NCBI GenBank assembly: GCA_964006375.1
Contig: OZ023262.1
Location: forward strand, 193,066,907-193,130,906
DNA: 64,000 nucleotides
DNA from: Tillus elongatus
Taxonomy: Eukaryota > Arthropoda > Insecta > Coleoptera > Cleridae
Direction of reading: 5' to 3'
The notes under the pieces are model-generated. The model ran no database searches, was not told the DNA's origin, and saw only the letters and a program-made list of their open reading frames with translations. A program made the translations under genes and the position numbers. Every line of letters starts with the position of its first letter. Within the stretch, counting starts at the first letter, position 1. Below, one piece after another: positions 1 to 64,000 of the stretch.

Positions 1-360
<360 letters not shown>

Positions 361-800
361 AATGCATATCACACAAATTCAAGTATGTAATTGTATGCAT
401 TTAAAATATGATTACTTGACCCTGTACATAAATAAACACACTGCTTTTTCACTTAATTCAAGCTAGTTTACTACAAGCAAGGTCTAAAACCGAAAGCTCT
501 TCTGTCTGTAAATGTAATTTGGTTCGTGTGGGGTCAGCTAAGGTCCTGAGACATCTTCTTTTACTGTGTTAATGACCTGCTAATTGTCATAAGACGTGTA
601 CTTCACTTTTACTTTTACAAGATTAAACATCATACTAGACCTAGTTTATTAATGCAAGAAGACGTGAAGGTTGTAACGAAACGATGTCTTCCTGAAAAAA
701 AAATGTGTCGGCTCATCTAGTAAATCCAGATGTGTGCAAATGAAAGTTATTTTTAATTGTGAGAAGCAGCAAATATTCTTACCAGCATTTAAAATGTACA
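361..800. other. No gene recognised
   Basis: AT-rich sequence between a HINE copy and a SINE. I see no open frame with family resemblance and no repeat shared with the rest of the window. Confidence 0.5.
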
Positions 801-1143
801 TTTTTTCAACATGTTTTTAACCTCGGTATATTGCTGCGACTATGGTTAATCACCGACGCCAGGGAGCAGTTTCATCTCACTATCCTGGAAATGTTGCCTT
901 TCTGTAAGGAATGTAGGGATATTTAACGTGCCCAAAATCGCATAGACACGGGACCGACGGCTTTACACCCACTTCAAACGGCGGAACGTGCAGACATTCA
1001 ACTTGCTTAATTACAATGCCACAACATCGGTTGATGTTAATTTTACACTATGTGCCGAATCAGTGAAAGGGGAACCCTGGGAATCGAAGCCAGTACCTTT
1101 CGGTTCAGAGGCGCACGTCCTTACCACTTAACCACCGCGGCTC
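801..1143 (-). mobile_element. tRNA-derived SINE (SINE-1), old copy
   Basis: Reverse-strand copy of the family also found at 4045, 23331 and 42971. The tRNA-like head lies at 1065-1143, with a B-box-like stretch around 1080-1092. The tail runs leftwards past 'caccgacgccagggagcagt'. It is more diverged than the other copies (several indels) and I see no convincing target duplication. SINEs are Pol III transcribed and mobilised by LINE reverse transcriptase; which LINE serves this one is unknown. Confidence 0.8.
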
Positions 1144-1408
1144 TGTAAAAATGGAAACCTATTCGCGTTATTTACCTAAATGTAATAGCTGATGATAATG
1201 AGAAAGTGGTGGCAAATTTATTGTAAATTAATTTCATTTCTATCGTATATAAAGGGCTGTGGCTTGTTTAGGTTTCTTAAAATTTAACGATGTTACATAA
1301 AAAAAGTCATAAAGCTCCAAGTGCGTTATGAAGACGAATTTTCATAAAACTGTGTTCTTTATAAAATAGTTTAACCCTTAATCACAGCTAGAAATTATAA
1401 TTAAAAAG

Positions 1409-2910
<1,502 letters not shown>

Positions 2911-3345
2911 AATGTAGCTTGAGAATCTATAAATTTGTCACGGCCAAAAAAAAAAATAAACAAAGGTGAGGATAAGAAAGTCCTTATTCATGAAGTTGTA
3001 CAAGTCTTTTATGCTGTTCTACGAGAAGTGTTTTATTAAAGGTCCAGTTTTATGTATAAAATATTCGTATCGACTGGTTTGGTGAACGCAAGCTGTTTTA
3101 ATGACATTTTTCACACATACTGGCCTTTTTTCAGCTATTTATCTCATATATTATGTTTAATTTGCTGTGGTACAAGTCATTTTATTAGCATTTATTATAT
3201 TATTATCATTGATATAGTTACTTATTTTGTTTCAAGCAGAGTTTATGCATTGTATTACAAATATAAAAGCTTGAGCTCTTGTATATTTTAGAATACATAT
3301 TTTTCCCAATGCTACTCCAAACCGTTTTACTTACAGCTAGTGGTC
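2911..3345. other. No gene recognised
   Basis: AT-rich stretch with only short frames. I see nothing identifiable between the HINE end and the transposase fossil. Confidence 0.4.
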
Positions 3346-3885
3346 GGATTCCAATACAAAACTGATTCGCGAAGTACTCACATAAACTGAAATTTGGGCT
3401 AGGATTTTAGGTAATCATCTCGTTTGTGCGTCTTTCTTACCAAGTAACTTAACTGCTGGAAAGTATTTAGAATTATTGTAAGACACCATTCATTTAATGC
3501 TAATAGATGTTATAGAAAATGACGATAGCTATGACGAAAACTCCTTGGTATTCCAAAAAGGTGGTGCTATTTCCATTACGTCCAAACAGTGCGACAGTAT
3601 CTCGATAAAAGAGTTCCAAACAGGTGGATAAGAAGACGTGGCCGAATTTAATTCCTCGTAGCTGACCGTACCTAGCATCACTGGATTTTTCATGGGAACA
3701 TCTATAAAGCGAAGTTTATGCAACTTAGGCCACAAACCTGCACAATCTGTGCGGCGCATTGATGCTGAATGCCGTCGGACAACACCCGAAATCATTCAGA
3801 ACGTGAAAAATCGATGTGAACAAAATTTATATTTTTAGATGGAGGCTGGCGAAGGCCATTTCAAACATTTTCTCAAGTAATCTTT
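3346..3885 (+). pseudogene. Tc1/mariner-type transposase remnant (relative of the 20.3-kb element)
   Basis: Piecewise translation in shifting frames parallels the catalytic and C-terminal part of the transposase at 20659-21730: 'LTAGKYLELL', 'IDVIENDDSYDENSLVFQ', then 'ECRRTTPEIIQNVKNRCEQN' and 'MEAGEGHF'. The QDGAPPHF and SPDLTPLD segments are degraded beyond reading, and stops and frameshifts are frequent. Long dead. The related element is on the opposite strand at 20.3 kb, so this is an independent, older insertion. No inverted repeats were found around it. Confidence 0.7.
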
Positions 3886-4044
3886 CAGCTGCTACGCAAA
3901 CCCATGATACCGTACCACACTGTTTAATGAAACCTTTTTATTTTAGCATTGCCATAGTTTTCAACTTCGATTTTGAATTTTCTTTGTAAGAATTAATTTT
4001 TTTAACCGTGTACACGAGTAAATAGAGAATTAAGAAGCCTTTTA

Positions 4045-4400
4045 GAGCCTCGGTGGTCCAGTGGTAAGAACGTGTGCCTCTGAACCGAAGGGTACTAGGT
4101 TCGACTCCCAGGGTATTCCTTTCACTTTTGCAGTACAAACTGTAACACATTAACACCAACCGAGGTTCTCGAATTGTATTTGAGAAAGTTGAATGTCTAC
4201 ACGTTCCGCCCTGCGGAGGGGGCGCAAAGACGTCGGTCCCGTGTCCATGCAATATTGGGCACGTTAAAGATCCTCACCATCCTTAGAGAAAGGCAGGGGT
4301 TCGGCAAAATTTCCAGGATAGTGAGATGAAACTGCTCCCTGGTGTAGCTGATTCGCCATAGTCGCTAAAATAGGCCCAAGTTACAGTAAAAAAAATAGCC
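4045..4400 (+). mobile_element. tRNA-derived SINE (SINE-1)
   Basis: Head resembles a tRNA gene: A box TGGTCCAGTGG at 4054-4064 and B box GGTTCGACTCC at 4098-4108 match the Pol III internal promoter patterns. The unrelated body ends near 'aaaaaaaat'. A possible short duplication (AGCCTTT) lies at both ends but is weak. It shares the whole body with copies at 23331 and 42971. Confidence 0.88.
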
Positions 4401-5330
<930 letters not shown>

Positions 5331-5664
5331 AAACTAACGAACTAATCCGTTAACAGCTAACCACAACTGAGTCTTAACATGCCTAAATAACTCACTGTGA
5401 CCAAGGAAACTCTTATTAGCATTATCACTGAAAGGTTAGAAAAGCTAAACAAAACATTTTACCTTACATCTTTAATTTTTTTTTACAGTTATTAACATTT
5501 ATGTGAACGTATTTCGTTTAAATTGGTCGCTTGTCAACCTGGAAAAATTCACTCTCCAGTTAATTTGCACATTTATTTACAGACTATATTTTATAGGACT
5601 GAAACTTAATTTAATTTTTTTTAATTGATTGTTGTTGCCCTTACTTGGTGAAACTTGTCCATAC

Positions 5665-6909
5665 TACATACAGACTTGGAGACTACTTCTCTGGCTTCAC
5701 TGTTGGTTTTCGTTGGTGAAGGATGTAGCCAACTCCATGTAACTGGAGCAAGTGGCCCCACGAATTCTGGAAGTTCTAGGAAGTTCTTCAACGTTTCTGT
5801 GACTATAGTTTCGCTGCTTGACAGCATTTTCAGACAGATTGAAATTGAATTAGTACAAAATCATGACAACTACAAATAAATATCTGTTGCTCTGTTATGA
5901 TATGATGTTTTGATCAAAAAATTTATCAAATTCAAAATAAAAATGAAATACAGATGACAGATGAGGTTTTCATAATGAATATATGATGTATGTCAATATT
6001 TAACATAAAAATAGAACTAGCCTATGATAACTATGATAACAGTTATAACAATACAATAACAGTATAAAAGTAGTCTCTATACAACGAAAATATCGACATA
6101 CATCAGTTCATTATCTTATTACAACTTTTTTGAAAGAATAATTAAATTTATTTTCTTTGACTTATTTAATTAGAAAGAAGAATACCCAAGACGGGAATTC
6201 ATTAAATCAGTTTGCTCGTTTAAAACAAGGTAGTTATTGTCGTGTGTGTGCTTTTTGACTTCCAAAGCTTCAAAAAAGTCTAGTTTACGTTTGTCATTAT
6301 AAAAATGTAGTGGTTGTATGGGGTGATTTACTGTCGGTCTATGTTCGGTATCAATAATATGTTTTGCAAATGTAGATTTGTCAGGGTGGTTATTTCTAAA
6401 TGCAGAAATATGTTCTTAATTATTCTTTAAAAAAAGTTGTAATAAGATAATGAGCTGATGTATGTCGATATTTTCGTTGTATAGATACCACTTTTATACT
6501 GTTATTGTTTAGTTATTGTATTGTTATAACTGTTATCATAGTTATCATAGGCTAGTTCTATTTTTATGTTAAATATTGACATACATCACATATACATTTT
6601 GAAAACCTCATCTGTCATCTGTATTTCATTTTTATTTTCAATTTGATAAATTTTTTGATCAAAACATCATATCATAACATAGCAACAGATATTTATTTGT
6701 AGTTGTCATGATTTCGTACTAATTCAATTTCAATCTGTCTGAAAATGCTGTCAAGCAGCGAAACTATAGTCACAGAAACGTTGAAGAACTTCCTAGAACT
6801 TCCAGAATTCGTAGGGCCGCTTGCTCCAGTTAGCTTACGCGCTGGCTACGTCCTTCACCAACGAAAACCAACAGTGAAGCCAGAGAAGTAGTCTCCAAGT
6901 CTGTATGTA
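5665..6909. mobile_element. Penelope-like element fragment in a ~0.5-kb inverted repeat
   Basis: Positions 5665-6145 reappear as the reverse complement at 6416-6909 with few differences; the right arm also has a small insertion near 6507 and a changed patch near 6830. The 270-bp centre codes, on the minus strand, for the end of a Penelope-type GIY-YIG domain. Penelope-like elements are known for terminal repeats in direct or inverted order, so the arms are read as inverted pLTR-like repeats of a truncated copy. No full RT is present. Confidence 0.7.
6177..6415 (-). pseudogene. Penelope-like GIY-YIG endonuclease, C-terminal fragment
   Basis: Minus-strand frame reading 'HISAFRNNHPDKSTFAKHI', then 'LHFYNDKRKLDFFEALEVKK' and 'NNYLVLNEQTDLMNSRLGYS', followed by a stop near 6177. 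The S.FA.H segment, the LE..E..K helix and the LNEQ..L tail are typical of the C-terminal end of Penelope-like proteins, where a GIY-YIG nuclease follows the reverse transcriptase. The GIY-YIG core and the whole RT are missing. The fragment begins exactly at the boundary of the right inverted arm, so the truncation probably happened during insertion. Confidence 0.75.
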
Positions 6910-7059
6910 CTGAAACTAACTGTAAACCTCAAGTTATAAGTTATTTTTAAGAGAGAAATATTTCTTCATTATCAGTTAATGCTTTTGAACCAATATTTAC
7001 TAGTAACAAGGTTTTCGCACTGCAATTTTGGAAGAGACATGGTTTCCCTTACCTCTCCA

Positions 7060-7533
<474 letters not shown>

Positions 7534-8960
7534 ACTTTTTAACCCTTGCGTCTATTATTGCAGCAGCTTGACTCAATTTCTTTGAAAACGCCTTATATTG
7601 TTTCTAATGGGCTTACCGAAACTTATTTGTGAAGGAGAATGTTCATCAGATTTTGGGGTGTTTCTTCACCTACATACAATTTCTATTTATCTAAACAACC
7701 ACAGATTATACACTTTATAATCAGGCTTTTCATTGCTTTTATTGCTGATTTTGATGGTTCGTCATTCTCTCAAAAGTATGGGCTCAATGGGGAGGTGTTC
7801 CAGTTTCCGAAATGGTTAAAAATAATGCGCTCTGAATTGTATCTTATTGTCGGATTAATATAGTGCGGGTACGTACCATAATTATAAATAATTTGTTCTC
7901 TCGTTTTCCAGAAGGGTTGTTATTCATTTTTTGAATATTTTCTTGCTTTAGGAAAACCTATTTTTATTTTTTGATTCTATAGAATTGTAAACATGTTGTT
8001 GTCTAACACCTTTGCTGTTTTGAACGAAGAGTATTTGATATGTAACGAATAAAGTTGTACTCTCTTTGCTATGTTCTGTCAAGAAATATTCATCTTGCGA
8101 AAGAGATACCGAGTTTTGTGATAAAATGTCGGAAATCGAATGTGATTGTTCTTTGTTAAAATGTATTATAAAACATACAACCACGCAGTATATTTTAATC
8201 GATTATTTTGTATATTATGTTCTATAAATGGTGTCATAATTTGTACCGCTTCACTTATTTTGCCCTTAAAAATCCCGATAATGGTTACCTATACCCAGAA
8301 ATTATCTATCTCTAAATTCTTGAGTTCTGGAAATTTGTTGACAGCATCTACTTTTTTAGATTAGCTTTTGTGCCATTATTACCAATTATGTATGCTGCAT
8401 ACAAAATTTCAGACTTTGCAAAAACAAATTTATATCGCTTTAGTATGATTAGGTTCTCTATACAACACTGAAGCACCTAAATAACATTTTATACGAGCTT
8501 AAATGATGTCATAAAGCAAAATACAACTCTTTCTATCAATCACCGAAGAGAGAAATAGTCAAAGTCTCAGTTAATTTTTCTGGGGTTTCAATTGCTTATG
8601 CGATTTTGAAAAACTTCTTATTGATCGTCTTTTATTTATTTACGGGATAACATTTCCTGAACGTATTGTTTTACTTAGAATTTCTAGTAACGATGTTTTT
8701 CAAATTACTTATATGTAACTTGAACCTTGATTCAATATAATTCTAAGCCTTAGTGCTGCACTATATTGCTTTAGCAGCTTTTTAAATTTATTTTACACAA
8801 GGCTTCAATAACTTTATTCTGGCTTCGATTGAATAATCTGGTATTAGATTTCTCTTATCTTTCTTAGTCCTTGGAATGCTTGTTATTTACTTTTTAGATT
8901 ACACCGTGTTATGATTCAAATATGTAATATACTTTGTTAGTTTTCGAATAACACAGACTT
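7534..8960. other. Unassigned AT-rich stretch
   Basis: Several frames of 60-80 codons occur (for example 7639-7863 plus and 7948-8184 minus), none with recognisable motifs. They overlap on opposite strands and look like chance. No repeat family of this window reaches into the stretch. Confidence 0.35.
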
Positions 8961-10145
8961 TCTACAGGCTGGTCCAAAAGTAATGGTACAAAGAGTAATA
9001 GTGGAAACTTGGCATCAAACAATTACGACTTGGTCAAACTTACCTCAGCCCAAAAGTCAAAATTAAATGAGATATAGAATGTTAAAATGAATTTTGATTT
9101 TCCATGATATCTAGAAAAGTATTTGACTGTTGGCGTTAAAATTGGTAAAGATATGTTATAATGGTTAAAATAATTAAATTACAATTTGAATCTAGCGAAT
9201 AGAGGGCGCCACTTGCGCTAGTCTTCAAATCTCAAAAGGACTCACACTTCTTTGTTAGTGTCGCTACGAAGCTCTCGACTAGAAAATATTGTCCTGATGT
9301 AGCGTTTAACAAAAACGTAGGTATAATTATTGAACGACGCTAAAATCAACCGTTGTCAAAATAGCTGCAATTTCAAAAATAGCTGCAACATATTCTTGTA
9401 ATAATTTTCAGATTATAATTTATCTGGCATCTGTCGTGAACAAATTTTCAACTTTTTGCCAAAATCGCTTTTACCTCTCATTATTTGTTATTTGGTAAGC
9501 TTTTGTACAATATTATCGGAAGCATGCCGCGACATAATTGTTTTTCTAATTAAAAAAAATCAAAATTGGGTTCGCTCTTGTGCTCATGCAAATATTGTAT
9601 GAGGTAAGGTATGCAGATTGCAAAGTGTAGAAACAGAAGACAGTTGGATCATAAATTATTCAGATATCTTTATGACAGATTAGGTGAAACTGGTTCATTT
9701 CGTCCAAAACGAGATACTTTAGGCCGTCAAAAAATATCGCTGCTGAACAAGAATATATTTTAGTTCGTGTAGCAGATAATCAAGAAAGTAGTACAAGAAC
9801 ATACATTGAAGATTAAGGTTTAGGTGAAATAGTCAGAAACCATTTCCATCTGAATTCCTACCAAATCCGAATGGAGATTCCTAACTAGGTTTTCTGCAAA
9901 ATGGGTTTAGTAATCTGACTGATGACCTACCGTTTAATTTGTGACTGAATGTGTCTATGCAAGATGGTGTACCAGCACACTTCTTTGTGCAAGTGCAAAA
10001 TTACCTAAACAAAAGATATCCCCAAATCTATAGACAAGCAGTGGCAGCACAACCCCTAGGTCAGATCGTTGCCGCGATTTCAGCCCACTAGACGTCTTAC
10101 TTTGGGGTTAACTTAAGTCTCTATATTGATACAATAAACACCTGC
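8961..10145 (+). pseudogene. Tc1/mariner-type element remnant with decayed transposase
   Basis: A transposon-like end (TA followed by CAGGCTGGTCCAAAAGT) lies at about 8962. Further right, broken frames give 'TGSFRPKRDTLGRQK', an N-terminal helix-turn-helix linker typical of these transposases, near 9680-9740. Then 'MQDGVPAHFFVQVQNYLNKR' and 'CRDFSPLDVLLWG', the second and third catalytic segments, lie at about 9958-10110. Stops and shifts are numerous, the first catalytic aspartate is not readable, and I find no matching right-hand inverted repeat. Confidence 0.7.
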
Positions 10146-10214
10146 AAATTTGTGTAATGTGTCTATGAGAAGGTTCGGTGTGATCTAGTCTCAGACTTGG
10201 CTTTTTCGGTCATT

Positions 10215-11060
10215 CGGTGTTTTTAGCCAAGGTTTCACGAATTATTTAACTGATTTCAATTTTAATGTTGAGATTAGCCACCGGGTTTGCCACGCACGTA
10301 ACACTGTTTGTTTAAGTTTTTCACGTCATCTATTGACACTAGTAGCATCCTTCGCACTCATCGCTTGGCGGGCTTAGTAATCAGCTTTTTCAGTTCCATA
10401 AATTCCGATACGTGACGGGATCCAAACAGAAATTACTTTTTTACCGACAACTTGTGATTTATGCAATAATTTTCATTGCGATGCGATTTTCTTAATAGAT
10501 TTCTTGAATACTTTGCAAACAACTTAGATGGTTAATATTACACAGTTTTAGATGTTTCAATAATTGGTCATCAACACTGCACCGTACAGTGCATAAAGTT
10601 CGGCTGTGTAAATGCTAGTGTGGGGAAGAAGTGTATATTTTTCTGTTGACGTGCTCGTAACTAACGGTGCTGCTACTCGATCAGCTGTTTTTGAGGCATA
10701 TGCATATACCTGTCTATGAGTTTTATAAGTCTCTTAGATTTTATTTAGGTTTTGTACAATCAACTCATTGTTTGTGTAGTCTTTGTTGAATTAAGTCAGG
10801 TTTGTAATAATTCTTGGTTCTATTGTTCATGGAGAAGCTGGTGTTAATTTTGTTGGGAAGCACCGTAACAAAGTTAAGCATAAGGAGGATAGATCTTTAT
10901 GTACTCTGTAATAGAAAGGTCTTGAAATATGTTGGTTACTGTTCTATAGTGTAAGAACATTTTCTTCTTCCCTGTACGAGGGTTTGCATTGCTTTTTGCT
11001 GCTCCTGTTGCATAAAGATGGTTCACCGGCCTCGCAATACAGGCCGTCCACTGTGGTTGT
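10215..11060 (-). pseudogene. LINE ORF2 3' part: RT tail and RNase H remnant
   Basis: Reading the minus strand in shifting frames: 'VDGLYCEAGEPSL' near 11030, matching the region after the RT in I/R1/jockey-type LINEs. Then 'PHTSIYTAELYALYGAV' (RNase H glutamate) near 10590, and 'VISVWIPSRIGIYGTEKAD' (WIP.H.GI.GNE.AD motif with the final aspartate) near 10400. The first RNase H aspartate region is not readable. Old, non-functional; clade not resolved. Confidence 0.72.
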
Positions 11061-13137
11061 CATTTTTACCTGTGTTTAAACGTAGGAGTTTAGAGCTTAA
11101 AGAGACATTTAACGAACTACCACAACACTTCGATACGTTTATAATATCTAAAGACAATCTCCTCTTAATGTTTGCCCATTTTATGTTGTGAAATTATATA
11201 GGACAATGTAGGTATATTCACACCAAATTACTCTATTGGCGTAATACTGGATCAGACTCACTTAAATATAATTAACGCCTTTTAGTCGAAGTGTTCTTAT
11301 GGGTATCATTTATTTCCATGCTACATAGGTGCGTTAACGTCAATTTTAGGTAAATATAACCTTCTTTGTTTTGGTCGCCCATTTATTAGCTTTATTACAA
11401 AAGGAGCATTTTGCTTTCTACAATTGTTGATTTGGCAACTCTATAAAGTGAAACATTTTCAATATAGGCTATAATGCGTTTTAGTTACTCAAACATATTT
11501 CCTTTTCTTTGCCAATCACAGAGAAACATGTGCTCGTGACATGATAAGACAGAACATTTCCCTAATCACTTCTTATTTGCCTTTGTGATTGACAGTAAAT
11601 TAAATGCTCAAGTAACATGCAACATTTACAGTTTCAATATAAATTGCTCATGATCTCAGATCTGGTAGTCCTTACGGTTGACACGAAATCGATGGCAGTT
11701 CAATGGTTAAGTCTGGAGTGATGAAATGGGTTAATCGTTTTCTCCAAGATAAATTACTCAATTCTTCGACTGTCTAATAAAATAGTTGACGGCCATATCA
11801 CACTATCCTCAGATATATATCAGTCTTGTGTATGTCCGCTTTTTGTTACATGTAAGAAATGTCTTAATTTGGATGCTATCTTCAACACTTATACGTGGGC
11901 AAGCGAAAGAGTAATACACTGGTAAATATTATATATTTTCTTTTGAATCACTACTTATTTACAAAGCTTTCGTTAGCGTATTTTCATTAAACAGAATTGA
12001 ATTGGAGAGTTCAAAAACAGTACAAGACCAAAAAGTTGGTTTTAGGATACTCAAAAAGCGTCCTAGATTTTTTATTAATGAAAATACAACTATGGCGTAT
12101 GCATACGACTTATAGTACTCTTCTAAAGCAACCTCTCTGTGCAAAGAATTTTGAAAAGAAAATAGATAAAAGCGAGCTACAAGTCAAAAAAAAAAACCAA
12201 CGTGGACTTATACACTTCTTAAACTCAATCAATTTTCACGAAGAAAATTGTGTAGATTTAAGAGGTTTAAATAGGAAAGGGCCACTGATCCTTATGAAAA
12301 ACGAAATATATCAAATTGGATTTCATTTAGAAGTTCTACATAACATGTCTTCTTAGAAATAATTAATATGGAATATGATTTCAGTAAAGTGGATAGCTAC
12401 CTTTAATCTTCTTCATTATTAGTTGTTGGCCAAGAAGCAACCTCATAGTACAACACCAAAGGAACGCCAGTTATATATTTCAGTACTTTCTTGATATCAG
12501 TCACTTTTTCTCTTTAATCAGAATGCATTCCTTATAGGCTGTCTGCGGGGGAAGTGGGGCGCTAGTGATATTTTGTTTCAGAAGCTTAAAAGTATGTGGA
12601 ATGAAACCATTGATATAGCTGTAAATGGTGACTTATCCTGGGGTCCAACTGTCGTACACAAACTGTTTGAGGTTGGAAATTGTGAAAGCTTATGCAGTAT
12701 TGCCTCAAGACCCAACTGCAGTAGTCGTTCTTTTGTAGCTATCGGGCCACCAGGTTTTAAAATCGAACATGCCTTTGTAAGTCATCGCTTTCACACTAAA
12801 CGGGTTCTTTCCTCTGTTAGTTAACATCATGTCCTCATATTCTTTTGGTACGTAAATTCGATCATGATGCCTTACTAGTCTCTTGAACGTTCCGAAGGCC
12901 CTGTCGCAGGGCAGAAATTAATGCCCTCTCTCTGGAAAAAATTGTATATTTTCTTGAGACGCCGAGATCCTTGTAGTGCCAGAAGGAATCGAACCAGAGT
13001 ATTAATATGATTGTGTCCTGGATCTTTATCAGAAAAGATGTATAGTTCGGTAATATCTGCGGAAATGTGAAATTGTATGCATTTGTTTAGAAAGATACAT
13101 ACTTCATCTGGTCCCTTCCGAGCTTGACCTTCATGAT
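11061..13137. other. Unassigned stretch
   Basis: No family recognised. A 119-codon plus frame (11997-12356) and an 83-codon frame (12573-12824) are open, but the proteins have no motif I know and the first overlaps an opposite-strand frame. Either may be a decayed element or chance. Confidence 0.35.
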
Positions 13138-13600
13138 AGTAGTAGTAGTAGTAGTAGTAGCAGTGGTGGGGAGGTCAACGCCAAGCAAGAAGGTCACAAT
13201 GGGCCCTTTTTGCCAACCCCAGCAACCCAGCAACCATGCTCTACTCTTCCTCGGTTCCGTGGCCAAACCGCCTCGGTCTGGAAATGAAAGCCGTGACGGT
13301 CTTCAATTGGACGGTACTTATCTGATTCCTCTGCAGATTCCTCGATCCGAACAATTCTGCATGAAGACTCCCAAAAGCCTCGCATTCACACAGGTAGTGG
13401 TAGGACGTTTCTTCATCCTCGCCGAATTCCTGGCAAATGGGATCCCTCTCTACCCCTATCAATGTGAGGTGTATTCTAAGGGCGCAGTGGCTTGTCAGCA
13501 CCCCAAGGATGCGGCGGAGCGTAGGTCGATTCCTACCGAGTATCCAGACAGCTTTATCTCTGTCCGGCCCCTCCACTAAGTCCCTCGCCTACCTACAGCC
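13138..13600 (-). pseudogene. LINE ORF2 C-terminal zinc-knuckle fragment with (TAC)n tail
   Basis: The frame at 13241-13576 (minus) gives 'RRILGVLTSHCALRIHL' and 'GEDEETSYHYLCECEAFGSL'. This is the C-terminal helix plus Cys/His knuckle found after RNase H in R1/jockey-type LINEs. The second cysteine of the knuckle appears replaced (C..F instead of C..C). Downstream on this strand the copy ends in a (CTA)n run at 13138-13160, which fits a simple-repeat 3' tail of a LINE. The 5' side is truncated near 13600. GC content is much higher than in the surroundings, marking it as inserted. Confidence 0.78.
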
Positions 13601-14541
13601 ACCAACCTTCATGATAAATATAAAAGATACCAGTATTATCTTTCATATTACGGATCCCGAATGTGTACACCCACAGCTGTTGAGTTGAACGTTGAGTCTA
13701 AGAACAGTATAATTCCTGGACTTGTACTGTTCTTCAACTCATCGCCATAAATACGTAATGCGACTCGACGTAACGGTAGGTGTTAGCGTACTATTCCTTA
13801 GCGCAATCAATAAAGAGACATATTTTAAATACTTTGGCTATGTCAACTAAAAACCGCCATTTTTGGACTCATACTGTTGTTGAACTCACCGATTCAATTC
13901 GTTTATTTGTTTACACAGAAGGATCAGTAACGATTAGGCCATATAGCAACTATAAATTCTAGGCAAAAAAATAATGAGATTTAGCCAAATAAGCCTCGTC
14001 TAATAGAAGTGTTAAAGATAGATTTTCAATTTATTATTCATTTCGTAATTTGGATTGATTTAGAACAAAAGAGTTAAAGTTCAGAATATGGTGTTCTTGT
14101 TGGTGAGGAACCCGAATATGTTTTCAGTTTGCCAATAGTGGGCGCTAGCTACGCACTTCTGATAAACAGTTATTGTAATTTTTTGCAACCTTTATCACAA
14201 TCTCAAATGTCAAATCTGTAAACCTGATTATTTTTTAAAGGAAAAGGCATACTTTTTTGATGTCGATAAACCGCTCCAGTTTTGAGATATGTGTAGTTCC
14301 ATCATTCAATGCAAGCAACTTTATCACCGCTGGCCATATCATTTGTCTACTACTAACCTAAGTGACCTTTGTTTTATTTAATAAACATATATTTTAATGT
14401 TTATATTACCGACAATCCTACATTAAAGATTTATGTAGAAAATTCATTCTATGGTCTCTGGTTTTCCTTTATATTTACATAATTTCCGGGGTTTTGGACT
14501 TCCCAAGACAAAGAGTACTTGTACGCACTGTAAAAAGAACA
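13601..14541. other. No gene recognised
   Basis: AT-rich; an imperfect inverted pair (TTGAGTTGAA ... TTCAACTCA) lies at about 13680-13742 and may be a small hairpin. Nothing else identified. Confidence 0.35.
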
Positions 14542-14554
14542 CCTGTTATGAGTA

Positions 14555-14758
14555 GATTAGGTTAGGTTAGGTTTAAATGTGAGTGGGCCATACCGGTCCC
14601 TCCACCGCGACCATAAGGTCTATTGTGGCTCACGCCTAATAGTCTATATTTCGCCCACGAAAGCCAGCCTCCTGCAGAGGTCGATAATCTTTGTGAAAGT
14701 TGATCCAGATCTCCCGGAGCAAGCTTTGTCTTGCCAAAGAGCAGGTATCTAGTCCTGT
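14555..14758 (-). mobile_element. 5'-truncated retroelement tail with (AACCT)n end and 13-bp target duplication
   Basis: The insert is bounded by CCTGTTATGAGTA at 14542-14554 and again at 14759-14771. On the minus strand it codes briefly for 'LLFGKTKLAPGDLDQL', followed by a GC-rich 3' part and ends in three copies of the pentamer AACCT. The duplication and simple-repeat tail indicate target-primed reverse transcription, so this is a LINE 3' end or a SINE using such a tail. The pentamer matches the insect telomere unit in complement, but three units inside a chromosome do not mark a telomere. Confidence 0.8.
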
Positions 14759-14783
14759 CCTGTTATGAGTAAGCCATAAATAT

Positions 14784-14886
14784 TATTTTTATTTTTATTA
14801 TTATTATTATTGTTATTATTATTACTACTACTACTATTGTCAATAATATTAATAATAATAATAATAATTATTATTATTGTCAATAA
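14784..14886. repeat. Imperfect (ATT)n/(AAT)n low-complexity repeat
   Basis: Runs of TTA/ATT followed by AAT units around TATTGTCAATAATA, giving a local inverted arrangement. Confidence 0.85.
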
Positions 14887-14889
14887 AGA

Positions 14890-15631
14890 AATAAAAAATG
14901 TTTCTTACATTTTCTAGAATACATATAAGTAATTTGTGTTACACAAATCAATTTGTCGTGTTCGAAACCCCAGCTACTTAACTTGGTATTTTCTTACTAG
15001 GTACGCCGCTGTACAACGCCGTTGGTTTGTTTTTATTTGTAGAATGTCGTTTTTCTGTTGCGATAGATCAGTGCGCGCGCCACATCTTCGTGGAAAATTA
15101 ATTTCAGCTAACCATTTAATTGAATCTTTAATGGAGGTTTTTAATTATTGAGAGATTGCAGCCTGCGCGTGGTTAAAACGAAGAACAAGTAACGTGTTCC
15201 ATTAGATCGCTGATTTAAAAAATTAAATAGTTCCTTTATAGCGATTAATTTATTTACCCGTTAAATAAACGATTTTGTCGCCTCTATGCCTCACACCAAA
15301 TGACGACAAAAAATCTGCACGTAATTGTTTCACGTTAATGATTCAGCTGTTCTTCATTAGGAAGTAATGTTGTTTATTATTAAACGGTACTTAGCTGGTC
15401 TTTCTTGCATACTAGAGTGTAATAATGTAATACATCAGTGCACTAAGAAATAATTGTTAACCGATCTACACTACCCAACACTCGAAAATTTTACCCTTTT
15501 TAAATTTGATGTAACATATGATAGCCACGTTCAAATAAAAACATCAGGTAACTCACACAAGTGTTATGGAGGGTGTCGAATAAAACATTGAAACTTTTCT
15601 AAACCGTCAAAAACAATAATTAAATAACATA
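14890..15631. other. No gene recognised
   Basis: Short frames only, including 14936-15151 (plus) with no family resemblance. Confidence 0.35.
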
Positions 15632-15952
15632 GTGCCAATTTTGACGTTTCAAATCGCGACTTTGACGTTTTAAGAGGAAAATCCCATTTTCTTTTGAAAT
15701 GCCTATAACTTTTTTGTCTTTAAACCTACATATCTAAATTTTGGTACGTATTTTACCTGTTATGACGCGAACGCGTGCAAAATTTAGTTCCGATAAGTTT
15801 GTTATTTCCGGAGATATAAAGATTTTTCGAATGAAAACACATGATTTTCGAGGAAAAACTAGCTGATTTTCTTGGCCAGCGAAACACTTGCAAAAGGAAG
15901 GTACTAAGAATTTTTCATAGTGTGATGACGCTCGCTAACTTTGTCAGTATGT

Positions 15953-16035
<83 letters not shown>

Positions 16036-16130
16036 CGTATAAAAATTGAAACTGGCCGCGGATATGTGTTCTAGGACGCCTAAAAAGTCGCGATCTCATC
16101 ATTGGTGATTTTTTTAAAGAAAAATAACCG
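15632..16130 (+). mobile_element. HINE-like element, family B
   Basis: Begins with the family-B marker (TTTTGACGTTTCAAATCGCG and a second TTTGACGTTTT). It continues with 'cctataacttttttgtcttt' and one core repeat, then (TA)n at about 15955-16031 and a short 3' arm with a decayed hairpin near 16105-16129. Much of the 3' arm is deleted compared with other copies. Confidence 0.75.
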
Positions 16131-16685
16131 AAAATTGAATGCAGTTGCAGAAAAAAAAACCCAGCACTTGTGAAGCCACTGGACAAGTCTACGGCTGTAT
16201 TAAATATGAAACGCTTTCACTAAAGGGCAAAAGCAAACAACCAGGTGCGCTATTGAAATTGAATTAAGTTGTAAAGTTTTCAAATCCTTTTTATGAAATT
16301 ATTTTTTATACCAAAACTCGCTAAAAAATTCATCGGAATAACAACAATCTGATCAAATAACGGTAAAAGGAAATAAAAGACTAAAAAAAATTTGTAAAAA
16401 GTGAAGTCACTAACTAGGATTAGGACTCGTCTTATTATAGGACTCGATTGCATACCTTTTAGACGACTGGACCACCGTCGACATGGCAGATGTCTGTACT
16501 GGCAGGTATATACGCTAGTATGTTAATTTTTCAACGTCTTTATTATTTATACCAAACAATTTTTCTTTACCATAAATTTTTGGGCATGTTTTAACAAAAT
16601 AAAGGAAAATAACGACTTAGACACGGATCTGAGTTTGTTAGTCATTTCATGTGGAATTTTCGCTCACATTAGTCCGACTACCATA

Positions 16686-16989
16686 ATTATCAATTTTGAC
16701 GTTTCAACTTTTTTCAATCAGCGGCTCCACTATAACTTTTTTGTCTTGTAACTTAAAAATCTGAATTTGGGTACATAGCATACTCTTTATGGCAGAAACC
16801 AGCGTATTTGGTTGCCCTTACTTTATTATTTCCGGAGATAAAAAAAAATCCGAAAAAAAACACCAAATTTTACGGGAAAACCTGAGCCGGGCTTTCCTGG
16901 CTAACGAACTTTTCCAAGCTACCAGCAAAAGGAAGGTACGTACCAAGCTTGATCAAAATCGGCCCATTATTTTATGAGTTATCGGTGTG

Positions 16990-17085
<96 letters not shown>

Positions 17086-17210
17086 ATAGAAAAATTGAAA
17101 CTGACCCCGGATATGGGTTCTAGGGGCTAGTTCCGGCTCATTTGAAGAAATTTCTTCAAAATTCAAAAGTCGGGATCTCCTCATTAATGAATTTAAAAAA
17201 AATCCCTAAT
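16686..17210 (+). mobile_element. HINE-like element, family B
   Basis: 5' marker TTTTGACGTTTCAAC at 16692, core repeat at about 16800-16990, (TA)n at about 16993-17083, and a 3' arm ('gacccc ggatatgggttctagg') with a decayed hairpin ending near 17210. Confidence 0.82.
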
Positions 17211-17689
17211 AGCTTTTTTAATTTTAACTCAAAACATGTTCAAATAGGACATAAGCTACAAATAAGGTGGTGTTTGAATTTTACGTTTATCATAAAACAC
17301 CTGGTGTGCCATTTGATAATTTTGAGATTTATCTATGAATCTTCAACTAAGTTTTTGCACATCCTGTTTTCCAAGCTGTCTCAAATATGGTAAATACTTA
17401 CCTATATAATTACCGAAGGTCAGAAACATCCAGAAAACAGATAAACACGAGGTATAGTGGTAAATCCGACGTTACCTCAGTCTTCGACGGATATTTTAAT
17501 GGGACGGTAATTATTTAGCTATATACAGGCAATTCCGTTTCCATAACATAGTTGATTGCGGTTTCCAATATAACTGGATGTACCGCCATCTAGAAAAACC
17601 TTTATAATATCACATTTCTTGTAAATTTTTAAGCACCTATGTAAATAATTTTCATAACCAAAAGTGGTGATATTTTATCTCTATATAGT

Positions 17690-18540
17690 CCTGTTATGAG
17701 TGGTGTGACAGAGGGGTCTCTTTTGAGTCTTTTGCTATTCTTATTATATACAGTTGATCTAAAACATCTAATAAAATTAAAGTTTCTTATGATCTCTGAT
17801 AACCTTAAAATCCATAATACCTCTACAAATTCACTAATGCTTCAGTATGATATTAATTCGTGGTCACACATGCAATTGGTTGCTTCGAGTAAATATAAGT
17901 AAGTGTTCATTTCTGTGTTTGTGCCATTTTAATCCTCACACACCTTTTACAATTGATGCGGGTTTATTGTCCAAAGTATTTAAGATTTTTGACTTTGAAG
18001 TTACAGTGGCAACCGGCCTGTCCTGCTCAGTCACGTTAACAGTAAAGAGAGCACACTCCCTCCTATATGTGATCTAGAGCATTTGCCAATTCTTCTCCTT
18101 AAATCATATCGAAAATGTTTTTTTCGGTTACATCTGGCCTTTACATGAATCCGCTACTCCTGTTTGGTTAAAACAAATTGTAAGCTGATGGAGAATGTTC
18201 AAAAAATATAATCTCGCCTGTGTCCTCGGACACACCATAATGATATGAAAACCGTCTAAGAATTTTCAATTTACTATCTTTGGCCAACCGAGGCTTAATT
18301 GGATTTACTGTTAGGCTGTAACATCGTACATAATCTCTTCTCGTTGATAAGTGTAGCTTTGTTTTCCACATATTTGCCAGCTACGTGAGAATTCATTTAA
18401 ACTCCTGAGGGAACGCTAACATAGAAGTCTCCGTGAATTATTCTTCAGCAACCGAGTGTTTACTTCTTGTGATGACTTGAAAGTGTTGTGTATGGACCTA
18501 TACCTGCGTCTAAACACTATAACTGAATTATATGCTTCTT
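17690..18540 (+). pseudogene. LINE reverse transcriptase remnant
   Basis: Plus-strand frames give 'SGVTEGSLLSLLLFLLYTVD' (the SGVPQGS.LGPLLFLLYIND motif) at about 17696. 'KFLMISDNLKIHNT' follows, equivalent to the FADD box with both catalytic aspartates altered. 'VNISKCSFLCLCHFN' is near 17890. A tail near 18190-18370 has weak resemblance to the 'R...R.L..L' C-terminal region of jockey/CR1-like proteins. The catalytic box is destroyed and the frame broken, so it is dead. Confidence 0.7.
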
Positions 18541-18705
18541 GGCATTTCATTTGTAATAATTTTGTTTTTATTCGATTTGTAGTTGATTTACCTTGATTTC
18601 ATTAAGCAGATTATTTTACTGATATTAAGTTATATTATTTCTATAGAATTTATATGCTTTTTGTTAAGTTCTAAATTAATTGGTAATTGTAACAATAATA
18701 GTAAA

Positions 18706-18912
18706 AAAGGTAAAGGTAAGATGCTTACTGGCAATTAGGCCATTGCTGACCCTTTTTTCTCACCTAAACTAACCTACCCTCCACCTTGAGCTCGACCTCA
18801 ACGACGACAGTGATTTTGAAAAATCATCCGGCGCCGGTGAGGCTCGAACCGTCGTCCCCCGAGTCCGTATTGGAAAGTCTGAATCGACTTTCCCGCACGG
18901 CCACGGAGGCGC
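18706..18912 (-). mobile_element. tRNA-derived SINE (SINE-2) with 16-bp target duplication
   Basis: Exact boundaries come from TAACAATAATAGTAAA at 18690-18705 and again at 18913-18928. On the minus strand the head reads like a tRNA (start GCGCCTCCGTGGCCG, B box GGTTCGAGCC) and the tail is 'ttaccttta cctttttt'-like. It shares no body with SINE-1. Length 207 bp. Perfect duplications suggest a young insertion. Confidence 0.88.
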
Positions 18913-18929
18913 TAACAATAATAGTAAAT

Positions 18930-19462
18930 ACGTACTGTAAATATTTTTCTTAACCTCCAACGTAAACTCTGCATATTTTGAAGAAAACCTTTTAGGTCCT
19001 TAAATTATAACTACCTGGATGAATACAGCATAAAGAATATGAAAAAATTCACGAACCGGTGCGAGCAATCAAACGCACAGATCCGCTGCGATGCTCTTAT
19101 ACCGCGTTATTCACTTATCATACTACAAGGAAAAAAGCATTTAGTATAATTAAATGATAACATAATAAAGGATAATTAGCGAAAGCAAAGTGGTAGTCTC
19201 ATCCCGTTATAGCCGAACTATGTAATTTAAAATTTATGACCCAACGAACCGGGACGTTTGTACACAGACACAGGTAAAAAATGAGTAGATGTCGACCCTT
19301 TTACGTATCGGCTTCAAACACTAGTTATTCTGAATCATACGTACAATTACATTCGATGTTGACAACACACAACAATCAGCGAAGAGGGATCAGAAAATAA
19401 ATGTAATTATTTCTTTAGATCTGGAGTTACCTACTGTGGCAGGAAAAGCCCGTATGTTTATG

Positions 19463-19463
<1 letters not shown>
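18930..19463. other. No gene recognised
   Basis: Mixed-composition stretch without repeats of this window or convincing frames. Confidence 0.35.

Positions 19464-19541
<78 letters not shown>
19464..19541. repeat. (TA)n microsatellite abutted by a transposon end
   Basis: About 78 bp of TA directly followed by CAGGCTGTCCCAAAAGT, a typical terminus of TA-targeting Tc1/mariner-like elements. Confidence 0.9.
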
Positions 19542-19545
<4 letters not shown>

Positions 19546-20121
19546 GCTGTCCCAAAAGTCGTGAATCAAACGTCACACGAAGACAGGCTAGCTATAGCCT
19601 GTTTACGGTTTTCGAGGTATTGAGAATTTTATGAAAAAACATTTATATTGCCAAATTTTGAGGTATTCTGCCCACCCACATGCAGAAAAAACATTTCCGG
19701 AATGTGATTTCTCTGCATTTCACTGACATGTCAGTTTGGCACTTTTCGATTTCAGTCAAATTTGTAAAAATTATAAAAATTAATTTTTGTTATTGAATAA
19801 TTAGTTTAGTAAAACTCACGTTATTTCCTTGAGAATGTGCGCGTACTAGGACCTCTAAAATCGATCTTCAATGTCTTTGTAAGTTTAAAATATCAATTTT
19901 AGTAATATAATAATAGTGTACATGAATATTCCCTACTATAATGCACTTTAAATCTTTGTATCCAGATTTTCTGAATAATAACACAAAATAATTAAAATTG
20001 ATTCGATAACGCCATTATTGAGGAGTAACATGCCTCAATAATTATATCAATAATTTATAAAAATTCATTTTTGTTATTGAATAATTAGTTTAGTAAAACT
20101 CACGTTATTTCCTTGAGAATG
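19542..20121. mobile_element. Unclassified DNA-transposon remnant with 67-bp direct repeats
   Basis: Starts at the CAGGCTGTCCC terminus. The stretch ending 'cacgttatttccttgagaatg' occurs at 19771-19837 and again, nearly identical, at 20055-20121. Between them lies a 217-bp insert with faint resemblance to worn HINE arms ('actaggacctct', 'actataatgcactt') and a hairpin ATTGAGG...CCTCAAT. No coding capacity. Confidence 0.5.
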
Positions 20122-20188
20122 GAATAAATTTTTCCGAAAGCTCGGCATCTAATAAAGAGTTTTATTTCACAACTGACGGCCTTCCCAC

Positions 20189-20189
<1 letters not shown>

Positions 20190-20269
<80 letters not shown>
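20190..20269. repeat. (TA)n array left of the mariner element
   Basis: TA array with a final 'tatgtatgt' that supplies the TA dinucleotide next to the inserted element's left end. The array resumes on the other side at 22194. Confidence 0.9.
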
Positions 20270-22463
<2,194 letters not shown>

Positions 22464-23223
22464 AACACTATGGTTTTCAGCTAATGACCTCTTGAAATAT
22501 CTAAAATTCATGTATCTAAAACTTCTAATAAATGAAATATTACATAATAATACAGAATTCACTCTCTTCAGAAGGTCATGAAATACCATGGTCCACATAA
22601 TATGTTCACTCTTCTGTATCTCAATAATGATCTAACGGCTACTTATGTTCGAGATACTTTGAAATTATTATAAAACCAGAAAAAAGCTTCGAAACTTTCG
22701 TAACGATTGAGAGTCGTGTTGTTGTTGCTCCAACAGATGTATCTTCTCGTTGATTGAACACAGGAATCTCTTACGCAAAAACCCTGTAAAAAGCGCCTTG
22801 TTACGGCTCACAGTCCACTACTTTGCTCGCTCCATGTTTTCACAGTTTGGTGGAGAGAACGGAGAAGAATGTTTTTCTCGATGTTCGAAGAAATCAGAGC
22901 TACAGATGCCGCTACAGAGATCGACACTGATATTTTGAATTGTATTGGCACTTTATCGTAAGCATTGTTAGGCCTAAGGGGCAAGAGACTACGCTATTTG
23001 TTACTGACTTAATTGGCACGACAGTTTGAACATGACTTACGTTGCACGCTCATTGACCATCTGACAACAAGGAATGAATTACAATAGTGAAATTGAATAG
23101 ATGCGAAAACTATCGTCCAGTACTGTGCAGCTTAATCTGTACTTGGTGCAAGTGTGTAAGTTATGTTTAGAAATTTGTAAAGATGGTTTGGAACTGAGAC
23201 ATTTGCTCACACCAAAAATCATT
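22464..23223. other. No gene recognised
   Basis: No repeats or motif-bearing frames found; a 62-codon frame at 22750-22938 has no resemblance to known families. Confidence 0.35.
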
Positions 23224-24045
23224 TTAGTGAATTTTCGTAGAAAAATTCACTCATGGGGAGTTCGCGACTTTTGAATTTTGAAAAAAAATTCTTCAAATGA
23301 GCATGAACTAGGCCCTTTAGAACACCTATTGAGCCTCGGTGGTTCAGGAGTAAGAACGTGTGCCTCTGAACCGAAGGGTACTGGGTTCGATCCCAGGGTT
23401 CTCCTTTCACTTTTTCAGTACAAACTGTAACATCAACATCAACCGAGGTTCTGGGATTGTATTTGAGCAAGTTGAATGTCTGCATGTTCCGCCCTTCGGA
23501 GGGGGCGTAAAGTCGTCGGTCCCGTGTCCATGCGATGTTGGGCACGTTAAATATCTCTACCCTCCTTACAGAAAGGCTGGGGTTCGGCTAAATTTCCAGG
23601 ATAGTGAGGTCAAGCTGCTCCCTGGCGTCGTTGATTGGCCATAGTCGCGGAAATAGGCCGACGTTAAAGAAACAAAAAAAAACACACACACAGAACACCT
23701 ATTATGTGAAAACCGGACCACTTTTTCCGGAAAAAACTATTTTTATGTCTCCGCAGATAACAATATTATGAGAACCACATTTGGTACGCAGCTTTATATT
23801 ATAAAACGTCAATTACCTATTCAAATTTAGATTATATCGTTAAAAGGAAAAAGTTATAAGCATTCAAAGGAAAAAATGTCTTCCAATGGTGATCAAAGAA
23901 ACGCACAAGACCAAAATATTGTGTTAAATAAAATCTATCTTTTCTTGGCTCAAAAATGTCAACAAATAAGAGAGAAATTACCTTAAAAATTTATTGTCTC
24001 CGCTGAAAATGTCAAAGTGCCGATTTAAAACGTCAAAACTGATGC
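23224..24045 (-). mobile_element. HINE-like element, family B, interrupted by SINE-1
   Basis: 3' hairpin at 23226-23252 and part of the 3' arm run to 23330. After the SINE (23331-23691) the sequence continues with a worn core repeat and ends in the family-B 5' marker (reverse of TTTTGACGTTTTAAATCGGC) near 24040. No TA array remains. Confidence 0.7.
23331..23691 (+). mobile_element. tRNA-derived SINE (SINE-1) with 12-bp target duplication
   Basis: Head GAGCCTCGGTGGTTCAGGAG with a B box GGTTCGATCC. The body is the same as at 4045 and the tail is 'aaacaaaaaaaaacacacac'. AGAACACCTATT stands at 23319-23330 and again at 23692-23703. Inserted into a HINE-like copy, so younger than it. Confidence 0.9.
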
Positions 24046-24311
24046 ATGATGGATAAAAAACATTAAATATTATATCTTTAACAAAGTCTTATGTTTTTGT
24101 TTCAAGTGTTCATTGGATGAAATATTTGCCATTTAAAATAAAAATGATTTGCTATGCTAGAGCATAAATTTACATACGCGCTTATAACTCGTTCACTACA
24201 ACAAATGCATCATGTTCTTCATAGCTGAGTTCGTTAGAGCGTGCGTATGATACTTAAGCAAGAACTGACGCGCGTTCAAATCCAGGTATGTGAACTTATT
24301 TTTTATTTTTT

Positions 24312-24562
<251 letters not shown>

Positions 24563-25310
24563 GATGAATGAGGGATGTTTTGGTAAACATTTTCATTTTT
24601 TCGTTGAGACTCAAGTAATATAACGTTCTTTTTTTTGGGCTGCAGTGCTATCGGGGCGGTAAGGCCGCGGACAAGCCCTGAGGGCGAAAAAAAATATAAC
24701 GTTTTAGGTTTTGTTTATCAGAAAAGTTTCGATTTCGTCAAACATCCGGTATTCTGTGCTGGAATTACATTCGGGGCTGAATGTGTAGGGGTGGAATACC
24801 GGTGACAGAAATTTCGAAATTTTTTTGCTACAACGGCGTCAAATCTCTTAAAACATATAGAAAACTTAATTCTGAAACAAATTTTTTTTTGTCTGTCGCT
24901 CATTCGGCATGTACGTCTGTCTGTTAGTAGGCGCCATAACTTTCCAACGAATTGAAATATCATCTTCAAATTTTGTTTCTTATTAGCACCTACAAAGAAA
25001 CGGTATGAATTGTTTTTGGGTAAGATCGTTTATGGGGGTAGGGGGTAAATGATGGTTCATTTGGTGAAAATTGACTTTTTATCGTTAAAACTCGAGTAAT
25101 ATAACATTTCAGAAGTTTATGGGTAAAGGATACGAATATTTTCTTTGTGGTCAAGTCGTGGACCTTGAATTTATTTTACGAGAAGGTCTTTCTGATGAGA
25201 CTAGAGTATCACAGTTATGTGGAAGTTATGAATCAATTTGCAGCACTATTTTAAATGGAAGTGCTTTTAACATTTTCCTTTCATTTAATTTTAATTGCAG
25301 GTTAAGTATG
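24563..25310 (+). repeat. Unclassified dispersed repeat (family D)
   Basis: The stretch around 'tatagaaaactt', 'gtctgtctgttagtaggcgc' and 'ctcgagtaatataac' reappears at 49270-50245 in the same orientation with moderate divergence, including the later part ending 'caatttgca'. Both copies lie next to HINE arms. The interval also holds a 65-bp LINE tail (24628-24692). I see no coding capacity shared by both copies. Confidence 0.65.
24628..24692 (+). mobile_element. 65-bp LINE 3'-tail insertion with 11-bp target duplication
   Basis: The stretch 'gggctgcagtgctatcgggg' to a 7-A tail equals the extreme 3' end of the LINE copies at 25868-27090 and 58161-58820 (their reverse strands). It is flanked by AATATAACGTT at 24617-24627 and 24693-24703. 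A very short, 5'-truncated retrotransposition product. Confidence 0.85.
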
Positions 25311-25589
25311 TGTATAATTTGATTATATATAATTAACTTTTTTGTCCAATTTTTGTGAAATGGTATTAATGAATAATATAGTACGTCATTGAAAAAAATT
25401 ATGAGAATTCACGTGCCAAAATTGTTTTCGAATTTTCGTGAAAAAAACGTTATTAAATTTTCGGTAAATGATGTTTATACAATTTGGGATTACTAAGCCA
25501 ACCTTTGTAAAAAAAAATGGAGAAATTTTGTGAAACAAATTGTTTGCAAATTTTCATGTACAAACTTTTACAATTACTGTCAAAAAACG

Positions 25590-25874
25590 TTGTGTTCTTT
25601 ATCTTTATATCTTTCCAGGAGTAGCTTTTGTGTAAATTACTTGGATAGGTTCGCTGGTCAGGACCGACCAGTGTTCTCAAGAAAATTGTAAGTGTATGTT
25701 CGGCAAATGTTCGTAATTTCTCAAACAATAAAGTTATTCTGATGGATAATGGTTCAAGGTTTCTACTATAAAGGTTATACTTTCTAAAAAATTTTATGTC
25801 TTTAACTTAAAAAAACATATTGATCATTAAAAACCATTTATATGGAAGTTCGCTACCATAACGCACTTTTTTCC
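25590..25874 (-). mobile_element. HINE-like element, family C, 5' part
   Basis: On the minus strand it begins at the 5' terminus (reverse of AAGTGCGTTATGGTAGCGAA near 25845-25868, immediately beside the LINE end). It then follows the family-C internal sequence with 'caataaagttatt' and a worn core repeat ('ttcgctggtcagg'). The 3' part is missing. Confidence 0.6.
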
Positions 25875-27090
25875 CTCAGGGCTCGTCCACGGCCTTGCCG
25901 CCTAATAGCACTGCAACCTTTGGTTGATTGTGCATACCCGTAGTCTTACTCCACCCATTACAAAATCACTGTGCCTTGAACTAGTCTGCACAGCGATTGG
26001 TAGGGTGAAGTTTTATATTACTCTGTCTCCGGTCTAGACTGACCGTAGATCAGTTGTCTTTTGCGGTTTAGAGCTTTACACTCGCACAAGATGTGCTGTG
26101 CTGATTCCTCCCCCTCGCCGAAGAGTCTGCATGCGAGGTCCCCTTCGAACCGCTCCATTTTATGCAGGTGTTTCTTGACGGCGATGTGTCACATCAAGAG
26201 TTATGTTATGTTCCTGAGCTATCCCCTGCTAAGATTTAGCAGCTCCACATCTCTCTTTGAACTGGTTTCCTCAATTACCGACTTCCCATGTCTGAACCCT
26301 GGACGCGTTATGCTCGTTTCTGACCCAGGACTTAATGGGTCTCCCGTCAAGAGACCTGTTGTGTTTCTGAGCTGTCCTCTGCTAAGATTTAGCAGCTCCA
26401 CAGCTCTCTTTGAACTTGATCCGTCAATTATTGACTTCCCATAACTGAGCCCTGGACAGTCCGCCCAGTACACCTTGTGTTGGTTTCTGACCCAGGACTT
26501 AATGGATCCCCTGGCAGTGCTCTTTGTCACGCCCTGAGCCGGTTCTGGTCCCATAAATGGTTCTGTTGACCCTCTCTTCGCGAGACTGTCAGCTTCTTCA
26601 TTGCCTTTGACCCCCGAGTGACCCGGCACCCAGATGAGGGTCACCTCATTCTCTTCTCGTCTCGGCACTCACACAGCAGCCAGGAATTTACCCGTGGGCT
26701 ACTTAGTGCCTTAAGGGCTTCCTGGCTGTCTGTGGCTATGGGGATCCGCTTGTTGGTGTAGCCCCTCCTCTTGTTCTCCCTCACACAGTGCAGGATGGCG
26801 TAGATTTCGGCCTGAAACACCGTTGCATGGGCTCCGAGGGAAATACTATGACTTACCCTCGGTCCTTCCGAGTAAACACCTGCCCCCGTCCCACGCTCTC
26901 CGCCGGATCCGTCCGTGAACCAGACGAGCGCGTCCCGTGGTATGCCCGGCGTCTCCTCCCGCCATGCCTCGCGGTCGGGGATTTCCACTGTAAAGTTGTT
27001 TTCCCTGCACATTCGCGGGCTCGCGAAGTATGACCTCATTTCAAGAATGGGCTCCTTCACGATCTCCTGAATTTTGCAGTGGCCCCTGAA
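25868..27090 (-). pseudogene. LINE ORF2 C-terminal part: RNase H and zinc knuckle (R1/LOA-like)
   Basis: Minus-strand frame 26641-27060 holds the RNase H start: 'ALVWFTDGSGGERGTGAGVY' (first Asp), 'VFQAEIYAILHC' (Glu), 'IPIATDSQEALKAL' (second Asp). Frame 26219-26668 continues with 'VTLIWVPGHSGVKGNEEADS' (last Asp), then 'STEPFMGPEP'. A knuckle region 'RLFGEGEESAQHILCECKAL' lies near 26060-26150. All four RNase H acidic residues persist, but the frame shifts near 26650 and a 155-bp segment is tandemly duplicated (about 26211-26520). The RT is absent (5' truncation near 27090). The 3' end lies at about 25868-25880. Confidence 0.85.
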
Positions 27091-27559
27091 GGTTGATCTT
27101 CAGTCTACCATCATAACGCACTTGCTGCCGGCATACTTTTTTACAGATAGAATTAATTTATTTATTTAATAAATTAAAATTAATTTAACTGTAGCAAAAA
27201 TATACTTCGTAAATGTGAAAATACCTATGTATATATTCTTTTCGAATACCAACATGAGTTAAAAGCATTTCTAAATTAAAACTTCTCTTCTAATGCGTCG
27301 CTTTCTAGATATTCCATTAGAAATTAAACATATAAAATATAATTAGGAATTAACTGTGACCAAAATACAAAAGCATACATACGAGTACAACAATAGCGGT
27401 TCTAGTTATACAAAACAATATAAATAAATCAACCTGCTGTATGTCGACGTACTGAAAGTATTTTAATCGAATAAAACATTTGCAGCACAATGTCATAACT
27501 CAAACACAATTAAGATGCAGTATTCTCTGCCTGATCAAATTTGCAGTTTGTATGGTAGC
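27091..27559. other. No gene recognised
   Basis: Begins with a worn HINE 5' end ('accatcataacgcacttgct' at about 27108-27127) directly at the LINE's truncated 5' edge; the rest is AT-rich without features. Confidence 0.4.
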
Positions 27560-27790
27560 GAGAGCTGCATAAGCTACATTCGTTTCGCTAGCCACTGTGA
27601 ATAATCAGCACATGCTGGCTCGTGAACATGCCGTGAACGCTTCTACTAAATAAACCACCTTCCTGCCCAGGTGAAAATAAATCAACAGGAAGATGTGTGT
27701 AGGTGACATTCCAGCAAACACTTTAAACCACAACACATGCTCACAGCTTCTTTGATCGTCCAGCCGATCTGCTTCTAATGTAGCCAAACC
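27560..27790. repeat. Unclassified dispersed repeat (copy 1 of 3)
   Basis: Segment around 'gtgaaaataaatcaac' and 'gtgtgtaggtg' to 'aacacatgctcacag' recurs diverged at 31790-31965 and 38140-38250. On the minus strand all three give similar short peptides (for example 'EHVLWFKVFAGMSPTHIFLL'), so it may derive from a coding element, but I cannot name it. Confidence 0.5.
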
Positions 27791-27941
27791 TAAAGTGAAA
27801 TTATATTCTGAATTATATTCTGAAATCCAAACACCTACCTACCTAATGATATCAAATAATGTACACCCACGGATATATTAAATTAAACGACAAAATACTT
27901 AGTAGCGATGCTCTGAATAAGCAAGATCAAAAACTCAAAAG

Positions 27942-28257
27942 TCTGGACGCAGCAAGTGCGTTATGGTAGTGAAGTTTCATAAAAACGTTTTGATAGCAAA
28001 TATCTGTGTTTTTTTAAGAAAGCAGGCATCAAATTTGGTTACCAGTATAACCTATATAGTAAAAACAATGTGGCGTGTTTCATCAAAATAACTTTATTGT
28101 TTGAAAATGTACAAAAATTTCCGAAAGTAAACTTAAAGTGTTCCCAAAAAAAAAACTCGTTTCTTGATCAACCTTATAGGTTAATAGCAAATTGAGCTAT
28201 TCAAATATGAAGCATCTGATCAAAATTCGCTACCATAACGCACTTGCTACGTCCAGA
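27942..28257. mobile_element. HINE-like element, family C, with two inverted 5' ends
   Basis: Left end TCTGGACGCAGCAAGTGCG in plus orientation and right end 'cgcacttgctacgtccaga' in minus orientation enclose about 280 bp. So both termini are of the 5' type; there is no 3' hairpin and no TA array. Similar organisation at 55612-56060. Confidence 0.75.
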
Positions 28258-28261
28258 ATTT

Positions 28262-28987
28262 CTCAAAAATGCAATAACATAAGGCGTGTTTGATTTAAAA
28301 AAAGAAAATTTGTATCACCAACGACTTATGGGCCACGCTGTGATTGTAGAAATAATTTTTTAAGATGTAGCTCAAGACACCCTATAATTAATATATACAA
28401 ATTTTTTTTTCATATCTTGTATAATAACGGATATATTGAGCTTTATTGATTTTTTACGAAAATTCGACAAAAATTATATACCATTAAACGATAAACTCTA
28501 TAGCTAAGGCTACTCTGCCAAGCATCAGAGAAAGGGTCTATTTGAAATGAATTTTCTGGAAATATTTTAGTAAATTGAAGGGCAATCACTAAGACCTCAG
28601 GGTTTGTAAAACATCCTTCTTGAGACATTTTATTTCCATAGCCCGTATTAGATTCAAGTTCTTTGCCTAAATGTTGCCAAATTTGACGTTTTAAATCGCA
28701 ACTTTGACGTTTTTTATTTTTATTTAAATGCGTATAACTTTTTTGTCTTTTGACCTACAGAGCTAAATTTTGGTAGGTAACTTACCTATAAGGATATAAA
28801 TGCGCACCAAATTTGGTTGCCCTTACTTTGTTAATTCCGGAGATATTTTTTTTTTAAGAAAACACAAAATTTTCGGAGAAAACCTGGGCCGATTTTTCTG
28901 GATAACGAACCTATCAAAGCCATTTGCAAAAGGAAGGTATTCTCCAAATTTAATTAAAATCGGCCCATTATTTTCTGAGTTATCGGT

Positions 28988-29056
<69 letters not shown>

Positions 29057-29175
29057 GAAACTTACACTGGGTATGTGTTCTGGGGGGCCTAATTAGCGGT
29101 CATTTGAAGAAATTTTTTTTAAATTCAAAAGTCGAGATCTCCTCATTAGTGAATTTTTTAAAGAAAATTCACTAA
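28262..29175 (+). mobile_element. HINE-like element, family B, long form
   Basis: A 5' extension (28262-28675: 'caccaacgacttatgggcca', 'aagatgtagctcaagacacc', 'cagagaaagggtctatttga') precedes the TTTGACGTTTTAAATCGC marker. Core repeat, (TA)n at about 28991-29053, 3' arm and an intact hairpin follow, ending CTAA at 29175. The same extension occurs at 56931 and 59505, so it is a regular part of a longer family-B form. Confidence 0.75.
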
Positions 29176-29305
29176 AACAAGACATTGTTAATAAATAATC
29201 GAAAGCATGTTCTTTGAATAATAGCAGCACTCGAAAAGTTATTATAAATAACGTTACCCAGCTACAAAAATTTGGTACTGTTTTTGCGTGAACAATTTAT
29301 AAAAT

Positions 29306-29625
29306 TCTGGACGCAGCAAATGCATTATGGTAGCGAATTTTTATTAAATTCTTCAAATTTGAATAACTAACTTTGCTATAAACCTAGACAATTAAATTTT
29401 GGTATACAGTAAGGTAATTACCAAGGAAATATATACCAAATTTAATCAAAACAACTTTGTTATTTTCTGAGATACAAATTATTTTCAGAAAACTTAAATG
29501 TTAAAAAAAACTTGTCCGATCGGGATGGGTAGCGAACTAATACAAGCTCTTAATAAACTAAAAGTACGTGCTGAGTTGTATCAAAATCGGTTAATCACTT
29601 TTGAGTTATCGGTGAGATACATATA
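29306..29625 (+). mobile_element. HINE-like element, family C, cut by a transposon end
   Basis: 5' terminus TCTGGACGCAGCAAATGC, internal 'attaaattttggtatacag', a core repeat to 'gagttatcggtgagatacat', and then TA followed by CAGAGTGCTGG at 29626. The TA array and 3' arm are missing, replaced at a TA by another element. Confidence 0.75.
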
Positions 29626-30560
29626 CAGAGTGCTGGATAATTTTTACCCTCGACATCATTTAAAACTCGGAATCCCTAAGAGATACAAACTTGGTTAAAC
29701 TAGACAAAAGTTGCACAATTACAAGTGCAACTCGAATGTAATATTTTTTTCTGGTTACAATAATGGTGTTTCGCCCACACTTTTGTTATTTTTTTCAATA
29801 GGACGGTGCACCAGCTCATTATACACGAATCGTGATCAACTTTGTTAATAGTATTTTTGACAAAAATTGAATTAGTACTAGTGGACCTGTGCAGTGGCCT
29901 CGTAGGTGTCACTTATCCACTTACGTTCGAAAAGTAGATAATATAAGTTTTAATGATCCAGGACAAAAAGACACTCCCCGCTGGATTTACAAACGTGGTT
30001 CAAAGTTATTCCAGGCTTAACTCTGATCTAGGATCAACTGCCATGAACACCAAACAATTTAGGGCTATACTAGGTATTCAGTTGGTTGTTGCCGTGGTAG
30101 TCGATCCAGGATCAAAGTTACGCCGGACTTAAAGTATGGAATAATCAAGTTCCTCCCCTTCAACCCTCCCGCAGTATGTGAAACCGGCGGTAACTGTTAT
30201 TAACACACAAAATATCTGTACTATTACTAACACTGTAGACGTATCACATAGCAGTCAATAATATTACGCTTTTTGAACAAAAATTTAATGAGAAAATATT
30301 TAAAAAAAAACATGAAAATATGTCAACCGAATAAACACAAAATTATAGTAGCAAATCAAATTGTTCGAAATGTACTCCGTTTTCTTGGATACCTAGACGT
30401 GTGCGTTTTATAATATTATTTGCTGTACAGAGCAAGAAGTCATTCCTGATATTATAACAAATTTCAATAATTCTTGACCTTAGATCTTGTATAGTGTGAA
30501 CTGGCTTCTGGTAAACTTCATTTTTTAGGTAAGTTACCTCACTATTTAGGAAGTCACGAT
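29626..30560. mobile_element. Tc1/mariner-type remnants in both orientations
   Basis: A terminus (TA then CAGAGTGCTGGATAA) starts the stretch. Plus strand about 29800-29935 reads 'DGAPAHYTRIVINFVNSIFD' and 'TSGPVQWPR', the second catalytic segment of such a transposase. Minus strand about 30350-30545 reads 'IQDLRSRIIEICYNI' and 'RTRLGIQENGVHFEQF', a typical transposase C terminus (R...CI...G.HFE). The opposite orientations mean at least two elements. All broken. Confidence 0.65.
30004..30137. mobile_element. Small foldback (MITE-like) element
   Basis: The left arm (about 30008-30050: 'ttccaggcttaactctgatc', 'aggatcaactgccatg') is the inverted complement, with some mismatches, of the right arm (about 30093-30137). 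The spacer is about 40 bp. Non-coding. Confidence 0.65.
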
Positions 30561-30582
30561 TCGTGTATTATGAGCTCGTGCA

Positions 30583-30955
30583 CTTTTCCTGGAAAATTTT
30601 AGGTTTTCTGTTAGAAAATTGGTGTATCTCCGGAAATAACAAAGCTATGGCACCCAAATTTGTTACGCAGGTTTACACTATAAAACATTATGGTATATAC
30701 CAAAATTTAGATCTCTAAGTTAAATAAAAAAAAAATTAAAAGCATTTGTAAGAAAAATAAAGTTCCACTCATGACCAGAGAAGTGCACAAAGCCAAAATA
30801 TTGTTTGTGGATAACAAAATCTATTGTATATTACGGAAAAAGATTAAGTTTTTTGTCTCCAAAAAAACCAAGAAACGCCAGAAAAAGTACTTTAAAATTC
30901 TTATGGTTTTTCTTCTTAAAACGTCAAAGTCGCGATTTGAAACGTCAAAATTGGT
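30583..30955 (-). mobile_element. HINE-like element, family B, 5' half
   Basis: Minus-strand order: TTTTGACGTTTCAAATCGCG marker at the right end (30920-30955), internal part, and core repeat running to 30583. The 3' half and TA array are absent. Confidence 0.75.
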
Positions 30956-31200
30956 ACCTTTTAGGCAAAGAACCTGAAACAAATACTGGTTATGTGGAAG
31001 AAATGTTCTAAGAAGTGTGTTTGATAAAATGTTAAGTTTCAGCTTTAACCATCGTTGGTCCTTCATTCTACTAAAATATTTGTATAAAATTCATTTCAAA
31101 TACACGCTTTCTCTGATCTTTTGGCAGTAGTTTTATTTGTAGAATTTCTGGTTTAATAGTTTATAATTTTTGGCAAATTTTTGTAAAAAAAATTCTATAC

Positions 31201-31670
31201 GTTAACTATAGGGTGTCTTGAGCTGTATCTTATAATACAGTTTTGACGATCACAGAGTGGCCCATTAGTCGTTGGTGATTTTTCATATTTTTTTTTGTTG
31301 TTGTTAACAAACACGACTTATATTATTGCATTTTTGCGTTTTCCATTGAGATATAATGCATGTTTGTCAGGTAAAAATTTGATAGCCTTCATCGTTTGCA
31401 AAATATTTCCACTGTTTTGCAACTTTTCACATGTTTGGCACATATCAAAAATTATGATATGATGTTTTTTTTTACCAGCTGAGTCCCATGAAAACTGTTG
31501 TACTTTTTCAAATAATAAAGTTATCTTGATGAAATATGGTACATTATTTTTACTATATAGGTTATACTGGTAACCACATCTGATGCCTGCTTTCATTAAA
31601 AAAGATATCTTTGCTATTAAAAATATGTTTATGAAAATTCACTACTATAACTCACTTTCTGCGTCCACAC
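31201..31670 (-). mobile_element. HINE-like composite (family B extension and family C 5' end)
   Basis: 31205-31330 carries the reverse form of the family-B 5' extension ('gggtgtcttgagctgtatct', 'tggcccattagtcgttggtg'). 31490-31670 is a family-C 5' end (reverse of TGTGGACGCAGAAAGTGAG). The arrangement matches that at 27942-28440 in reverse. Confidence 0.6.
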
Positions 31671-31789
31671 TTTTTAATAGGTACCAGTATTAAGCTACGA
31701 GCAAGGTAAACATGAGAAGTAGGTTAACATAAATAGTTAAGATATCCCTTTCTGCCCTTGCTATTCAACAATGAACTCGCTAGTCTCAC

Positions 31790-31965
31790 AAGCCGCAACA
31801 TCCGTTTCACCAGGTACCGTGAACAATCAACACATGCATTTACACTTTACACCATCTTCTACCCATGTGAAAATAAATCAACACGAAGACGTGTAGGTGG
31901 GATTCCTGTGAACACGCTAGACCGCTGTTGAATTGCCACAGTCTGCACCCCATTAATCTTTGATA
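31790..31965. repeat. Unclassified dispersed repeat (copy 2 of 3)
   Basis: Contains 'gtgaaaataaatcaacacga' and 'gtgtaggtgggattcc', parallel to 27560-27790. Confidence 0.45.
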
Positions 31966-31969
31966 CAAG

Positions 31970-32829
31970 CAAATATTGTGTTATAAAAGTTTTAAAATGA
32001 AAAAAAATATTTAGGACGTATCATTTAACATGCAAGAAAAATGTGGACACTATACTACCAGTAGGATAAACATGTAGAATTTTTAGGATAAGGTGAAATC
32101 ATGTAGAGTATTGTATTTTAAGCAACAATATTGCATTTACTACAAACTTTACAATCTTTCAGTGATTCCACAATTAAGACATTTCTTTGAATAAGTGCAA
32201 ATTTTTTACATGTCCGAAAATAATAAAGTTATTTTGATTAAATTATTTATTCATCATCACAGTGTAAAGGAGTTGCAGCTCTGTCGTCGCAACCATGATT
32301 CTGTATTTAACAGCCTGCTTCATTTTATTGTAGCTTCCATACTTCATCAGTTGTAAAAGATTTTCCAGCAGTTTTTCCCTTGTCTCTAATTCTTCTATTT
32401 TTTTTACCAAGCATGGTCCTTCAAATAATGTTGTCATAAAGTAAGTCAAATAAATTTGCCATTTTTGGCTCAATTTCTTTAAGCATTTTTCTTCTTTCAC
32501 TTCTTCAAGCAGACTTTTATTTGTCTTGCCTGCTTAGTCAAAGTCTAGGTTATTGTCTCATACACTACTACACGCCATACGCGTCCGACTAGATGGACAG
32601 GCACAGGGTAAACTTTATATTAGTGAGAATATACTTTGTCTACTCAGTGCTTGTTTTGCCATAGCAACCCCATTTTAAAGATATTTCCAAATGTACCATT
32701 ACCCGTAGTAATATCCCCAGGATACGTGAATATGCCTGCTTGTTAAAGTTGTTGAGTGTTAACTTGACATCCATTTTCGCAATCCTCCTTCTTCACATGT
32801 CGTATTTACTTTTGATTTTGCAATATTTA
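31970..32829. other. Unassigned; one 85-codon minus frame
   Basis: The frame at 32243-32500 (minus) gives a Lys/Glu-rich peptide with a heptad-like 'IEELETREKLLENLLQLMK' stretch, possibly coiled coil. No family recognised; it may belong to the LINE fossil just to the right or be chance. Confidence 0.3.
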
Positions 32830-33240
32830 CATTTAGTTTGATTCATTTTAATATAGATATATAATGGGCATCTTTTTCGTGCGCCTTTCCTTATTTAGCT
32901 TCAGCTTCATGTCTGTTTTTATATATTCAAGTACTTTGCTTTTTGTATAGATTGAGAATAAAACGCCTATCCCTCCAGTCCAATCATCTATTTATTACAT
33001 GGAACAATATTTTTTAATTCACATTATCAAATGTTTTTGCTATAGCTATAAGTCTATAAAAGTAATAAATATATGTCTGTTTTTTCTATTGTTCTAAGTG
33101 CTTTTATTGCTTCTCTTTTTCCTCGTCAAGGTCTAAATTTCAACCGATCTTTATTCAAGAGACTCCGAAGCTTGCATATAATCTTATTTTCTATTATGAT
33201 TAGCAGGATCTAGGTCTGTAGCAATTTTCATAGGTTGTGT
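32830..33240 (-). pseudogene. LINE reverse transcriptase remnant
   Basis: Minus strand reads 'KIICKLRSLLNKDRLKFRP', then 'RGKREAIKALRTIEKTDIY', 'TFIDL' with 'KTFDNVN' (the FIDLEKAFD.VNW motif with its catalytic Asp), and 'RKGARKRCPLYIYIK' (for KGVRQGCPLSPLLFN). Several stops and frameshifts; only the fingers/palm part survives. Different from the LINEs at 39 kb and 26 kb. Confidence 0.72.
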
Positions 33241-33288
33241 CCAAACGGTATTAAAAACTTCCAGGACATTGACAAATACAATTTTGAC

Positions 33289-33290
<2 letters not shown>

Positions 33291-33381
<91 letters not shown>
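33291..33381. repeat. (TA)n microsatellite
   Basis: About 91 bp of pure TA without visible HINE arms on either side. Confidence 0.95.
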
Positions 33382-33385
<4 letters not shown>

Positions 33386-33588
33386 TAAGTTTACTACTCA
33401 TATAATTACTATTATAGAGACATTACTATGTATAAAAAGTAGAGTTTTAAAGCAATAAAATATCGCTTCCATTTTTGTGTCCTTTTTTTAAGCTCCTACA
33501 TTAGAAACTGTGAAATAATCAAAACTAGTGAAATCATATAAATATATTTTTCATAAATATTCAAAACTTAAATTAGGTATTGCCTCTT

Positions 33589-34604
<1,016 letters not shown>

Positions 34605-34962
34605 GATTTTTTGTTTTAAGTGCTTTCAGAAAATCCATGTATGTATACTATGTTACTATAGCGTCGAAAGTATGGCAAATCAACAACGCTAGGGTATTGT
34701 CACCTTACGAACTTAAAAAATCTTACCAACCACTGCATTTTGCAAACAATGTACATTTCTTTACGCCTCGTATTATTTTTTTTGGTATGTAATATATTAA
34801 TTTTTTATTACCAAATTTTGATAAAGGACTAGTAGAGATGTGATGTGACCTCGAACTCTCTGCACGGCGAGCCGAGGGACCACCGCTGCTCTACTCAGAA
34901 CGCAATTGGCAAAATGGGATGCTGAAATATTAGCAATAAGATATTTAAAAAAAAGTCAAAAA

Positions 34963-35271
34963 TTCAGAACCCAGCGAGTGCTTTATGGTAGCGAATTTTC
35001 ATTGAATGCTTAAAATTTGAATAACCCAATTTTCTAGAAACCTAGAAAGTTGAATTTTGGTATGTAGTACGGCCACCAGGACAAAATACCTATCAAATTC
35101 CATCAAAATAAATTTGTTGTTTTTTGAGATGCAGATTTTTTTCAGAAAAATCTTTTTTTTTTTTTAGAAAAACTGGTCCGAACGAGCTGGCCAGCAAACT
35201 CATCCAAGCTATTAATAAAAAAATACACTTGCCACATTTCACCAACATTGGTTAATCCATTTTCGAGTGAT
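34963..35271 (+). mobile_element. HINE-like element, family C, 5' part
   Basis: Worn 5' end (CAGAACCCAGCGAGTGC), internal 'ttgaattttggtatgtagta' and a core repeat ending 'taatccattttcgagt'. It runs directly into a Penelope-like fragment. Confidence 0.65.
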
Positions 35272-35428
35272 TGTGAACTTAAATATGTTGGACAAACTAA
35301 AAGAACTATTCAAACTAGATTTAAAGAACATTTAGCACAATGGCACTATTGACAAATCATGTATTTATTGCTCAGCATATTTGGGATAATAATCATCATG
35401 TAGATAAAAAATGTCAGGCAGTCGCGTC
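35272..35428 (+). pseudogene. Penelope-like GIY-YIG endonuclease fragment
   Basis: Plus strand reads 'CELKYVGQTKRTIQTRFKEH', the YVG..KR.L..R..EH core of the GIY-YIG domain including the conserved arginine. After a frame change, 'VFIAQHIWDNNHHVDKK' corresponds to the S.(I/F)A.H segment. Only this nuclease part remains; no RT is seen. It complements the C-terminal piece at 6177-6415 but is a separate insertion. Confidence 0.75.
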
Positions 35429-35451
35429 AGCTGGATGCTTATGATAAGTAT

Positions 35452-35463
<12 letters not shown>

Positions 35464-35529
<66 letters not shown>
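35464..35529. repeat. (TA)n microsatellite
   Basis: TA array preceded by CATA units; no HINE 3' arm follows. Confidence 0.93.
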
Positions 35530-35531
<2 letters not shown>

Positions 35532-35896
35532 TTAGAAATTTGAATAAAATTTTTTCGGTGAATAGAGTACGTCCAGTTCTATGTAGTCCGTTGTTCCAAC
35601 TGTTATCTTAATAACCAGCATATTCGATAACGACGCACAGTACAACAAAGGCAGGTATGCAGTTTTTATTACAAGGATTTAAGACTCAACAGTGGGGGCT
35701 GTCTGTATACCTTCCTAGAGGGCGCTGTTCCCAACTGCTTGGCAACTAACATATAAATAGTAGTTTTAGTCTTAATTCACTTAGCTTATTCATCTCTCTG
35801 ACGACGCTAAGAAACAATCGACAGGTCTAAAAACTGTATTGTTATGAATTGGGTTCTCCAAATTGTACTTGTTTTTGAGATACTGGTCGAATACAT

Positions 35897-35902
<6 letters not shown>

Positions 35903-35960
<58 letters not shown>
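35903..35960. repeat. (TA)n microsatellite
   Basis: Short TA array without recognisable HINE arms. Confidence 0.93.
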
Positions 35961-37764
<1,804 letters not shown>

Positions 37765-38139
37765 TAAACGCAATTTTATTTAAATGATGACTACCATTAA
37801 TCAAGAAAATCAGTTTGATTATATAGCTGATCTGTTTAAAATTTGACTTTCCGTCATTATTTTAGGTGGGTGATTTTAACTAAATATGTAAACGTCAAAA
37901 TAAATATTAAGTATAACACTTAATTCTTCAACCATTAGCTTAACTTACTGAATTCTTGAAATGAATTCATTCAAATTACGTTAAAGTCAACATAAATAGG
38001 GCAATAAGTATCGACATTTACATGCACACTTTTTCTGACCGGCCAAAAAGCCGCTGGGCACCAGTATATTGCTTAGCTATAATTTTTGATGTTTACCTCT
38101 AAAGTACAAACAATGAAGCCATCAACCCGATCGCTCAAA

Positions 38140-38250
38140 TTAATCCTGTGTTATAAGTCAACAAGAAAAGTCGTGTAGGTGTTGCACCCACAAATAGTTC
38201 AGACCATAACACATGCTCAGCCACCCCGATCGTTCATCGTTTGCCCCTCG
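38140..38250. repeat. Unclassified dispersed repeat (copy 3 of 3)
   Basis: 'gtcgtgtaggtgttg' and 'aacacatgctcagcc' match the repeat at 27560-27790. The flanking stretches (37765-38139 and 38251-38662) hold nothing else I recognise. Confidence 0.4.
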
Positions 38251-38662
38251 CATTCTACCACGAGCAAACAAAGCGCTAATGCAAACTCCTGGCCACTACT
38301 GATAAAATGCGACCCACGAACTTATCACAACTTTCTGACGTCTCTCTAGCCACAGAATTCGACAGGTACTTCATACAAAACGCGGAAACTTTAAAAATTG
38401 GATATTCGCCAGTCAGAAATTGGTTACATATAAGCTAAACTTCTAGAGACTATATGTCGACACCTTACGAAAACAGAACTGGAAAACGTTAATATTCTTT
38501 ACGCAAATACTCTGCAAGTTCTTTTGTTTTCAGGTTGTTTTTCATCTCTTGAAATATATTATTGGACCAGCGTGTTCTTCATCGTATTTTTTGCGTAAAC
38601 ACGGCGGTTATTCTTTCGTTATGTTTACTTTCGAACTAAAAGACATCGTGTAGCTAAGAAAC

Positions 38663-39008
38663 GTCTAAATGCAGCAAGTGCGTTAAGTGGTGAATATTTA
38701 AAAAAAAATTAATCGAAAAAAACAACAACAAAATAAATAGTTTAGAAAAAAAATGTTTGAGAAGCAAACTTTTTTTGGAAAAACCGTTTGGATTGGATTG
38801 GCTAGCGATCTAAATCAAGCGATTAACGAAGAATCAATTATAAATGTAGCTCGTACTTTACATTCCTAAAATAGCTGAAATAAGTTCGTTGGCCAGTCCG
38901 AACAAACCAATTTTTCTATGAAAACCTTAAATTTTCTTTCCAGAAATTTGTGTATCTTCCTAAATAACAAAGGTACTGTAATAAAATTCCTAAAGTTGCC
39001 ATCGGAGA
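38663..39008 (+). mobile_element. HINE-like element, worn family C
   Basis: 5' end 'atgcagcaagtgcgtta' and core-repeat fragments in both orientations ('ggattggctagcgatctaaa' and 'ttcgttggccagtcc'). Heavily worn; the 3' boundary is uncertain. Confidence 0.5.
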
Positions 39009-39039
39009 ACTGCAGTTTTTGTCTGTTTTTTTATTTTTT

Positions 39040-40260
39040 AAATTTAAAAAAATATATATTTCAACAACACACCACGAGGGCTTACAGCCTAAATACTATC
39101 GTACCGTGGGTGTCGACAAGGAGGAAAGAGACAACTTGTTAATTCTGGACTTGAAGGTTTGGAGGTTCGGGGGAGAAGGAAAAACATGTGCCGGCAAGGA
39201 ATTCGACAACTTGGAAGTCCTTGGGACAAAAGAGCGGGCATAAAAAGATGTTCTATGTTTGGTGACCTGGACAGTAAAAGGGTGCATTCGCTCTGTTCCC
39301 CTAGTATATCTGTTGGGTGCAGCATGTGGAGGAACTATAGAAGAAAGCTCCTCTGAGCAGTGCCCATACAGATATCTATAAAAGAGAGAGAGGTCACGAA
39401 CTGCACGTCGGTGGGCAAGGGATGCCAGCCTTTGGGTGAGGGTAGGGTCAGTGATGAGACGTAGAGATCTCTTCTGAATGGAGTCCAGGATAGCGAGTGT
39501 AGAAGCGGCAGCAGCACCCCAGATGTGGGAGCAGTATTCGAAGTTTGGTCTTATTTGTGAAGTATATAAGGTATAGAGATTAGCTTGTAAAAAGTAATTG
39601 CGAGCCCGGAAGAGGAAACCTAATTTCTTAGCAGCCGCTTCTGCAATTGATGTGACATGTTGGTGCCAATTAAGATTTCGATCCACAGAGATGCCAACAA
39701 GTGAAAAGGACTCATTACTTTGAATAACTTGGTTGTTTATTGTGATGGGTCTAGGGCTGGTGTATCTCTTATGAGAAAGAAAGCAAGACTATGATTTGGT
39801 GGGGATTGTACAAGATTTTTACTTCCCCAGTCTAATATTTTTTGGAGATCCACGGAGACAGGACCCTCCATGAGTCTGCAATCCTCATCTAATTGGGTTA
39901 AAGAGACAGGCTTAGAATATTGTATATTTAAGTGGAGAGTGCTGTCGTCCGCGTAACTGTGAACTGGGTTGGATGTGCTAGAGAGGAGGTCATTGATGTG
40001 GAGGAGAAACAAAGTAGGGGCTAAAGCTGAACCTTGAGGAACTCCTGCATTAATTGGATACAGTTTAGAGGAATGGCCATCCACGACAACTAAAATGCTT
40101 CGGTTGGAGAGGAAATTTGCTGTCCACATACAGAGTTTTGGTGGTAGGCCATAGGCCGATAGTTTATTAAGCAGCGCTGCGTGCCAGACCTGGTCGAATG
40201 CTTTGGATATGTCTAGAGCGACAATCTGGGATTCACTGTGTTTGCCGTCGCCACATTGCA
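39040..40260 (-). pseudogene. LINE reverse transcriptase, C-terminal two thirds (jockey-like group without RNase H)
   Basis: Minus frame opening near 40260 gives 'IVALDISKAFDQVWHAALLN' (palm motif with Asp), 'NAGVPQGSALAPTLFLLHIN' and 'VHSYADDSTLHLN' (the YADD catalytic pair, intact). A frame change near 39750 leads to 'VDRNLNWHQHVTSIAEAAAK', 'QIRPNFEYCSHIWGAAAAST' and 'LAHRRAVRDLSLFYRYLYGH', to a stop at 39096. The C terminus carries no RNase H or zinc knuckle. One clear frameshift and 5' truncation; otherwise well preserved, so younger than the other LINE fossils. The 3' end is A/T-rich near 39040. Confidence 0.88.
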
Positions 40261-41638
40261 GAAGAATGGGCGCTGTTGGCGAACTGCAGCGTTTTAAGGA
40301 TTGTGCACGCTTAAGAAAGGGAGACGGGAAAAAATAAGGAAAAGCAGACCACTTGCAAGGGCTGATGACACGAGGGGCAGCTGAATATGGTCACATGAGT
40401 TGTATGATATAGTTACGTCTTTGTATATATGTTATCTGTATACCTATTGTCAATTATTTTCTGGCTGTCTATTTGTTAAGTTTAAGAAATTTTACTTTTA
40501 GCTTCTTCTAGAGTAAAATTGAATGTAATGTCACTTTTGGTGTCATACAGAATCATTTCCGCGAAAATTTGGGTAATTGAGAATGAATTGTAGTTTAAAA
40601 AAGGCGACACTAATTTATTATAAATGAAGGTATCTGATAAAATATTAGAAGAACCAAGTAAAAAAGATACAATTTTTCGGAATTTCAAAGTTACTGGCTT
40701 TACAGTACCTTAATCAGTTTTGGATGCAACTATTTAAAAATTTCTTACTATATTTAGCACAAGTCTTAGACTTATTGAATAAATCTGTTGTATAATTGAA
40801 GACAATAAAGGTAATATTCGTCGTATAAAGGTTATTATTAAAATTTAAAACCTCATTTGATTATGTAAGGTTACCTCAAAAAGATGCTAAAATATTATCT
40901 ACATATCTGTACCAAAAACCATAATATAATGATATCCCTGTCAATCCTATTACCGTAATTACTCTTTAACAAGATGTTCACACAACAAACTGTTAACATT
41001 TGGTACGGCAAACAACATGATATTTAAATCCGTATTTCCGTATTCCAGTAACCCAATACTGTCGTACCTATTTATTGAACCGTGATAGGAAAATCAATGT
41101 ATTAGGTATGTAACACAAAAACACACATATAAATTTTATTAGTTACAGAACTAAATTGATTTGCATAAACAATTCCAAGAAACCTAATAAAGCAATAAGC
41201 AATGATTATCTGGTAATGTGTCATAGAATTATTCACGTACTAAACTAATACATCCTCAAGAAACTTAATTGAGGAATTTATAAAGAGAATTACACAAACA
41301 ACAAAAATCTTACCAGGACAAACATGTAAATATACATGAACAATGGCCTACTAAGGTTCTTCATAAAATGCAACTACATTATCATTATTATTGAATGTCT
41401 CGTAGCAGCTGATGTAGAACGTGTTTTTATTACAAAACGTACACTATTATTACAACTAACAGTTTTCATCGTGAAGACATGAATTAAATGGAAATATAAC
41501 TGTCAAGAATTATGTTAGTATGCAAATAGTTTTTTGCTTAATTATTGCAATATTCTTCAAGTTATAAGAAAATATGTCAAATAACTCATGTTTAATTTAT
41601 ATGCAATTCACAGCAAATAAACAAACACCAAGTAGTAT
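40261..41638. other. AT-rich stretch, no gene recognised
   Basis: Short frames such as 40482-40688 (minus) lack motifs. An inverted copy of a satellite segment (ACCAAGTAGTATGTTG at 41627-41642) sits at its right edge. Confidence 0.35.
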
Positions 41639-42767
41639 GTTGCGAGAATGCATCTAGCCTTACATACTTTGTCCCTATGTTGGGGTAGAAATGGGCCAGC
41701 GCTGACAATTTTCCAAATTGTTAGTTAGTTGTATACAGTCTCTTTTTTTAACACTTTGTATTATTTGGAGCTGGCGTGACAACATACTACTTGGTTCCGC
41801 AACTAGGTGGCGGCACGTCCACCACTCACTTAGTATTTTAAGGCTGGCTATACTATAGCCGTATTACTTTTGGTGCATTTTTGCTACAATTAGTATGCCG
41901 TACTGAAGAGCTCTAATGAGAGCGAACCGGTCTACGGTTCTAATTGTTGCGAGAATGCATCTAGTCTTACATACTTTGTCCCTATATTAGGGTAGAAATG
42001 GGACAGGGCTGACAATTTCCCAAATTGTTAGTTAGTTGTATACAGTCTCTATTTTTTTAACACTTTGTGTTATTTGGAGCTGGCGTGACAACATACTACT
42101 TGGTTCCGCAACTAGGTGGCGGCACGTCCACCACTCACTTAGTATTTTAAGGCTGGCTATACTATAGCCGTATTACTTTTGGTGCATTTTTGCTACAATT
42201 AGTATGCCGTACTGAAGAGCTCTAATGAAAGCGAAACCGGTATACGGTTCTAATTGTTGCGAGAATGCAACTAGTCTTACATACTTTGTCCCTATATTGG
42301 GGTAGAAATGGACCAGGGCTGACAATTTCCCAAATTGTTAGTTAGTTGTATACAGTCTCTATTTTTTTAACACTTTGTGTTATTTGTAGCTGGCGTGACA
42401 ACATACTACTTGGTTCCGCAACTAGGTGGCGGCACGTCCACCACTCACTTAGTATTTTAAGGCTGGCTATACTATAGCCGTATTACTTTTGGTGCATTTT
42501 TGCTACAATTAGTATGCCGTACTGAAGAGCTATAATGAGAGCGAAACTGGTCTACGGTTCTAATTGTTGCGAGAATGCATCTAGTCTTACATACTTTGTC
42601 CCTATATTGGGGTAGAAATGGGCCAGGGCTGACAATTTTCCAAATTGTTAGTTAGTTGTATACAGTCTCTATTTTTTTTAACACTTTGTGTTATTTGGAG
42701 CTGGCGTGACAACATACTACTTGGTTCCGCAACTATGTGGCGGCACATCCACCACTCACTTAGTACT
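41639..42767 (+). repeat. 310-bp satellite, 3.7 tandem units
   Basis: Units start at GTTGCGAGAATGCA at 41639, 41946, 42256 and 42566 (spacing 307, 310, 310). The last stops near 42767 within 'cactcacttagtac'. Units differ at only a handful of positions. Each contains a short inverted pair (GAAACCGGTCTACGGTTC). No coding potential; the 72-codon frame at 42602-42820 is chance. Confidence 0.95.
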
Positions 42768-42970
42768 TTGATTTCAAGTAAATAAACAGCAACTAATAAA
42801 ACCGCGTTTGAAATCAACAAACAAATTTATTACAGTTCCTACGGCCCTAAATAGTTGACAAAACAATCAACTTTCAAACCTGTTTTGACTATTGCAAAAA
42901 GCATATTTTATTTAAGTTGAAAACATACACAGTTTTATAAAGTGTTTCTAGACTTTTTCTCCTTATCTAG

Positions 42971-43292
42971 AGCCTCGGTGGTTCAGAGGTAAGAACGTGT
43001 GCCTCTGAACCGAAGGGTACTGGGGTGGATTCCAGGGTTCTCCTTTCCCTTTTTCAGTACAAACTGTAACATTTACATCAACCGAGGTTCTGGCATTGTA
43101 TTTGAGCAAGTTGAGTGTGTGCACGTTCCACCCTTCGGAGGGTTCGTAAAGCCGTCGGTCCCGTGTCCATGCGATGTTGGGCACGTTAAAGATCCCTACC
43201 CTCCTTACAGAAAGGAGGGGTTCGGCAACATTTCCAGGATGGTGAGGTGAAACTGGCCGACGTTAAAGAAACAAAAAACACACACACACACA
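42971..43292 (+). mobile_element. tRNA-derived SINE (SINE-1) with target duplication
   Basis: Head AGCCTCGGTGGTTCAGAGG with A-box-like TGGTTCAGAGG; the B box is mutated (GGGTGGATTCC). The tail 'cgttaaagaaacaaaaaa' is followed by (CA)n. CTCCTTATCTAGAG at 42959-42972 and CTCCTTACCTAGAG at 43293-43306 form a 14-bp duplication with one mismatch. About 70 bp of the usual 3' body is missing near 43255. Confidence 0.88.
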
Positions 43293-43306
43293 CTCCTTAC
43301 CTAGAG

Positions 43307-45659
<2,353 letters not shown>

Positions 45660-45856
45660 CAGCACGCAGCAAGTGCGTTATAGTAGTGAATTTTCATAAA
45701 ATTGTAGACTATTAGTACGGCATGTTAATACAATTAATAGTTTAAATTTAAACCGACCTTGATAATCGGTTTTGGAGGTCCTAATATGAGCTCATTAGAA
45801 GAATTTTTTTGAAAGTGTTACCATTGATATCTTTTAATTATTAGAAAATATTTTAA
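45660..45856 (+). mobile_element. Minimal HINE-like copy without TA array
   Basis: 5' end ACGCAGCAAGTGCGTTATAG at 45664, inner motif 'agtgaattttcataaaattg', then after about 40 bp the 3' arm ('accgaccttgataatcggtt') and a worn 3' hairpin near 45835-45856. About 200 bp with both ends but no core repeats or TA. Confidence 0.7.
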
Positions 45857-45869
45857 TCATGTGATCAAC

Positions 45870-46760
45870 AATGATCATCGTCCATTCTGCTCCTGTACAA
45901 GGATCAACCATTCCCCCAAATTGTACACAGCATTACCCTGAATTTCTGGTTGAATCGCAGCAATTTGATCCCTAATATAGCCTTTTAATTCTTCCAGCGT
46001 TGTTGGTAGTTGTTCTGAACACCAGATTTTTTAAATAACCCCACAGCCAGTAATCCTCTGGGTTAAGATCATGGGATCGTGGAGGCTGTGACATTACAAA
46101 GTGTCTGCTTATAATATGACCTTGAAGGACAACCGTTAATAATTATTTAACTGGTCGGTAAATATGCGCAGTGCTCCATCCTACACGTACATGGTACCCG
46201 TAGAATGGCATAATCTCGTAACTTTTGCAGGTATCCTTTAAGAGTAACAGTTACAGATACGGCCTCTCCATTCTATATCTCCTCAAAAGAGTGTGGTGCA
46301 ATGATACAATTTGATGTGAAACCGCACCAAACGGTGACTCTCATGAAAACCTTCGTGGACGATTTCTTATAGATTATCTGTTGACCATATTCGACAGTTT
46401 TGAATATTTAGTCCACCATTGAGAGAGAATCTGGCCTTATATGATCTGAGCCTATATTCGTAAAGAAAAATCATACCTGTTAGGAAGATCTGCATCTTAA
46501 AATTTAAATAGCAGTTTCAGTTTATAGAGATACATTTTTAGAAGTTTGCGTAAAATTTTGAAACTATAGTGTAGGGCATTTTCAATCGTTTTGATATCGA
46601 ATTCAAACTACTGATTGCTAGCAGATTAGTGTTGGCTATGTTTTAATTTTCCAGAAGAACTTCTTCAACTTAGACGTCACTAACCCCTGGTCTTCCTGAT
46701 CTCGGTAGATTAGTTACAAACCATGTTCTATCAAATTTGCTGATCAGATTAGGGCACGTT
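45870..46760 (-). pseudogene. Tc1/mariner-like transposase remnant (different family from 20.3 kb)
   Basis: Minus-strand broken frames: 'NLPRSGRPGVSDV' (linker after the DNA-binding part) near 46710, 'ARFSLNGGLNIQNCRIWSTD' (first catalytic segment, normally DEAHF) near 46400, and 'VTVWCGFTSNCIIAPHSFEE' near 46310. Then 'PPRSHDLNPEDYWLWGYLKN' (third catalytic segment, (S)PDLNP.D) near 46060, and the C-terminal helices to about 45880. The second catalytic Asp segment is unreadable. Many stops. No inverted repeats located. Confidence 0.75.
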
Positions 46761-48289
46761 TTCATTTGACAGTTCTCAAACCCATTTTCGTACGAAATCT
46801 TTGTCTGCCAGCAGTGTAATTTCTACTACAATCGTAATAACATTGTGCTAAACCAATTCTTGTTCGTAGATCCATGTTATTAAAGTCAGAATCGTTTTAA
46901 TGTACGTTTACGTGAGTTTTATTTTAAGAACAATTACCTAAATCGCGATGATTATATTTGATACTTGTATCAGCAGTTGACAGGACAACTTTTTCGTTTT
47001 CATGGATGCAGTAAGATCCAATTACCAACTAGATTCCATTTATTGTTTGCTACTGGCCTGATTCCTTAAAATTATATAAAAGGTTAAACTATACCCCTTA
47101 CTTTATGATGACCCGTATATCGAAAGTTATCTACATTTTGCAGACACAAGTTGAGATATAACTGGCAAAAAACAAGTCTTCTCACTGGATCCGCTGCCAA
47201 AATGGTTTGAACTGGTGGGTATCTATAAGAAGGTATTGAAAACTATTTAGACTGCAATAGAAAACGAACATATTTTCAAAACAAAATTTCATTTATTTAA
47301 CATACATTCCTTGCGTTACCGTTCCGTTACCTTACTTCCACATATTAATGACGATATAGTGGTAATAGACGCTTGAAATTTTAGCTTTTCCAATGGCACG
47401 CAGACTGCTATAAATGAATATTACATAGACTTTTTTGTGTATCAAATTTCTAACTTTGTGCCTTGTTATTGCTATACTAAATTGTAATAGATTACACAAC
47501 AAAGGAGCACAAAAACGTCTATTCAACAGTTGCAATACTTTCTAAACCTTTTTATATACATTTCTATAACAAAACATCAAAAGAAAATAATCATTTTTAG
47601 TATGAATGGAGGCAACCAGTGCCAGAGATAAGCCAGTTATATCAGATTAAGGTATTACTTCAACAAAGCTTCCAGTGGATAATTATTTATCCGCCATTTG
47701 TTCCTTTTATTATTTTTTTCAGGATACTGTTTGATTTGTTTCTATAGAAGTAGAATATAATCTATAGCGAATACGCAAGAAGCACTCAGGCGAGAAATTA
47801 CGATAATAAGAGTGTCTAAAATGATTGACATAATGAACCGTTTCCATCTATTGAAATGAAATCATGAATGGATTACGCTCATAGGCAACTAGATCTTGTT
47901 TACTACTGATTCATTACCATGGCTAAGCTCTAATCAAATAAGCCTACTGACACTTTCTATTTCCGTACTGACATGAAGAAATGCATCTGTTTCTCAGAGC
48001 CTGCTTACTGTGTGCTGTAGATATTATTATTCATTATTAGCTATTTGTTTAGCGATTTGTTCTGTTAGATCTGCGCTTAATGTTAACTTTGAGCTTTCAC
48101 CTGTATAGGTGACCGTTGGTTTTGCTTGGTTATTGCTGTTGAATCATGACATTGTGCTTACGGTAAATAGGTCATTTTGACCTAAAATTTCGACAAAAGA
48201 AACAAAAGACAAATAAACATACTAGATAATGAAAAAATGTATTGATGCAGCAAACGCATATGATAGCAATTTATTTCAAATTAACATTT
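46761..48289. other. No gene recognised
   Basis: AT-rich; the 67-codon minus frame 47332-47535 has no motif. I see no repeat shared with the rest of the window. Confidence 0.35.
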
Positions 48290-48993
<704 letters not shown>

Positions 48994-49015
48994 ACTTTTT
49001 TAAAAATTAAATGCT

Positions 49016-50368
49016 ATAAACTTTTTTTGCCTTCAAATTAGAGATCTAAGTTTTGGTGTGTGTACTATATTGCTTTACAATAGACACCAACGTGCTAAAT
49101 TTGGTTAACACAGCCCTGTTATTTTCGGTGATAAAAAAAAAACAATGTTCCGGAAAAACTGCTCCCATTTCCCTTGTTAAAGAACTTGTCCACGCCATTT
49201 ACAAAAGGAAGTCACTCCACAAATTTCTTCAAAATCTGCACATTATTTACTTCCACATCGTCAATACATGTGGAAGTATCGGATAGGTGACAAAAATTTC
49301 TAACATTTTTTTTTGCTTAAACCGTCGTAAAAAGTGGGGAAACATGATTTGGGAACGAATTTTTTGGTGTCTGTCGGTTTGTATCTCTGTCTGTTACTAG
49401 CCAGGGTAACTTCAGAACGAATTGAGATATCGTCATTTAAATTTGGTATACAGTTAGCACCCGACAAACGAACGGCTCGGATTGTTTTTGGGTAAAGTCG
49501 CTCCAGGGGGTAGGGGTACTCGAGTAATATAACGTTTTAGGATTTGTTTATTATAAAACTTTCAATTTCATCAAACATCTGGTATTCTGTGCTGGAATTA
49601 AATAAGTGGTAGAATGTGTGGGGTGGAATATCGCTGACGAAATTTTGATTTTTTTTGAGAAAACGGCGTAAAAAGTCTCAAAACATATAGAAAACTTGAT
49701 TCTGAAACGAAAATGTTGTTTGTCTGTCGGTCGGTAGGTTTGTCGATCTATACATCTGTCTGTTAATAAGTGCAATAACTTTCGTACGAATTGAGATACT
49801 ATCATCTTCAAATCTGGTATCCAGTTAAGCACCCTCAGATAAGGATTTTTTCCTGGCTATCTGAAAGTGACCTTGGATTTGATCTTAGCGATGACTTTCT
49901 AAGTCTAATCAAGGTCAACTTGATATTTTCCATGAAATTCAATTTTGTAACGAAGCAATCGACATCAAATTTGGTACACAGTTAGCTGTTGACAACCTGA
50001 TAGTCTGAAATATTTGTGGGTAAGATCGCTTCAGAAAAAAGGGAAGAAATGGTGGGTTGATTGGAGAAACTTACACTTTGCTATTAAAAATCGAGTAATA
50101 TATCTTTTCAAGAGTTTATGGGAACAGGAATACAATTATTTTCTTAGTGGTCAAGTCATGGAGCCTAAATTTATTTCATGAGAATATCTTTTTGATGAGA
50201 GTGAATTATCACAGCCATGTGAAAGTTATTATTCAATTTGCACTATTTTTTAGTTATCGGTGTGATACACATATATAAAAATTTTGGCGCTCATTCGAAC
50301 CTTTTTTTTTAATCCAAAAGTCGCCATCTCCTGAACGACATTTTTTTTTTCGAAAATACGCTTAAAAT
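49016..50368 (+). mobile_element. HINE-like composite containing family D repeat
   Basis: Family-B internal part and core repeat (about 49016-49260), then family-D sequence (about 49270-50245, partly duplicated: 'gtctgtctgttactagccag' and 'catctgtctgttaataagtg'). Next come 'gttatcggtgtgatacacat', a residual TA (no array) and a worn 3' arm and hairpin ending near 50368. Either family D inserted here or it is an internal module of a longer form. Confidence 0.6.
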
Positions 50369-51592
50369 GGTATGTTCTATGTCGGTTGTGTAGAACTAAA
50401 CACATGGTAACTTCTAGCAAGTGTAATAAAAGCACAGTACTTGATTATTTACGGGTTAAGTTGCAAGACATTACAAAATAGTGCATTAATAAAAGTCGGG
50501 ACGCAGCAAGTGCGAATTTCTGTATTATCATTGGACCTGTTTGAACTTATTTATTTTAAATTTGGTCTGTAGATAATGAGCAACCTTCCAATGCCATTTC
50601 TTTTTCTGCACCCACACACATCTTAAATTTAAGTTTCTGGTTTTATAAATAGCTCAGCCCAAAGCATCTGGATTTTTTTACTAACTGAATATGCCACTCA
50701 TGTGTTTATTAGAAACACTACTGACAAGTAGATCATTAAATAAATCCATCTTTGTTTATTGTATTTAACTTTATACGACACATTAATATCCTTTTCTAAC
50801 AACATAGGATATATTTAGTGGTATGTTCTAAAGTCTGTTAAATTTAATTCCCGAAAAACCAATATTGCAATTATTCAACAAAACTGAATTTTGGAACATT
50901 CCATCTGTGGTTTGATGGCAATATGCGAGTTACATTTAGTAAAATCAACGAATCCTAAAGGTCATTTTCGAAAAGAAAATGTGCAGTTTTTCATGAAATA
51001 ACTTAACTCTCACAATTGGCCAACAGACTGGAACTAATTTTAACAACACAACAGCATCAAGTGGCAGCTATATCTCTCTTAGCTCTAGGATTAAACACAC
51101 TGAGACAACAGAGACGATTTCTAGTGTAATCATAATAAGGAGTGGGCAAACTGAGGCCTTAGAATTGCTTCCTTTCATATTTTTAAGGCCCAACCAACCA
51201 TGTCCACCATTCCAACGAGTAAGCCGATTGAGGCCTAAGAGTTTCGTGATTTCGTATTGCCTTAACTCCTCGAATAGAACTCTAAAACAGAAGCCAAAAC
51301 GTCGATCTTCAATCACTTCTGTACGAGCACCAAGTGTTTCTTCCGTTTTGTAGTCATCCTCAAGCGTATGGAAACGTACATTAGGTTGGGTTAGGCCAGG
51401 CTAGTTGCATTTTGATTCCGAGTCCTCGATCTGCCTACTCCCCAGGTCTCACCACGACAGATCCTCTCTAAGCTATGAATATTGTTACACCTAGTACTAA
51501 AAGAGATGTTTTCTTAAGAATACATCCAGAAAGGGTGTCGAATCGTAGAGATATATAAGACCTTGGACGTAGTTAAACCTGATAACCTAGTG
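50369..51592. other. No gene recognised; one worn HINE 5' end
   Basis: A HINE 5' end (GTCGGGACGCAGCAAGTGCG) lies at about 50492-50511 without further element sequence. At about 51381 'aggttgggttagg' resembles the simple tail of the 14.6-kb retroelement, but no target duplication is seen. Confidence 0.4.
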
Positions 51593-51598
51593 TTTCTT

Positions 51599-51841
51599 AG
51601 TAGGTATAGATGGTATGTTCTGGAACCACCACCGCCACTCCACCACCGGTGGTGGAGGTGGAGGTGGTGGAACTGACCAGACCCGACGGCCCCCGACCAG
51701 ACCGGTGGTGGACCCGACGGCCCCCGAGCACCTCCACCACCTGACTTCGTATTTAACTCGAACAAGTAGCGAACTAACCTGAGATGACGTAATCAAAAAC
51801 CAACTAACCTGTAGTAAGCAAACGAGGAGTCACCAGTTAAA
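51599..51841 (+). repeat. Left terminal inverted repeat with palindromic GC-rich core
   Basis: Contains a near-perfect palindrome at about 51632-51680 (centre CCACCACCGGTGGTGG). It is followed by a duplicated motif (ACCCGACGGCCCCCGA twice, about 51691-51728), then a less GC-rich inner part with 'aactaacct' twice. It matches 53831-54073 in reverse. Confidence 0.92.
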
Positions 51842-52551
51842 CATGGCGGCTAGCGCATGCGTACAAGCAATTTTTTATTTGTTGGTTAAAGTCCTACGTG
51901 TTTGGTGTCATATCACTCGTCTAGGTAAGCAGAATCCAAATTTAACATATGTACATGTGTACAATAAAAAATTTATATTCTTAAGTCTTTTGGGAATCGG
52001 TTTGATTTAAAGAATCTGTTGAAAGTAGAGCTGGCAACAATACCTCTAGTGGTAGCCGCGATATCGCTTCCAACTATGACTATATTTAGCATTTCCCGAA
52101 ATTAACCTTGTTAGCCAACATATTTTCCTTGCAGCTGTTGAAATAACCTTGTGAGGAGTTTATATTTCCTGTTTGTGGTTTTATTTCCGTTGAATGGCCT
52201 TAAAGTCATATGAAATAGAAAAAACTCCAGAATTTTAAACAAAGGTGGGGATATAATTATAAAAACACCGAGTGACATGCAAGCACATCAGTCTACAATT
52301 TGCTCACAGTAGTTATTCTTAGTAGTTATAGGATCCTGGACACTCCATTTAAATACATGTAAATTTTGTAGTCTACTATGGACAGTCAAGTCTACCTCTG
52401 GACATTTAAGTCAACCCTGGACATAATTATAACGGTGTTTAAATGCAAATAGATTGAATTATTTTGCGGGGAGTCAGGTATGGACAAGGTGTTATTAATA
52501 ATAAAAACAGTGGTAAAATATAAAAATATAATATATTTACTCAAGTGTACA

Positions 52552-53370
52552 CTACAGCATGCTAACTAATTTCAAAATTGTCTCCCTTTGCAATTCTGCT
52601 TTTTTATTTAGACCCAGCTCCATTAACTGTTTGATCAGCTGTTTCTTTTGAACTTGTTTTTCTCTGTACGCCTTTCTGATTGCAATTCCCTTTTCTGTTT
52701 GGTAAAACACTCTTCTCTTTTCATTAGCTTCCTGTCTTCTACGAATACCCGAAGCTCCTCTGGTGCACTGGCAAGTCTCTTTATTGTGCAACTCGTTCAC
52801 TGATGCGTAAACTAATACGTTTTTAACTCCTTTTGATGCTAAACATGATATTTCATCTCTTACAGAAGCACACATTTTTCCTCTACCATGCAGCCAAGAA
52901 TCACAGTACACTCGCCTAGAATAGTGCGAATGCGGCGTTCCACGAAGACCATCGCCATCTCTTTGAAGGGGTTTCTGCCCATCTGCACAAGCAATATACC
53001 TTAATACTCCAACAGCATGATCTAGACAGATTATTTTCTTGAAAGTTGTTTTAGGATGCAAACGTCGCCCTACACGTTGAAGCTTCTTTTTAAATCCCTG
53101 AACCGTAGACCCATTTGTAAAATGTATCAAAGCGTGCATATGTTCATGCGCCACACTTCCATCATCTGCTTCTAGATGACATCGACAAATTGAATACCAC
53201 TTAATATTTGGTACACAAACTAACAAATTAAAATCTTCTTCATTTAACAGAAGATGAAACCACTGCGTAACACACTCTTCGTAATCTTTGGCCATCTCTT
53301 GTGGTGAAATCGCCTTAATGTCATTAACATTTAGTAAACTCAGATAATCAGCTTTTGATATGGAAGCCAT
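52552..53370 (-). CDS. HUH/Rep-like nickase candidate, 272 aa
   Basis: Uninterrupted frame beginning MASISKADYLSLL; I chose this start because it is the first ATG and the frame closes shortly upstream. Seen: a hydrophobic strand 'IKWYSICRCHLEADDG' (57-71), then 'HEHMHALIHF' (75-84) with a His-Met-His pair flanked by hydrophobics, helix 'TVQGFKKKLQRV' (89-100), strand 'TTFKKIICLDHAVGVLRYIA' (108-127), with Tyr125 in RYIACADG. This order (strand, HxH, helix, strand, Tyr) is that of HUH endonucleases such as CRESS-DNA Rep, where Tyr attacks DNA; the usual lysine after Tyr is not evident. 'RDGDGLRGTPHSHYSRRV' follows, then a Lys/Arg-rich, probably helical C terminus (205-272). No helicase or ATP-binding motif. 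Function is inferred from motif order only. Confidence 0.6.
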   Translation of the reverse strand: MASISKADYLSLLNVNDIKAISPQEMAKDYEECVTQWFHLLLNEEDFNLLVCVPNIKWYSICRCHLEADDGSVAHEHMHALIHFTNGSTVQGFKKKLQRVGRRLHPKTTFKKIICLDHAVGVLRYIACADGQKPLQRDGDGLRGTPHSHYSRRVYCDSWLHGRGKMCASVRDEISCLASKGVKNVLVYASVNELHNKETCQCTRGASGIRRRQEANEKRRVFYQTEKGIAIRKAYREKQVQKKQLIKQLMELGLNKKAELQRETILKLVSML

Positions 53371-53528
53371 CTTGTAAGAACGATGTGAACAGAATGAATG
53401 TCCAGAGAATACTAGCCGTGTACACCTAGACTATTCCATTATATGGTGCATCTTTAATGATCGCATACTGTCGTCAAACATCGGTGCTGTTCGGATCAGA
53501 CAAACGACCAGTCAACCAACCAAGACAG

Positions 53529-53733
53529 ACAGCTGTCTAGCAGGACAGACAGCTGTCTAACAGCTGTCAATAGACAGCTGTGTTAGACAGCTGTGTTAGA
53601 CAGCTGTGTTAGACAGCTGTGTTAGACAGCTGTGTTAGACAGCTGTGTTAGACAGCTGTCTTAGACAGCTGTGTTAGACAGCTGTGGTAGACAGCTGTGT
53701 TAGACAGCTGTGTTAGACAGCTGTCTGTCCTAA
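53529..53733. repeat. 13-bp minisatellite (GACAGCTGTGTTA)n
   Basis: About a dozen units after an irregular start at 53524. Each contains the self-complementary ACAGCTGT, so single strands could form serial small hairpins. It lies between the gene start and the right inverted repeat of the 2.5-kb element. Confidence 0.93.
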
Positions 53734-53830
53734 TTCTAATGAGATACTTTTAAATTGATTTGATTTTAATAACCAGGTTAGTCTTTGGCATGTGGTTTAT
53801 TACTAATTACTTTTTTATTACGCATGTTAT

Positions 53831-54073
53831 TTTAACTGGTGACTCCTCGTTTGCTTAATACAGGTTAGTTGGCTTTTGAATACGCCATCTCAGGTTAGTT
53901 CGCTACTTGTTCGAGTTAAATACGAAGTCAGGTGGTGGAGGTGCTCGGGGGCCGTCGGGTCCACCACCGGTCTGGTCGGGGGCCGTCGGGTCTGGTCAGT
54001 TCCACCACCTCCACCTCCACCACCGGTGGTGGAGTGGCGGTGGTGGTTCCAGAACATACCATCTATACCTACT
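53831..54073 (-). repeat. Right terminal inverted repeat
   Basis: Reverse complement of the left repeat with a few substitutions (for example GAGATGGCGTATTC against GAGATGACGTAATC). Gly/Pro-rich frames read through it on both strands are composition artefacts. Confidence 0.92.
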
Positions 54074-54538
54074 TTTCTTACACTCGAAACCACAGAATAC
54101 ACCCAGATATATACATTTAAATGCCATAATGTCAAGTTAAGGCTTATGGTGTTTTAAATTGTCAGTGTGTATTTCTTGCTTTATGTTAGGAAATATTTTG
54201 ATAATAAATTTAAAAAAAAACGATTCCTAGAGGTGTTCTTGGGAAGTGATGACAATGATAAGAGCAAAAGATGGAATGAGAAAATTGTGGAATTATATTT
54301 AAGTTACTTTATAAAAAATACGCCAAAATGTAATTTGTCATTGTGTTTCTGGAAGTTTCACTACGATCGTCTGGATCCAATATATAAAAACTACACCCTG
54401 AGCCAATACAACCAAAAATGTCTTTGTTAAATTATGCATTATAAAATTAATTTTCATAAAGTTTTATATTAATAAAATTAACCACTGAAATGGAGCTTTG
54501 GAATGGCTTATCGCACTCATTCCAAGGAAATTTTTGAG

Positions 54539-54766
54539 ATGCCCAGTTTCACAAAGCTCGATTAAATATTTAACGGGCGGTGACTAACCGTCCGTAAAAT
54601 ATTTAGTCGAGCTTTGTGAAACCGGGCATTGCATAATGTAACCAATCACAGAATCAAAATATTTAGTTGTCATGGCAAAAACCAGAATCAGAGTATGTGA
54701 TTGATCCCTTAAGCAATGAGTTAACCGCCCGTTAAATATTTAATCGAACTTTGTGAAACTAGGCAT
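54539..54766. mobile_element. Foldback MITE with three inverted arms
   Basis: Arm 54541-54581 ('gcccagtttcacaaagctcg') is followed after 4 bp by its inverted copy 54586-54628. A second inverted copy lies at 54723-54766 ('aaccgcccgttaaatattta'). The outer pair acts as about 43-bp terminal inverted repeats of a 228-bp element and the inner pair forms a tight hairpin. Non-coding. Confidence 0.85.
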
Positions 54767-55611
54767 ATGTCTTTTTCCTCGCAATTTGTTATTTGACAGT
54801 TCCCTGATAACTTTTAAAAACTTACACATTGTATAATACAAGACACATTCTGTAACCAAAGAGGTTGCTAAGCAAAAACCGTATATCCTATGTGTATGTC
54901 ACTCAACATTTTATGGGAAAAGGCTATATCGTTATACCGCACACTTACTATTATTAATTTTATTCAACTGATATAGTGATATTAATTTAATAATATGCAT
55001 TACAGGTATATTATTAACCATACAATGGAACCACCGGGCAAAGTTTGAGTAAAATTATAGTTCACTGGCAAATGCCAATATTGAAACACTTGGTATGCCT
55101 GCAATTTCTACGCTGTCTTTTTATGTTCGTTTGTTGACTCACTCCAACACAGTTTGTTCACGATTGGTTGCGTCGTTGTGTTATATTGCAAATCCCTCTA
55201 CACAATACAGCAACTTAATAGTGCATACAATTAGCCTGCAGTATTTAACTATTAATAACTAGTTCTGCATTACGATACGAACAAAACTGTTTTAGTGAAA
55301 TGGAATATTTTGCCTCTGGATTGTTTCATGTTATGAGATAGTAAAAGTGAGTTATATCGAACTATAAAATCTGAAATATTAGTTTGACAGATTAAATTAC
55401 CGTTTGATTTATGGCACTCTGTGAGGACCACACAGAAGACTAGAGTACAATATTACATTTTTCGTACCTTATAAAGACAATTTGAAAAGCAGAAGTGTCT
55501 TCTGATTTTAACAGCCTATAATTTAAACAAGTTACTGAAAATGAGCATATCAATATTATATTGCATTTTGAGTCTTGATGAAGATTTACATAGCTTATTC
55601 AGCAATTAAAA
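54767..55611. other. No gene recognised
   Basis: AT-rich sequence with short frames only. Confidence 0.35.
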
Positions 55612-56060
55612 AAAAAACTCTTGGCGCAGCAAGTGCGTTATGGAAGTGAATTTTTATAGAAATGTTTTTAATTACAAATATATCGCTCTAATGCGAGCAG
55701 GCATCAATTTGGTTACCGGTATAATCTATATAGTAGGAACAATGTACAATATTTTATCAAAAAAATTATTTGAAAATGTACAAACATTTTCCGAAAATAA
55801 ACTTTAAATGTTTCTGAGAAAACTGGTCTCCTAGGCAATGAACCTTAGGTTAATAGCAAATTAAGTTATTGAAATTTGAAACATTTAATAAAAATTTGCA
55901 ACCAAAACGCCCTTGCTGCGCTCATACAAAAATTTTCCGAAAATAAAGTTGAATGTTGGTTTCCTAACTAACAAAACTTACGTTAATAGCAAATTGAGTT
56001 ATTGAAATTTGGAGGATTCAATGAAAATTTACTACCAAAACGCACTTACTGCGTCCAGAT
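55612..56060. mobile_element. HINE-like element, family C, two inverted 5' ends plus partial duplication
   Basis: Left end GGCGCAGCAAGTGCGTTATG (plus). A first right end ('aaacgcccttgctgcgc' at 55906-55921) and, after a repeated internal stretch ('ttccgaaaataaa'), a second right end ('cgcacttactgcgtccaga' at 56041-56059), both of 5' type in minus orientation. Confidence 0.7.
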
Positions 56061-56927
<867 letters not shown>

Positions 56928-56930
56928 AAA

Positions 56931-57896
<966 letters not shown>

Positions 57897-58160
57897 AAAC
57901 GTATCTAAAACATATACTTCAAAAGGAACGCTTTCAAACTCTGAAACGGCAACTTTTTGACTGCTCTGCTGTGGTCGAACATATATATTGGTGACTGGCT
58001 TGATCTAAAGAACGCAATAACCATGTTATGGAGCCAACTGCAATGTGAGTGTCACTAGTATAATAGTTTGGCGGCTTATATCAATAGACCAAATATTGCA
58101 AATGACGCTATTTTTTGAATGCGAACTTTTTATTTATATCTGCCCTAAATAAGTCATATC
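57897..58160. other. No gene recognised
   Basis: Short spacer between a HINE copy and the LINE fragment; nothing identified. Confidence 0.4.
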
Positions 58161-58820
58161 TTTTTCCCCCTTGGGCTCGTCCGCGTCTTTGCCGCCCCGA
58201 TAGCACCGCAGCCTTTGGCTTATTGTGCATGCACCTTGTCTTCTCAACTCCACACATTCCAAAATCACTGTGTCTTGAACTAGTCTGCACAGCAATTGGT
58301 AGGGTGAAGTTTTATATTGCGCTGTATCCGGTCTCAGCTGACCGTAGATCAGTTTTCTTTTGCGGTCCAGAACTTTACACTCGCACAAGATGTGCTGGGC
58401 TGATTCCTCCCCCTATCCGTAGAGTATGCATGCCAGGTCCCCCTCGAACCGCCCCATTTTGTGCAGGTATTTCTTGACAGCCATGTGTCATGTTAAGAGT
58501 CCTGTTATGTTCCTGAGCTATCCTCTGCTAAGATTTAGCAGCTCGACAGCGCTCTTTGCACTGGGTTACTCAATTACTGACTTCCCATGTCTGACCCCTG
58601 GATTGTCTGTCCAGTACACCTTATACTCGTTTCTGACCCAGGATTTAATGGGTCTCCTGGCAGTGCTCTTCGTCACGCCCAGAACCGGTTCTGGTCCCAT
58701 AAATGGTTCTGCTGATCCTCTCTTCGCGAGACTGTCAGCATCTTCATTGCCTTTGACCCCCGACTGACCCGACACACAGATTAGGGTGACCTGATTCTGC
58801 CCAGCCATGTCGCTCGTCTC
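58161..58820 (-). pseudogene. LINE ORF2 C-terminal fragment, same family as 26 kb
   Basis: Minus frame 58566-58808 gives 'VTLICVSGQSGVKGNEDADS' (RNase H last motif; the usual VPGHSG is mutated, His to Gln) and 'SAEPFMGPEP'. The part around 58380-58460 carries the degraded Cys/His knuckle, and 58134-58388 gives the tail 'CECKVLDRKRKLIYGQLRPD'. This copy lacks the 155-bp duplication of the 26-kb copy. 5'-truncated near 58820; the 3' end abuts 'tctttttccccc' near 58161. Confidence 0.82.
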
Positions 58821-59319
58821 GTCTCAGCATTCACTTACCAGCCTGGAACTTACCCGTTGGCTGTCATATCTTGCACAAGAGCAGATTAATTTTCTTCTTC
58901 TTAATGGAAAACTAAGGCTTGCAAAATTATTAATTTTAAGGTGAGTCTTTTAGATTTGTATATGCCGATTTCTACAATCTTGCCTCTAAATAAAACTACC
59001 AGAAAGACGTCAGCCTCTAAAAGAGAGCTTAGCAATGTTCACTAAAATATTTTTTCAGTATATAAGTTACATGTTATAAGATATATAATAAAAAATCCTG
59101 AAAACAAGTCGTAGATAATTTTCCAGTATCGAATTTGTTGAATCAAAATTGTATCAAACTGTTTATCAATATAGATGTGTTTGTATTGTACTTTCTGTTT
59201 GTAACGTCGATCTATTTTCGCGATAGCCAATCACCGACGTCAGAGAGCAGTTTTGCCTCACTTTCTTGGAAATCATGCATTACAATTCGATGGAAAATGT
59301 AAACATGCAATAATATAAC
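58821..59319. other. No gene; short SINE-1 scrap
   Basis: At 59222-59275 'caatcaccgacgtcagagagcag' is the reverse of the SINE-1 3' body. The rest is AT-rich and unassigned. Confidence 0.5.
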
Positions 59320-59843
59320 GGTGGTTGAATAAAGAAAATTTGTATCGTCAACGACCTATATAGGCCACCTGTGATTGTCGAAATAATTTTTATAAGATGC
59401 CGCTCAAATTGCAGCTATTCAAATTTGAAGCATATAAAGAAAATTCGCACTTTCTGCGTCCAGAATTTCTTTTCTTACACACATGCATTATATTTCGATG
59501 AAAAATGCAAAAATTCAATAACATAAGGCGTGCTCGATTAAAAAAAGAAGAAAATTTGTATCACCGACTTGTGGGCCACCTGTGATTGTAGAAATAAGTT
59601 TTTAAGATGTAGCTCAAGACACCCTATAATTAACTTATACAATTGTTTCTCGTATCTCATAGAATATTGATCTTTACCGTAGATATGCGTCACCCTGTAT
59701 ATATGTAAACAGATAAACACTGAAACTAACCCCGGATATGGGCACTAGGGGACCAAGTTCGCGATTAATTGAAAAAATCTTTGCAAAACTCAAAAGTCGC
59801 GGCCTCAGACGAATGACGAATTTCTTTTATAAAAATTTGCTAA
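59320..59843 (+). mobile_element. HINE-like composite: family B extension (twice) joined to a 3' arm
   Basis: The extension occurs at about 59330-59400 and again at about 59530-59640, with a family-C 5' end ('cactttctgcgtccagaa' at about 59447) between. At 59690 a transposon-like end (reverse of CAGGGTGACGCATATC) meets a short TA and then a HINE 3' arm ('aactaaccccggatatggg') with a worn hairpin ending CTAA at 59843. Confidence 0.6.
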
Positions 59844-60764
<921 letters not shown>

Positions 60765-61417
60765 AAGCCTACTAATATTGATGTTTAAAACCAAATAAAT
60801 TAAAATCAAATAATTTGTTGCTTTGGTGGTGAGATATAATTGACGCTACTAGTATTCAAATATAATTTTGGAAACGTCTAAAATATTTAAAAAAAATTGT
60901 TGTTTATATTGTCTACAAAAACAAAACCACATATCATCCAGCTGGATGAATGATTTTAGAACAGTCTTAGCCCACTCATAAAAATCCTGTTAAAATATTT
61001 TTCATAGACTCTTATGCAGCAGCTGGTTTGTTCGAGTAAACAGTCTGACATTCTTTTCTGAAAGTAAATAATCACTGTTGACTTTCAATTTTGTATTACA
61101 AAAGCAAACTCGCAAACGAGCTCTAGTGATCAGCGAAACATGCACCTGATGAAGATCAACCGCATAATAACTGTGCAACTTCATCCTTGTTTTGCAAGCG
61201 AAATCGTGTTCTCAAAACGTTAATCCAGGGTCACTGCGCTGTTCAAACATTGCATGAGAAAACAACGGACACGAATTACAAGTAAATCAAAACAGTAAAG
61301 TTCATGTATCCTTTGCTGTTTTTACAACTGAAAAATAATATTTTTTCTGTATTTTGTAAGAGCTTATATCGTTCAAAAAATTAAAGTATAAGGTCGAAGT
61401 TATCGTTTGGTGCTAAA
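60765..61417. other. No gene recognised
   Basis: AT-rich; short frames only, for example 61002-61184 (minus), without motifs. Confidence 0.35.
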
Positions 61418-62248
<831 letters not shown>

Positions 62249-62251
62249 AAA

Positions 62252-62891
<640 letters not shown>

Positions 62892-63044
62892 TAATCAAAA
62901 GGGGGGCATCCCATTTGAAAAACTCGAGTTTCAGCCGTTTTTTCATCTTAATTTTGGTACTTATTTTTCGAACATTCTGTATCAATAAATTACATAAGTT
63001 CATTCAAAGATGGAGTGTTCCCTAAGTGTTTTAATTAGATTTGG

Positions 63045-63973
63045 ATATTTAGATTCCCACATCGTAGTATGTATTGGGAGCAACCAGGATATACATATAA
63101 CATAATGGCGAGTCAAGTCCTAGAGATAGCTTTGAGTCCATTATGTCCCATATATATTTTTCGAATATACCGACATAGATATAAATGATAACTTTGCAAA
63201 AGTCCGGCAATTTTCAACCAACTGAACAGAACTTTTTAGCAAATAGTTGTCTTCAAGAAGGTCATAGCATTGATGAAGCCATGGTGCCTTATTACGGTAA
63301 ACATATGTAGATGTAAACAATTAATACATGAAAAGCCGATAAGGTATCGTTCTAAATTATGGGTCGGTACTACAAAATAAGGCTAGATAAATTGTCTTGA
63401 ACCATACAAAAGAGCTACGACCAGTATTAGTACACCAAGTAACCTTGGCGTGGCTACAGCTGTTGTTTTAGAACATGCTGATCAATTGAGAGACAAACAT
63501 TCCAATACTAGTTTTCGGCTGTATTTTGACAATTTTTGTTGTGTATGTTGTAAAATTGTATAATAAGGGAATGGCCGATGTAAACCGGTCGGATCGGAAC
63601 ATAAATTATTATCGTACCTTTGTTCGTAGTAAAAAATGGACTTTTCCATTAGTGTCTCATTGCGTTGACATGTTGGTCCACAATGCTTGGCAACGAAAGA
63701 AGCACGAAAGAGGAAGCTTGGATCACCTAGGTTTTAGGAGAAGCATTAACACTGTACTGTTAACTCAAAACAATAATTATATACTTACCAAAGAGCAAGA
63801 CCATCGGACAAATCAAAACCTCACTTTTCGCTACGATCAATTTGATTAGACGGTCATTTCCCAGGAAAAAATAATCCCGGTGTGCCAAGTATCATCGAAA
63901 AACAACAACTAGGTGTAAAAAATGCAATGGCGGACTGCACGTTAAGTGTTTTGAGAAGTATTATGTTCAATAG
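63045..63973 (+). pseudogene. piggyBac-type transposase remnant
   Basis: Plus-strand frames in order: 'RSMYWEQPGYTYNIMASQV' (about 63070), 'DNFAKVRQFFNQLNRTFLAN', 'GHSIDEAMVPYYGKH' (first catalytic Asp), 'HEKPIRYRSKLW', 'SFRLYFDNF' (second Asp), 'YNKGMADVNRSDRNINYYR' (usual MGGVD..D; the expected Asp is Asn here). 'KKWTFPLVSHCVDMLVHNAW' follows, and last the Cys-rich finger 'RCKKCNGGLHVKCFEKY' to a stop at about 63973. Frame changes near 63150, 63540 and 63850 and internal stops (for example near 63308 and 63400) make it inactive. Start and inverted repeats were not found; the right terminus may lie beyond the window. Confidence 0.88.
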
Positions 63974-64000
63974 CTTGTACTTTACAAAAATATAACGTAG

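Follow-up and report, generated by a model that had tools for sequence, protein, structure and literature searches.

The nested elements at 51599-54073

The window, that is, the whole 64-kb stretch of Tillus elongatus DNA that was analysed, contains a 2475-bp unit at 51599-54073 with AGTAGG termini and a 6-bp target-site duplication (TSD). Its two inverted arms, 51599-51841 and 53831-54073, each measure 243 nt and are 98% identical, which is far beyond chance, and TTTCTT stands directly outside both. A minus-strand ORF (52552-53370) encodes a 272-aa HUH-like protein with an H77-M-H79 motif and Y125, and no further ORF of at least 100 aa was found in the unit. A previous sequence-only reading had described this gene, the lack of other coding content, the inverted repeats and the duplication, and was right on each. 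Its view of the whole as one 2.5-kb element holds only in that repeats, TSD and gene are all present: repeats and TSD are those of a Maverick, and the gene is that of a HUH element nested within it. The features are as follows.

51593..51598, no strand: left TSD (TTTCTT) of the Maverick-derived unit, directly outside the left terminal inverted repeat (TIR)
51599..51841, plus: left TIR of the Maverick-derived unit, beginning with AGTAGGTA, rich in G+C and containing internal palindromes
51842..52327, plus: left subterminal Maverick sequence, from genome matches
52328..52330, plus: ATA at the junction, taken to come from the target; the uninterrupted Maverick reads AGTT^ATAGTAG here
52331..53731, no strand: half of a palindromic HUH transposon, 99.93% identical to the matching part of locus L043
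52337..52486, plus: five TGGACA repeats in one orientation (starts 52337, 52379, 52399, 52418, 52481), candidate HUH-protein binding iterons
52552..53370, minus: HUH/Rep-like protein gene, 272 aa, H77/H79/Y125, from ORF, fold model and conservation
53371..53523, minus: 5' region of the gene, up to the central array
53524..53731, no strand: central array of 13-bp AGACAGCTGTGTT units with a ACAGCTGT core plus two 20-bp units, holding the dyad of the full palindrome
53732..53830, plus: right subterminal Maverick sequence, matched at 92% beside terminal-repeat sequence in the Maverick part of locus L048
53831..54073, minus: right TIR of the Maverick-derived unit, ending TACCTACT
54074..54079, no strand: right TSD (TTTCTT) of the Maverick-derived unit, directly outside the right TIR

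The outer unit resembles Maverick/Polinton elements in its TIRs, its AGT-containing AGTAGG ends and its 6-bp TSD; vertebrate Mavericks are described, in a passage of PMC8097293, as having AGT repeated twice at their ends and a 6-bp TSD. The sequence of the left TIR occurs identically in a HUH-free Maverick copy (L057). The adjoining 51842..52327 had 40 scored matches genome-wide of 934 candidates, the window's own counted, and the two that were fetched (L057 and L058) continue without HUH. Compared with an uninterrupted HUH-free copy, the window matches over 733 nt, after which the copy enters a Maverick gene. The 243-bp TIR was consequently rejected as the HUH element's own, and the hairpin fold of the TIR (z -3.0) is likewise the Maverick's. 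The unit differs from a Maverick in lacking Maverick genes: tblastn with Maverick polymerase, integrase, ATPase, protease and capsid gave no match in it, except for the HUH end within the interrupted polymerase query, and the unit is therefore a Maverick remnant. Positions 51599-54073 are thus a composite of two nested elements, the outer one a Maverick/Polinton minus its interior, and the HUH element itself is no Maverick.

The inner element ends in the window at 52328-52331, and the piece present (52328-53731) measures 1404 nt, 53.6% of 2618. A larger palindrome is centred on the 13-bp array at 53547-53724; its other half is missing here, the window copy being a one-ended, truncated derivative of the HUH element. 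TGGACA occurs 31 times over the whole 64 kb on both strands, the five terminal repeats included; their binding by the HUH protein is a candidate role.

The HUH/Rep-like protein and its copies

Structure prediction followed by comparison with HUH folds, as the sequence-only reading had suggested, gave a predicted Rep topology in two AlphaFold models (pLDDT 89.9 and 88.3), and a non-HUH fold was not found. By title, about 30 of the 50 VIA-align matches listed per model are HUH nucleases and related T-antigen/Rep origin-binding domains, including those of AAV Rep and MVM NS1. Glossina hytrovirus proteins also appear among the structural matches. Sequence profiles from PDB, Pfam or PHROGs gave no support for HUH, the 272-aa window protein had zero Pfam matches, and among 32 members the Pfam matches at E <= 1 did not include the IS200/TnpA family.

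The motif is nearly invariant among 141 retrieved homologues, H77 being kept in 140, H79 in 141 and Y125 in 139. Y125 lies within helix 116-127 of the AlphaFold model, after the last core strand. As Y150 is equally conserved (139/141), Y125 is put forward only as the probable catalytic tyrosine, and metal-dependent ssDNA nicking by HUH catalysis is a predicted activity. The dN/dS values against two diverged copies (0.24 and 0.22) indicate that the protein is under purifying selection. The earlier description of a helicase-less HUH/Rep-like protein on a mobile, multi-copy element is thereby supported by the fold models and by the conservation of H77, H79 and Y125.

A genome survey of the HUH gene yielded 142 scored copies of 725 candidates, grouped into 90 gene clusters. 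Those 142 copies, the best of the 725, include 133 that are 97-100% identical; likewise all 97 scored Maverick capsid genes (best of 7280 candidates) encode an identical protein, so that both Mavericks and the HUH element look recently active. Homologues do occur outside 243-bp repeat units, as mobile copies and not as recognisable host genes, and such inverted repeats do not always enclose them, most HUH copies having other flanks. Proteins at about 70% identity are present in Psylliodes chrysocephalus. The viral_contigs and genome_contigs sets contained no relatives, and a virus or prokaryotic origin was rejected on that account.

A palindromic element joined to Maverick DNA at ATA

The usual HUH element is a 2.0-2.7-kb palindrome in which the 13-bp repeat array lies between two HUH genes in head-to-head orientation, one of which may be truncated. 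Within the survey (142 scored copies of 725 candidates), 30 of the 90 clusters are divergent (-+) pairs, against a single +- pair. The spacer measures 373-630 nt in 24 of these 30; in 12 it is 532, 519 or 493 nt, lengths that differ from each other by 13 or 26, and other spacers (482, 456 and 508, for example) fall off this 13-step series. Of 18 two-ended copies, 8 consist over their entire length of inverted arms, with identities of 98.5-99.7%, and in L048 the arms cover 1238 nt at 99.6%. Family variants are common to both arms of one copy (8 copies), and the central arrays are asymmetric. The ends are exact, with GGATCC at both, and 48 of 49 distinct flanks abut ATAGGATCC; the AGAGGATCC end is that of L030 at 164. 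The HUH element is accordingly a near-perfect palindromic small transposon with exact ends of its own. No subterminal hairpin is proposed, since folding of the terminal 160 nt is not more stable than that of shuffled sequences (z 0.30).

ATA stands at 37 of the 41 junctions that have an uninterrupted reference, against a background of 2.6% (the four exceptions are L010, L030 at 164, L030 at 1274 and L048 at 5989). The two ends of one element are each joined directly 3' of ATA, and the Maverick site differs between them. With ATA assigned to the element, no TSD of 3-19 bp exists in 18 of 18 copies; with ATA assigned to the flank, TA is repeated in 24 of 24 copies and TATA in 5 of them. Simple insertion with TA duplication does not fit, because T follows ATA at just 5 of the 41 uninterrupted sites. 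Both flanks were placed on a common reference in 11 of 24 two-ended copies, although for L042, L044 and L027 this was possible only within tandem repeats, and no contiguous flanks were seen among the alignments printed. Given these two results, ordinary one-site insertion, with or without a short TSD, was set aside.

Long flanks were inspected for the first 20 of the 90 clusters by coordinate (every one of the 19 on contig C1, and the first on C2), a content-blind choice, and in this sample all 20 sit in Maverick or Maverick-derived DNA. Twelve have a Maverick hallmark-protein match, two have KilA-N only and six have paired Maverick termini only. The protein queries were cut from seven sampled loci (L035, L038, L040, L042, L043, L047, L048), which therefore match themselves, and five query proteins were identified through Pfam matches. 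Three of the 12 hallmark matches are short: in L045 and L046 they cover the final 21 integrase residues, at the end of the element, and in L034 they cover 27 residues, which are repeated. KilA-N is present at each of these loci as well. Around other HUH copies Pfam matched capsid, ATPase, protease and integrase; the polymerase-like gene had no Pfam match there and is assigned as a polymerase by a motif only. The interrupted Maverick genes vary (capsid, protease, ATPase, the polymerase-like gene, KilA-N). Capsid-bearing Mavericks would amount to ~8% of the genome by a loose bound, 7280 first-look capsid candidates multiplied by an assumed 20 kb.

At three loci (C9 at 96542324-96551567, L045 and L049) an inverted duplication of the flank begins precisely where the element ends. 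In two of them, C9 and L045, it stops at a Maverick terminus, and a 6-bp duplication lies beyond: the mirrored arms of C9 run for 3272 bp at 100% up to the terminus (TSD TATTAG) and those of L045 for 2466 bp at 100%, with differing DNA beyond the two ends of each locus. Eight junctions recur elsewhere in the genome, five of them among two-ended copies and always with a different partner flank. The junctions of the mirrored loci also recur, that of L045 in two copies with other partners, that of L049 in one copy and that of C9 in a truncated copy, and offset same-direction arms are present too.

Proposed mechanism, alternatives and comparison with known systems

On the architecture and nesting described above, to which predicted HUH catalysis and presumed self-priming are added, we favour a palindromic HUH transposon that moves as a single-strand hairpin, joins at ATA, self-primes and lives as a Maverick hyperparasite, and we give this explanation as a whole a probability of roughly two in three. 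The HUH protein would nick at ATA^GGATCC (ATA-GGATCCTGGACA) via the terminal TGGACA repeats, and the freed strand, being self-complementary, would fold into one long hairpin. The hairpin would then be linked through its 5' end to the 3' end of a Maverick at ATA, in an IS200/IS605-like single-strand transposition, while its own 3' end, lying exactly at the junction, would self-prime so that the Maverick arm is copied back to its terminus. The resulting snap-back Maverick would possess two usable ends and could be integrated by Maverick proteins with a 6-bp TSD, and recombination between palindromes may later reshuffle the arms. As such snap-back Mavericks would carry and integrate the HUH element, the element would be their hyperparasite.

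HUH-driven insertion could also be combined with mirrored flanks that arise by homologous recombination or template switching between HUH palindromes instead of self-priming. This is a credible but rather doubtful variant: the junctions of all three mirrored loci recur elsewhere, offset same-direction arms exist and either orientation permits recombination between palindromic copies, whereas C9 and L045 mirror the flank exactly from element end to Maverick terminus at 100%, as a single run-off would, although recombination within one parent could still yield this. It is unlikely that the HUH gene is a mere Maverick passenger without transposition of its own, its junctions built by protein-primed replication and homologous recombination and its palindrome a by-product. 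Such an origin would suit the confinement of all 20 sampled copies to Mavericks or derivatives, the changing partners of the recurring junctions and the homogenised arms within a copy, but the near-identical end met by 48 of 49 flanks, the ATA preference and the variety of interrupted genes are hard to obtain without site-specific cleavage and joining, and the purifying selection also speaks against it.

The unit of the sequence-only reading, a new TIR transposon with a 243-bp TIR, a 6-bp TSD and HUH as its only gene, is very improbable as the mobile unit. The clean ends and TSD of the window unit agree with it, as do two diverged loci, L036 (TSD AACCCA) and L039, that resemble small units with Maverick ends and a single HUH gene inside; yet L039 has no TSD, the TIR region occurs HUH-free and runs on into a Maverick gene, and the majority of HUH copies are bounded by different flanks and by ends of their own. 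It is largely refuted for the window copy; the left junction flank there is not one of the eight that recur. Perfect multi-kilobase inverted repeats are a typical signature of long reads with a missed adapter, folded into false palindromes, and L049 is of this type; such an assembly artefact is nevertheless extremely unlikely in view of the divergent pairs in 30 of 90 clusters, the asymmetric central arrays and the unlike outer DNA with a 6-bp TSD at C9 and L045.

Hairpin ends self-prime replication in parvoviruses and AAV, whose rolling-hairpin scheme is like the one proposed here in combining a HUH nuclease with a self-priming hairpin; there the hairpin is confined to the ends, whereas here it would comprise the whole element. 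CRESS-DNA viruses and parvoviruses have an SF3 helicase and a capsid gene, and the HUH element has a single ORF and neither. Helitrons encode a HUH-helicase fusion, in contrast to the 272 aa found here, with no Pfam match and no second long ORF. IS200/IS605 insertion is not known to produce a TSD, and these elements (TnpA, Y1 HUH) are alike in using a single small HUH protein that joins 3' of a short fixed target, here ATA in 37 of 41. Their left end is flanked by a target tetranucleotide, according to a passage of PMC6006769. The present element differs in being eukaryotic, in having as its ends the arms of one large palindrome instead of two subterminal hairpins, in adjoining ATA at both ends, each on its own strand, and in giving no IS200-type Pfam match.

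Replitrons (Craig 2023) are eukaryotic HUH DNA transposons of 0.9-4 kb, without TIRs and with TSDs of 2-8 bp in the review passage of PMC10741241, which mentions HUH alone and so does not bear out the earlier statement that they pair it with a helicase. The GGATCC ends could be set beside the short direct terminal repeats of Replitrons, yet they form a 6-bp direct repeat only through their self-complementarity; Replitrons lack TIRs where this element has palindromic arms, and the uninterrupted sites here misfit simple insertion. That the element forms a third eukaryotic HUH transposon class beside Helitrons and Replitrons (set apart from the latter by description), a palindromic hairpin mover that self-primes its hosts into snap-back Mavericks, seems to us an evenly balanced proposition. 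If true, it would be a eukaryotic HUH transposon of an architecture without counterpart in the literature searched at the level of titles and abstract openings, and single-strand transposition in eukaryotes would become testable, the cleavage site, the target rule and the expected intermediates all being explicit. The element would also provide a case of Maverick hyperparasitism in an animal, in which a transposon spreads via the integration machinery of virus-like transposons. Transpovirons and virophages, small selfish elements associated with larger viruses (PMC8877843), have other genes and hosts, the parasitised elements here being Mavericks in an animal genome.

The Maverick around the window's HUH copy

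The sequence-only reading had described the window's unit as long inverted repeats with a target duplication around a single gene, and these observations hold: the arms measure 243 nt and are 98% identical, TTTCTT lies outside both, and there is one ORF of 272 aa. Their assignment to the HUH element, and the boundaries proposed for it, do not. The exact terminus of the element (END) is not at 51599 but at 52328, as established from the end position shared by copies in 20 clusters with long flanks, and the terminal inverted repeats (TIRs) and the target site duplication (TSD) belong to the outer unit, which is a Maverick, the same TIR-to-junction sequence occurring elsewhere without HUH. On contig C5, a HUH-free copy matches the window at 100% identity over the 733 nt that run from the TIR to the HUH junction, and then reads AGTT^ATAGTAG into a 275-residue frame, with 96% protein identity to the frame upstream of a KilA-N gene in locus L040. 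A second HUH-free copy, on contig C3, continues identically past the junction.

Features of the window
51842-52327: inner left sequence of the Maverick; 40 scored matches including its own (934 candidates)
52328: END of the HUH copy, which is 1404 nt long, 99.93% identical to the start of the L043 copy (2618 nt), and stops about 95 nt beyond the dyad
53726-53740: inner breakpoint of the HUH copy, reading inward ATTA then GGACAG; it resembles the normal ATA-GGATCC end and might, speculatively, be a cryptic HUH cut
41638-42769, 1872-2306 and 34003-34437: a 310-bp satellite in 3.7 copies, and tandem repeats of 141 bp
26219-27099 and 39096-40390, minus strand: pieces of ORFs resembling the reverse transcriptase and RNase H of non-LTR retrotransposons
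Throughout: long TA microsatellites

Maverick-type genes were found around other HUH copies, and the rest of the window, used as a control, gave no Maverick-protein matches.

Protein matches around other HUH copies
Double-jelly-roll capsid: PF21738, 1.1e-75
Pox_A32-type ATPase: 6e-9
C48-type protease: 1.5e-4
rve integrase with a sub-threshold chromodomain: 9e-12
KilA-N: 1e-23

PMC8097293 reports 6-bp TSDs and a twice-repeated AGT end motif in vertebrate Mavericks, the repeat being thought to permit jumping-back during protein-primed replication. Around HUH copies, seven of nine units with paired AGTAGGTA/TACCTACT ends have a TSD: TTTCTT (window), GTGGCA, AACCCA, TTTAAT, CACGTCAGT (a 6-bp CACGTC if the extra AGT is assigned to the end), TACCCC (with ACT as a 3-nt offset) and TATTAG; none was found at L039 and L049. 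Beetles (e.g. Phaedon, Sitophilus, Aromia, Onthophagus) account for most named relatives of the host's Maverick capsid protein, and the named relatives of the HUH protein belong to the flea beetle Psylliodes, which points to a beetle as host. With the capsid query L047:738-2039, 97 of 97 scored genes (best of 7280 first-look candidates) were 100% identical, which suggests a very recent Maverick expansion.

Flanks of 12 of the 20 clusters contained a hallmark-protein match, short in three (L034, L045, L046, all also with KilA-N); two had KilA-N only and six, including the window, paired Maverick termini only. Because ENDs interrupt different Maverick genes and meet 49 distinct flanks, this is not one inherited insertion. 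Nesting of 20/20 by chance is unlikely (3.5e-11, at an assumed 30% Maverick share of the genome and assuming independence, which the shared ancestry of Maverick copies weakens). A tandem array of period ~217 bp, apparently inside Mavericks, is common to flanks of L033, L037, L038, L042, L043, L044 and L049, and HUH junctions often lie in it.

Palindromic copies and their target

The further copies that the earlier reading proposed to look for are present in the 1.72-Gb assembly (30 contigs). The 142 HUH genes scored, the best of 725 candidates, are 97-100% identical in 133 cases and free of internal stops in 137; the 224-nt END region gave 726 candidates genome-wide. These genes form 90 clusters (30 divergent -+ pairs, 48 singletons, one +- pair, 11 others), of which 20 were fetched with long flanks; spacers of the divergent pairs are 373-630 nt in 24 cases and 888-3556 in six. 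A full copy is a palindrome, in the order END, gene, 5' region, array, 5' region, gene, END, and inverted arms span the whole copy in eight of 18 two-ended copies (2524-3622 bp, 98.5-99.7% identical). L048 has arms of 1238 nt (99.6%). In six copies of 1998-2001 bp one gene is intact, 343 nt of the other remain and the arms measure 567 nt; in three further copies, 1793-1870 bp long, the arms measure 150-265 nt. Family variants are common to both arms of a copy, which outside the central array show few differences (n = 8 copies); the arms have thus been homogenised. Diverged single-gene copies (L036 3237-5019, L039 2701-5055; gene ~92% identical) sit in small Maverick-ended units of 1.8 and 2.4 kb, possibly an older satellite-like form.

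Among 62 END positions with 49 distinct flanks, ATAGGATCC meets 48 of the flanks. Uninterrupted references were found among the loci for 41 distinct junctions, and ATA directly follows the junction in 37, against a background of 2.6% of positions in these loci; the preceding base is C in 18, T in 15, G in 7 and A in 1. Exceptions are AGA at L010 and L030:164, ATG at L030:1274 (within another HUH copy) and ATC at L048:5989 (reference 92.7% identical). The deviant END AGAGGATCC is that of L030:164, whose closest reference also has AGA, at only 88.8% identity over 80 nt. Because of the ATA rule and this reference, we read the element proper as beginning at GGATCC, the preceding ATA belonging to the target. 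With ATA counted as element, none of 18 two-ended copies had exact flanking direct repeats of 3-19 bp; counted as flank, TA stands on both sides in 24/24 copies and TATA in 5/24. A simple TA-duplicating insertion does not, however, fit the uninterrupted sites, in which ATA is followed by G in 19, A in 12, T in only 5 and C in 5 (n = 41): the two ENDs of a copy sit at separate ATA sites. The 160 nt next to END contain five TGGACA repeats, all in one orientation, out of 31 in the window when both strands are counted; these five are candidate binding sites of the HUH protein.

Mirrored flanks and a proposed mechanism

Three of 24 two-ended copies have their flank repeated in inverted orientation from the exact END outward. 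At C9, the mirrored locus on the contig of that name, flanks are identical over 3272 bp up to a Maverick terminus, with TATTAG outside both sides; at L045 they are identical over 2466 bp, also up to the terminus. At L049, 3514 bp are mirrored with one mismatch, passing the terminus into flanking DNA and stopping inside another HUH gene; this 3.5-kb inverted duplication, seen in L049 with L055 and L056 (C1:329221000-329231800), is unexplained by the simple model. Three more copies have same-direction arms (offsets 335, 721 and 669 bp), L047 has a 1051-bp target gap and L035 an overlap of ~980 bp; 16 of the 24 were assigned to no form. Eight junctions recur at differing genome positions, one of these being located in a local tandem duplication of C2. 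Five are found in more than one two-ended copy, and the partner flank differs in every case. The L045 junction reappears in two copies with other partners, that of L049 in one, and that of C9 in a truncated copy.

A HUH transposon that moves as a self-complementary single strand would be consistent with these observations; for it we infer nicking, hairpin formation and self-priming. Cleavage 3' of ATA, with the GGATCC 5' end joined to the Maverick 3' end, would account for the ATA rule. Folded into a hairpin, the strand would have its 3' end at the junction, from where it could copy the flank as far as the terminus of a linear Maverick, giving products like C9 and L045. Such molecules carry two Maverick termini, and their integration was Maverick-like, as the TSDs show. 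Junctions shared with different partners would require recombination within the palindrome or a switch of template there. On this model, the copy in the window is a reduced descendant.

Comparison with known systems

The literature searched, as far as it was accessible, contained no palindromic HUH transposon or HUH parasite of Mavericks, although Repbase or unpublished work could hold one. In the predicted structure of the HUH protein (mb1d7de7a1f7e), the best viral structure matches were Glossina hytrovirus proteins (E 3.4e-4), a modelled similarity hinting that large insect DNA viruses may carry related folds. Unlike Helitrons, the element lacks the helicase part; its inverted arms depart from the TIR-free structure described for Replitrons, while its TA flanks and the self-complementary GGATCC at both ends are ambiguous with respect to Replitron TSDs and direct repeats; and it uses its target like IS200/IS605 elements without belonging to them by sequence. 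If the mechanism is confirmed, it would form a class of its own among HUH transposons.
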